Notes under the pieces: model-generated
Databases searched by the model: none
The model's input: only the letters and a program-made list of their open reading frames with translations
Told to the model about the DNA's origin: nothing
Translations under genes and position numbers: made by a program
IMG/VR virus record: IMGVR_UViG_3300030117_002497
Span: 1 to 36,026 of that record
Direction: 5' to 3' (one strand)
Origin: a virus
DNA length: 36,026 nucleotides
Shown: one piece after another, positions 1 through 36,026 of the stretch
How positions within the stretch are numbered: the first letter of the stretch is position 1
Layout: every line of letters starts with the position of its first letter

Positions 1-7
1 GTTAAGT

Positions 8-26
8 CAGTGACCCCATGTCACTG
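8..26. repeat. 7-bp perfect inverted repeat
   Basis: CAGTGAC and GTCACTG flank a 5-nt centre. It lies beyond the terminator of the leftward operon. There is no T-run on either side, so it is not an obvious terminator. It could be an operator or an RNA hairpin belonging to whatever lies left of the window. Confidence 0.35.
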
Positions 27-58
27 TCAGGGATAACAATACTATACCACAGGAAATA

Positions 59-88
59 TAAAAAGAAAGGGGCAACCTAAGTTGCCCC
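59..88 (-). terminator. Rho-independent terminator of the head-gene operon
   Basis: An 8-bp stem (GGGGCAAC at 69-76, GTTGCCCC at 81-88) with a 4-nt loop is followed, on the minus strand, by a T-rich stretch (positions 68 down to 59). It sits about 50 bp downstream of the capsid gene stop codon, where a leftward transcript should end. Confidence 0.85.
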
Positions 89-99
89 AGTCATTCAGG

Positions 100-127
100 G
101 AGGTAATCTTTGCAAAAAGACTACCTC
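100..127 (-). terminator. Second hairpin upstream of the terminator
   Basis: GAGGTA-A-TCT at 100-109 pairs with AGA-C-TACCTC at 118-127 with one mismatch. It lies between the capsid gene stop and the T-tailed hairpin at 69-88. It lacks its own clear T-run, so it may protect the mRNA 3' end rather than terminate. Confidence 0.4.
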
Positions 128-140
128 ATTGTATCACAAA

Positions 141-1052
141 TTATGCTCCGGGTGAACCGAAAACACAACGTGGGTCTGAGAACCCAAAGCTGTAACGCTC
201 ACGAGCCTTGAATCTCATGTTACCAGTATCGAAGTCAGCTTCCATACCAGTGGACATTGGCGTACGCTCAAAGTGGACAAATCCACGAGGTGCGTCTGTC
301 ATGATGAAGAATGCATCTGGATCAGTTAGGAAGTCGTTTACCGCATAACCTTGTGGTAACATTCCCATTGATCTTAGAGCATTTACATCGTTGTCCGCTG
401 TACCAACACGTAAGTTAGACACCATCAAACGTTCAGCGATAAACTGTAACTGACGTGGGATGATTAACTTTGTGCCTCGTAAAGCAACTTTAAGACCGCG
501 CTCATCAACAAAACCTGCAACGTTGATCAAAGCATCTTCGAGAGATGTTTCGTTCAAGTCAGCCGCAGTTCCTGGTTCGTTAGCAAACGTACCACCGCTT
601 GTGAGCGGGTGTGACGCATCACACAATGCAACTCCGTCGCCACCAGCAGAAGCACCTGCTGTGAAAGCGTTGTTCAGAATTGAAGCAGCTTTAACCTGCT
701 TTGTGTGTGCCATTGAACGAGCCAACGCACGAGTATAACGTGAACCAAGACGATCATATAGATTGTCTTCCACTGCTTCCTCAGTAATTGAGAAGGCAAG
801 TGCCACAGTCTCGTGGTTGTAACGAGCAGTGTATGCTTCGTTAGCGTCGTCAAAATTTACAGCAGAACCTTCCTGTTTAGTCGGTGCCGCTCCGAAACCA
901 CTCAACATTACTTCTTCTTCGAATGCTCGATCAGAAGATTCTGTTGTGAAGATCTCTGCATGTTGGTTTTCGTACCTGTCGTACTCCATACCAAACAAGG
1001 CGTTGAGACCGGGTTCCAACTCTTTCGCTAGTTGTGCGCGAGATATAGCCAT
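141..1052 (-). CDS. Major capsid protein (Mu gpT-like / HK97-fold type)
   Basis: The 303-residue protein is the probable major head subunit. It resembles Mu gpT-like major head proteins: an N-terminal helical part rich in acidic residues (LFGMEYDRYENQ), a central ITEEAVEDNLYD...ARSMAHTKQ segment, a Gly-rich GDGVALCDASHPL stretch around residues 137-150, and a C-terminal beta-rich domain. The length fits HK97-fold capsid proteins. The start is supported by AAGGAG 9 nt upstream. It is the last gene of the leftward operon, just downstream of a probable decoration protein and the scaffold, as expected for a head module. The identification rests on recalled family patterns and gene order; the fold was not modelled. 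Confidence 0.85.
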   Translation of the reverse strand: MAISRAQLAKELEPGLNALFGMEYDRYENQHAEIFTTESSDRAFEEEVMLSGFGAAPTKQEGSAVNFDDANEAYTARYNHETVALAFSITEEAVEDNLYDRLGSRYTRALARSMAHTKQVKAASILNNAFTAGASAGGDGVALCDASHPLTSGGTFANEPGTAADLNETSLEDALINVAGFVDERGLKVALRGTKLIIPRQLQFIAERLMVSNLRVGTADNDVNALRSMGMLPQGYAVNDFLTDPDAFFIMTDAPRGFVHFERTPMSTGMEADFDTGNMRFKARERYSFGFSDPRCVFGSPGA

Positions 1053-1064
1053 AAATCAGTCTCC

Positions 1065-1700
1065 TTACACGCCAGTCGTTGAAACAGTACCACCTGCAAT
1101 AGCACCATTCGGTGAATTGAAGGAGTTGTTTAAACGAACGATTACAGGGATACCAGCCGCAGCGAAGTCTGAGTTTTCAGGGTCATCTTGGAAACCCATA
1201 ATTCTCAGATTCAAGTTTGCGGTGGTGTTGATTGTGCTGACACCCAACTTAGCAGAAGAAATACCAGTGGTTGTTGAACCAGCATCTGCGTTTGCAAAGT
1301 TAGCATTAGCAAACACATTTCCTTGTGCAGATGATGCGCTAGTTAGCGTAGCGTCTGAACAAATCACATATGATTGTAATGGGTTGTCATACACGAAAGC
1401 TCTGACGGGGAAATTAGAATCCGCGCCAGAACCAGGCCAGTAAGGTGAAAATATTTTTTCACCAGTGGTGGACGAAACGTATTCCGCACCAGCAAACACA
1501 CCTACGAGACCTACAGTTCCACCAGTAGCCGCGCCAACAATATCAATAAAGCCTGTTGACAGCGGTATTACGGGTGAACCTTGGTAAATCGCGTTTGTGT
1601 TACCGGAAGCAATACGATACTCGGTCGCACCAGTGGTGTTGTAGCCCTGACCGACTACACCAATCGGACGGAGTCCGAATGCAACGTTAGTATTTGCCAT
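1065..1700 (-). CDS. Probable head decoration or structural protein
   Basis: 211 residues, rich in Gly, Ala, Ser, Thr and Asn with few charged residues, beginning MANTNVAFGLRPIG. Small proteins with this MANTN...FGLRP opening sit beside capsid genes in many marine phages and are usually annotated as structural. The beta-prone composition suggests a capsid-surface or head-stabilising protein. It lies 12 bp upstream of the capsid gene and 17 bp downstream of a conserved small gene, with AAAGGA as ribosome site, so it should be co-translated with the capsid at high level. A second coat protein is the main alternative. Function is inferred from position and composition. Confidence 0.65.
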   Translation of the reverse strand: MANTNVAFGLRPIGVVGQGYNTTGATEYRIASGNTNAIYQGSPVIPLSTGFIDIVGAATGGTVGLVGVFAGAEYVSSTTGEKIFSPYWPGSGADSNFPVRAFVYDNPLQSYVICSDATLTSASSAQGNVFANANFANADAGSTTTGISSAKLGVSTINTTANLNLRIMGFQDDPENSDFAAAGIPVIVRLNNSFNSPNGAIAGGTVSTTGV

Positions 1701-1717
1701 ATTAGCAATCCTTTAAG

Positions 1718-2176
1718 TTAATTGGAGTCGCGTTCACGACCTCCAAAAGTTACACGACTTTGCCGATTATTCTGAATCGGCATTGAAGGATGTTGCTCCT
1801 TCATAAGGTCCTGATCTACAGCAGTCATCTGTTCGCGGGTTCTGCCCCCGTAATATGCAGTTCTTTCTTCTACTGTTTCAACAGGTATGCGGCACAGCAT
1901 CAAACCACCTTGACCAATCACACCTTCGTAACGACCTTCGTCGATAGTGGGTGCTTCATAGTCTGGATACTCATCTTTACGGACGGGTTCCCATCCTTCA
2001 CGCAGCTTGGAGTTGACGTTCATTTTGTCTTCCTCGCCACGCATTGCGACTCGAATCCAACGATGCACATAGCCCGGAGGGGCATCAGGTGCTTGTAGGT
2101 GACTGGGCGGTGCCCATGGTTTTCTGCGAGAGTTGTCTTCTCGTGTGGTGGTTTTACGTGGTGTTCTATCTGCCAT
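1718..2176 (-). CDS. Conserved phage protein of unknown function in the head module
   Basis: 152 residues, strongly charged and without membrane segments or Cys clusters. The N-terminal third is basic (PRKTTTREDNSRRKP), followed by a Trp-containing middle (PGYVHRWIRVAMRG, GWEPVRKDEYPDYEAP) and a polar C-terminus. I recall similar proteins next to scaffold genes in uncultured marine phages but know no function. Its place between scaffold and decoration protein, with spacings of 4 and 17 bp, argues for a role in head assembly or for a minor virion component. Confidence 0.75.
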   Translation of the reverse strand: MADRTPRKTTTREDNSRRKPWAPPSHLQAPDAPPGYVHRWIRVAMRGEEDKMNVNSKLREGWEPVRKDEYPDYEAPTIDEGRYEGVIGQGGLMLCRIPVETVEERTAYYGGRTREQMTAVDQDLMKEQHPSMPIQNNRQSRVTFGGRERDSN

Positions 2177-2180
2177 AAGC

Positions 2181-3110
2181 TTAATCCTTCACATATTTAG
2201 CGTATTCTTCTAGCGGTACGTTTAAACGTTTCGCCATCGCAATTTGTGATGGTGATAGTTTCACCGACCTGCGCCCCTGTTTTGCTGTGCTGCGGGTTGC
2301 TGAAGCGGCAGCAGGTGCGACCTGTGCTCCACCCGTTTTCTTCGCTGTTTGGAACTTCTGTGGAAACTCCGAACGAATGCGTTTGTCTACCTCAGTATAA
2401 TACTCATCGGTCTGCGGGTCAAACCCTTCTTCTTCGACAAGCTTTTTATGTATCCCAAACGCTGCGTAAGTCATGACCTCATCTGAGCCGAACCATGTGT
2501 TTTTATTAGCCCATTCTTCTGCTCTAGGGTCTGGCTTGGCTTCTGGTTGAGGCGGCGGAACAGGCTGTTGTTGAGGCTGTTCCTCTACATTTTGCTCCCG
2601 ATCTAAGCGATCTTTGGCTAAACGAACACGGTCTTGAACCACTGCAACTTTAGATAAAGCCTCCTGTGCAGCGAACATTGCGTCCGTATCTCCAGCCTCA
2701 TACGCTTCTTTATACTGACGTTTCAAAGAGTCGATCTCAGTTTCTAACCTGGACTCCTCAGAACTAACGTAACCTTTGTCTAAGTTTTTGACCTGAGACT
2801 TCAGTGTCTTGTTTTCTTCAAGAAGCTTTTCTGCCATACGGACAGCTTCTTCACGGTCACGCTCTTCTTTACGATACTTTTCTGTGAGTTTCTTTATACG
2901 AGCTTGTACTTTAGCACCGTATTCATCTACCTCATCTTTAGGTTCTTCAGAAGCTTCAACCTCTTCTGGTTGTTCTTCTTCTACTTCTATCTTTATCTCT
3001 GGTTCTGGCGTTGGTTCTTGAACTTCCTCTTTGGATTCTTCAGGAGCATCTAGCTCTATTTCTACGCCTTCTTCCTCTGGTTTTTGCTCTTCAATAGTTT
3101 CTTCTGCCAT
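2181..3110 (-). CDS. Scaffold-like head assembly protein
   Basis: 309 residues. Residues 1-60 are almost entirely Glu, Pro and Val (very acidic), followed by a long predicted coiled coil (about 65-175: KIKKLTEKYRKEERDREEAV... and LKSQVKNLDKG) and a Gln/Pro hinge (about 178-195). A basic C-terminal tail (STAKQGRRSVKLSPSQIAMAKRLNVPLEEYAKYV) may be the capsid-binding helix. This acidic coiled-coil plan with a basic C-terminus, located just upstream of the capsid gene, is typical of phage scaffolding proteins. No protease is visible in the operon, so it is not known whether the scaffold is cleaved or ejected. Confidence 0.75.
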   Translation of the reverse strand: MAEETIEEQKPEEEGVEIELDAPEESKEEVQEPTPEPEIKIEVEEEQPEEVEASEEPKDEVDEYGAKVQARIKKLTEKYRKEERDREEAVRMAEKLLEENKTLKSQVKNLDKGYVSSEESRLETEIDSLKRQYKEAYEAGDTDAMFAAQEALSKVAVVQDRVRLAKDRLDREQNVEEQPQQQPVPPPQPEAKPDPRAEEWANKNTWFGSDEVMTYAAFGIHKKLVEEEGFDPQTDEYYTEVDKRIRSEFPQKFQTAKKTGGAQVAPAAASATRSTAKQGRRSVKLSPSQIAMAKRLNVPLEEYAKYVKD

Positions 3111-3119
3111 CTTTTCCTC

Positions 3120-3611
3120 CTAAACGTGTTTTATATCGTCTGGTTCTAAAATAGTTGCGATTACTTCGTCATCATTGATGATACGAACCTCACCCCCATC
3201 TATCTTAAATCGTGAACCAGAATACCGACCAATGCATACCCATTGGCCTTCTTTACACCACGGCTCTGGGCTAGGCCCGAACTTGTCTGGGTCTTTGTAA
3301 GCCAGTGGTCCAATCTTTAAAACATACGCTACGACCGTGGCTACCGCTTCACGGTCTCGTATTTCATCAGGAATATATAAACCCCCGTGCGTTTTGCTTG
3401 CACCTTGATAAGGCATAACCAAAACACGCCAGCCTGTTGGTTGAGGCAAGCGTTCTGCTAACGGTTTGTCTATAAGTGATGGATCTAATACGCGATCTTT
3501 CGCGTCAACATATGCGCCTTCGACAGACGTTGAGTCGGCTTCTTTAGCCTCCTCCCGTTCTTTATTCATTTTCTGCGCGACATGTTCAGGAAGATATAAG
3601 GTCTTCGACAT
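3120..3611 (-). CDS. GroES-like co-chaperonin (Cpn10 family)
   Basis: 163 residues: an N-terminal extension of about 55 residues, then a Cpn10-type domain. The domain shows GWRVLVMPYQ at its start, THGGLYIPDEIRDREAVATVV (like the GroES mobile loop region), VLKIGP, a WCKEGQWVCIGRYSGSRFKI segment and a closing NDDEVIATIL. Bacterial GroES is about 97 residues, so this is a longer phage version comparable in role to T4 gp31, which redirects host GroEL to fold the capsid protein. Its place two genes upstream of the scaffold supports a capsid-folding role. Its start overlaps the preceding gene by 26 bp, indicating coupled translation. Confidence 0.85.
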   Translation of the reverse strand: MSKTLYLPEHVAQKMNKEREEAKEADSTSVEGAYVDAKDRVLDPSLIDKPLAERLPQPTGWRVLVMPYQGASKTHGGLYIPDEIRDREAVATVVAYVLKIGPLAYKDPDKFGPSPEPWCKEGQWVCIGRYSGSRFKIDGGEVRIINDDEVIATILEPDDIKHV

Positions 3612-3798
3612 CGTCTACGTGGTTCTCCAGCAGGGCTTTTATTTCCTCACGGGCGTAGGTAAGGCCCCGTATCTCACCTACCATGAGTTTGTACTGCTCC
3701 CAATCTTTGGCAGCATCATGTGCAAGAGCACTTGCAATATCTTGTTCGCGCTCTCGTAGTACCTTATAGATATATTTTGCGAAATCAACACCGTCCAT
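3586..3798 (-). CDS. Small helical phage protein, function unknown
   Basis: 70 residues, mostly alpha-helical, with a charged heptad-like pattern (LREREQDIASALAHDAAKDWEQYKLMVGEIRGLTYAREEIKALLE). I recall similar small proteins in head modules of other phages but no function. The 3' end overlaps the GroES-like gene by 26 bp, and only 3 bp separate its start from the gene upstream. It could be a small assembly factor or a virion accessory protein. Confidence 0.75.
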   Translation of the reverse strand: MDGVDFAKYIYKVLREREQDIASALAHDAAKDWEQYKLMVGEIRGLTYAREEIKALLENHVDDVEDLISS

Positions 3799-3801
3799 GA
3801 A

Positions 3802-3999
3802 TTAATATGTTTTACCTCTATTTGGATTGTGTCGGACATCGCCACCTAGACTAAATTCATCCATGTCATCGTGAAACATTTCAAGAAGATTTTCTTCTCT
3901 TAGTTTAAGAAGTTTCATTTCTTTAGAGCTAGTTTTAGGGTCAGTCATTTTGTCCCCTATTTCTTTCAACCTGTCTAAAATATCTTTACCTTTTGCCAT
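3802..3999 (-). CDS. Small conserved phage protein with NPNRGKTY tail
   Basis: 65 residues. An N-terminal Lys-rich helix (DILDRLKEIGDKM) and a Glu-rich middle are followed by a C-terminal LGGDVRHNPNRGKTY, a tail I recall from small proteins of marine phage head and lysis modules. No enzyme motif is present. It is packed between the endolysin (11 bp) and the helical protein (3 bp), so it is translated with the late operon. Function unknown. Confidence 0.75.
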   Translation of the reverse strand: MAKGKDILDRLKEIGDKMTDPKTSSKEMKLLKLREENLLEMFHDDMDEFSLGGDVRHNPNRGKTY

Positions 4000-4010
4000 T
4001 AATAGCTCTC

Positions 4011-4484
4011 CTAATCTATAAGTTCAAAATGTGGCCCATCGATAAATGGACGTTTACCCTGAGATCGACGTAAATCTATATAGGCATTCATGGCTTCTTC
4101 CATGGTGCCTTCCCACTTACGAATATCCATAGGATAACCCTTTTGAGGAACAGCCCATGCCGCGCCCCAGCATATTGGGACGTTCAAATTGATAGCTGCT
4201 TCCTTGATTGCGTCAGCCAAATCATCGTACAAGTTTAACTCCCACGATGCCCGTCCGTTCACGAACGCCATGATATCAAAAGCTTTTCCCTCAAGGTGTT
4301 TAGATTTTAAGGTTTTCGATGCGCCCTTGGCTACAAGTTCCTTCTGCTGTTCAAGGGTTCTCATACCCTGCACCACTCCGAAATCGGTTTTGGTCAGTGT
4401 TATTGCCATTTTCACAACAGCCTGTAGGCTATCATCAATTCCTTCTAGCCTATCAAGGCTACGTCTGCTTAATTTAAAACTCAT
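4011..4484 (-). CDS. M15-family L-Ala-D-Glu endopeptidase (endolysin)
   Basis: 157 residues, close to other single-domain M15 phage lysins such as that of T5. It should cleave the peptide stems of peptidoglycan at the end of infection. The zinc-site signature is visible: SKHLEGKAFDI gives His63 and Asp70, and GPHFEL near the C-terminus gives His152. There is no signal peptide, so it needs a holin. The ATG overlaps the stop codon of the SNase gene (ATGA), so the two are translationally coupled. The holin-like gene is one further upstream, completing a lysis cassette. Confidence 0.9.
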   Translation of the reverse strand: MSFKLSRRSLDRLEGIDDSLQAVVKMAITLTKTDFGVVQGMRTLEQQKELVAKGASKTLKSKHLEGKAFDIMAFVNGRASWELNLYDDLADAIKEAAINLNVPICWGAAWAVPQKGYPMDIRKWEGTMEEAMNAYIDLRRSQGKRPFIDGPHFELID

Positions 4485-4885
4485 GTCTCTTCCTTCTTTC
4501 TTTTTGCCATAAGATCTTCAAGGTTCCTGACTTTAGTACCGCCATCGTAAGCCCAAGCATAACCCTCATCAATCATAGTTTCATTAATAGACGTTACATC
4601 CTTTTCTGATTTGTATAACCAACCAAGCATACGACCAAATTTACCGTCTTTTTCAGTCTTTACGGTAAGCTTTGTTGCTTCCATAAGATGCATCTCCAAA
4701 AACTCTGTGGCTTGGTAACCCATCTCTTTTTCTTTTGGATTCTTAGTTCTAGTTTCAGGTGTGTCTATACCTGCAAGCCTAACACGTTCTTTCTTGGTAA
4801 GATCAAAACCAAGATCAATACTTATATCTATGGTGTCACCGTCAACAATTCTGTCTATAGATTTTACAAAGTATGTATACATCAT
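4481..4885 (-). CDS. Staphylococcal-nuclease-like (thermonuclease) protein
   Basis: 134 residues with the SNase OB-fold signatures: VDGDTIDISI (residues 14-23), ERVRLAGIDTPETR (33-46) and KFGRMLGWLY (82-91). The three catalytic positions of staphylococcal nuclease appear conserved (Arg36, Glu44, Arg85), so it is probably an active, calcium-dependent DNA/RNA nuclease. There is no obvious signal peptide. It sits between the holin-like and endolysin genes with ATGA overlaps on both sides, so it is made in the lysis window; degradation of host nucleic acid is possible. Confidence 0.85.
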   Translation of the reverse strand: MMYTYFVKSIDRIVDGDTIDISIDLGFDLTKKERVRLAGIDTPETRTKNPKEKEMGYQATEFLEMHLMEATKLTVKTEKDGKFGRMLGWLYKSEKDVTSINETMIDEGYAWAYDGGTKVRNLEDLMAKRKKEET

Positions 4886-5265
4886 TTTTTACCCATAAAT
4901 TGTTTGCCGCCCCTTATTCCTATAGCGGCACTGCATACAGCGAAAACCAACCAAGTATACCACTCTGGCAACTCAGCCAAGCGATCAAAGCCGTTTTTTA
5001 CAACGTTTTCTAGCCCCGGAACAAAACATAAAATTACAGGGATCATCACCACAATAGTGATAAATTCGTCTTTCCACGAGTTCTTGGTGCTTTCTGCCAT
5101 GATCCTCTCCCAGTCTGCTGTAGAGGTCTCTTTTGACATAAGAATAGCTGCTTTCGATTCCGCCTCGACAAGTTTTAACTTTGCGTTTGCGGTGGCTTTG
5201 TCAGCTTTACCTTGTAAATAACTACCTGCAAGGTTCGCTATTGGCCCTAATAATTGCCCTATCAT
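4882..5265 (-). CDS. Probable holin (two C-terminal membrane segments)
   Basis: 127 residues. The N-terminal half is amphipathic (residues 1-60, Ala/Lys/Glu-rich), followed by SWKDEF and two hydrophobic segments at about 68-84 and 102-118, and a basic tail. The pattern W-E-x-x-M-A...SWKDE...P...FVPG recalls the GTA_holin_3TM type of proteins. It lies directly upstream of the nuclease and endolysin, so a role in inner-membrane permeabilisation is the best guess. Start and stop overlap the neighbours (TAATG with the upstream gene, ATGA with the SNase). Confidence 0.65.
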   Translation of the reverse strand: MIGQLLGPIANLAGSYLQGKADKATANAKLKLVEAESKAAILMSKETSTADWERIMAESTKNSWKDEFITIVVMIPVILCFVPGLENVVKNGFDRLAELPEWYTWLVFAVCSAAIGIRGGKQFMGKK

Positions 5266-5567
5266 TATCCTTTACCCATGTTTGTAAATCCATAATAAGC
5301 TCCAACTATGGCAGCAATACTGACATAATATATATTGCTCATGCTTGCTAACATCACCGACGCCTGTGGCAGTTCCATGTACTCTGTAAAGATAACGCCA
5401 AATGGAAAGACAAGCATACCTGTCAAACTAAACCAAGCCATTCTGCGCTGTGCATCACGCTTGGCATCAGCATCAATCATGATGCGTTTTCTGTCTTCAA
5501 GCATAATTGCACGTTCATCTGGATCAATCTTTCCGTTGTCGTTTAAATCGTAATTTGCTTTGGGCAT
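5265..5567 (-). CDS. Small membrane protein with an EF-hand-type loop
   Basis: 100 residues from the preferred start. Residues 7-18 form a canonical EF-hand loop (D-x-N-x-N-G-K-I-D-x-x-E), followed by a charged helix and two membrane segments (about 43-62 and 78-94). An ATG two codons upstream (5573) is possible, but AGGAG is 7 nt from the 5567 ATG and only 2 nt from the 5573 one. Its 5' end overlaps the preceding gene by about 44 bp. The position beside the holin suggests a lysis or membrane role; calcium sensing is a speculation from the loop alone. Confidence 0.75.
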   Translation of the reverse strand: MPKANYDLNDNGKIDPDERAIMLEDRKRIMIDADAKRDAQRRMAWFSLTGMLVFPFGVIFTEYMELPQASVMLASMSNIYYVSIAAIVGAYYGFTNMGKG

Positions 5568-5745
5568 CTGCATACTCCTGTACTATTCTTCTTTCATATC
5601 CCAATATTAGTAGCTTACCATTTTTATCATAAGCTGCAAACTTTTTGCCTCTTTCTATTATTATTGGGCGTTCACTTCTAGGCAAGCTACCTTCATTGAG
5701 TTGTGTGTTACCAGTATCTTTGCCTTTTCTGCTTGTTCGAGGCAT
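5524..5745 (-). CDS. Small basic protein, function unknown
   Basis: 73 residues, rich in Arg and Lys at both ends (MPRTSRKGKDTG and SKLRFKRQRKD), with a short beta-prone middle (IIIERGKKFAAYDKNGKLLILGYERRI). It could bind nucleic acid. Its 3' end overlaps the EF-hand gene. The 82 bp upstream of it are noncoding. No family is recognised. Confidence 0.55.
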   Translation of the reverse strand: MPRTSRKGKDTGNTQLNEGSLPRSERPIIIERGKKFAAYDKNGKLLILGYERRIVQEYADAQSKLRFKRQRKD

Positions 5746-5827
5746 TCCTGTTTATCCGAATACGTTCCAATCTGATAATAGTGCAAGTTATCTGTGTTTA
5801 TAAAGTGTAGAAAAATTAATACATAAA

Positions 5828-6283
5828 TCATGGAAAATAATCCCTAACATCAATCCATTCCATATAGTGAAGATAGCCAGTAGCTCCTATAAATGTCATA
5901 ATAAGCAATACAATTATACCTACTATGGTAATCATTAGCTCTTGATTTGCTATCTGATCTCTTCTCGCCTGGGCTTCCGCTTCCCTTTTTTCTGCAAGAA
6001 CTTCTCGTCTAATCTTCAAAAGTTCTAGGTATTTTGATCTTCCGTATCGCTGTGTAATCCACTCTTTGAGTTCTTCTTCAGCCTCCGCTGCTTGTCTAAT
6101 TTTCGCCCAACGATCCAACGCCGTAGCATTTGCACTTTTGCTTGATACACCTTTTTTCTGTAAAGTTTTCTTCGCTTTGTCAGTTGCGTCAAAGAATTGT
6201 CCAATCTGTTTACTAAGACCAGCTACAGTTTTGCCAGCGGCTAAACCGGACTTTATCCCTGCAAGGATTGTTATAGGGTCCAT
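5828..6283 (-). CDS. Single-span membrane protein with helical N-terminus
   Basis: 151 residues. A hydrophobic Gly-rich start (ITILAGIKSGLAAGKTVAGL) leads to a long charged helical region (about 50-113) containing ALDRWAKIRQAAEAEEELKEWI, then one strong membrane segment (about 116-138) and a short C-terminal tail (HYMEWIDVRDYFP). I recall comparable proteins in marine phages, without a function. Its neighbours on both sides also include membrane proteins, so a spanin, antiholin or superinfection-exclusion role is possible but not shown. Confidence 0.75.
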   Translation of the reverse strand: MDPITILAGIKSGLAAGKTVAGLSKQIGQFFDATDKAKKTLQKKGVSSKSANATALDRWAKIRQAAEAEEELKEWITQRYGRSKYLELLKIRREVLAEKREAEAQARRDQIANQELMITIVGIIVLLIMTFIGATGYLHYMEWIDVRDYFP

Positions 6284-6285
6284 GA

Positions 6286-6681
6286 CTACATGCCGTCTTT
6301 ACGACTAAATTCGACAGTCTTTTCTAGAACAGCTATTCTTCCTTGCAGCTTTACAATAGCCATCATGTGTTGTGCCATGCCCCCCAAGTCCTCGTGGATT
6401 GTATCCACTTCATCCCAAATCTCGTTGTCACCATCTTCAAGATCTTCATAAAACTCAGCTAGTATATCAATCATTTCATCAATCTTTTCACTGTTTTGTT
6501 CCACATCTCTGATCAAATTCGTCCTGTCTGTCGCATTGTTTTCAACAGTTAGAACGTTCACAGTCTCTTCAAGATTCTGTATCGTACTAGCCTGTTGCGC
6601 CGTCCACCATATAAAACCACCGATCTGGGCTATCACAACCCCGACTACAGCAATACTTACCTTTGGTAGTTTATCAGACAT
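6286..6681 (-). CDS. N-terminally anchored coiled-coil protein
   Basis: 131 residues. One N-terminal membrane segment (about 9-27, IAVVGVVIAQIGGFIWW) is followed by a long acidic coiled coil (about 30-125). The layout (anchor, then periplasmic coiled coil) is compatible with an Rz-like spanin, but no lipoprotein partner was seen. It sits 2 bp downstream of the next membrane-protein gene's neighbour and directly after the portal gene stop. Function unassigned. Confidence 0.75.
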   Translation of the reverse strand: MSDKLPKVSIAVVGVVIAQIGGFIWWTAQQASTIQNLEETVNVLTVENNATDRTNLIRDVEQNSEKIDEMIDILAEFYEDLEDGDNEIWDEVDTIHEDLGGMAQHMMAIVKLQGRIAVLEKTVEFSRKDGM

Positions 6682-9138
6682 CTATCTATATCCTCTACGG
6701 GCTACAGCTTCACGTTGCACATCAATACGCTCACGATTTACATCGTTACGTTCATCTGCAATTTGCTCCTGAAGCTCTAGTCTAGCCGAATCCGTCGTGG
6801 CTTGTTGCTCCATTTTCATCTGCTCTAAGTCAAGCTTGGCTTGATCAAGCGATGCTTTCTGCTGGCTTTCCATCTGCTTGATAGCCAACTCCTGCATACG
6901 GATATTGACGAGCGGATCTTGTTCCTGTCCGTCCTGTCCTTTGTATGTCAATAGAGGCATAACCTCTTGTAGTAACTGAGTTTCCACCTGTGCCACACGA
7001 GCTTCAACCATGTCTGATGCCATAGGTTGCATCATGGGCGGCTGTGCCCCAACCTGCATCAATGCTGCTTGCTGTGCCTGTTGCTGTTGGATCTCGCCCT
7101 GCACAATCGTACGAGCCTTCATGTTAACATGCTGTAACACATGACTAAACAATGCCGCTAATACCTGTGGTGTCTGCTGTAGTATACTCAGTGCCAACAA
7201 GGAAATGTGCGCTGCGATATGTGCGTCGTGATCTTGCTGTGGATATGCCTGTGGTGTTTTACCGCCAATCATAGCCGCATTCTCCGATGCTGGATCTTGT
7301 GGCTGTGGTTTAGGCATAGGTGGCAATATCTCGTCTATATTCTGCACCTCCAATGCTTGGTACATCCTTCGATAGGCTGCATGTAAGTTGTGCATCTGGG
7401 GGTTAGACTGCGCCAACTGCAACTGCGTTTGAGCCAAAGTCACCCGCTGCGCCATCGAGAAGATGTTCGGATCGCTGACTGGGAGGACGTCAACCCGGCC
7501 ATCGAAGTCTTGCGCCTTAACCTGTGATGGTGCACCCGCGACCGCGTACGGGTACATGGGAGGAAGGTTTTCAGCGAAGATACGCGCCAGTAAACGGAAC
7601 TCCGTCTTCTGTGCGTAGTGCAGACGTTTGTGAATAGCAGACATAACTTTCATGCCGCGTTCAATTACAGCAACGGTTGTACCTACTGGCATCTCGTTGC
7701 TCATGTCCCCAATCTGTTGATCAGCTAAAGCTACGAAACGACGACCGTCCTGCACCAATCCGCCCAGCATAGCCGCCAATGTGCCCGATGGTTCCTTGTA
7801 CGGAAGTGGTATGATAGCGTCTCTGATGCTCCCTCCTGGGGCGTCAATGTCTCTCCACTCTCCGGGCTGTAGTGGCTCATCGTCATTGCGTACCCGCACT
7901 CCACGGGCTTTAAAACCGGCAGGGAGGTTAGCCAGAGTACCAGCATCGATCAACTGACGTAGCAAACTAGTAGCCGCTCTGCCCAAGCCACCAATCATAT
8001 GGATCAAACCGAAACCGTAAAAGCCCAAACCTGGCATGAACTTGTAGTGTACAAAGTACTGAGTCTTTTTCTTAATCGGATCGTCCATCCCGTAATTTCT
8101 ACGGATAGCCAGAATCTGATTGGAGTTCTCATCAATCGTAACAATGTAAGGAAGCTTAATACCTGTAGCCTCACCCGTCGTTGGATCTTTGTCTTCGAAC
8201 CCTTCTATGTCCAGATCTGCGTGGATCTCCAAGATCGTCAGCACATCGTCGCTATAGTTCTTCGACAGTCCCTCTAGTTCGTTGACCTTCTGCTTAACCG
8301 CATCTTCCTCTGATTCTTCCGAAACCATGAGATCGACATCGCGGTACATTCCCGCGTATTGCATCTTCTTAACTTCGTTCTCATCCATGCGTAGAACGTG
8401 CGTAACCCTCGTAGCCGTCGCCAGATCCGTAGCTGAATACGGTACAACCAGATCCTGCGCTGGGATAAACTTCGATACCGCCCTCTGTTTTGTAGGATCA
8501 AAGTACACTTTCTTAAACGTTGACCCCGATAGCGGTAAGTAAAATAACATCTGATCCATGTCTGGATCGTATTCTTCCATGACTTCCGTAATCTGGAAGT
8601 TCATAAAGTCCTTGACACGAGTAGCCTGTTCCTCACGGGCCTGGTCCTTCAAACCCACGATGTTGGTTCTAACTGGCCCACCCGACGGGAGCAGTTCCTT
8701 ATATGCCTGTGCTTGGAACTGTGTTACGCTCTCACTTACCATCGGGTGGGTAATGCCGCTTGCCCCTTCAAACGGCGTTGTTCTGTCCTCTGCCTTAATA
8801 CCTAATAGGTCAAGACCGTTGACGTATGTGTCTTCCCACTCGGATCTTGAATCGAGGTCTTCCTTGTACGATCCCCGTAATTCTGATGACAATGACCCTA
8901 GTGTTGAATCATCTAAAAACTCTGCAAGGTTAGCATCAAACGGAATCAACTCTTCCTCTGGCATTTCGTCCGCCATCATCAGAGCTTGAACAATGGCTCC
9001 ACCCATTCCGTCGTCTATGACTTCCGCACCACCTTCAAATTCTTCTGGTGCGTCGATAGGAATCTCTACGTCTGGTAGTCCTTCTGTGTCGTCCAGATCT
9101 AAACCTGGTGTGACCATGTTAGGTGGTAATGCCATCAA
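6682..9138 (-). CDS. Portal protein
   Basis: 818 residues, in the size range of large podovirus-type portals. It should form the dodecameric ring through which DNA is packaged and ejected. Visible features: an acidic N-terminus; TPFEGASGITHPMVSESVTQFQAQAYKELLPSGGPV (about 120-155), a pattern recalled from marine podovirus portals; a large mixed core; and a Gln/Met-rich C-terminal helix (about 690-818) that could form the barrel or tail-contact region. The ATG overlaps the TerL stop codon (ATGA), so the packaging motor and portal are translated together. Identification rests on position and family resemblance. Confidence 0.88.
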   Translation of the reverse strand: MMALPPNMVTPGLDLDDTEGLPDVEIPIDAPEEFEGGAEVIDDGMGGAIVQALMMADEMPEEELIPFDANLAEFLDDSTLGSLSSELRGSYKEDLDSRSEWEDTYVNGLDLLGIKAEDRTTPFEGASGITHPMVSESVTQFQAQAYKELLPSGGPVRTNIVGLKDQAREEQATRVKDFMNFQITEVMEEYDPDMDQMLFYLPLSGSTFKKVYFDPTKQRAVSKFIPAQDLVVPYSATDLATATRVTHVLRMDENEVKKMQYAGMYRDVDLMVSEESEEDAVKQKVNELEGLSKNYSDDVLTILEIHADLDIEGFEDKDPTTGEATGIKLPYIVTIDENSNQILAIRRNYGMDDPIKKKTQYFVHYKFMPGLGFYGFGLIHMIGGLGRAATSLLRQLIDAGTLANLPAGFKARGVRVRNDDEPLQPGEWRDIDAPGGSIRDAIIPLPYKEPSGTLAAMLGGLVQDGRRFVALADQQIGDMSNEMPVGTTVAVIERGMKVMSAIHKRLHYAQKTEFRLLARIFAENLPPMYPYAVAGAPSQVKAQDFDGRVDVLPVSDPNIFSMAQRVTLAQTQLQLAQSNPQMHNLHAAYRRMYQALEVQNIDEILPPMPKPQPQDPASENAAMIGGKTPQAYPQQDHDAHIAAHISLLALSILQQTPQVLAALFSHVLQHVNMKARTIVQGEIQQQQAQQAALMQVGAQPPMMQPMASDMVEARVAQVETQLLQEVMPLLTYKGQDGQEQDPLVNIRMQELAIKQMESQQKASLDQAKLDLEQMKMEQQATTDSARLELQEQIADERNDVNRERIDVQREAVARRGYR

Positions 9139-10601
9139 TAATACACCCTTTTACGGGGCCTCCATTCTAAATCGTCTTCGTTTTCTCCGTTGAGGTAAAT
9201 GAATCCACCTCTACGAAAACGCATCAGTGCTAATGTCATGCTATCACAAAAGTCGTCATGATCGCCATTAGGAAATGAAACTACTTCTTCGACCACTTCA
9301 TCAGCAAACTTCTCATGCATCGGTGCCCATATCATACCAGCTTCAAACAATGGCGCAACCATGTGCATTCTACTTATCTTATCATTTCCTTTGCCCGGTG
9401 AGAACCCTAAAGCTGGAATACCACGCAATCGAAGCTCGTCAATCAACGGCGTACCCGTCGCTTTCGCCTCCACAATCACCATGTCTGGCTCCCAATATTC
9501 GTGTTCTTCATGGGCAATCTCCTTCAATTCAGGAAAGTTCCACCGTCCCCGCCGTGCATCCAGCAGAATCGCGTGATCTGCCCCACCTTCCTCTGGTTTG
9601 AAGATCCCCCACGTTGTAATCGCACTATAGTCCGCTGTTTCCTTCTTGGAAAACGCTGTATCGTACGCCTGAATGATGTAATCTAAGTCAGGAATCTTTT
9701 CTTTTTCCCAATCTTGCCACCATTCCCGCTTGATTATAGCTGCTTCCGACGCTGTCGGCGTCTGTTGCCACTGTGCATTCCATTTTCCTACAGGAAGTGA
9801 CGCCTTAATCGACAACAATGCGTCTTTTTCCCAAAATTCAGGCCACAATGGGTTGTCTGACGGCATAATCGCTGGAAATTCTACTATCTCCCACTGATCT
9901 GCCATCGAATCACCGCCCTGCGCCTGTATCAAACGCCCTGTCAAGTCCTTTTTACCCCACCTCGTCATGACCAAGATGATTGCACCACCTGGTTGGAGAC
10001 GTTGTCGAGGGCCAGAGGTGTACCATTCGTACGCATTGTCAAAAGCACTCTCGCTCATCGCGTCCTGTTCCGAGTGCGGATCGTCAATAATGAACAAATC
10101 CGCACCCCGACCAGTAACCGCAGCCCCTACGCCAGCCGCGAAGTACTCACCACCCTTGTCCGTTTGCCATTTTCCTGCACCTTTGTTGTCTTCTTTTAGA
10201 TTGGTATCAGGAAAGATGTCTTTATATTGTGGATCGTCTATAAGATCTCGAACCTTACGACCAAATCGTACCGCCAACTCCGTATTGTGCGTCGCCTGAA
10301 TGATCTTCAACTTAGGATTTCGACCCAAGAACCATGCTGGCATCAAATATGACGCAAATTCCGACTTCGAATGACGAGGCGGCATATTAATTATAAGCCT
10401 CTTGAGTTCCCCTCGTGCAACACGTTCAAGTTTTTCCGCAATAATCCTGTGATGCCGACCCTCAATGAAGTTGTCATACACATGATGAGCAAACGGCATG
10501 AACTTCTCAACCGCCTCCTCACGTAAATCTAACTTCTTCTTGGCCTCAGTAAGTGCCAAGATCTCCTTCAGTGCTTCCTCTGGGAGAGCTTGGAGATTCA
10601 T
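9135..10601 (-). CDS. Terminase large subunit
   Basis: 488 residues: the packaging ATPase and nuclease. The N-terminal ATPase domain has a deviant Walker A (PPRHSKS, residues 74-80), a Walker B with LFIIDDPH and a coupling-type MTRWGKKDL segment. The C-terminal RNase H-like nuclease shows the acidic positions in AYDTAFSKKETADYS, MVIVEAKATG and NGDHDDFCDSMTLAL. Order TerL then portal is classical. The small subunit is not adjacent but about 5.4 kb away (15987-16556, same strand, different operon). Confidence 0.95.
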   Translation of the reverse strand: MNLQALPEEALKEILALTEAKKKLDLREEAVEKFMPFAHHVYDNFIEGRHHRIIAEKLERVARGELKRLIINMPPRHSKSEFASYLMPAWFLGRNPKLKIIQATHNTELAVRFGRKVRDLIDDPQYKDIFPDTNLKEDNKGAGKWQTDKGGEYFAAGVGAAVTGRGADLFIIDDPHSEQDAMSESAFDNAYEWYTSGPRQRLQPGGAIILVMTRWGKKDLTGRLIQAQGGDSMADQWEIVEFPAIMPSDNPLWPEFWEKDALLSIKASLPVGKWNAQWQQTPTASEAAIIKREWWQDWEKEKIPDLDYIIQAYDTAFSKKETADYSAITTWGIFKPEEGGADHAILLDARRGRWNFPELKEIAHEEHEYWEPDMVIVEAKATGTPLIDELRLRGIPALGFSPGKGNDKISRMHMVAPLFEAGMIWAPMHEKFADEVVEEVVSFPNGDHDDFCDSMTLALMRFRRGGFIYLNGENEDDLEWRPRKRVYY

Positions 10602-10607
10602 GGTCCG

Positions 10608-11771
10608 TTAACTTACTCTATTAAGTACAGGAGCCAAGGACCCAAGACCACCCTGCGGTGGCATGTTCGCCTGTTGCATCGCCAATGGATTTGCCGCCGC
10701 AACCCTAGTCGGTTGAAGCTGACCCAAGGTCACCGGAGCCATTTGCGTATATGGAGATAAATTTGTAACTGGTACAGGAGTAGGAATACCAATGTCTTTA
10801 TCAGGAAACGGTTGCTTGAACGGATCTAATACACACTCCTTGGTTTCAGGGTCCATCATATATCCCTTTGGACATGGATCATCTGGCTGTTTTCCGACAA
10901 CCTCAGTCGCAACTGGCCTGTCGTCATCAGTGGAAGGAAACTGTTGCTGTCTCATCATCCGCTCTCGAACCTCTGGATCAATGTCCAAGGTGCTAGGAGC
11001 AGTGCCCACCTCTGGATCTGCAATGTCATAAGGCAATCCAACCGCATCGAAAGCATAGAAACTTCCGTCCGCTCTTTGAAAGATAGGCTTACCACCCACC
11101 GTATTTACAATCTTGTCGTCACCACGAACACCAGCCAGATAACTAATACCCTTACCAATCAACGTATTTTGTAGTCCATACTTGGATGGACCCGTGGTTA
11201 AATCCTGACCCGCCGTGTCCGTATACCCAGTACCAGTCTTAGGATCAAAACCCGTACCAATATTCGCACCAGCCGCCTTCGCCTCCTCACGATCCAAAAG
11301 AAGAGAAGAGCCTCCCAAGTTGCGAATGGGTCTGGCGTCGCTCAACAACTTACCTGGAACTTTTGTAGTTGATTGGTAAGGGCCATCAAATGTGGTCTTC
11401 GTAGTGCCAGGTCTTCGTAACTTACCAGCTTTCGCTAACTCATTCGCCTTCTTCATAGACTCGGCGTATTGCTTCCCTGCTTTTTGTCCTGCTGTCAAAC
11501 CTTTCCCAGACGGAATAGCCTTGGCAGGAACCGTCTTGATGTTCGACAACTGTGTGTCCTTGGGTCTCGTTTTCTTAACCGCTTCATCAAAATTTGTATC
11601 AATATCCGCAGCCGTCACACCATATTGCGCCTGATACCGTCTCGCCCTGCCAGACTCAGAAGCATTTTTCTTGCCCTCATTCAGAGCAATAGTCCTCGCC
11701 GTCCTCGCTATATAATCCTTGGTCTTCGGCTTCGCTCCAAAGCCCATCGCTAAATCACTAAAAAACCCCAT
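10608..11771 (-). CDS. Putative virion protein at the head of the late operon
   Basis: 387 residues, first gene of the leftward operon. Residues 1-40 contain GFFSDLAMGFGAKPKTKDYIARTARTI; the middle is Gly/Lys/Thr-rich and low in hydrophobic residues; near 300 is a Cys pair in DPCPKGYMMDPETKECV, a short disulfide-type motif that I recall in virion proteins of marine phages; the C-terminus is Pro/Gln-rich. There is no catalytic motif. A role as a minor head, neck or ejected protein is inferred from location next to TerL. The start has only a weak ribosome site (GAGGG about 10 nt upstream). Confidence 0.7.
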   Translation of the reverse strand: MGFFSDLAMGFGAKPKTKDYIARTARTIALNEGKKNASESGRARRYQAQYGVTAADIDTNFDEAVKKTRPKDTQLSNIKTVPAKAIPSGKGLTAGQKAGKQYAESMKKANELAKAGKLRRPGTTKTTFDGPYQSTTKVPGKLLSDARPIRNLGGSSLLLDREEAKAAGANIGTGFDPKTGTGYTDTAGQDLTTGPSKYGLQNTLIGKGISYLAGVRGDDKIVNTVGGKPIFQRADGSFYAFDAVGLPYDIADPEVGTAPSTLDIDPEVRERMMRQQQFPSTDDDRPVATEVVGKQPDDPCPKGYMMDPETKECVLDPFKQPFPDKDIGIPTPVPVTNLSPYTQMAPVTLGQLQPTRVAAANPLAMQQANMPPQGGLGSLAPVLNRVS

Positions 11772-11878
11772 ATCTCAACCCTCGGTTCTTGGTTCACGGA
11801 CACTGTACAACAATCCCAAATGAAAATACACCCACAATTTTTTCTGGGGGCCAGGAGTCCCGGACATGGGTCAATGAA

Positions 11879-11907
11879 ATTATCCCCGAATGAATTTATA
11901 ATACCAA
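11879..11907 (-). promoter_or_regulatory. Candidate leftward promoter for the late operon
   Basis: On the minus strand, TTGGTA (11907-11902) and GATAAT (11884-11879) are separated by exactly 17 bp. The predicted start, near 11872, is about 100 bp upstream of the first late gene. The -35 is weak, so an activator could be involved. Confidence 0.5.
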
Positions 11908-11929
11908 CTATATAGTACGCATACACAGA

Positions 11930-11952
11930 AAAAATCCCCCCAAATAGGGGGG
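11930..11952 (-). terminator. C6/G6 hairpin with leftward T-run
   Basis: CCCCCC at 11936-11941 and GGGGGG at 11947-11952 enclose AAATA. On the minus strand the hairpin is followed by A and six T (11935-11929). It could stop leftward antisense transcription before the late promoter. A further G6 run at 11956-11961 offers an alternative pairing. Confidence 0.5.
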
Positions 11953-12046
11953 ATAGGGGGGCGCGACCCTCGGACCTGCGAAACGGTAGGCCAAAGTAAC
12001 CCTAAAAAAAAGATTAATTATTTGTAGATTATTTGTTGTTTTGTTG

Positions 12047-12085
12047 TTGACATATTTTTATTTTTCGGGTTAATCTATGATTAAC
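12047..12085 (+). promoter_or_regulatory. Early rightward promoter with operator-like dyad
   Basis: TTGACA at 12047-12052 and TAATCT at 12071-12076 (18-bp spacer; 17 bp for TTAATC) form a strong sigma70-type promoter. The -10 lies inside a perfect dyad GTTAATC-TAT-GATTAAC (12069-12085), where a bound dimer would block RNA polymerase. The XRE-type protein at 19397-19735 is a candidate ligand. Confidence 0.75.
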
Positions 12086-12129
12086 GGGTCAAAGTGATTC
12101 GTTTTTAATAATTTGAAAGGAAAGAAAGA

Positions 12130-12375
12130 ATGGAAGTCAAAGACGTTTTTACATTAGATGACGCGGTCGAAGGTTTGCTCGATCAAGTTATTGAGGATCG
12201 TCAAGAGTACGAAGCCACATGGAAACAGCTTAACTTAATCGGTCGTATGATCGATAAGTATAAGAACGAGCTATTAGATGAGGCGGTCGATGTCGGCAAG
12301 CTTATCAAGCATGAGACCATTGTCGAAGTGAAAGCACACTATCGCAAGTCTCATAGGAAAGAATGGATCAAGTAA
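12130..12375 (+). CDS. Small early protein, function unknown
   Basis: 81 residues, entirely helical in appearance and strongly charged: an acidic N-terminal half (VFTLDDAVEGLLDQVIEDRQEYEATW) and a basic C-terminus (HYRKSHRKEWIK). No family is recognised. It is the first gene after the early promoter, with the leader GAAAGGAAA 6 nt before its ATG, so it is probably among the first proteins made. A UUCG-capped hairpin lies immediately downstream. Confidence 0.8.
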   Translation: MEVKDVFTLDDAVEGLLDQVIEDRQEYEATWKQLNLIGRMIDKYKNELLDEAVDVGKLIKHETIVEVKAHYRKSHRKEWIK

Positions 12376-12382
12376 TTCAATC

Positions 12383-12400
12383 GGGAGGCTTCGGCCTCCC
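12383..12400 (+). terminator. UUCG-capped hairpin after the first early gene
   Basis: GGGAGGC and GCCTCCC form a perfect 7-bp stem closed by a UUCG tetraloop. There is no T-run after it, so it more likely stabilises the 3' end of the mRNA or is a weak terminator. The next gene's leader begins 5 nt later. Confidence 0.55.
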
Positions 12401-12423
12401 CTCCATTACGAAAGGAAAGTAAA

Positions 12424-12696
12424 ATGAAAGATTTTATCAAAACCAAATTTGGATTATACGACGAGGATACTCCCATATATGAGGGCTATTATCTACCAAA
12501 CAATCGTTGGAACGGTTGGTTGCAGCCATTAGTAGATGAGGAAAATTTTAAGAAAATCGTTAAAGATATATTTCCTACCGAATGGGACGACGTGGAGGAT
12601 CGAGGGTATTGGGAAGACTTCAAAAACCAAAAGCCCAACAAACACGGGCTTTATGATGTTTCATGGGGCATCTGTTGGATGTCCGAGGACGATTAA
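12424..12696 (+). CDS. Small early protein, acidic and aromatic-rich
   Basis: 90 residues with an unusual density of Trp and Tyr (NNRWNGWLQPL, EWDDVEDRGYWEDF, VSWGICWMSEDD) and an acidic charge. Preceded by the exact leader ATTACGAAAGGAAA (12405-12418). No homologue is recalled. Small acidic early phage proteins often mimic DNA or bind host enzymes, but nothing here proves that. Confidence 0.8.
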   Translation: MKDFIKTKFGLYDEDTPIYEGYYLPNNRWNGWLQPLVDEENFKKIVKDIFPTEWDDVEDRGYWEDFKNQKPNKHGLYDVSWGICWMSEDD

Positions 12697-12703
12697 ATAA
12701 AAC

Positions 12704-12732
12704 TTGTAGCCTGGTTGAAACTGGGCTACATT
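12704..12732 (+). promoter_or_regulatory. Dyad/promoter module, copy 1
   Basis: TTGTAG (12704-12709), 17-bp spacer, TACATT (12727-12732). The -35 and -10 boxes are the outer ends of an inverted repeat GTAGCCt-N10-GGGCTAC (12706-12729, 24 bp). It precedes the leader of the next gene by 23 bp. It could alternatively act as an RNA hairpin. Confidence 0.55.
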
Positions 12733-12766
12733 AAACTTGTTGTTAACATTACGAAAGGAAAGTAAA

Positions 12767-13039
12767 ATGGATATACATTGCAAATATTGTGGCGAACCAT
12801 GGGATCATGATGAATTGTGGGATATGCCGACTCCCGAAAGTCTATCGAGAAACGGACAACCATTGCCATATAAAGAGGCGGCGGCACTTTTCTCCAAGCT
12901 CGGTTGCGGAGCATTCCAAACAAATTTTGGAGAGAACAACCCGACAATGTGCAGGGCTTCCATGGTTGACGCGAAAGCGGCGGCATGGGCTACAGCTTCG
13001 CAAATTTTGTCGGACGAACCTGATGACTGGTTGTTCTGA
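12767..13039 (+). CDS. Small zinc-ribbon-like early protein
   Basis: 90 residues. The N-terminus has a CxxC pair (HCKYCGEPWDHDELWDMP, residues 4-21), a short motif I recall from small phage proteins; further Cys occur at about 57 and 68, so a zinc knuckle is possible. The C-terminal half is helical (AKAAAWATASQILSDEPDDWLF). The start is set by the leader ATTACGAAAGGAAA at 12748-12761; an earlier in-frame start at 12737 would place that leader inside the gene. Its stop overlaps the start of a 26-codon ORF. Confidence 0.8.
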   Translation: MDIHCKYCGEPWDHDELWDMPTPESLSRNGQPLPYKEAAALFSKLGCGAFQTNFGENNPTMCRASMVDAKAAAWATASQILSDEPDDWLF

Positions 13040-13119
13040 TGTACTTGGAGGACATACTCGCAGCGGTAGCATTTTTTGCTACCGTATACATTTGGATAGT
13101 AGTAGCAGGAGTTTTATGA
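13039..13119 (+). CDS. 26-residue membrane microprotein
   Basis: ATG overlaps the stop codon of the previous gene (TGATG), a typical coupled restart. The product is MYLED followed by 21 almost purely hydrophobic residues (ILAAVAFFATVYIWIVVAGVL), that is, one transmembrane helix with an acidic N-terminus. It ends 9 bp before the next dyad module. Small membrane proteins of this kind can act as antiholins or bind host membrane proteins, but no family is known to me. The ORF is short, so chance cannot be excluded. Confidence 0.55.
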   Translation: MYLEDILAAVAFFATVYIWIVVAGVL

Positions 13120-13127
13120 TAAAAAAC

Positions 13128-13156
13128 TTGTAGCCCGACAACAATTGGGCTACACT
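13128..13156 (+). promoter_or_regulatory. Dyad/promoter module, copy 2
   Basis: TTGTAG (13128-13133), 17-bp spacer, TACACT (13151-13156), containing the inverted repeat GTAGCCC-N10-GGGCTAC (13130-13153, 24 bp). Same geometry as the copies at 12704 and 13611, with a different central sequence. Confidence 0.55.
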
Positions 13157-13188
13157 AACCCTAGTCAAAATTACGAAAGGAAAGACTA

Positions 13189-13605
13189 ATGAATACCTTA
13201 AAAGATATGAAACAGTACTACGTCGGAGACCTATGTTATGTTTTTGATGATAAAACCTGGGATGAGATATGGCCCCAAATTTCAGATATTGGTGCATGGT
13301 ATACCCTGAAAGATGGCCGTCGGTTCTTTATTGGTGCAACCAATCAGGGAGACGGATGTTGGACAGGTTCTGATGGAAATGAGTATGCTGCCGATGCGGG
13401 TTGCCTAGGTTGTGTCGCAATTGAGGACGTGCAAGACGAAGACTCTTATCGTAAATTCATAAAGGATAAAGCTAATCCTGAACGGAGAGACTATGCTCAC
13501 GTCAAACAGGTATTAGGCGAACCGTCTTGCGCTTCTGAATTCGGAGACTTTACACTCGCAGGAGTCACAATCGACACTAGCGATTACTCCCGATACTTTG
13601 CATAA
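13189..13605 (+). CDS. Conserved phage/plasmid-type protein, function unknown
   Basis: 138 residues with a beta-rich look: YYVGDLCYVFDDKTWDEIW near the start, then LKDGRRFFIGATNQGDGCWTGSDGNEYAADAGCLGCVAI. I recall a family with the same YYVGDxCYV ... GDGxYxDxxGxxYxxDAGxIG pattern in phages and plasmids, without an assigned role. It has several Cys (residues 17, 57, 72, 75) but no standard metal motif. The exact leader ATTACGAAAGGAAA precedes it at 13170-13183 and a dyad module lies upstream. Confidence 0.8.
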   Translation: MNTLKDMKQYYVGDLCYVFDDKTWDEIWPQISDIGAWYTLKDGRRFFIGATNQGDGCWTGSDGNEYAADAGCLGCVAIEDVQDEDSYRKFIKDKANPERRDYAHVKQVLGEPSCASEFGDFTLAGVTIDTSDYSRYFA

Positions 13606-13610
13606 ATAAC

Positions 13611-13639
13611 TTGTAGCCCGACCATAATCGGGCTACTAT
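13611..13639 (+). promoter_or_regulatory. Dyad/promoter module, copy 3
   Basis: TTGTAG (13611-13616), 17-bp spacer, TACTAT (13634-13639), containing GTAGCCCGA-N6-TCGGGCTAC (9-bp perfect arms, core 13613-13636, 24 bp). The arms extend further inward than in the other copies, while the overall length is the same. Confidence 0.55.
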
Positions 13640-13670
13640 CAAGATATCAATTATTTGAAAGGAAATTGAA

Positions 13671-14027
13671 ATGTTAGATTTAAATAATTTCACTGGGACC
13701 CAGGCTTACTATCGTTGGACGTCGCTAAGTAAATCTGTACTTACCGACGGGACAAAGTACGTCGCGGACAAACTCCAAGCTCATTGGCTATTTGATGCGC
13801 TTGATATATTTATCGATGATACACAGATTGATAATAAATTTTTAGATATGTATTTCAGTACGCTAACAACATTTAATAAAACAGGAACGCTCTCAATTGA
13901 AGACGGTAACGGTCGCGAACTCGCGTTACAAAACTTTGAGTATACCGACTTCCCGTTGCCAGAGATCAAGATCTGGTCTTCCTACAATGGACAATTCTTT
14001 GTTCACATGTTGCCCTCAGAATACTAA
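13671..14027 (+). CDS. Small early protein, function unknown
   Basis: 118 residues, no recognised domain. It contains TQAYYRWTSLSKSVLTDGTKYVADKL at the start, a middle acidic region (IDDTQIDNKFLDMYFSTL) and a mixed C-terminal part. Preceded by the leader variant TTTGAAAGGAAA (13654-13665). A GC-rich hairpin follows 12 bp after the stop codon. Confidence 0.8.
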   Translation: MLDLNNFTGTQAYYRWTSLSKSVLTDGTKYVADKLQAHWLFDALDIFIDDTQIDNKFLDMYFSTLTTFNKTGTLSIEDGNGRELALQNFEYTDFPLPEIKIWSSYNGQFFVHMLPSEY

Positions 14028-14039
14028 GTGTATTGATCG

Positions 14040-14061
14040 GCTGGCCCGTCCCAGGGCCAGC
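14040..14061 (+). terminator. GC-rich hairpin between early genes
   Basis: GCTGGCCC and GGGCCAGC form a perfect 8-bp stem with a GTCCCA loop. It is followed by ACTTCTATA, not a clean T-run, so it may be a partial terminator or mRNA end protector between two small genes. Confidence 0.5.
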
Positions 14062-14093
14062 ACTTCTATACATTTAGAAAGGAAAGAAGGACT

Positions 14094-14336
14094 ATGAAAA
14101 TAAAAGTTATTATCGATGACGCCTATGTCATAACCCAGGAAGTAAACCCTCACAGCGTAAGCCAGGGAGAGCTGCGGGAGGACATGGATGTCCAAGCTCA
14201 CATCGATGAGTTAAAAAAAGCTTACGTTAAACGTGCGCTCGAACAAACTAACCATAAGATTGTAGCGGCGGCGGAGTTACTCGGTTTAAATAACCGTCAA
14301 ACTTTATGCCATTGGATGCAAAAATATGAGATATGA
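14094..14336 (+). CDS. Fis-type helix-turn-helix protein
   Basis: 80 residues. The C-terminal half (about 43-80: AYVKRALEQTNHKIVAAAELLGLNNRQTLCHWMQKYEI) matches the HTH_8/Fis-type DNA-binding helices found at the C-terminus of NtrC-like activators. The N-terminal 40 residues are short beta-like sequence with no receiver or ATPase domain. It is probably a small DNA-binding regulator made early. Leader AGAAAGGAAAG lies at 14076-14086. The next 250 bp downstream are a structured noncoding region ending in a strong terminator. Confidence 0.8.
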   Translation: MKIKVIIDDAYVITQEVNPHSVSQGELREDMDVQAHIDELKKAYVKRALEQTNHKIVAAAELLGLNNRQTLCHWMQKYEI

Positions 14337-14590
14337 GATAGAACGGGCCTGACGGGGTTCGTTCTGTGGTGACTGAACAAGCCCTCACAGTGCGGGGCTA
14401 AGGTAATGGCAAAGGATCTTAGCGGATCGTCTTAGCAGATGCAGCCAGGTAAGAACGCGGTTGGACATGGTAGTACTGGCGGTCGTTCTTTGAGGGTTAA
14501 CCCTAATCCCTCCCACACTTTAATCCCAAGCTCGAGGGTTATCGAGCACTTTCCTTTCCCCCTGGGGCCTGGCCCTGGGGGTTTTTATTT
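14337..14590 (+). ncRNA. Candidate structured noncoding RNA or long 3' UTR
   Basis: About 250 bp without a credible gene, ending in a strong terminator. Local pairings include AGAACG/CGTTCT (14340-14345/14360-14365), AGCCC/GGGCT (14380-14384/14395-14399), the palindrome AGGGTTAACCCT (14493-14504) and GCTCGA-N6-TCGAGC (14530-14547). A direct repeat CTTAGCRGAT occurs at 14418 and 14431. No tRNA, tmRNA or known riboswitch pattern was recognised. It could be a trans-acting RNA processed from the 3' UTR of the Fis-type gene. Confidence 0.45.
14558..14590 (+). terminator. Strong Rho-independent terminator
   Basis: CCCCCTGGG (14558-14566) pairs with CCCTGGGGG (14573-14581), with one T-T mismatch and a 6-nt loop, followed by TTTTTATTTT. 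It closes the first early transcription unit. Confidence 0.9.
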
Positions 14591-14597
14591 TCTTAAA

Positions 14598-14667
14598 AGG
14601 CGCAAGACAGGCCGCAAGGCGCAAGATTTAATCAAGTTGCGGGACCAGATCCAAACAAGGCGCAAGA
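14598..14667 (+). repeat. GGCGCAAG repeat cluster, left
   Basis: Three exact copies of AGGCGCAAGA at 14598-14607, 14617-14626 and 14658-14667, all in the same orientation, in the noncoding stretch after the terminator. A related GCCGCAAG overlaps the second copy. The same repeat recurs at 15654-15719. Confidence 0.85.
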
Positions 14668-14675
14668 CTTTTTAC

Positions 14676-14704
14676 TTGTGGTTTTGTTGTAGCCTGGTTA
14701 TAGT
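14676..14704 (+). promoter_or_regulatory. Promoter of the 14.7-15.6 kb cassette
   Basis: TTGTGG (14676-14681), 17-bp spacer, TATAGT (14699-14704). Inside the spacer lies TTGTAGCCTGGTT (14687-14699), identical over 13 nt to dyad copy 1 (12704-12716) but without the right arm, so this looks like a remodelled copy of the same module. Confidence 0.6.
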
Positions 14705-14735
14705 ATAACTGTTAACTATTACGAAAGGAAAAGAA

Positions 14736-14876
14736 ATGGTAACGGTTAGAATGAATGAAAAGTTCGAACAAGCTTTTGATGTTCTAAAAAATGTTTATAT
14801 GTTTATGCACGAAGACGACGAAGCTTTATACTTCAAGCATATTGTTACTCGTGAATATATAAAGGTTCAAAAGTAA
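14736..14876 (+). CDS. 46-residue early protein, function unknown
   Basis: A short gene with a strong start context: the exact leader ATTACGAAAGGAAA (14718-14731) lies 4 nt before its ATG. The product (MVTVRMNEKFEQAFDVLKNV...REYIKVQK) is helical and charged. Its stop codon overlaps the start of the next gene (TAATG), so the pair is translationally coupled. No family is recognised. Confidence 0.75.
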   Translation: MVTVRMNEKFEQAFDVLKNVYMFMHEDDEALYFKHIVTREYIKVQK

Positions 14877-15556
14877 TGAAACATGCTGTTATATACAAGG
14901 GACCTAGTCTATTGGATAACGAGCAAATTGTAGTGATTGCTACATATTCAGATCGTAACACCAAAACAGGTAAGGTCGTTCAAACTTACATATTAAGAGA
15001 AAACATTAATCCGCTCGAGGCTTCAAAGACTGGCGCGGATTTTTCTATTTGTGGCAATTGCATAATGCGCGGAACACCGACCGATGACCCGAAGCGCAAG
15101 ATTGCAAAAGGTCGTCGCTGTTATGTTAACCTAGGTCAAGGCGTCTTGATCGTTTGGAAGTCATACAAGCGCGGAGTTTATCAGACTGGCGACGCAATCG
15201 AAATGGGTCGTGACAGATTTGTAAGGGTCGGAACATACGGAGATCCGGCAGCGGTTCCAAAATATGTCTGGGATAGTTTGTTAAGCCAAGCTAAAACTTG
15301 GACAGCATATACGCACCAAAGCGCCTGGTCTCCAGAAATTTGTATGCAATCCGCGGACACATACGAGCAAGCCCAAGAACACTGGGCCGCGGGTCGTCGG
15401 ACTTTCCGAGTGATCCAGGATCTAGCAGACTTGGACAAACAAAACGAAACACTTTGTCCAGCTTCCAAAGAGGCGGGGCGTCGGGTTCAATGCACAGCTT
15501 GCAAACTTTGTAGGGGATCGAGCAAAGCAAAATCAATCGCGATAGTAGAACACTAA
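14876..15556 (+). CDS. Conserved Cys-rich phage protein (DUF7227-like)
   Basis: 226 residues. A pattern familiar from a conserved phage family of unknown function is present: YKGPSLLDNEQIVVIAT, then ICGNCIMRG (CxxC near residues 59-62), RRCYVNLGQG, RVGTYGDPAAVPKYVW, WTAYTHQS and a C-terminal CPASKEAGRRVQCTACKLCRG. The clustered Cys suggest one or two metal sites, so nucleic acid binding is plausible. The DUF number is from memory and may be wrong. With the 46-residue gene it forms a two-gene cassette bounded on both sides by GGCGCAAG repeats. Confidence 0.75.
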   Translation: MKHAVIYKGPSLLDNEQIVVIATYSDRNTKTGKVVQTYILRENINPLEASKTGADFSICGNCIMRGTPTDDPKRKIAKGRRCYVNLGQGVLIVWKSYKRGVYQTGDAIEMGRDRFVRVGTYGDPAAVPKYVWDSLLSQAKTWTAYTHQSAWSPEICMQSADTYEQAQEHWAAGRRTFRVIQDLADLDKQNETLCPASKEAGRRVQCTACKLCRGSSKAKSIAIVEH

Positions 15557-15562
15557 ACAATG

Positions 15563-15596
15563 GGGCTAGGATATCCTAGCCCTAAACTTTTCTCTC
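15563..15596 (+). terminator. Palindromic terminator
   Basis: GGGCTAGG-ATAT-CCTAGCCC (15563-15582) is a perfect 20-bp palindrome followed by TAAACTTTTC. It lies 7 bp after the stop codon of the Cys-rich gene and ends the early unit. As DNA it could also be a dimer-binding site. Confidence 0.7.
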
Positions 15597-15643
15597 GGAC
15601 CTGGTCCTATCGTTTCCCTGGAATTATATACACGTACATAAAA

Positions 15644-16066
15644 TTAAGATGCAGGGCGCAAGGCGCAAGACATTCTAGATTCCAAAACAGGGCGCAAGGC
15701 GCAGAACAAGGGCGCAAGATTCTTGAACCGTTGACCACGCGCCAAGGATATCCCACCATTAATCAAATCGGCACCCTGATCACCCTCAAATAAAATTAGA
15801 TCGCTGTCCTTGAGGCTCTTTACTAAGAAAAAATTTGACCCACCTCTTGCCCAATACGCCATATTCCATGCAACTTGATGAGGCGTGACTTTTACAGCGT
15901 TTCCTTTGCTTACCTTCAACTCACACCAAAACGGCAACCCATCCCAAACCATATGACAGTCTGGAACACCGCCCCCATGCTTGTTTTCAATCCTCGTTGC
16001 GAAGCACTTCTTCGGCAAGTTCTGCCTTATCATGCTCCAGAAGTTCGCTTCTTGTCCTTTGCTCAT
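15644..16066 (-). CDS. PD-(D/E)XK-like nuclease (VRR-NUC-type)
   Basis: 140 residues. The core RIENKHGGGVPDCHMVWDGLPFWCELKVSKGNAVKVTPHQVAWNMAYWARGGSNFFLV shows Pro-Asp (35-36) and Glu-x-Lys (49-51), the metal site of PD-(D/E)XK nucleases, and is close to VRR-NUC proteins. Possible roles are junction resolution or processing of replicating DNA before packaging. The 5' end overlaps the TerS gene by 80 bp; a later ATG at 16033 is possible. The last 35 residues are odd: they come from GGCGCAAG repeats read backward (CALRP twice), so the native C-terminus may have been replaced. Confidence 0.75.
   Translation of the reverse strand: MSKGQEANFWSMIRQNLPKKCFATRIENKHGGGVPDCHMVWDGLPFWCELKVSKGNAVKVTPHQVAWNMAYWARGGSNFFLVKSLKDSDLILFEGDQGADLINGGISLARGQRFKNLAPLFCALRPVLESRMSCALRPAS
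15654..15719. repeat. GGCGCAAG repeat cluster, right
   Basis: GGCGCAAG occurs at 15655, 15663, 15691 and 15711, plus the near copy GGCGCAGA at 15698, all oriented as in the left cluster. Two adjacent pairs are spaced 7-8 bp. The cluster encodes the C-terminal tail of the minus-strand nuclease. Confidence 0.85.
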
Positions 16067-16556
16067 CGGTCACATCCTTGTAATCCCCTTCGATCTGGAA
16101 TGCCTGTGGATATTGTTTCTGTAAAGACGCTAGTCTTGCAGTGATTTCATCCCTAGATAATTGATCGATTGTGTTTATTGTTTCTCGTCTATCGATGGTC
16201 AGACCACCCAAAGCCGACCTAATTTTTTCCGCGTTGATGGCAGCCGAGAATTGCCCTGCATCTTCAGCACCTAGCGAAAGATTATACAGCCGTTCCAACT
16301 GACCAATGGTTGTGACACCATAGCGTCTTTCTCTTTCGTCTCTCAGTTCTTGGATATATTCCACAACGTGTGGATAATCCCGACCGTTCAAAAGTATTGA
16401 TGCTTGCTTCGGTGCTACGTCTTCAGAGTACCCCGCCTTCCGAGCACACTCAGCATTTGAATAGATGCCTTCCACAATATGAGTAGCAAAAGTCATCTGT
16501 CTGTTGGTCAATTGTCTCCCATGTTCTTCTTCAATTTTCTTTTTGATCGAAGCCAT
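15987..16556 (-). CDS. Terminase small subunit
   Basis: 189 residues from the preferred ATG (16556), which has GAGGGG 4 nt upstream; an upstream start at 16622 would add 22 residues containing no family features. The region LTNRQMTFATHIVEGIYSNAECARKAGYSEDVAPKQASILLNGRDYPHVVEYIQEL is the Terminase_2-type N-terminal helix-turn-helix that binds the packaging site. It is followed by an oligomerisation-like helical part and an acidic tail. Unusually, it is not beside TerL but in a two-gene minus-strand unit with a nuclease, downstream of the GTAATCA-rich region, which might contain its binding site. Confidence 0.85.
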   Translation of the reverse strand: MASIKKKIEEEHGRQLTNRQMTFATHIVEGIYSNAECARKAGYSEDVAPKQASILLNGRDYPHVVEYIQELRDERERRYGVTTIGQLERLYNLSLGAEDAGQFSAAINAEKIRSALGGLTIDRRETINTIDQLSRDEITARLASLQKQYPQAFQIEGDYKDVTDEQRTRSELLEHDKAELAEEVLRNED

Positions 16557-16573
16557 CGTTCCCCTCATTGTTA

Positions 16574-16802
16574 TGATTACAATGTTTACGCTAAGTTTGT
16601 AGATTTCTGCAAGCTTGGACATTTATAAAAGTTCAATATAACAAAACTACCGTAATCATTTGGGTCATTTTGTAATCAGGCGTAATCATACTGGGCTATA
16701 TAAATAAGGTGTTGATTACGCTGTTTACAATAATTACAAGATTTTTTTCTCAAAAAAAAAAAAAAATATTTTTTTCGCTGAATGTAACTAATAGTGTAAT
16801 CA
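16574..16802. repeat. Six GTAATCA sites (iteron or operator cluster)
   Basis: GTAATCA at 16652, 16672, 16682 and 16796, and its complement TGATTAC at 16574 and 16713. The first three are spaced 20 and 10 bp, that is, on one face of the helix. The two inverted copies extend to a shared TGATTACNNTGTTTAC (16574-16589 and 16713-16728). About 0.03 copies of a given 7-mer are expected by chance in this length. Confidence 0.85.
16742..16775. other. T7-A15-T7 tract
   Basis: Seven T (16742-16748), fifteen A (16752-16766) and seven T (16769-16775), nearly continuous. Such a tract bends or unwinds easily, as in replication-origin unwinding elements, and can also act as an upstream promoter element for the promoter 40 bp to the right. 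The homopolymer length may contain sequencing error. Confidence 0.6.
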
Positions 16803-16813
16803 TTAAGTTTTTG

Positions 16814-16841
16814 TTGACACCCCTGCCCCATCTGATAGACT
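16814..16841 (+). promoter_or_regulatory. Rightward sigma70-like promoter
   Basis: TTGACA (16814-16819), 16-bp spacer, TAGACT (16836-16841). Predicted start near 16848, about 23 nt before the GAAAGGAAA leader of the next gene. One GTAATCA site lies 12 bp upstream of the -35, in position to regulate it. Confidence 0.75.
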
Positions 16842-16883
16842 ACAACCATTCAACATTTGTAATACATATAGAAAGGAAAGATT

Positions 16884-17378
16884 ATGAATTTGGAAATGAA
16901 AGCTATTAAGTTCTCAGAGTGGGCAAGTGAAGAGACATATTGCTATCAGGCAAATGTCTATCTGGATGGCAAGCCATTCTCTTTGGTTAGCAACGATGGT
17001 CATGGTGGATGTGACCGTGATTATTCACACAATAAATTCAAGGGCGACTATCGTGCGACCATGAAAAAGGTTGATGAGTATTTCAAATCATTACCGAACA
17101 CCGATCCGTGTGACTTGTTTCCTGAAGGTATCGAACAGACTTTTGAGCAGTGGTGCCATGATCAGGTGTGCACGTTTCTATACCGCAAGGATCTGAAGAA
17201 AGCCTTAAAGAAAAACAAGGTTGTTCAAAAGAAAAACAAAGAAGGTAAGATGTCTCTTTGGGATTATGACCACAGATATACGTCTGAAACCATCAAACGT
17301 TCTTTTCCTGAAGCGGTAATCTTGAATGATTTGCCTGAAGACGAGGCACTCACAATCTGGAGGGAGACTTTAGGATGA
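16884..17378 (+). CDS. Phage protein of unknown function
   Basis: 164 residues. The N-terminal part (IKFSEWASEETYCYQANVYLDGKPFSLVSNDGHGGCDRDY) looks like a small beta domain; the middle holds a basic Lys-rich helix (LKKALKKNKVVQKKNKEGK) and the C-terminus is acidic. I recall similar sequences in other phages but no function. It is the first gene behind the promoter at 16814 and has the leader AGAAAGGAAAG. It overlaps the next ORF by ATGA. Confidence 0.8.
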   Translation: MNLEMKAIKFSEWASEETYCYQANVYLDGKPFSLVSNDGHGGCDRDYSHNKFKGDYRATMKKVDEYFKSLPNTDPCDLFPEGIEQTFEQWCHDQVCTFLYRKDLKKALKKNKVVQKKNKEGKMSLWDYDHRYTSETIKRSFPEAVILNDLPEDEALTIWRETLG

Positions 17379-17542
17379 AGACTTTCGAATGCACAATGGA
17401 ACTGGGTTGCACAAACCCAGTTCGCGAAGCGGAAACCGTTGAGGAGTTCGTCGATAATCTAGTCGATGAGTACAACGGAATTTGCGGTGAACTTTTTACA
17501 ATCACATCATCAATGATCCAAAGCATAAAGGAGGTGGGCTAA
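17375..17542 (+). CDS. 55-residue protein with three Cys, function unknown
   Basis: The ATG overlaps the previous stop (ATGA) and the TAA overlaps the next start (TAATG), so this short gene fills the gap exactly and is coupled at both ends. The product (MKTFECTMELGCTNPVREAETVEEFVDNLVDEY...) is acidic, has Cys at 6, 12 and 37, and has no recognised domain. The perfect tiling is the best argument that it is real. Confidence 0.75.
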   Translation: MKTFECTMELGCTNPVREAETVEEFVDNLVDEYNGICGELFTITSSMIQSIKEVG

Positions 17543-18009
17543 TGCCTAATCATTGTTATCAAAGTGTCTTCTTGAAAGGAGACCCAAAAGAAATTGACCG
17601 TCTGTACGAGGCGGTCAAGGAACAGAAGTTTTTGAATGCCGTAATTCCAGAACCGAGTAACATGTTTCATGGTGCGTTAGGCGATGAGGAGCGCAAGATG
17701 TGCGAGGCGCAAGGTCGTCCGAACTGGTATGATTGGCGCAATGAAAACTGGATGACGAAGTGGGACATCTGTGAAGCTGAGATTATTGAAGATCCGCAGG
17801 ACGACGATCATTACCCGATACCTGTGAAATATTTTTCGTTCCGTTGTTGGACGGCATGGGCACCACCTATTCCAGTTTGGGAGAAGCTTCACGAGATGGG
17901 CTTTGATATTTCTGCTGAGTATCAGGACGAAGGTTCGATGTTCGAAGGTGAGTATCAGAATGGCGAGGACAATTGTTGGCGACCAGTGGAGGCGGATCGA
18001 TATGAGTGA
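17542..18009 (+). CDS. DUF1281 / YubB ferredoxin-like domain protein
   Basis: 155 residues. It starts MPNHCYQSVFLKGDPKEIDRLYEAV and contains WYDWRNENWMTKWD and FSFRCWTAWAPPIPVWEKL followed by a DEGSMFEGEY segment. This order is characteristic of the DUF1281/YubB-type ferredoxin-like fold family known from phages and conjugative plasmids. The biochemical role is unknown; no redox Cys pair is evident. Confidence 0.8.
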   Translation: MPNHCYQSVFLKGDPKEIDRLYEAVKEQKFLNAVIPEPSNMFHGALGDEERKMCEAQGRPNWYDWRNENWMTKWDICEAEIIEDPQDDDHYPIPVKYFSFRCWTAWAPPIPVWEKLHEMGFDISAEYQDEGSMFEGEYQNGEDNCWRPVEADRYE

Positions 18010-18202
18010 GACGAGAACAATTCACATCATTAATGAGGAAGCGTGGACTTTAAGCGAGAGCCAGAAGAACGTGCTTCAGGTTGCGGTGGATCACATGGTT
18101 GAGCACCTTGAGGATTTGGTTCACGATCATCCGACCGCAGAACAGTACAAGCGCAGGCTTTGGGACGCTAGGGTTTTGAAGACTATGGTGCAACCATGGT
18201 AG
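18002..18202 (+). CDS. Small helical protein, function unknown
   Basis: 66 residues from the ATG at 18002, which overlaps the previous stop codon. The product is helical and acidic (SESQKNVLQVAVDHMVEHLEDLVHDHPTAEQYKRRLWDARVLKTM). No family is recognised. Its end overlaps the methyltransferase start by 7 bp. Confidence 0.7.
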   Translation: MSETRTIHIINEEAWTLSESQKNVLQVAVDHMVEHLEDLVHDHPTAEQYKRRLWDARVLKTMVQPW

Positions 18203-19110
18203 CCTATTATAATGAGATAGACCCATATGCCGCAGAGTGGCTCAGATCGTTAATTCGGTCTGGGCATATTGCAGATGGAATAGTGGACGAAAGGAGCATA
18301 TCGGATGTCCGACCAGATGAACTTCAAGAATTTACTCAATGTCACTTCTTCGCAGGGATCGGTGTCTGGAGTTACGCACTCCGATCAGCAGGGTGGGAAG
18401 ACGACCGACCAGTCTGGACAGGATCTTGTCCGTGCCAACCTTTCAGCGGCGCAGGCAATAAAAAAGGGGTTGCTGACAAGCGGCACCTCTGGCCTCACTG
18501 GTTCCACCTCATCGAACAGTGCCGACCTTCAACGGTCTTTGGAGAACAGGTTGCAAGCAAAGACGGCCTCGGTTGGATCGACCTTGTACAAGCTGACATG
18601 GAAGGAGCGGACTACGCCATCGGGGCTTTTGATCTCTGCTCTGCGGGCTTCGGTGCGCCGCACATCAGGCAACGTCTCTGGTTCGTGGCCGACACCGACG
18701 ACACGAGATCACAAGGGTGGGTATCAGGGCGGTCGGATACGGAACGGCAAGATCAGCACGGACACGTTGGATGTAGCGGCTCAACTATCGGGATGGGCAA
18801 CGCCGACATCGATGACGGGCGGAACGAACATAGCCCCGTCACATTTGAACGGGAAGCACGGTTGGAACACGGGGGCACAAGCACAGATGGCGGTGTGGAC
18901 CGAGGACGGAGCGGCAAGACTAACGGTTTCTGGTCAGATGCTGACTGGCTCCGATGCCGAGATGAAAAGTGGAGGCCAGTTGAACCCTGCACATTCCCGT
19001 TGGTTGATGGGGCTACCGCCAGAGTGGGACGACTCCGCGCCTACGGCAACGCCATCACAGCGCAAGTCGCGCAAGGATTAATCGAAAGTTATATGGAGGT
19101 GAGAAAATGA
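18196..19110 (+). CDS. DNA C5-cytosine methyltransferase
   Basis: 304 residues. Motif I is FFAGIG (51-56), motif [11 protein letters not shown] (76-84, nucleophile Cys80), motif VI-like FGEQVAS (115-121; Glu117), motif [13 protein letters not shown] (154-162) and motif X YGNAI (283-287). It transfers methyl groups from SAM to cytosine C5, most likely to hide phage DNA from host restriction. The target-recognition region (about 170-265) is short and atypically Gly/Asp/Arg-rich, and this stretch is also read in another frame. The locus is GC-richer than its surroundings, suggesting acquisition by transfer. The SD is weak; translation probably couples to the preceding gene. Confidence 0.92.
18305..19081 (+). 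CDS. Nested +1-frame ORF inside the methyltransferase gene
   Basis: A 258-residue ORF wholly within the methyltransferase gene, shifted by +1. Its ATG has AAGGAG with 8-nt spacing, a better ribosome site than that of the methyltransferase itself. Its sequence resembles proteins I recall from phage and proteobacterial genomes: [16 protein letters not shown] (45-60), [16 protein letters not shown] (92-107), [13 protein letters not shown] (110-122), WPTPTTRD (128-135) and [17 protein letters not shown] (226-242). Function unknown. It could be a genuine overprinted gene or a conserved by-product of a GC-rich methyltransferase frame. Confidence 0.55.
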
Positions 19111-19280
19111 AATACAACATTAGAGTAAGGGCAGAATATGTAGGGTATTATTCAGTAGAGGCTAATTCTTTGCATGAAGCAGAACAGAAAGCACAAGAGA
19201 TGCTTTTTGAAGAAATGAATGATGCAGTTGATGGATCATTTGATTTTGAAGAAACAGAGGGAGAAGAAGATGATAGTTGA
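19107..19280 (+). CDS. Small acidic protein (DpnD/PcfM-like)
   Basis: 57 residues; ATG overlaps the methyltransferase stop (ATGA) and GGAGGTGAG lies just upstream. The product opens with a beta-beta-alpha pattern ([37 protein letters not shown]) like DpnD/PcfM-type small proteins, and ends in a run of Asp and Glu. Function unknown; small acidic proteins beside restriction or modification genes may be inhibitors, but that is speculation. Confidence 0.7.
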   Translation: MKYNIRVRAEYVGYYSVEANSLHEAEQKAQEMLFEEMNDAVDGSFDFEETEGEEDDS

Positions 19281-19410
19281 CGTTCGAAGTCCTGTGTCTG
19301 CTTACCTCGAACTAAATGGTTTTACTATTTATGTTGAGGTCAGTGAGGCTACAGAAAACAAACCGCAAATACATTATTGGAGGAAGGGAGAACAAGATGA
19401 ACAAGCATAA
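19270..19410 (+). CDS. 46-residue protein, function unknown
   Basis: Starts at the ATG inside the last codons of the previous gene (11-bp overlap), preceded by GAGGGAGAAG. The product (MIVDVRSPVSAYLELNGFTIYVEVSEATENKPQIHYWRKGEQDEQA) looks like a short beta-rich protein. An earlier in-frame start at 19219 would overlap the preceding gene much more and is less likely. Confidence 0.65.
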   Translation: MIVDVRSPVSAYLELNGFTIYVEVSEATENKPQIHYWRKGEQDEQA

Positions 19411-19735
19411 ATTAATTGGTGATGCGGAAGGCATGTGGGCAATGGCTACAGATCATATTGGACAAAGTATAAGAAAAATTCGCAGAGAAAAAGATTGGAG
19501 CCAATTTGAATTAGCAACAAAAGCAGGGGTAAGCCAGTCAGTTATCAGCCGTTTGGAGCAAGGGAAAACACTTGGAACAGGTTTTAATATAGTTGAAAAA
19601 TTATACCGTGCGTTGAATGAAAAAAGCGGAGGTTGGAAAGCCAGAGAAAAATGGAGAGTGGAGCCTAAGACAGGCGACGAAATAGAAAAGATGTTGGATG
19701 AGATATTCCGCAAAGTATTCAAGGAGGATTGGTGA
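19397..19735 (+). CDS. XRE-family (Cro/CI-like) transcription regulator
   Basis: 112 residues from the ATG at 19397 (GGGAG about 8 nt upstream). Residues 22-75 form an HTH_3 domain: IGQSIRKIRREKDWSQFELATKAGVSQSVISRLEQGK, with the recognition helix near 46-56. The C-terminal part (ETKTGDE-like, helical) could dimerise but carries no LexA-type peptidase, so this is a simple repressor or Cro-like factor. Candidate targets in the window are the dyad at 12069-12085 and the GTAATCA cluster. Its gene lies in a chain of small coupled genes. Confidence 0.85.
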   Translation: MNKHKLIGDAEGMWAMATDHIGQSIRKIRREKDWSQFELATKAGVSQSVISRLEQGKTLGTGFNIVEKLYRALNEKSGGWKAREKWRVEPKTGDEIEKMLDEIFRKVFKEDW

Positions 19736-19926
19736 TGGAAGAAGTGCATATTGATACGATTGCGTATTTGGAGGACGGCAAGGGCGCATCTATTCTAGCG
19801 ACCTTTGCGGACGAAGGACTGTACAGTCTGTGTGCTCCTGTGATTGAGCGATGGATCAAGGACAAAGATCCAAATTATTTTTTAACAGAAAGTTGTGATC
19901 GCAACATAACTGTGGAGGTGGAATGA
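19735..19926 (+). CDS. Small protein, function unknown
   Basis: 63 residues from the ATG at 19735, seven nt after AAGGAGG; it overlaps the XRE stop by one base (TGATG). The product is mixed alpha/beta (IDTIAYLEDGKGASILATFADEGLYSLCAPVIERWIKDKD). A TTG start 6 nt upstream is possible but less likely. No family is recognised. Confidence 0.75.
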   Translation: MEEVHIDTIAYLEDGKGASILATFADEGLYSLCAPVIERWIKDKDPNYFLTESCDRNITVEVE

Positions 19927-20144
19927 TGGGAAGAGTGAAAGCTTGGATGATGGATCGTGAAGAGCGAGCTGCGGATCGCGGTTCGGCTGATCGATACTAT
20001 GGGAGACAGCCAGAGCCACACATGTGGTTGGATAATTTGGGCAAGCAAGTTGTGCCCGAAGAGGACATGACTGAGAGTGAGATCGAAGCGTACTTCGAAG
20101 GGTGGCGCAACGAGGAAGACAGAAAGGATTGGGGGTATGAGTAG
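19923..20144 (+). CDS. Small conserved phage protein
   Basis: 73 residues (72 if the second of two adjacent ATGs is used; GGAGGTGG precedes both). It contains ADRGSADRYYGRQPEPHMW, a pattern I remember from small proteins of several phages, and an acidic C-terminus with EAYFEGWRNEED. Function unknown. Its end overlaps the next gene by 8 bp. Confidence 0.75.
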   Translation: MMGRVKAWMMDREERAADRGSADRYYGRQPEPHMWLDNLGKQVVPEEDMTESEIEAYFEGWRNEEDRKDWGYE

Positions 20145-21204
20145 AAAGGATTCGATTTTACATCAGCGTTATACAGTCAATTCTAAACGCAGAAATAAAG
20201 CGCATTTGGGGTTTACTAAAGAGTTGAACCCCCTCACAAGAAATACCGCCAGAGCCAAAGCTATGTTAAAAACAACTAGACCCTCTAACAAAAACACCAA
20301 GAGGGACATGTTGTATTTTGTGAGGGACATGGTCCAAAGATATCGGTTGTTCGAAGCAATCGACATGGACAAACACAATGACTTTGCCGCTAACACACAT
20401 CAATTTGCAAACATGATGGCAAGAGATATTCAATATTTTAATGTTGAAATGTTGGATGAATACCTCGTTAATAATTTAGAGGAAATGTATCCGATGAACA
20501 ATGTGTTACCGCCAAATGAAAAGGTTCGTTTACCTGCGCCCATGGTTGGATTGTATTCCCCTTACGCACCTTATGTGGATGAGAAGGATGGTAGCGACAG
20601 TAGACCAGAAGTTCTACTAATTTGCACACCAGATATAGAGGGGGATGAACGGACACGTTTTAAAGTACACATATTACACAGGGATTTAAATTTTCCTCTT
20701 GATATATTTTATGATCCCACAAAAGTTCAAATCCCAAAATACGTAGGGGTAATAGACAGCAAAAGTAAAGAGTGGTTTCTTCCGTACGATCAAGAAACCA
20801 AGCAAGGTATAACATCCTATAACTTATTGCGAGTCACTGCCGCTTACTTACAGACCATAAACAAACCGCGTTTAGTGAAGACAGGTAAGGCGGCTTACAG
20901 CCAGATGAAAAAGATGAACGCAAAGAAAGAATTAAAACGCTTTATTGCGGACAGTTGGAACAAAGTTTCATGGAACGTAGACGAACCTGTTGAAGCCAAG
21001 AGTTATGAAGAGGGTAGGGGTGGACGCCAAGCCCTGCACTATCGAAGAGGTTTCTATAGAAGAGCTTTATCTCATTGGGATGGGGCGGAGATAATCGATG
21101 GGCTTTGGAGAATATATGTTGAAGGATACGAAGCAGGGCACCCTGCGTTTGGTGTCAAAAAAAGTTATCATTTACCCAGGATTAAAGGAGAAAACAAAAG
21201 ATGA
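20137..21204 (+). CDS. 355-residue phage protein of unknown function
   Basis: Start at the ATG at 20137, inside the end of the previous gene, with AAAGGATTGGGGG upstream. The N-terminus is basic (MSRKDSILHQRYTVNSKRRNKAHLGF); the middle contains FVRDMVQRYRLFEAIDMDKHNDFAANTHQFANMMARDI and mixed alpha/beta sequence. The C-terminus has HYRRGFYRRAL and WRIYVEGYEAGHPAFGVKKSYHLPR, a motif pair I recall at the C-terminus of phage proteins without function. No catalytic motif is visible. It is the largest protein of this operon apart from the methyltransferase. Confidence 0.8.
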   Translation: MSRKDSILHQRYTVNSKRRNKAHLGFTKELNPLTRNTARAKAMLKTTRPSNKNTKRDMLYFVRDMVQRYRLFEAIDMDKHNDFAANTHQFANMMARDIQYFNVEMLDEYLVNNLEEMYPMNNVLPPNEKVRLPAPMVGLYSPYAPYVDEKDGSDSRPEVLLICTPDIEGDERTRFKVHILHRDLNFPLDIFYDPTKVQIPKYVGVIDSKSKEWFLPYDQETKQGITSYNLLRVTAAYLQTINKPRLVKTGKAAYSQMKKMNAKKELKRFIADSWNKVSWNVDEPVEAKSYEEGRGGRQALHYRRGFYRRALSHWDGAEIIDGLWRIYVEGYEAGHPAFGVKKSYHLPRIKGENKR

Positions 21205-21401
21205 TAGATGATCGCATATGCATATTCTACATAGCTGACCGTGTTCAGGATGTAGTGGATGGTGACAGCACAGCCGAGGAATTGTTAGCTGAGTTGAACC
21301 ACAACATAGGTATCAACGCTAGGATAAAGCGCAATGATCCCGACGCACTGGTTGCGGACTTACCACCAATTAAAAAACAACGTGGTCGAAAAAAAAGCTA
21401 G
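21201..21401 (+). CDS. Small protein with basic tail
   Basis: 66 residues; ATG overlaps the previous stop (ATGA). The N-terminal part is acidic and helical (VQDVVDGDSTAEELLAELNHNIG), the C-terminus strongly basic (PPIKKQRGRKKS), as in small nucleic-acid-binding or nucleoid-associated proteins. No family is recognised. Confidence 0.7.
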   Translation: MIDDRICIFYIADRVQDVVDGDSTAEELLAELNHNIGINARIKRNDPDALVADLPPIKKQRGRKKS

Positions 21402-21402
21402 G

Positions 21403-21440
21403 CGGCAACATGGTGTTGCCGTTATCGTAAAACCATAACG
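21403..21440 (+). promoter_or_regulatory. Two overlapping hairpins in the 21.4 kb gap
   Basis: CGGCAAC-N5-GTTGCCG (21403-21421) and CGTTAT-N9-ATAACG (21420-21440) share two bases, so only one can be complete at a time. They precede an AAGGAG ribosome site and lack a T-run. A folding switch or mRNA processing site is possible. Confidence 0.4.
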
Positions 21441-21453
21441 GAAGGAGACTTAA

Positions 21454-21699
21454 ATGTTTAAAGAACTATGGGCACGGATCAAACGCAAACAGCGGTCGGG
21501 CGCAAAGCTTACGCGCAAGGAGCAAATCCTGGCGGAACTAGATCGAGATATCGGAACCGCAAAACAAATTGCTGATAGATCAGGGGTGAAGCTGACGATT
21601 GTCCGCACGACGCTGTCTCAACTGAAGAAGGCAGGAAAGATCCGAGACACTGGCAAGGATGCAGGAGACGAGAGCATCTGGGAAGTTGTTAAAGGATGA
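21454..21699 (+). CDS. Winged-helix-type DNA-binding protein
   Basis: 81 residues. After a basic N-terminus (ARIKRKQRSGAKLTRKEQI), residues about 27-62 (LAELDRDIGTAKQIADRSGVKLTIVRTTLSQLKKAGKI) read as a winged helix-turn-helix resembling MarR/ArsR-type DNA-binding segments, with a wing-like end (GDESIWEVV). It probably regulates phage genes. AAGGAG lies 9 nt before the ATG. Confidence 0.7.
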   Translation: MFKELWARIKRKQRSGAKLTRKEQILAELDRDIGTAKQIADRSGVKLTIVRTTLSQLKKAGKIRDTGKDAGDESIWEVVKG

Positions 21700-21935
21700 T
21701 CGAATACTTCACGGCACTCGTGATCGCGTATACTTTACACGGTCACGAGATCGAAACAGCCGTATGGTTCGAGAGCGAAAGACATTGTTCGAAGGCCATG
21801 CACAACAGGAGTGCAGATTTCATGTATGATTATCTGTACGACCTGTATGGCAATGACATTTCGATGGGATGCTATCCGACGGACAAAGTATCGAAGTTAA
21901 TCAAACCGAAGTTAAGACCCCAAAAGGAGGAGTGA
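21696..21935 (+). CDS. Small protein with hydrophobic N-terminus
   Basis: 79 residues; ATG overlaps the previous stop (ATGA). Residues 3-15 are hydrophobic (EYFTALVIAYTLHG), too short for a confident membrane anchor but compatible with a weak export signal. Two Cys (31 and 59) could form a disulfide. The remainder is acidic, then basic. Function unknown. Confidence 0.7.
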   Translation: MIEYFTALVIAYTLHGHEIETAVWFESERHCSKAMHNRSADFMYDYLYDLYGNDISMGCYPTDKVSKLIKPKLRPQKEE

Positions 21936-21936
21936 T

Positions 21937-22137
21937 ATGGGAGACGAGCAGTTGAGTATGTTCCAAGCTGCACAACTCAAATGGTTGAAACAACAGGTAG
22001 ATAATTTACAAGACGAGAAGGGGCGCAGAGATGCTCGACCTGGGATTGAACGAGAGTTGTGGTCTGCAAGGGATGAGTTAAACAATTACGTTAATCAATT
22101 GAAAAGCATTGGAATACAAATACATGGAGGAAGATGA
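21937..22137 (+). CDS. Small coiled-coil protein
   Basis: 66 residues; AAAAGGAGGAG lies 7 nt upstream. The sequence (QLKWLKQQVDNLQDEKGRRDARPGIERELWSARDELNNYVNQLKSIGI) suggests a short helical hairpin. No function is known. Its stop overlaps the next start. Confidence 0.7.
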   Translation: MGDEQLSMFQAAQLKWLKQQVDNLQDEKGRRDARPGIERELWSARDELNNYVNQLKSIGIQIHGGR

Positions 22138-22316
22138 GCATGGGTCGTTGGACAGATCTGCAAAAAGAAATGAACGGGCACAAGCGTAGGCTTGCAAATA
22201 GAAAAAATAAAGTGTCACTGAAGGTGGCACCATGGGAGAAAAAAGATGAAAGTGACAGGGATAATGGAAGTGGAACTAGTGAGCGTACTGAGAAAAAAGT
22301 TAGAGAAGGAACGTGA
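22134..22316 (+). CDS. Small charged protein, uncertain
   Basis: 60 residues (58 from the second ATG at 22140), low complexity, rich in Lys, Arg, Glu and Asp. It overlaps the previous stop by ATGA and the next ORF by 71 bp, so either this 3' end or the next ORF's start is uncertain. No family is recognised. Confidence 0.5.
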   Translation: MSMGRWTDLQKEMNGHKRRLANRKNKVSLKVAPWEKKDESDRDNGSGTSERTEKKVREGT

Positions 22317-22428
22317 CGATATAGAATGGGCAGACCCAGATGATCCAAGGATCGAGGGTCTGGTAAATGAAATCAACTACTACAAACAGAAAGAAGAAGA
22401 AGGAATACTCTATGAACCAAATTTTTGA
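22246..22428 (+). CDS. Small helical protein
   Basis: 60 residues; GGGAG with 8-nt spacing supports this start even though it lies inside the previous ORF. The product has a helical hairpin pattern (VELVSVLRKKLEKERDDIEWADPDDPRIEGLVNEINYYKQKEEE). It overlaps the next gene by 17 bp. Function unknown. Confidence 0.6.
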   Translation: MKVTGIMEVELVSVLRKKLEKERDDIEWADPDDPRIEGLVNEINYYKQKEEEGILYEPNF

Positions 22429-22864
22429 TTTAAATGAAACACGCAGACAGCAGATAATTATTGAATACCTGACCCCAACTGGTAGTGGGTTTGGTGTTAC
22501 GCCAAGTGGAGATCAAGTGTTCTTGAACGCAAGACTTGTGAGCACTATGAACGTTCAACCTGGTGACATGTTCAATGCGTTCTTGTTGCCGAACTATCCA
22601 GACAAACGTGAGCAGATACCATGGAGAGCGATGCGAGTTGAACCTGTGCACGTTGACTTGGACCTGGCCCATGTAGCGGATGACGATCTTGAAAGAGAGA
22701 TTGCCATGTACATAAAATCCAATGGAATGGACTATCCGTACACGGCAAGCATGATAGCTGCTGACCTAGATCGGGAAGAATCTGAGGTGATTGCCGCCAT
22801 GGAAAATAACAAGGACAGATTCTATAAAGTGGATGCTTACATGTTGTTCTTTGGTAACCAGTAG
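22412..22864 (+). CDS. Possible OB-fold (cold-shock-like) protein
   Basis: 150 residues from the ATG at 22412. The middle (ETRRQQIIIEYLTPTGSGFGVTPSGDQVFLNARLVSTMNVQPGDMFNAFLLPNYPDKREQIPWRAMRV, about 8-75) has the GFG...G..VF.N....V..GD pattern of cold-shock/S1-type OB-folds and may bind single-stranded nucleic acid. The C-terminal half resembles a helical winged-helix-like domain (EREIAMYIKSNGMDYPYTASMIAADLDREESEVIAAM). Assignment is by pattern only. A possible upstream start at 22367 would add 15 residues. Confidence 0.6.
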   Translation: MNQIFDLNETRRQQIIIEYLTPTGSGFGVTPSGDQVFLNARLVSTMNVQPGDMFNAFLLPNYPDKREQIPWRAMRVEPVHVDLDLAHVADDDLEREIAMYIKSNGMDYPYTASMIAADLDREESEVIAAMENNKDRFYKVDAYMLFFGNQ

Positions 22865-22896
22865 TATATAAGTTCACTACAACCAAGGAGCAACTG

Positions 22897-23070
22897 ATGA
22901 AAAAAGAAATCAAAGTGGAGACCAGAAAGTTTTGTAACGTGGCACTGTTGCCTGAAGACCATGAGAAATTAAAACAACTCGCGGACGAAGAACAGCGCAC
23001 CATGACAAGACAGTTATCTGTGATCATAAGAAAAGAGTATGCAAGACAGACTGGATCTGTTAGTGTCTAG
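22897..23070 (+). CDS. Ribbon-helix-helix protein
   Basis: 57 residues with AAGGAG 7 nt before the ATG. The sequence RKFCNVALLPEDHEKLKQLADEEQRTMTRQLSVIIRKEYARQ has the Arc/CopG layout: a short beta strand, helix 1 (PEDHEKLKQLADEE), a TMTRQLS turn and helix 2. RHH proteins act as dimers or tetramers on operator DNA, so this is a probable repressor. It is the last gene before the terminator of the small-gene operon. Confidence 0.75.
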   Translation: MKKEIKVETRKFCNVALLPEDHEKLKQLADEEQRTMTRQLSVIIRKEYARQTGSVSV

Positions 23071-23088
23071 GCACACTGCTCGAAGGAC

Positions 23089-23110
23089 TAGACCCCAAGC
23101 CTGTGGTCTA
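23089..23110 (+). promoter_or_regulatory. Hairpin between RHH gene and terminator
   Basis: TAGACC and GGTCTA pair around a 10-nt loop. It lies 18 bp after the RHH stop codon and 18 bp before the terminator, without a T-run. It may be an operator for the adjacent RHH protein or a 3'-UTR element. Confidence 0.35.
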
Positions 23111-23123
23111 ACTGCCTCGATAA

Positions 23124-23366
23124 CTAGCCCCGCTCCGGCGGGGTTTTTCTTTTCTTGGCTTTGAGTAGGTGCTCTGGTTCTTTCGAATACCCACGAATCT
23201 GGGTTACGTTATCTCTTTTCATTGCTTTAAGAAAACATGCGACGATATCTGGAGTTAATCCAGATATTCTGGAGATCTCTTCTGATCCTGTCTTCAGGTT
23301 TCGTAGTCCACGTTTGTAATCTACGACTGCTTCTATTAGTTCTTCGTGGGCTTTAGACTTAGCCAT
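23124..23366 (-). CDS. Small protein downstream of the helicase
   Basis: 80 residues, basic, with a helical middle (AHEELIEAVVDYKRGLRNLKTGSEEISRISGLTPDIVACFLKAM) that could contain a helix-turn-helix, and a basic C-terminus (LLKAKKRKTPPERG). Its 5' end overlaps the helicase stop by 31 bp. Function unknown; a helicase partner or regulator is possible. Its stop codon lies beside the convergent terminator. Confidence 0.7.
   Translation of the reverse strand: MAKSKAHEELIEAVVDYKRGLRNLKTGSEEISRISGLTPDIVACFLKAMKRDNVTQIRGYSKEPEHLLKAKKRKTPPERG
23128..23153 (+). terminator. Rightward Rho-independent terminator
   Basis: CCCCGC-TCCG-GCGGGG (23128-23143) followed by TTTTTCTTTT. It ends the 16.9-23.1 kb plus-strand operon and overlaps the 3' end of the convergent minus-strand gene, whose C-terminal PPERG it encodes. 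Confidence 0.9.
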
Positions 23367-24817
23367 TCTCTTGCTTCCTCTCCTAGTACTCTTGCTCCGA
23401 TATTGATTTTGTTTCTAAGTGCTTCGACTATCTTCTCGTCAATGGTGCCCTCGGATATAAGATCAATGTAAGTTACGTTTTTCTTTTGCCCGATACGATG
23501 GGCACGATCTTCTGATTGTATGCGTGTCTCCAGGTTGAAGTCGTTGGCATAGTATATCACGAGATCAGCTTCGGTCAAAGTCAGACCGTACCCTGCGGTC
23601 GCAGGATTCCCTACAAAAAACTTCAGGTCTTTTGAATTTTGGAAATTAGTTACGATGTCATTGCGCTCATCGTCTGGTGTATCACCGTAGTATGCAGCGG
23701 CACTTCCCGCTCCAAACTTTTTGTTCAGCATGTTTGTTATCTGTATGATGTCATATCTGAACCGAGACCAGATGATTGCTTTGCCGTCGTGTTCTTCGAG
23801 GATCTCTTCCAATGCATCCATCCGACGTGAAGGAAAGTATCTCATCTCACCATCATCAGTCTTCAGATGTCCTGATAGAACCTGTTGTATGCGTAGCATC
23901 TGTGTAATGACAGCAGGAGCAGTCACCATCTCCCCATCTTCGAACAGCAACATCGCTTGTCTTTGTAGATCCAGATACATTTTCATCTGTTCACTGGTAA
24001 GGGAGACATAACGAGCCGTGTAGATTTTGTCTGGCAGATCCAAACAATCCTTTTTGAGTACACGGAAGCTGAATGAGTCGATCTTATCTGTCAGTTCGTC
24101 TAGGTTTCTGTATCCTACGATCTGTTGGAAAGCATGGCTACCCATGGTTCGACGCTGAACGACAGCGTACCGACCCTGAAAGGAATAGAAAGACTCATGA
24201 CCCATGAGACCAGGGCGAAGGAACTCGGTCTGTGCATAGATGTCAAGTGGACTTTTTGTAATGGGAGATCCTGTTAGTAATCTTTTGTACTTGAAACCCC
24301 TTGCGATCTTGAGTAGGGACTTCGTGCGCTTGGCCTTATGGTTCTTAATAGTAGTTGATTCGTCGATTGCGATACATCCCACAGGCCCAAGCGCACCAGA
24401 CATCCACTCTCCGGCAACCTGACCCTTGCGTGTTGAATACGATTCGACATTCATGACAAAGATTGTCAGTCCATCAAACGGATCTTTGACCGAGCGCATT
24501 TCTTCCTGTTGCTTTTTGTTGGGAGAAGCGACCCATCGGATCACTCGATGTGGCACATCATCGGACATGTGCTCTGGTATTTCTTTGGTTACCCAATTTC
24601 GATACACACCCTTTGGTGCGATTATCAATGCGAACTTAATACGTTTTGCTAAATACAGCATTCCCAGATTATCTAGCAGGACTTTCGATTTACCTGTACC
24701 CATCTCCATAAATAGTGCAAACTCTATCTTGTCCCATAGAGACCCAGCCCCTGCTTTGTTGAGTGCATCCTCCTGATGCTTGAATGGTTTCATTTTAAAA
24801 TTGTACTTGACAGTCAT
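23336..24817 (-). CDS. SNF2/SF2-type DNA helicase
   Basis: 493 residues. Motif I is MGTGKS (39-44), Ia LIIAPKGVYRNW, II AIDEST (a DEAH-type box variant), III LLTGSPI, V NPATAGYGLTLTEADLVIYY and VI RIQSEDRAHRIGQ, the SNF2-type arginine finger. It is an ATP-driven DNA translocase, probably for replication or recombination. GGAGG six nt upstream and the promoter at 24839-24867 set the start at 24817 rather than an in-frame ATG at 24889, which would lie upstream of the transcription start. It is transcribed against the rest of the replication genes. Confidence 0.9.
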   Translation of the reverse strand: MTVKYNFKMKPFKHQEDALNKAGAGSLWDKIEFALFMEMGTGKSKVLLDNLGMLYLAKRIKFALIIAPKGVYRNWVTKEIPEHMSDDVPHRVIRWVASPNKKQQEEMRSVKDPFDGLTIFVMNVESYSTRKGQVAGEWMSGALGPVGCIAIDESTTIKNHKAKRTKSLLKIARGFKYKRLLTGSPITKSPLDIYAQTEFLRPGLMGHESFYSFQGRYAVVQRRTMGSHAFQQIVGYRNLDELTDKIDSFSFRVLKKDCLDLPDKIYTARYVSLTSEQMKMYLDLQRQAMLLFEDGEMVTAPAVITQMLRIQQVLSGHLKTDDGEMRYFPSRRMDALEEILEEHDGKAIIWSRFRYDIIQITNMLNKKFGAGSAAAYYGDTPDDERNDIVTNFQNSKDLKFFVGNPATAGYGLTLTEADLVIYYANDFNLETRIQSEDRAHRIGQKKNVTYIDLISEGTIDEKIVEALRNKINIGARVLGEEAREWLSLKPTKN

Positions 24818-24836
24818 CACATACCTCCAGTAGAGT
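24807..24836 (+). promoter_or_regulatory. Rightward promoter of the replication operon
   Basis: TTGACA (24807-24812), 18-bp spacer, TAGAGT (24831-24836). Predicted start near 24843. It overlaps the leftward helicase promoter, whose -10 is 2 bp away, and its -35 lies at the start of the helicase gene. Confidence 0.65.
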
Positions 24837-24838
24837 CC

Positions 24839-24867
24839 ATAATACGGATGGCGAAATGGTTTGTCAA
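24839..24867 (-). promoter_or_regulatory. Leftward promoter of the helicase operon
   Basis: On the minus strand TTGACA (24867-24862), a 17-bp spacer and TATTAT (24844-24839), near consensus. Predicted start near 24832, about 15 nt before the helicase ATG. Confidence 0.8.
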
Positions 24868-24891
24868 CCGAACCCTGAAGAGGAAACACTT

Positions 24892-25449
24892 ATGGATATA
24901 TTTGAAGACCTAATCGATGAGGGTGACAAGTTCGCCAGTGTCGATACTGGAACAGGAAAGCAACTCAGTGATCTTGTTCGCAAACTCCGCAGCATTGAGC
25001 AAGACATTGAGGATGCAGAGTTAAACCTGAAAGCCTTGAAAGCTGAGAAGCATAGGCTGTCAGTTGAAAACATTCCTGGACTAATGGATGAGATGGGGGT
25101 TGATCGCTTAGATGTAGACGGTGTGTCTGTATCTAGAAAGATGATTGTACATGCTTCTATTCCACAAGACCGCAAGGAAGAAGCCTTCGCATGGCTACGG
25201 GAAAATGGATTGGACGACATCATAAAGAACGATGTCACCTGTTCGTTTGGTAAAGGCGAAGACAATATAGCAGGAGACGTTGTTGGTATCCTGCAAGAGA
25301 AAGGTTTTGATCCGAAGACCAAGACCCACGTTCACCCATCTACACTCAAGGCGTTTGTAAAGGAACGTATTGTTGATGGTAAACCTATTGACCTCGATAT
25401 GTTCGGGGCATTTATCGCTAACGCAGCTGAAATCAGGAGGAAAGCATAA
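24892..25449 (+). CDS. Coiled-coil replication-module protein
   Basis: 185 residues from the ATG at 24892 (AGAGG 9 nt upstream); the earlier start at 24856 lies within the promoter region and is less likely. The N-terminal half is a coiled coil (LSDLVRKLRSIEQDIEDAELNLKALKAEKHRLSVENIPGLMDEMG). It is followed by AFAWLRENGLDDIIKNDVTCSFGKGED and a C-terminal HPSTLKAFVKERIVDG segment. I recall this arrangement upstream of SSB-like genes in other phages, with unclear function. It overlaps SSB by TAATG, so it is likely a replication or recombination accessory. Confidence 0.75.
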   Translation: MDIFEDLIDEGDKFASVDTGTGKQLSDLVRKLRSIEQDIEDAELNLKALKAEKHRLSVENIPGLMDEMGVDRLDVDGVSVSRKMIVHASIPQDRKEEAFAWLRENGLDDIIKNDVTCSFGKGEDNIAGDVVGILQEKGFDPKTKTHVHPSTLKAFVKERIVDGKPIDLDMFGAFIANAAEIRRKA

Positions 25450-26228
25450 TGGCGACCGCAGTAGCAAAAGCAAAAAGCACAGACGTAAGCACCGATGTGC
25501 TAGATGACATCTTCGAGACTGCCGGAGATGGTGCATCATTCGATAGCAGTGAGATGCAGATACCGTTTGTTCGGATCTTGCAACCCATGTCACCGCAACT
25601 CAAGAAAGGCAAAGCCGAACACATTGAGGGCGCATCACAGGGTGACATCTTTAACAACGTCACTGGTCAATACTGGGAAGGATCAAACGGCATTGTAGTT
25701 ATACCGTGCTACCAGACCACCAAGTATCTTGAGTTCATTCCAAGAGAACAGGGTGGTGGGTTTCAAGGTGAACTAGCCGCCAACGATCCCATGGTTACTG
25801 GTGCAAAGCGGGATGGATCTAAAGAAGTTCTGTCCAATGGCAATGAATTGGTGAAGTCTGATCAGCATTACTGCTTGATTGTTGGAGAGGACGGATCATT
25901 CCAACCTGCTGTGATAGACATGAAATCTAGCCAGTTGAAGGTCAGCCGTCGTTGGAAGACACAGATCGCAATGCAAAAGATCAAGAACCCAAAGACGGAG
26001 CAACTCGTTACTCCTGCGGTGTACGCCACAATGTGGAAACTATCTGTCACTGAAGAGTCTAACGACAAGGGTGATTGGTTCAACTATCAAGTATCGAAAG
26101 AAAGCTTGGTTAGTAATCGCGACCTGTTGGTGGAAGCAAAAGCTTTTAGGGAGTCTATTCAATCAGGAGAGGTTAAGGCACAGCCAGAGCCAGTTGATCC
26201 TGTAGGAGACGACGAAGTACCCTTTTAA
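25449..26228 (+). CDS. ssb: Phage single-stranded DNA-binding protein
   Basis: 259 residues. A flexible N-terminus is followed by a long mixed core (about 35-235: QIPFVRILQPMSPQLKKGK, GIVVIPCYQTTKYLEFIPR, SSQLKVSRRWKTQIA) and an acidic C-terminus ending GDDEVPF. That acidic D-D-x-[VI]-P-F tip is the classic SSB docking peptide for helicase, primase and polymerase partners. It is not an E. coli-type SSB in its core, so it is assigned from tail, size and operon position. A terminator-like hairpin follows, separating it from the primase. Confidence 0.75.
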   Translation: MATAVAKAKSTDVSTDVLDDIFETAGDGASFDSSEMQIPFVRILQPMSPQLKKGKAEHIEGASQGDIFNNVTGQYWEGSNGIVVIPCYQTTKYLEFIPREQGGGFQGELAANDPMVTGAKRDGSKEVLSNGNELVKSDQHYCLIVGEDGSFQPAVIDMKSSQLKVSRRWKTQIAMQKIKNPKTEQLVTPAVYATMWKLSVTEESNDKGDWFNYQVSKESLVSNRDLLVEAKAFRESIQSGEVKAQPEPVDPVGDDEVPF

Positions 26229-26236
26229 ATTTTAGG

Positions 26237-26274
26237 CACGGTAGATCTTTTCAAAAAGATTTACCGTGTCTTTT
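26237..26274 (+). terminator. Terminator/attenuator between SSB and primase
   Basis: CACGGTAGATCTT (26237-26249) and AAGATTTACCGTG (26256-26268) form a 13-bp stem with one G-U pair and a TTCAAA loop, then TCTTTT. Since no promoter is evident between SSB and primase, partial termination would make SSB more abundant than the enzymes downstream. Confidence 0.7.
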
Positions 26275-26292
26275 ACCCAACAGGAGCCAAGC

Positions 26293-27834
26293 ATGTCATT
26301 AGCAGACGAAATGCTTGCGGCCTTCGAGGGTTCGAAGGTTGCACATGGTACAACTACAGTCGGTCGGATTGGCAGGAACGGTAAGGCCGATGCTGACAGT
26401 AGGATAGTACGTCAAGCATTAACATCTAAGATTATGCAAGGACACATTGATGGTGAGCAGGGGGTCGGGGCTATCCCGATCAATGAAGAAAACAAATGTA
26501 AGTGGGGTGCACTGGACATAGACATCTATGACCTGGATCACAACGAACTACAGCAACGGATACAGAAACTAAAGCTTCCGCTGCTGCATTGCAGATCTAA
26601 GTCAGGCGGTGCACATTTGTATTTGTTTCTCAAAGAGTACGAACAGGCAAAAGTTGTGCGTGAGTATCTGTTGGAAATGGCAGTTGCTCTGGGACACAGT
26701 GGATGCGAGATCTTTCCAAAGCAGGATATTATTCTAGCGGAAAGAGGTGACGTAGGAAACTTCATTAACTTGCCATACTTCAATGCGGACTTGCCACAGA
26801 GGTATTGCTTCAACTCAAAGGTTGAGGCCATGGAAATTGAGGACTTTATAAAAGCTATACACGAAAGCACCGTCCCTATTTCCAAGCTAGAAGGATTGAG
26901 ATCCAACAACAACAAGCCAAGAAAACTATTGTCGGATGCTCCGCCATGTCTTCAGCATTTGTTTCGTGATGGCCCATCAGGTGAAGAGCGCAACAAGAAA
27001 CTATTTATGCTTGGTGTGTTTTGCCGGATGAAACATGGCGACAACTGGAAGGCTGAGATGGAAACCATGAACCAACAGTTGTTTTCTCCACCGCTTGATG
27101 CCAAAGAAGTTCTAGCATTACAGAAAAGTTTAGATAAAAAGGAATACTTTTATACGTGCGAACAGGAACCATTTAGAAGTTATTGTGATAAAGAACTCTG
27201 TATGTCTATGAAGTTTGGTATCGGGGATACAGGGTCGGAGGCTTTAGAAGTTGGAAATCTACTAATCGTATTATCAGAACCCAGGTTATATTTCATAACT
27301 GTGGCGGGAAAAAGAATACAACTAAACACGGAACAGCTTCAAAACCAAAGTCTTTTTCAAAGAGCCTGTATGGAACAAGCACAAATGGTGCCACCAATTA
27401 TAAAGCCTAGAGCGTGGCAAGCTTTGCTTCATAAGTTAATGACGGAAAGTTCTAATCAGGAAGTGCCAGAAGAACTAACTGTTAGCGGTGAGTTTAAAGC
27501 ATTACTTAAAGCATACTGCACGAGTCGTATCAGAGCGTTGCACCCAGAAGAATTGTTACAGGGTAAGCCATTTACAGACAACCAAGGGTACACATCGTTT
27601 ACCATGGCAGGTCTGACAGAGTTCTTGCACAACCGTAGGTTCACTGCTTTTACAAGGGCACAGATCCAAGAGCAGTTGAAGAAATTAAACGATGACCGAG
27701 AGTGTCACGGTCATAAAAATATAACTAAAGAAGATGGATCAAGAACCACCGTTCGTGTGTGGTGGGTTCCGGCATTTGAGAACGATGAGGTAGCAATACC
27801 TATAAAGGAGATGGACAATGAAATACCGTTCTAA
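26293..27834 (+). CDS. Archaeo-eukaryotic-type primase (AEP family)
   Basis: 513 residues from the ATG at 26293 (GGAG 8 nt upstream); a GTG at 26266 lies in the terminator hairpin. The AEP metal site is visible: WGALDIDIYD (71-80) supplies the D-x-D, and SKSGGAHLYL (102-111) the catalytic His. A Cys-rich patch (YTCEQEPFRSYCDKELC) may bind zinc. The C-terminus has a winged-helix-like segment and ends MDNEIPF, similar to the SSB tail. It should make primers for PolA, which is downstream in the same operon. Confidence 0.85.
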   Translation: MSLADEMLAAFEGSKVAHGTTTVGRIGRNGKADADSRIVRQALTSKIMQGHIDGEQGVGAIPINEENKCKWGALDIDIYDLDHNELQQRIQKLKLPLLHCRSKSGGAHLYLFLKEYEQAKVVREYLLEMAVALGHSGCEIFPKQDIILAERGDVGNFINLPYFNADLPQRYCFNSKVEAMEIEDFIKAIHESTVPISKLEGLRSNNNKPRKLLSDAPPCLQHLFRDGPSGEERNKKLFMLGVFCRMKHGDNWKAEMETMNQQLFSPPLDAKEVLALQKSLDKKEYFYTCEQEPFRSYCDKELCMSMKFGIGDTGSEALEVGNLLIVLSEPRLYFITVAGKRIQLNTEQLQNQSLFQRACMEQAQMVPPIIKPRAWQALLHKLMTESSNQEVPEELTVSGEFKALLKAYCTSRIRALHPEELLQGKPFTDNQGYTSFTMAGLTEFLHNRRFTAFTRAQIQEQLKKLNDDRECHGHKNITKEDGSRTTVRVWWVPAFENDEVAIPIKEMDNEIPF

Positions 27835-28021
27835 TTTTTTAAAGGCCAAGGATGTGGCTGACTGGCTCGATGTATCCGAGTCCGCCATATATAAGTGGGT
27901 AAACGAGGGAAACTTTCCAAAGCCATACAAGTTTGGCAATGGGGATGCTCAAAGATCTGCCAGTCGTTGGAGCAGACAGGACATTGACGAGTGGCTAGAG
28001 GGTCGCCGTACTGATGATTGA
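27818..28021 (+). CDS. AlpA/excisionase-like HTH protein
   Basis: 67 residues: FLKAKDVADWLDVSESAIYKWVNEGNFPKPYKFGNGDAQRSASRWSRQDIDEWLEGRR. This is the winged-helix MerR/AlpA/Xis-type fold, with the DVADWLDVSESAIYKWV helix-turn-helix and the SRWSRQDIDEWL terminal part. It may be a regulator or a recombination directionality factor; no integrase was seen here. It overlaps the primase by 17 bp and the helicase by 8 bp. Confidence 0.85.
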   Translation: MKYRSNFLKAKDVADWLDVSESAIYKWVNEGNFPKPYKFGNGDAQRSASRWSRQDIDEWLEGRRTDD

Positions 28022-29543
28022 TAACGCTACGCTGATCTTGGGACCTCCAGGTTGCGGCAAAACTTATACGTTAATCGAAAGAGTACAGGCGAAGCTTGAA
28101 GAAGGTGTGCATCCTTCGCGGATTGGTGTGGTCTCCTTTACCACCAAAGCGATAGGAGAATTTGTTGATCGATCCTGTGCCAAGTTTAATTTAACCAAGC
28201 AAGACTTCCCCCATTTTAAAACGCTCCACGCCACTGGGTATCACGGATTGGGCCTGGCCCAAGGAGACGTGTTGAGCCGTCAGGATTTTCAAAGACTGGG
28301 AAAGATGCTTGCGTTGGACTTTGATGGTGCAGACTCTACGTCTGTGCACGATGGGATAACCGTGCCAAGCATGAAAGGATCAGGAGCCAAGTACTTACAA
28401 ATCATTATGCGGTCGGTCTATCGGATGTCTAACTTGGACTTTGAGTTTAACTACGAGGAGGATCGCGACCTGAGTTTCTCTAAGCTTGTGCAGATTGAAA
28501 AGCAATTGCTTGAGTACAAGTCCAAAACCAATCGTGTGGATTTCTCTGACATGATTGCCAAGTACATAGACATAGCAGAGCCACCGAACTTAGATCTGTT
28601 GATTGTTGACGAGGCGCAGGATCTTACACCCTTACAATGGAAGATGGTAAGAAAGATGTCCGAACATGCGGACGAGGTGTTGATCGCAGGGGATGATGAT
28701 CAGGCTATCCACCGTTGGACGTCTGTAGACGTCGATGACTTCATTAACTGCACGGATAGGGTTGAGGTACTCAATCAATCCTACCGCTTACCACGGAGCG
28801 TCTGGGAGCTTTCTATGGACATCTCACGTCGTATACCAGGTAGACTGGAGAAAGAGTTCTATCCAAGACAGGAAGAGGGCAGAGTTACGAGGGTCATGAG
28901 CCTGTGGGCATTGCCGTTAGATCGAGGTTCATGGACAATCATGGCTCGAACGAACTCGTTTGTAAACGACATAGCTGAGTTTTTGGAGCAGAACAGATAC
29001 TTCTACAGCCGCAAGGGTCGGTGGTCTGTGTCGGAAAAGAAACTGGAAGCCATGTCTGTGTGGAAAGATATTTCCAGCGGCAAGGGTGTGTATGTCAGCA
29101 GGGTCAGGAAAATGTACGAGATGGTGCCCAAGACAGGAGAGGGGGCTGTTGTCAAACGTGGGTCTGCAAAACTGTTGGATGCGGCTGGTCCAGACGAACT
29201 GTTAACCTACGACAAACTGGTCAAGGAGTTTGGTTTGTTAGCCCCAATAAGCACAGATCAAACGGACATTATACGGTTGTCGGAAGAAGAAAAGATCTAC
29301 ATCAGATCGGTTGAACGCAGGGGTGAGAGTATATACAAAGAACCAAGGATCAAAATCTCTACGATCCATGCCATGAAAGGTGGTGAGGATGACAACGTAG
29401 CAGTATACTTGGGATCTACCAAAGCATGTGTAGAGGGTAAACATCCAGAGGATGAAAACAGGGTATTCTATGTGGCAGTGACTCGTGCCAAAAAGAATCT
29501 TTATCTTATAGAATCAGACAAAAAGTACAGGTACGAGATATGA
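28014..29543 (+). CDS. UvrD/Rep-family SF1 helicase
   Basis: 509 residues. Walker A is GPPGCGKT (10-17); then VVSFTTKA (motif Ia), LLIVDEAQD (Walker B), IAGDDDQAIHRW (motif III, with the Gln), QSYRLP (motif IV), ISTIHAMKGGEDDNVAVYL (motif V) and VFYVAVTRAKKNLYL (motif VI). It is shorter than UvrD (about 720), with a reduced 2B-like insertion. It probably works with PolA in replication or repair. Start and stop overlap the neighbours, so it is coupled to both. Confidence 0.93.
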   Translation: MIDNATLILGPPGCGKTYTLIERVQAKLEEGVHPSRIGVVSFTTKAIGEFVDRSCAKFNLTKQDFPHFKTLHATGYHGLGLAQGDVLSRQDFQRLGKMLALDFDGADSTSVHDGITVPSMKGSGAKYLQIIMRSVYRMSNLDFEFNYEEDRDLSFSKLVQIEKQLLEYKSKTNRVDFSDMIAKYIDIAEPPNLDLLIVDEAQDLTPLQWKMVRKMSEHADEVLIAGDDDQAIHRWTSVDVDDFINCTDRVEVLNQSYRLPRSVWELSMDISRRIPGRLEKEFYPRQEEGRVTRVMSLWALPLDRGSWTIMARTNSFVNDIAEFLEQNRYFYSRKGRWSVSEKKLEAMSVWKDISSGKGVYVSRVRKMYEMVPKTGEGAVVKRGSAKLLDAAGPDELLTYDKLVKEFGLLAPISTDQTDIIRLSEEEKIYIRSVERRGESIYKEPRIKISTIHAMKGGEDDNVAVYLGSTKACVEGKHPEDENRVFYVAVTRAKKNLYLIESDKKYRYEI

Positions 29544-30349
29544 AGCTACCTGATGGCAATGTTCTTATCAGTTTTAGTGGTGGTCGTACCTCTGGGTATA
29601 TGTTGCATAGGATACTGGAGGCTAACGGAGATTTACCAGATCGTGTGAAGGTTTCGTTTGCCAACACTGGGCGTGAGATGCCAGGGACACTGGACTTTGT
29701 GCACAACATAGAGAAGAACTGGGGCGTAGACATCACATGGCTTGAGTATTCGAGGGCACCATCCAACCGATATCAAAATGGTAAGGCATACTTTCAGACA
29801 GTTAGTTGGGACTCCGCTGCGCGAAAGGGAGAGCCGTTTGATAAGTATCTGTCGTTCAACATGCTACCAAATGTATTCCGTAGATCCTGCACTCAGGAGT
29901 TGAAAGTCAAGACTATGCGTCGGTATCTGTTGTCTATCGGGTGGGAGCACTGGACAAACACCATCGGCATCCGTGCAGACGAAGCCAAGCGGGTAAAACC
30001 AAGCAAGGATAAACGGTGGGACAACTGGTTTCCATTGGCAGATGCAGGGGTCACGAAGCAGGATGTTATGTTCTTCTGGAAACAACACAAGTTCGATCTG
30101 AAGATTACCCCAGGATCAGGGAACTGTGACGGTTGTTTCTTGAAGAGCGAAGCGACACTAGCGGCTATGTGGCGTGAGTATCCAGACCGCATGAAGTGGT
30201 GGCAGAACTGGGAGGAAACAAAGGACAGATCATTCCATGATGTACGCACGTACAAAGAACTGGGAGAGTTTGTAGGCAGACAGGGGGATTGGATCTTTGA
30301 TGACGAAGCTTTCCTATGCCAGACGGACGATGGGGAGTGCACAGGATGA
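29540..30349 (+). CDS. PAPS-reductase-like PP-loop protein
   Basis: 269 residues. The PP-loop SFSGGRTSGY (11-20) binds and adenylates substrate; ANTGREMPGTLDFV, RRSCTQELKVKTMRRYL and TIGIRADEAKR follow in the order of PAPS reductase/DndC-like proteins. Cys residues in RRSCTQELK and GNCDGCFLK could hold an iron-sulfur cluster. True assimilatory sulfate reduction is unlikely in this position; phage relatives may modify DNA or tRNA, or act in sulfur transfer. The gene is coupled to the helicase (ATGA overlap). Confidence 0.8.
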   Translation: MKLPDGNVLISFSGGRTSGYMLHRILEANGDLPDRVKVSFANTGREMPGTLDFVHNIEKNWGVDITWLEYSRAPSNRYQNGKAYFQTVSWDSAARKGEPFDKYLSFNMLPNVFRRSCTQELKVKTMRRYLLSIGWEHWTNTIGIRADEAKRVKPSKDKRWDNWFPLADAGVTKQDVMFFWKQHKFDLKITPGSGNCDGCFLKSEATLAAMWREYPDRMKWWQNWEETKDRSFHDVRTYKELGEFVGRQGDWIFDDEAFLCQTDDGECTG

Positions 30350-30798
30350 AACTAATACCTGTGCCTATCAGTCTACGTGAGGCTCGTGAGTTTGTTGAAA
30401 ACTTTCACCGTCACAATAAACCACCACAAGGTGGGAAGTTTGCCATAGGTGCAAGCTACGATGACTGTCTGGTTGGTGTTGCTATTGTAGGTAACCCAGT
30501 AGCTAGGCGCATGATGGATGGATTTACAGCGGAAGTAGTAAGGGTATGTGTGCAGGACGATGCACCAAAGAATACCTGTTCCTTTCTATACGGAAGGTGT
30601 TGGCGGATCTGGCAACAGATGGGAGGTAAACGAATGATAACGTACACCTTACAATCTGAAGCTGGTTCGAGCCTGAAGGGAGCAGGATGGAAGATGGTTG
30701 GCGAAGTAGAATTGAAACCCAAAGGATGGCAGAACCGTCCAGGGAGAAAGTGGCAACCAATATATGGGCAACTAAAATTTAAATGGGAGGCAGTATGA
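30346..30798 (+). CDS. XF1762-like GNAT acetyltransferase family protein
   Basis: 150 residues from the ATG overlapping the previous stop. The pattern FHRHNKPPQGGKFAIGASYDDCLVGVAIVGNPVARRM...AEVVRVCVQDDAPKNTCSFLYGRCWRIWQQMGGKRMITYTLQSEAGSSLKGAGW is characteristic of the XF1762 family of phage and bacterial proteins with a GNAT-like fold. Acetyltransfer is expected from the fold, but the substrate is unknown. Its place directly after the PP-loop gene suggests a joint modification pathway. Confidence 0.8.
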   Translation: MKLIPVPISLREAREFVENFHRHNKPPQGGKFAIGASYDDCLVGVAIVGNPVARRMMDGFTAEVVRVCVQDDAPKNTCSFLYGRCWRIWQQMGGKRMITYTLQSEAGSSLKGAGWKMVGEVELKPKGWQNRPGRKWQPIYGQLKFKWEAV

Positions 30799-31082
30799 AA
30801 CGCAACGACTATCTAGATACAGCGAAAGAACTGATCAACGGTAACAGGGCAAAAGACTATGGAGATGCGAAGGATAACTTCGACCGAATAGCAACTGGTT
30901 GGAATGTAATAGTACAGGACGCATTCACAACACATAATAAAATAACAGCAAAGCATGTGGCTCTGATGATGGACTGGGTGAAGACCTGTCGATTGTTAGA
31001 GACCATCGACCACAAAGATTCGTGGATCGACAAGTGCGGATATTCAGCATTGGGAGCAGAGTTTGAAAATGAATCAAAGTGA
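30795..31082 (+). CDS. DUF6378-like protein (possible nucleotide-pathway)
   Basis: 95 residues from the ATG at 30795 (GGGAGG upstream, overlap with the previous stop). The sequence RNDYLDTAKELINGNRAKDYGDAKDNFDRIATGWNVIV...KITAKHVALMMDWVKTCRLLE...DSWIDKCGYSALG matches a small phage family that I recall as DUF6378, sometimes grouped with nucleotide or MazG-like all-alpha proteins. A dNTP-pool role just ahead of the polymerase is plausible but unproven. Confidence 0.75.
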   Translation: MKRNDYLDTAKELINGNRAKDYGDAKDNFDRIATGWNVIVQDAFTTHNKITAKHVALMMDWVKTCRLLETIDHKDSWIDKCGYSALGAEFENESK

Positions 31083-32979
31083 TCTTTTTGGCAAGGATAG
31101 TGTCATTGCCGCGCAGATGAATTTACAGGCCAAGGATCTGTCATGGAACATTCCATCAGAGTTTCCTGACCTTACAAAATATAAACAGATCGCAATCGAT
31201 CTAGAAACATGTGACCCAAACCTGAAGACGTTAGGGCCAGGATGGGTTCGTAAAGATGGGTACATCGTAGGCATAGCCGTAGCCGCAGGAGATTGGCAGG
31301 GATACTTTCCGATCCGCCATGAGAACGGTCACAATATGGACGCGAGGATCGCGCTCAAGTGGCTACAGAGACAGATGGCAACACCCGACATAGACAAGAT
31401 CATGCACAATGCGACCTACGACTTGGGTTGGTTACGTGCCGAGGGCGTCAAGGTTGAGGGGCGGATTATCGATACCATGATTACAGGGGCGGTGGTTGAT
31501 GAAAACCGTTGGTCATACAGCCTGAACAATCTAGGTCGTGATTACCTCAATGAACGTAAGAATGAAAAGCTTCTACGTGTAGCCGCAGCGGAGTGGGGCT
31601 TCGATCCCAAAGCTGAGATGTACAGGTTACCGCCTGAGTTTGTAGGACAGTATGCAGAACAGGATGCGGGTATGACTCTGCGTCTCTGGGAACGACTGAA
31701 GATTGAACTGGATAAACAGGATCTTTGGAACATCTGGAAACTGGAGACAGGTTTGATCCCGATGATGTGCGACATGCGAGAACTTGGAGTCCGAGTTGAT
31801 CTCGACAAAGCAGAGCAAGCAAGAACTGCGTTGAAGAAAAGAACACAGACAATTAAAGACGAGATCTTTGGGGAAACACAGATCAAGATTGAGCCATGGG
31901 CAGCGGCTTCAGTAGCCGCAGTGTTTGAGGAGTTGAACCTACCATACCCTAAGACTGACGCAGGTGCCCCCTCATTCACCAAACAGTATCTTAATGCCCA
32001 TCCCCACCCGACAGCACAAAAGATCGTCAAGCTACGCGAATTTGACAAGGCAGAGAGCACGTTCATTGAGACGATCATGAAGCACGAGCACAACGGTCGT
32101 ATTCATTGCGAGTTCCATCAGCTTCGATCCGATGACGGTGGCACTGTAACTGGGCGATTTTCGTCGTCCAACCCAAACTTACAGCAGATTCCTTCACGAG
32201 ATCCTGAGATCAAGAAGATGATCCGTGGTCTGTTTATACCAGAAGAAGGAACCAAGTGGGGATCGTTTGACTATTCGAGCCAAGAGCCGAGGTTACTGGT
32301 GCACTTTGCGGCGAGTCTGAAAGCAGACTTCAAACACCCTATCGTTGATACAATCGTAGAGGAATATCACAGCGGTGACGTAGATCTGCACCAGATGGTA
32401 GCAGACATAGCAGGGATCAAGCGTAAGGAAGCAAAGGTCGTGAACTTAGGTATCATGTATGGCATGGGCAAAGGTAAACTGGCAGGGCAGCTAGACATCT
32501 CACCTGATGAAGCAGGAGAACTACTGGCAACACACCGTGAGAAGGTGCCGTTCGTTAAGGGTCTTGCAGATCTAGCAAGTAAACAAGCAGAGAAGACAGG
32601 GCAGATCCGTACCATACTGGGGCGTCGCTGTCGCTTTCACCTGTGGGAGCCGAGAACGTTTGGATACAAGAAGCCATTACCATACGAAGAAGCCATGAAA
32701 GAATATGGTCAGCCACTGAAAAGAGCGTTTACTTACAAGGCGTTGAACAAATTGATTCAAGGATCAGCAGCCGACCAGACAAAAAAAGCTATGGCTGATT
32801 GTTATTCAGAGGGACTTTTACCTATGCTTACGGTTCATGATGAGTTATGCTTCTCAGTAGAGGGCGACGATCAAGCGCACAACATCAAACACATAATGGA
32901 AAATGGATTGTCGGATGTCTTGAAAGTCCCCTCTAAAGTTGACGATGAACTCAAGGACAACTGGGGAGAAATCGAATGA
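31069..32979 (+). CDS. polA: Family A DNA polymerase with 3'-5' exonuclease domain
   Basis: 636 residues from the ATG at 31069. The N-terminal exonuclease has IAIDLETCD (Exo I, Asp44/Glu46), HNATYDLGWL (Exo II) and YAEQDAGMTLRLW (Exo III), so proofreading looks intact; there is no 5'-3' exonuclease domain. The polymerase domain has motif A FDYSSQEPRLL, motif B RKEAKVVNLGIMYG and motif C TVHDEL. The residue aligning with E. coli Phe762 is Leu. It is the replicative polymerase, coupled to the small gene upstream (14-bp overlap). Confidence 0.95.
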   Translation: MNQSDLFGKDSVIAAQMNLQAKDLSWNIPSEFPDLTKYKQIAIDLETCDPNLKTLGPGWVRKDGYIVGIAVAAGDWQGYFPIRHENGHNMDARIALKWLQRQMATPDIDKIMHNATYDLGWLRAEGVKVEGRIIDTMITGAVVDENRWSYSLNNLGRDYLNERKNEKLLRVAAAEWGFDPKAEMYRLPPEFVGQYAEQDAGMTLRLWERLKIELDKQDLWNIWKLETGLIPMMCDMRELGVRVDLDKAEQARTALKKRTQTIKDEIFGETQIKIEPWAAASVAAVFEELNLPYPKTDAGAPSFTKQYLNAHPHPTAQKIVKLREFDKAESTFIETIMKHEHNGRIHCEFHQLRSDDGGTVTGRFSSSNPNLQQIPSRDPEIKKMIRGLFIPEEGTKWGSFDYSSQEPRLLVHFAASLKADFKHPIVDTIVEEYHSGDVDLHQMVADIAGIKRKEAKVVNLGIMYGMGKGKLAGQLDISPDEAGELLATHREKVPFVKGLADLASKQAEKTGQIRTILGRRCRFHLWEPRTFGYKKPLPYEEAMKEYGQPLKRAFTYKALNKLIQGSAADQTKKAMADCYSEGLLPMLTVHDELCFSVEGDDQAHNIKHIMENGLSDVLKVPSKVDDELKDNWGEIE

Positions 32980-33179
32980 TAGATCCTGATATGAAAACCC
33001 TGGGACTAAGACAGATGCATCCTATGCAGGTAGAAGCCTTGATGGATTTCATCGGATGGGCAGTTGATTTATCGGTAATATCCATGGACGAGAACTTGGT
33101 CAAAGAAACAGAGGGAATGGCTGACGAACTGGTTAGACTGTTCGGGGGCAAGGGTGTTAGGATTGAGGTGGAGGATTAG
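32976..33179 (+). CDS. Small acidic protein downstream of PolA
   Basis: 67 residues; ATG overlaps the polymerase stop (ATGA). Helical and acidic (LMDFIGWAVDLSVISMDENLVKETEGMADELVRLFGGKGV). No family is recognised. It is the last rightward gene, and its stop overlaps the stop of the convergent virion gene by 3 bases. Confidence 0.75.
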   Translation: MIDPDMKTLGLRQMHPMQVEALMDFIGWAVDLSVISMDENLVKETEGMADELVRLFGGKGVRIEVED

Positions 33180-36026
33180 TCTCTCGTACTTTGAAAGATT
33201 TCTAAGTCCCTTAATGCAGATATTGGATTGCTCGCTGTACCCAGTATAGTTCTGGTTTTATCTCGCACCTGTTGTAGTGTGGTTGGTTGTGGTGATGGAG
33301 CAGGAACAGAAACTGTCGGGCTTGGTGAAGGCGTTTCTTGTCCCACAATTGTGAATGGTTGAGTAGGATCAAAGGCAGGAGTCGTAGTTTCTCGCACCTC
33401 TTCTGTCTCCCCAGTAATAGGAGTATTGGAAAGAGTTCTACGGATAGCGTTGATTTCACCAACAGGAACCCGATCAAGTATACGGTTTTCTCTTTTAACG
33501 TTTACCTCTCTCGCAACTTCTCTAATTAAGTTCCGACTTACTTTAATTGGTGTGTACCTATTATTAACGATATCTCGAAGTTCTTTGCGACTCACACCTG
33601 TGTTTTTAAAAGCTTGAAAGACTTCGGCTCTACTCATCCCTGCTGCCTGTGCCTTCAGTATCTTATCTCTGAGTTCTGCTTGGTGTCTGCGACGTGCTTC
33701 GTTTGCTTGGACATAGGCTTCCAGAATATCGTTAACGTCTGCGTCATTATCGTCGGCTACCTTAGTAAAGATCTGAACGGCACTGGATCTATTAGCAGAA
33801 TACTCACCTCCAGCATAACCAAGACTACGATCTACTTTTAGTTTCATGGGTCGAACACCAATGAGCATGGTGCCAGCTTCTTCAGCTATGGTGTAGGGAT
33901 CTCCGTCTCTTGAGGGCATACCAGTAATAGCGCGAGTGGCACGACCTGGAACAAACTCACCACCTTTGATTGTTCTGAACTGATCAATAATTCCAGGCAT
34001 AAACGCCCCAGTTACGTGCACCAAGGACTTAGATAGTTTGTCTCCCATCATTTCACCTGATTCATAGATCTCGGCACCCGTCTGTGTTTTGCCGTTTCGT
34101 ATTGTTACGTCGATAACTCTTTCAGCTGCGAGACCTTCTGAAGCAAATGGTTCTGCAAACTTTTTAAAACCTTCCCACGTTCCAGCAAAGATCTGTTCTG
34201 CTTCATTAGCTCCGACTTCACCCTTTTCTCCATACACCTGCAATGCGGCACGAGCAGGGGCAAGCATAAACTCATACGGTAGCATGTAAGACAAGTCGGC
34301 GTAATCTGCCTGTCCATCCTTGAGTTTTTCCAAATACATAAGAGTATTACCCTTAGTCCAGTAAGCACTGTTCTCTTCGAGGAGAGCTTCTTCTTCTGGT
34401 GTAACATCAAGGATTGTGTGTGCAGCGTCACGCATTGCCAACGGAGCAACCTGTGCCATGGATATATACCCTGTCAAACGTTGGGCACCTATGCCTCTAA
34501 CCTGACGTGCTATCCTGTTTGCATTCTGTAACCCTAATTCATCTATCATCTGTTGAGTGGGTTTGAATCCCATCTCTTTGACAGCACGATTAACAATGTT
34601 GCCTGTTGTACGAATAATCTCAGCCGGAAAAGCCATGAAGTTACCAACGACAGGTATACGGCGCAAAGCTTTAATGGCTTCAGGAACCATGGAGTATGTA
34701 GGCATCGTTTGTTTAACTAGGTCGATAGCAAACAGATCACCAAATTCTGTACCTGCAATCGATCTGGATCTTTGTGCAAGACCAGAAGCAACTAGCGCAT
34801 CTTGAACTGCGGGAGATACGTTGTCTATATCTACCCCACCTTTGCGAAGAGCAGCACCATACCTTGCTTTCTCTCCCAAAGCACCGACCACCTTCCAGTA
34901 GTCGTCACCCAATCCGTATGTCTTCTCCATAAAGCGAACAGGTGCACCAAGTTTAGATTGTCGAAAGGCATTACCAGCTTTGTTAAGCCGTGCAGATACA
35001 CCCAACTCAGTTTGCTCTTGCAACAATCGACGCATTTCGTTGATTTGTATGTTTTGACCAATTGCTCCTTCGTTTGCCATTGCACGTAACAACTTGAATT
35101 GTTCTGGGCTTTCGAGGGCGTTGGAGACCAAAACGTCTGCACTCTCAAATAACCCTAAGTTCCTGCCCAACAAACCATTTGCACCTACGACAAACGTGTT
35201 GGACAAAAAGTTCCTGACTTGTGACAAGGGGTTGAGCACAGTCTTGGTCATCTGTGATAGACCCTTGAGTTGTAGCGATACAGCCAGAGCTTCTTGGACC
35301 GAGGAGCTTGATCTCATGGGTGTGGTCAAAGAATTGTATACTTCTCCGGGAATGAAGTCACCAGATAGAGATCCAAACTTACCACCAAAGGCTCTTTCTG
35401 GGTTTAACTCTCCGGCTCTTACATACCCGAAGCCTTCTAACTGTGCGACCATTTGATCTGTTAGGTTGTTACCATCAATGATGGGACGCTGACCTTGTCT
35501 CAGTGCAGGTAGTCCATCTTGAAATGTTGTTTTACCAAGAGATCTCGCAACCTGACCATACAACCTTTGTGCCGCAACGGTATTAGATATATCGTTTATT
35601 GTGCGAAGAAACGCTTCTTTTGGATCTCGTACTACACCCATCATTTCTTGTAGTAGAGGAGCTTCGTCCAAGATCCGCGAACGATCCTTCAACATTCCGT
35701 CAGCTAGATTAAAAAGATTACCACGGGTCTCTGTTCTAACTTCTTTACCGCCTTGAGTTATGTATTTGATATGCTGTGGAGCATCAGGAGCAAGTTCTCC
35801 CATAGCCAAACGTGCTCGATCAAACTGTTCATCAATAAACATTTCCGCTGCGGCTCGTGGATCATCTACAATCATGTCTCTATCTGCAACGTTTCGACCT
35901 GCGGCTATCGCGGATTGTATCCGTGCGTTTCTGTTACGGAAAGCTTGTTCTGTTTGAGCTAAAGCTGCATCATAGTTTGGCATTTCTCGTACAGGTACAC
36001 CTCTGAACTTTTCTGGTCGTAGATTT
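33176..36026 (-). CDS. Large virion-associated protein, 5'-truncated by window edge
   Basis: The frame stays open to the right edge, at least 949 residues; the ATG at 35983 is only an internal Met, since 14 in-frame codons precede it without a stop. The protein is helical, with segments recalled from large internal virion or polyvalent phage proteins: KTVLNPLSQVRNFLSNTF, a GLGDDYWKVVGALGEKARYGAALRKGG stretch, and repeats of short amphipathic helices. A Pro/Ser/Thr-rich linker (PSPSPTVSVPAPSPQPT) precedes the C-terminus. It is probably a virion protein ejected with the DNA. No enzyme domain is visible in the part seen. Confidence 0.75.
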   Translation of the reverse strand, partial: NLRPEKFRGVPVREMPNYDAALAQTEQAFRNRNARIQSAIAAGRNVADRDMIVDDPRAAAEMFIDEQFDRARLAMGELAPDAPQHIKYITQGGKEVRTETRGNLFNLADGMLKDRSRILDEAPLLQEMMGVVRDPKEAFLRTINDISNTVAAQRLYGQVARSLGKTTFQDGLPALRQGQRPIIDGNNLTDQMVAQLEGFGYVRAGELNPERAFGGKFGSLSGDFIPGEVYNSLTTPMRSSSSVQEALAVSLQLKGLSQMTKTVLNPLSQVRNFLSNTFVVGANGLLGRNLGLFESADVLVSNALESPEQFKLLRAMANEGAIGQNIQINEMRRLLQEQTELGVSARLNKAGNAFRQSKLGAPVRFMEKTYGLGDDYWKVVGALGEKARYGAALRKGGVDIDNVSPAVQDALVASGLAQRSRSIAGTEFGDLFAIDLVKQTMPTYSMVPEAIKALRRIPVVGNFMAFPAEIIRTTGNIVNRAVKEMGFKPTQQMIDELGLQNANRIARQVRGIGAQRLTGYISMAQVAPLAMRDAAHTILDVTPEEEALLEENSAYWTKGNTLMYLEKLKDGQADYADLSYMLPYEFMLAPARAALQVYGEKGEVGANEAEQIFAGTWEGFKKFAEPFASEGLAAERVIDVTIRNGKTQTGAEIYESGEMMGDKLSKSLVHVTGAFMPGIIDQFRTIKGGEFVPGRATRAITGMPSRDGDPYTIAEEAGTMLIGVRPMKLKVDRSLGYAGGEYSANRSSAVQIFTKVADDNDADVNDILEAYVQANEARRRHQAELRDKILKAQAAGMSRAEVFQAFKNTGVSRKELRDIVNNRYTPIKVSRNLIREVAREVNVKRENRILDRVPVGEINAIRRTLSNTPITGETEEVRETTTPAFDPTQPFTIVGQETPSPSPTVSVPAPSPQPTTLQQVRDKTRTILGTASNPISALRDLEIFQSTRD

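Follow-up and report, generated by a model that had tools for sequence, protein, structure and literature searches.

The window, by which we mean the whole 36,026-nucleotide stretch of viral DNA analyzed here, carries a C5-cytosine DNA methyltransferase gene with a second, almost gene-length reading frame nested inside it. The stops and substitutions counted among homologues indicate that this inner frame codes for a protein and is under selection as such. We consider it highly likely that the two overlapping frames together specify a two-subunit C5-cytosine DNA methyltransferase, with a catalytic alpha chain in the outer frame and an overprinted beta chain that supplies a recognition array and motif IX, and the choice of the DNA sites to be methylated probably rests with the inner-frame gene. 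Here the inner frame encodes the cassettes of this array and the motif IX block, and the same block lies in frame with the catalytic domain in mycobacteriophages.

Re-reading of the sequence reproduced exactly the coordinates, the +1 offset, the ORF lengths and the AAGGAG with 8-nt spacing that a first-pass annotation of this DNA had given. The inner ORF takes up 774 of the 912 coding bases of the outer gene (85%), in agreement with the earlier estimate that about 85% of the methyltransferase gene is double-coding if both frames are expressed. The same annotation had credited the outer frame with all methyltransferase motifs, which proved wrong: motif IX is absent there and was found in the inner frame, where its block is followed directly by motif X in the outer frame. 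The features of the locus are as follows.

18196..19110, + strand: outer gene (alpha), the catalytic chain of a C5-cytosine DNA methyltransferase, 304 aa, with motifs I-VIII and X and without motif IX
18305..19081, + strand: inner gene, the proposed beta, of 258 aa in the +1 frame and entirely within the outer gene
18291..18296, + strand: Shine-Dalgarno sequence of the inner gene, AAGGAG, with an 8-nt spacer to the ATG at 18305
18313..18444, + strand: inner N-terminal tail over outer codons 40-83, open and weakly constrained in the inner frame
18445..18690, + strand: double-coded stretch, with outer motifs IV (end) to VIII, and, read in the inner frame, the conserved block NLSA...TSGTSG together with a helix (70-90) and a hairpin (95-117)
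18686..18793, + strand: putative inner target-recognition cassette 1, 36 residues, from the largest cassette cluster (76 members)
18794..18895, + strand: putative inner target-recognition cassette 2, 34 residues, of the type of cassette cluster 5 (16 members)
18977..19030, + strand: inner-frame motif IX-like block, 18 residues, with residues invariant in inner-protein alignment A1
19030..19056, + strand: outer-frame motif X, RLRAYGNAI, near-invariant in outer-protein alignment A2

A short way downstream of the methyltransferase pair, the window encodes a helix-turn-helix transcriptional regulator (19316-19735, +); a phosphoadenosine phosphosulfate reductase-like auxiliary metabolic gene lies at 29540-30349 (+; phrog_424, E=1e-55).

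We gathered 153 viral loci, using the inner protein as query for roughly half of them and the outer protein for roughly the other half, and added 80 loci from bacterial genomes as well as phage records. Permuting synonymous codons within the window's gene alone matched the length of its +1 run in 34 of 20,000 shuffles, which makes chance unlikely, though still not negligible, for this single sequence. Among 95 complete homologues, 93 had no +1 stop in the tested stretch (1.35 expected by codon shuffling), and only 13 +1 stops were observed in total against 368 expected, whereas the +2 frame of these homologues showed no deficit (1325 observed, 1225 expected). Inner-frame stops, whose frequent occurrence in homologous loci the first-pass annotation had named as grounds for abandoning its overprinting proposal, are thus rare. 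In nearly all of the 109 distinct outer ORFs, the +1 frame is open across most of the gene and stays open through insertions of up to ~180 codons; their +2 frames contain 7-35 stops. The window's inner-frame identity to its homologues lies 7-19 SD above a synonymous-codon-shuffle null.

Selection was resolved by frame with our own OLGenie-like implementation on 150 pairs, which share ancestry and are not independent, so that the dN/dS values given here are effect sizes; inner values are quoted for outer-nonsynonymous / outer-synonymous sites. The 5' non-overlapping part, used as a control, gave an inner dN/dS of 1.07/0.85 and an outer one of 0.12/0.10. Over the inner tail (outer codons 40-80) the values were 0.85/0.39 inner and 0.12/0.05 outer, and third-position change there (0.40-0.62) was near the level of the non-overlapping part; inner-frame constraint is slight over the first ~45 residues of the inner protein (outer codons 37-84). 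The double-coded catalytic part gave 0.42/0.27 inner and 0.21/0.13 outer, the cassettes 0.26/0.27 inner and 1.21/1.23 outer, and the C-terminus 0.40/0.30 inner and 0.41/0.30 outer, with the +2 control frame at about 0.7-2.5. Inner dN/dS is therefore below 1 (0.26-0.42) over most of the inner frame's length. Outer-synonymous change is reduced within the overlap as well: in pairs with 50-79% outer identity, the fraction of identical synonymous codons was 0.64-0.78 in the overlap and 0.36-0.46 in the 5' non-overlap. Both effects had been predicted if the overprinting were real. The substitution pattern thus shows selection on both frames over motifs IV-VIII and at the C-terminus, and selection on the inner frame only along the cassette stretch, where the outer frame just stays open.

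The outer chain is readily placed. It matches PF00145 (E=1.4e-10) and phrog_363 (E=7e-85), and M.HhaI was its top match both in a PDB profile search (E~5e-16) and in a Foldseek search with its AlphaFold model (E=1e-7). Motif IV, PCQPFS, occupies outer residues 79-84, and this PCQ together with the catalytic-domain homology identifies a C5-methyltransferase. The chain departs from PF00145 in that motif IX is missing from it and its cassette stretch has an outer dN/dS of about 1.2. AlphaFold models most of residues 1-170 and the C-terminal helix 289-303 with confidence, and the pLDDT falls below 50 at residues 174-243 and 262-284, the stretches where a monomer holds its recognition domain and motif IX.

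The missing parts are found in the inner frame. Starting at inner residue 128 is a row of units that open with W-x-T-P and have a median length of 36 aa, and the 18-residue block after them sits at the position expected for motif IX. Across the loci, 323 internal units fell into 55 clusters, with ~1-6 units per gene, although these counts are approximate because the anchor also takes a few false starts near inner residue 55 and in the catalytic part. Cassette 1 belongs to a cluster whose members are 0.79 identical in the inner frame against 0.50 in the outer frame, and the corresponding values for the type of cassette 2 are 0.92 and 0.65. Cassettes of the same type differ at inner codon positions 1, 2 and 3 with frequencies of 0.17, 0.14 and 0.39, the signature of a coding frame. 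The window's set is a unit of cluster 0 followed by one of the cluster 5 type, and close relatives carry varied sets of internal units drawn from the same clusters (0-4 in L023, 0-5-4 in L018, 0-5-18 in L014, 0-5-11-4-16 in L096). Such an array of exchangeable modules between motifs VIII and IX is what marks a multispecific methyltransferase, and each unit would recognise a target.

The inner protein had been described as resembling known proteins. This was borne out by matches to phrog_1008 (E=2e-31) and phrog_31772 (E=2e-29) and by 224 phage records in a tblastn search; from about residue 128 onward, however, what it resembles is the recognition and motif IX part of other phage methyltransferases, and it is no unrelated novelty. 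No family for it was found in Pfam or NCBIfam. Its AlphaFold model is poor overall (pLDDT 51.8), with the helix and hairpin of residues 70-117 moderately confident (66-87 for residues 71-120), as might be expected of a protein that folds only on its partner.

An alternative is that the inner ORF encodes a real protein with some other role, for example a regulator or an anti-restriction protein, and shares its DNA with the methyltransferase by chance. The inner protein does resemble no solved structure: a PDB profile search gave no match, and a fold search with the low-confidence model gave nothing at E<=0.001. Its match to frame-0 proteins of mycobacteriophages begins at profile position 124, which leaves the helix and hairpin part unmatched. 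We nevertheless judge a separate role unlikely, since the C-terminal part of the inner protein corresponds to the recognition and motif IX segment of other methyltransferases, the inner frame holds the motif IX that alpha lacks, and in none of 274 loci does the inner gene occur apart from a methyltransferase. Six-frame HMM searches of these loci placed 241 inner matches over an outer methyltransferase in +1 phase and two in the same frame as the methyltransferase (one frameshifted gene and one mycobacteriophage gene), with no stand-alone inner gene among these loci. Looking for the inner family outside the overlap, as had been suggested, thus yielded no separate gene among these loci, but the family does form part of the single-chain mycobacteriophage enzyme.

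In that enzyme, one to five LLPTP cassettes, the block RLxxAFPEWMMGWPAGWV and motif X share frame 0 with the catalytic domain. The inner profile aligned with the C-terminal part of the mycobacteriophage methyltransferases (HHalign 95.2%, E=2.5e-8; nil for a reversed control) and with L165 (HMMER E=1.8e-10), the inner motif IX block falling on the RLxxAFPEWMMGWPAGW that precedes their motif X. Selection on the mycobacteriophage cassettes was seen in frame 0, with the +1 frame neutral at 0.98/1.31.

We had considered the actinophage methyltransferases to be plain monomers without a second frame, and dropped this description when a +1 ORF was found there too. In many of these genes (L158, L159, L163-L194) the catalytic part is covered by a long +1 ORF (MSATSGPTSGKQFAEYDPDTRSWKMWPDIGLWGSIEYSETWPKTGYMSGG...LLPTP...); the leading cassettes are read in +1, and those that follow are read in frame 0. 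Constraint on this ORF is modest (inner dN/dS only 0.72/0.87), and it may be under weak selection or may be a relic. Other arrangements were also seen. L180-L182 (+, ORF from 1992) divide the parts in yet a third manner: motif IX (KLNAKFVEYMMGLPEGW) and motif X of their methyltransferase (293 aa) are in frame 0, and the +1 frame holds LPTP cassettes plus a hairpin-like block. An in-gene frame change in L066 (1264-2490), either a sequencing error or a real fusion, joins the outer N-terminal and inner C-terminal parts into one ORF. The outer ORF of L152 (3000-4344) is 448 aa long and the inner stop lies 485 bases ahead of the outer stop, which suggests that this methyltransferase has a C-terminal extension.

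The inner start site bears on how beta would be made. At the outer codons that overlie it, Arg33 is encoded by xGG in 82 of 93 homologues, Ser34 by AGY in 84 of 93 and Asp37 by GAT in 88 of 93, against 53 GAT and 40 GAC for the nearby Asp31. The bias persists in a thinned set of 42 sequences, where xGG was used in 31 of 42 compared with 8 of 50 for the arginines of codons 1-30. Several homologues have a different best site, a GGAG and ATG 18 nt further upstream (for example L074, L126 and L136). The GGAG core and the ATG are thus kept by biased synonymous codons, which favors independent initiation over programmed frameshifting from alpha, a route that would yield a fusion of catalytic domain and cassettes with no start of its own. 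Such a fusion would resemble the mycobacteriophage genes, which hold the parts in one frame, and the frame change of L066, natural or a sequencing artifact, links both parts. Inner-frame selection, however, is already present over outer codons 84-165, ahead of any point at which a shift would be useful, and a single shift would lose the frame-0 motif X; we regard frameshifting as very unlikely.

That the inner frame is untranslated, and is open and similar only through methyltransferase conservation and a locally high GC content (0.55-0.59 against 0.455 for the whole window), is exceedingly improbable in view of the codon-shuffle nulls, inner dN/dS values of 0.26-0.42 and cassettes whose conservation is seen in the inner frame and not in the outer one. 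High GC was rejected as the cause of the open frame because codon shuffles that preserve composition still predict many stops. The concern that inner homologues merely mirror the outer protein was likewise dismissed on the identity above the null, the frame-resolved dN/dS, the stop counts and the cassettes. A frame open beyond chance, an inner dN/dS below 1 and neutral control frames are what an overprinted gene should display, and all were observed; the original overprinting claim is upheld by these tests and by the search outside the overlap.

For the two-subunit methyltransferase, we infer the following. Alpha, the catalytic chain, would contribute motifs I-VIII and X. Beta, translated as a separate chain in the +1 frame from its own ribosome site, would bring the recognition cassettes, two in this case, and motif IX, and would probably attach to alpha through its N-terminal helix and hairpin. 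The two chains would assemble into one active enzyme, in which each cassette probably specifies one target sequence. By exchanging cassettes, phages would gain protection against other host restriction enzymes.

Some existing annotations record one frame of the pair. For Pseudomonas phage PMG1 (L161, HQ711985; 1620-2381) the inner frame alone is annotated and the main outer part has no CDS, and for gene 58 of E. coli phage N15 (L156) the outer frame is annotated and the inner one (run 1693-2419) is not. The N15 inner frame is open only from about outer codon 64 onward, so the inner start there must be a different one. Where one frame is annotated alone, what is probably the subunit that confers specificity is lost for many phage methyltransferases, and 'orphan' enzymes cloned from phages may for that reason seem inactive. 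If the two-subunit reading is correct, a nested pair of almost gene length would be very widespread among dsDNA phages, hundreds of which carry it, with constraint that shifts from one frame to the other over its length, and the prediction of targets from cassettes becomes directly testable.

Two elements of this picture are already known, namely the split of a C5-methyltransferase into two polypeptides (M.EcoHK31I) and exchangeable recognition modules (Bacillus phages). Our literature searches, which did not cover the 1995 paper on M.EcoHK31I, returned no description of the nested phage pair. We did not find described a recognition array that lies in a nested frame, is shuffled among phages and changes between frame 0 and +1 from lineage to lineage; these features appear to be new.

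Lee, Kam and Shaw in 1995 reportedly found that M.EcoHK31I consists of an alpha chain of 309 aa and a beta chain of 176 aa that is encoded inside the alpha gene in another frame, and both polypeptides are said to be needed in vitro. M.EaeI is a relative of this enzyme. In the two-polypeptide M.EcoHK31I (YGGCCR), motif IX alone resides in the small subunit (PMC3404938), and the locus described here shows the same placement, with motifs I-VIII and X in a catalytic chain and motif IX in a second, smaller polypeptide. The likeness is one of motif placement, and the present pair is phage-borne, with a longer (258 aa), multi-cassette beta. One difference counts against the two-subunit reading: the predicted recognition domain of M.EcoHK31I was assigned to the large subunit (PMC3404938), opposite to the cassettes here, which are selected in the beta frame. 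The phage methylase gene of ShiLan also contains an out-of-frame gene, a hidden HNH endonuclease in an insertion (PMC11855218). That gene is a homing endonuclease in the third frame, whereas here the enzyme's own core is overlaid.

Escherichia phages K1ind1 and K1ind3 have the same overlapping pair (PHROG 363 and 1008), recorded as a 'C-specific methylase' and a nested 'Mte8-like protein'. Both frames are annotated in these records, with no function given beyond 'Mte8-like' or 'DNA methyltransferase', the label that RefSeq applies to both. The multispecific phage C5-methyltransferases of Bacillus, M.SPRI, M.phi3TI and M.rho11sI, have contiguous exchangeable recognition modules of ~40 aa between motifs VIII and IX; they are reportedly the subject of Trautner et al. 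1996. The row of modules described here has the same position and organization, and a similar median unit of 36 aa, but the Bacillus phage enzymes are single chains read in one frame and our modules lie in the +1 frame. The mycobacteriophage and Gordonia phage methyltransferases (L158, L159, L163-L194) share the LLPTP..D cassette type, the order of motifs IX and X and an array of 1-5 cassettes, and differ in that their cassettes and motif IX share frame 0 with the catalytic domain, the frame in which they are selected. We give even odds to the idea that the cassettes form a pool mobile between frames, residing in a nested +1 gene in proteobacterial phages and in frame 0 in mycobacteriophages, so that retargeting would proceed through swaps that are open in two frames and selected in one.
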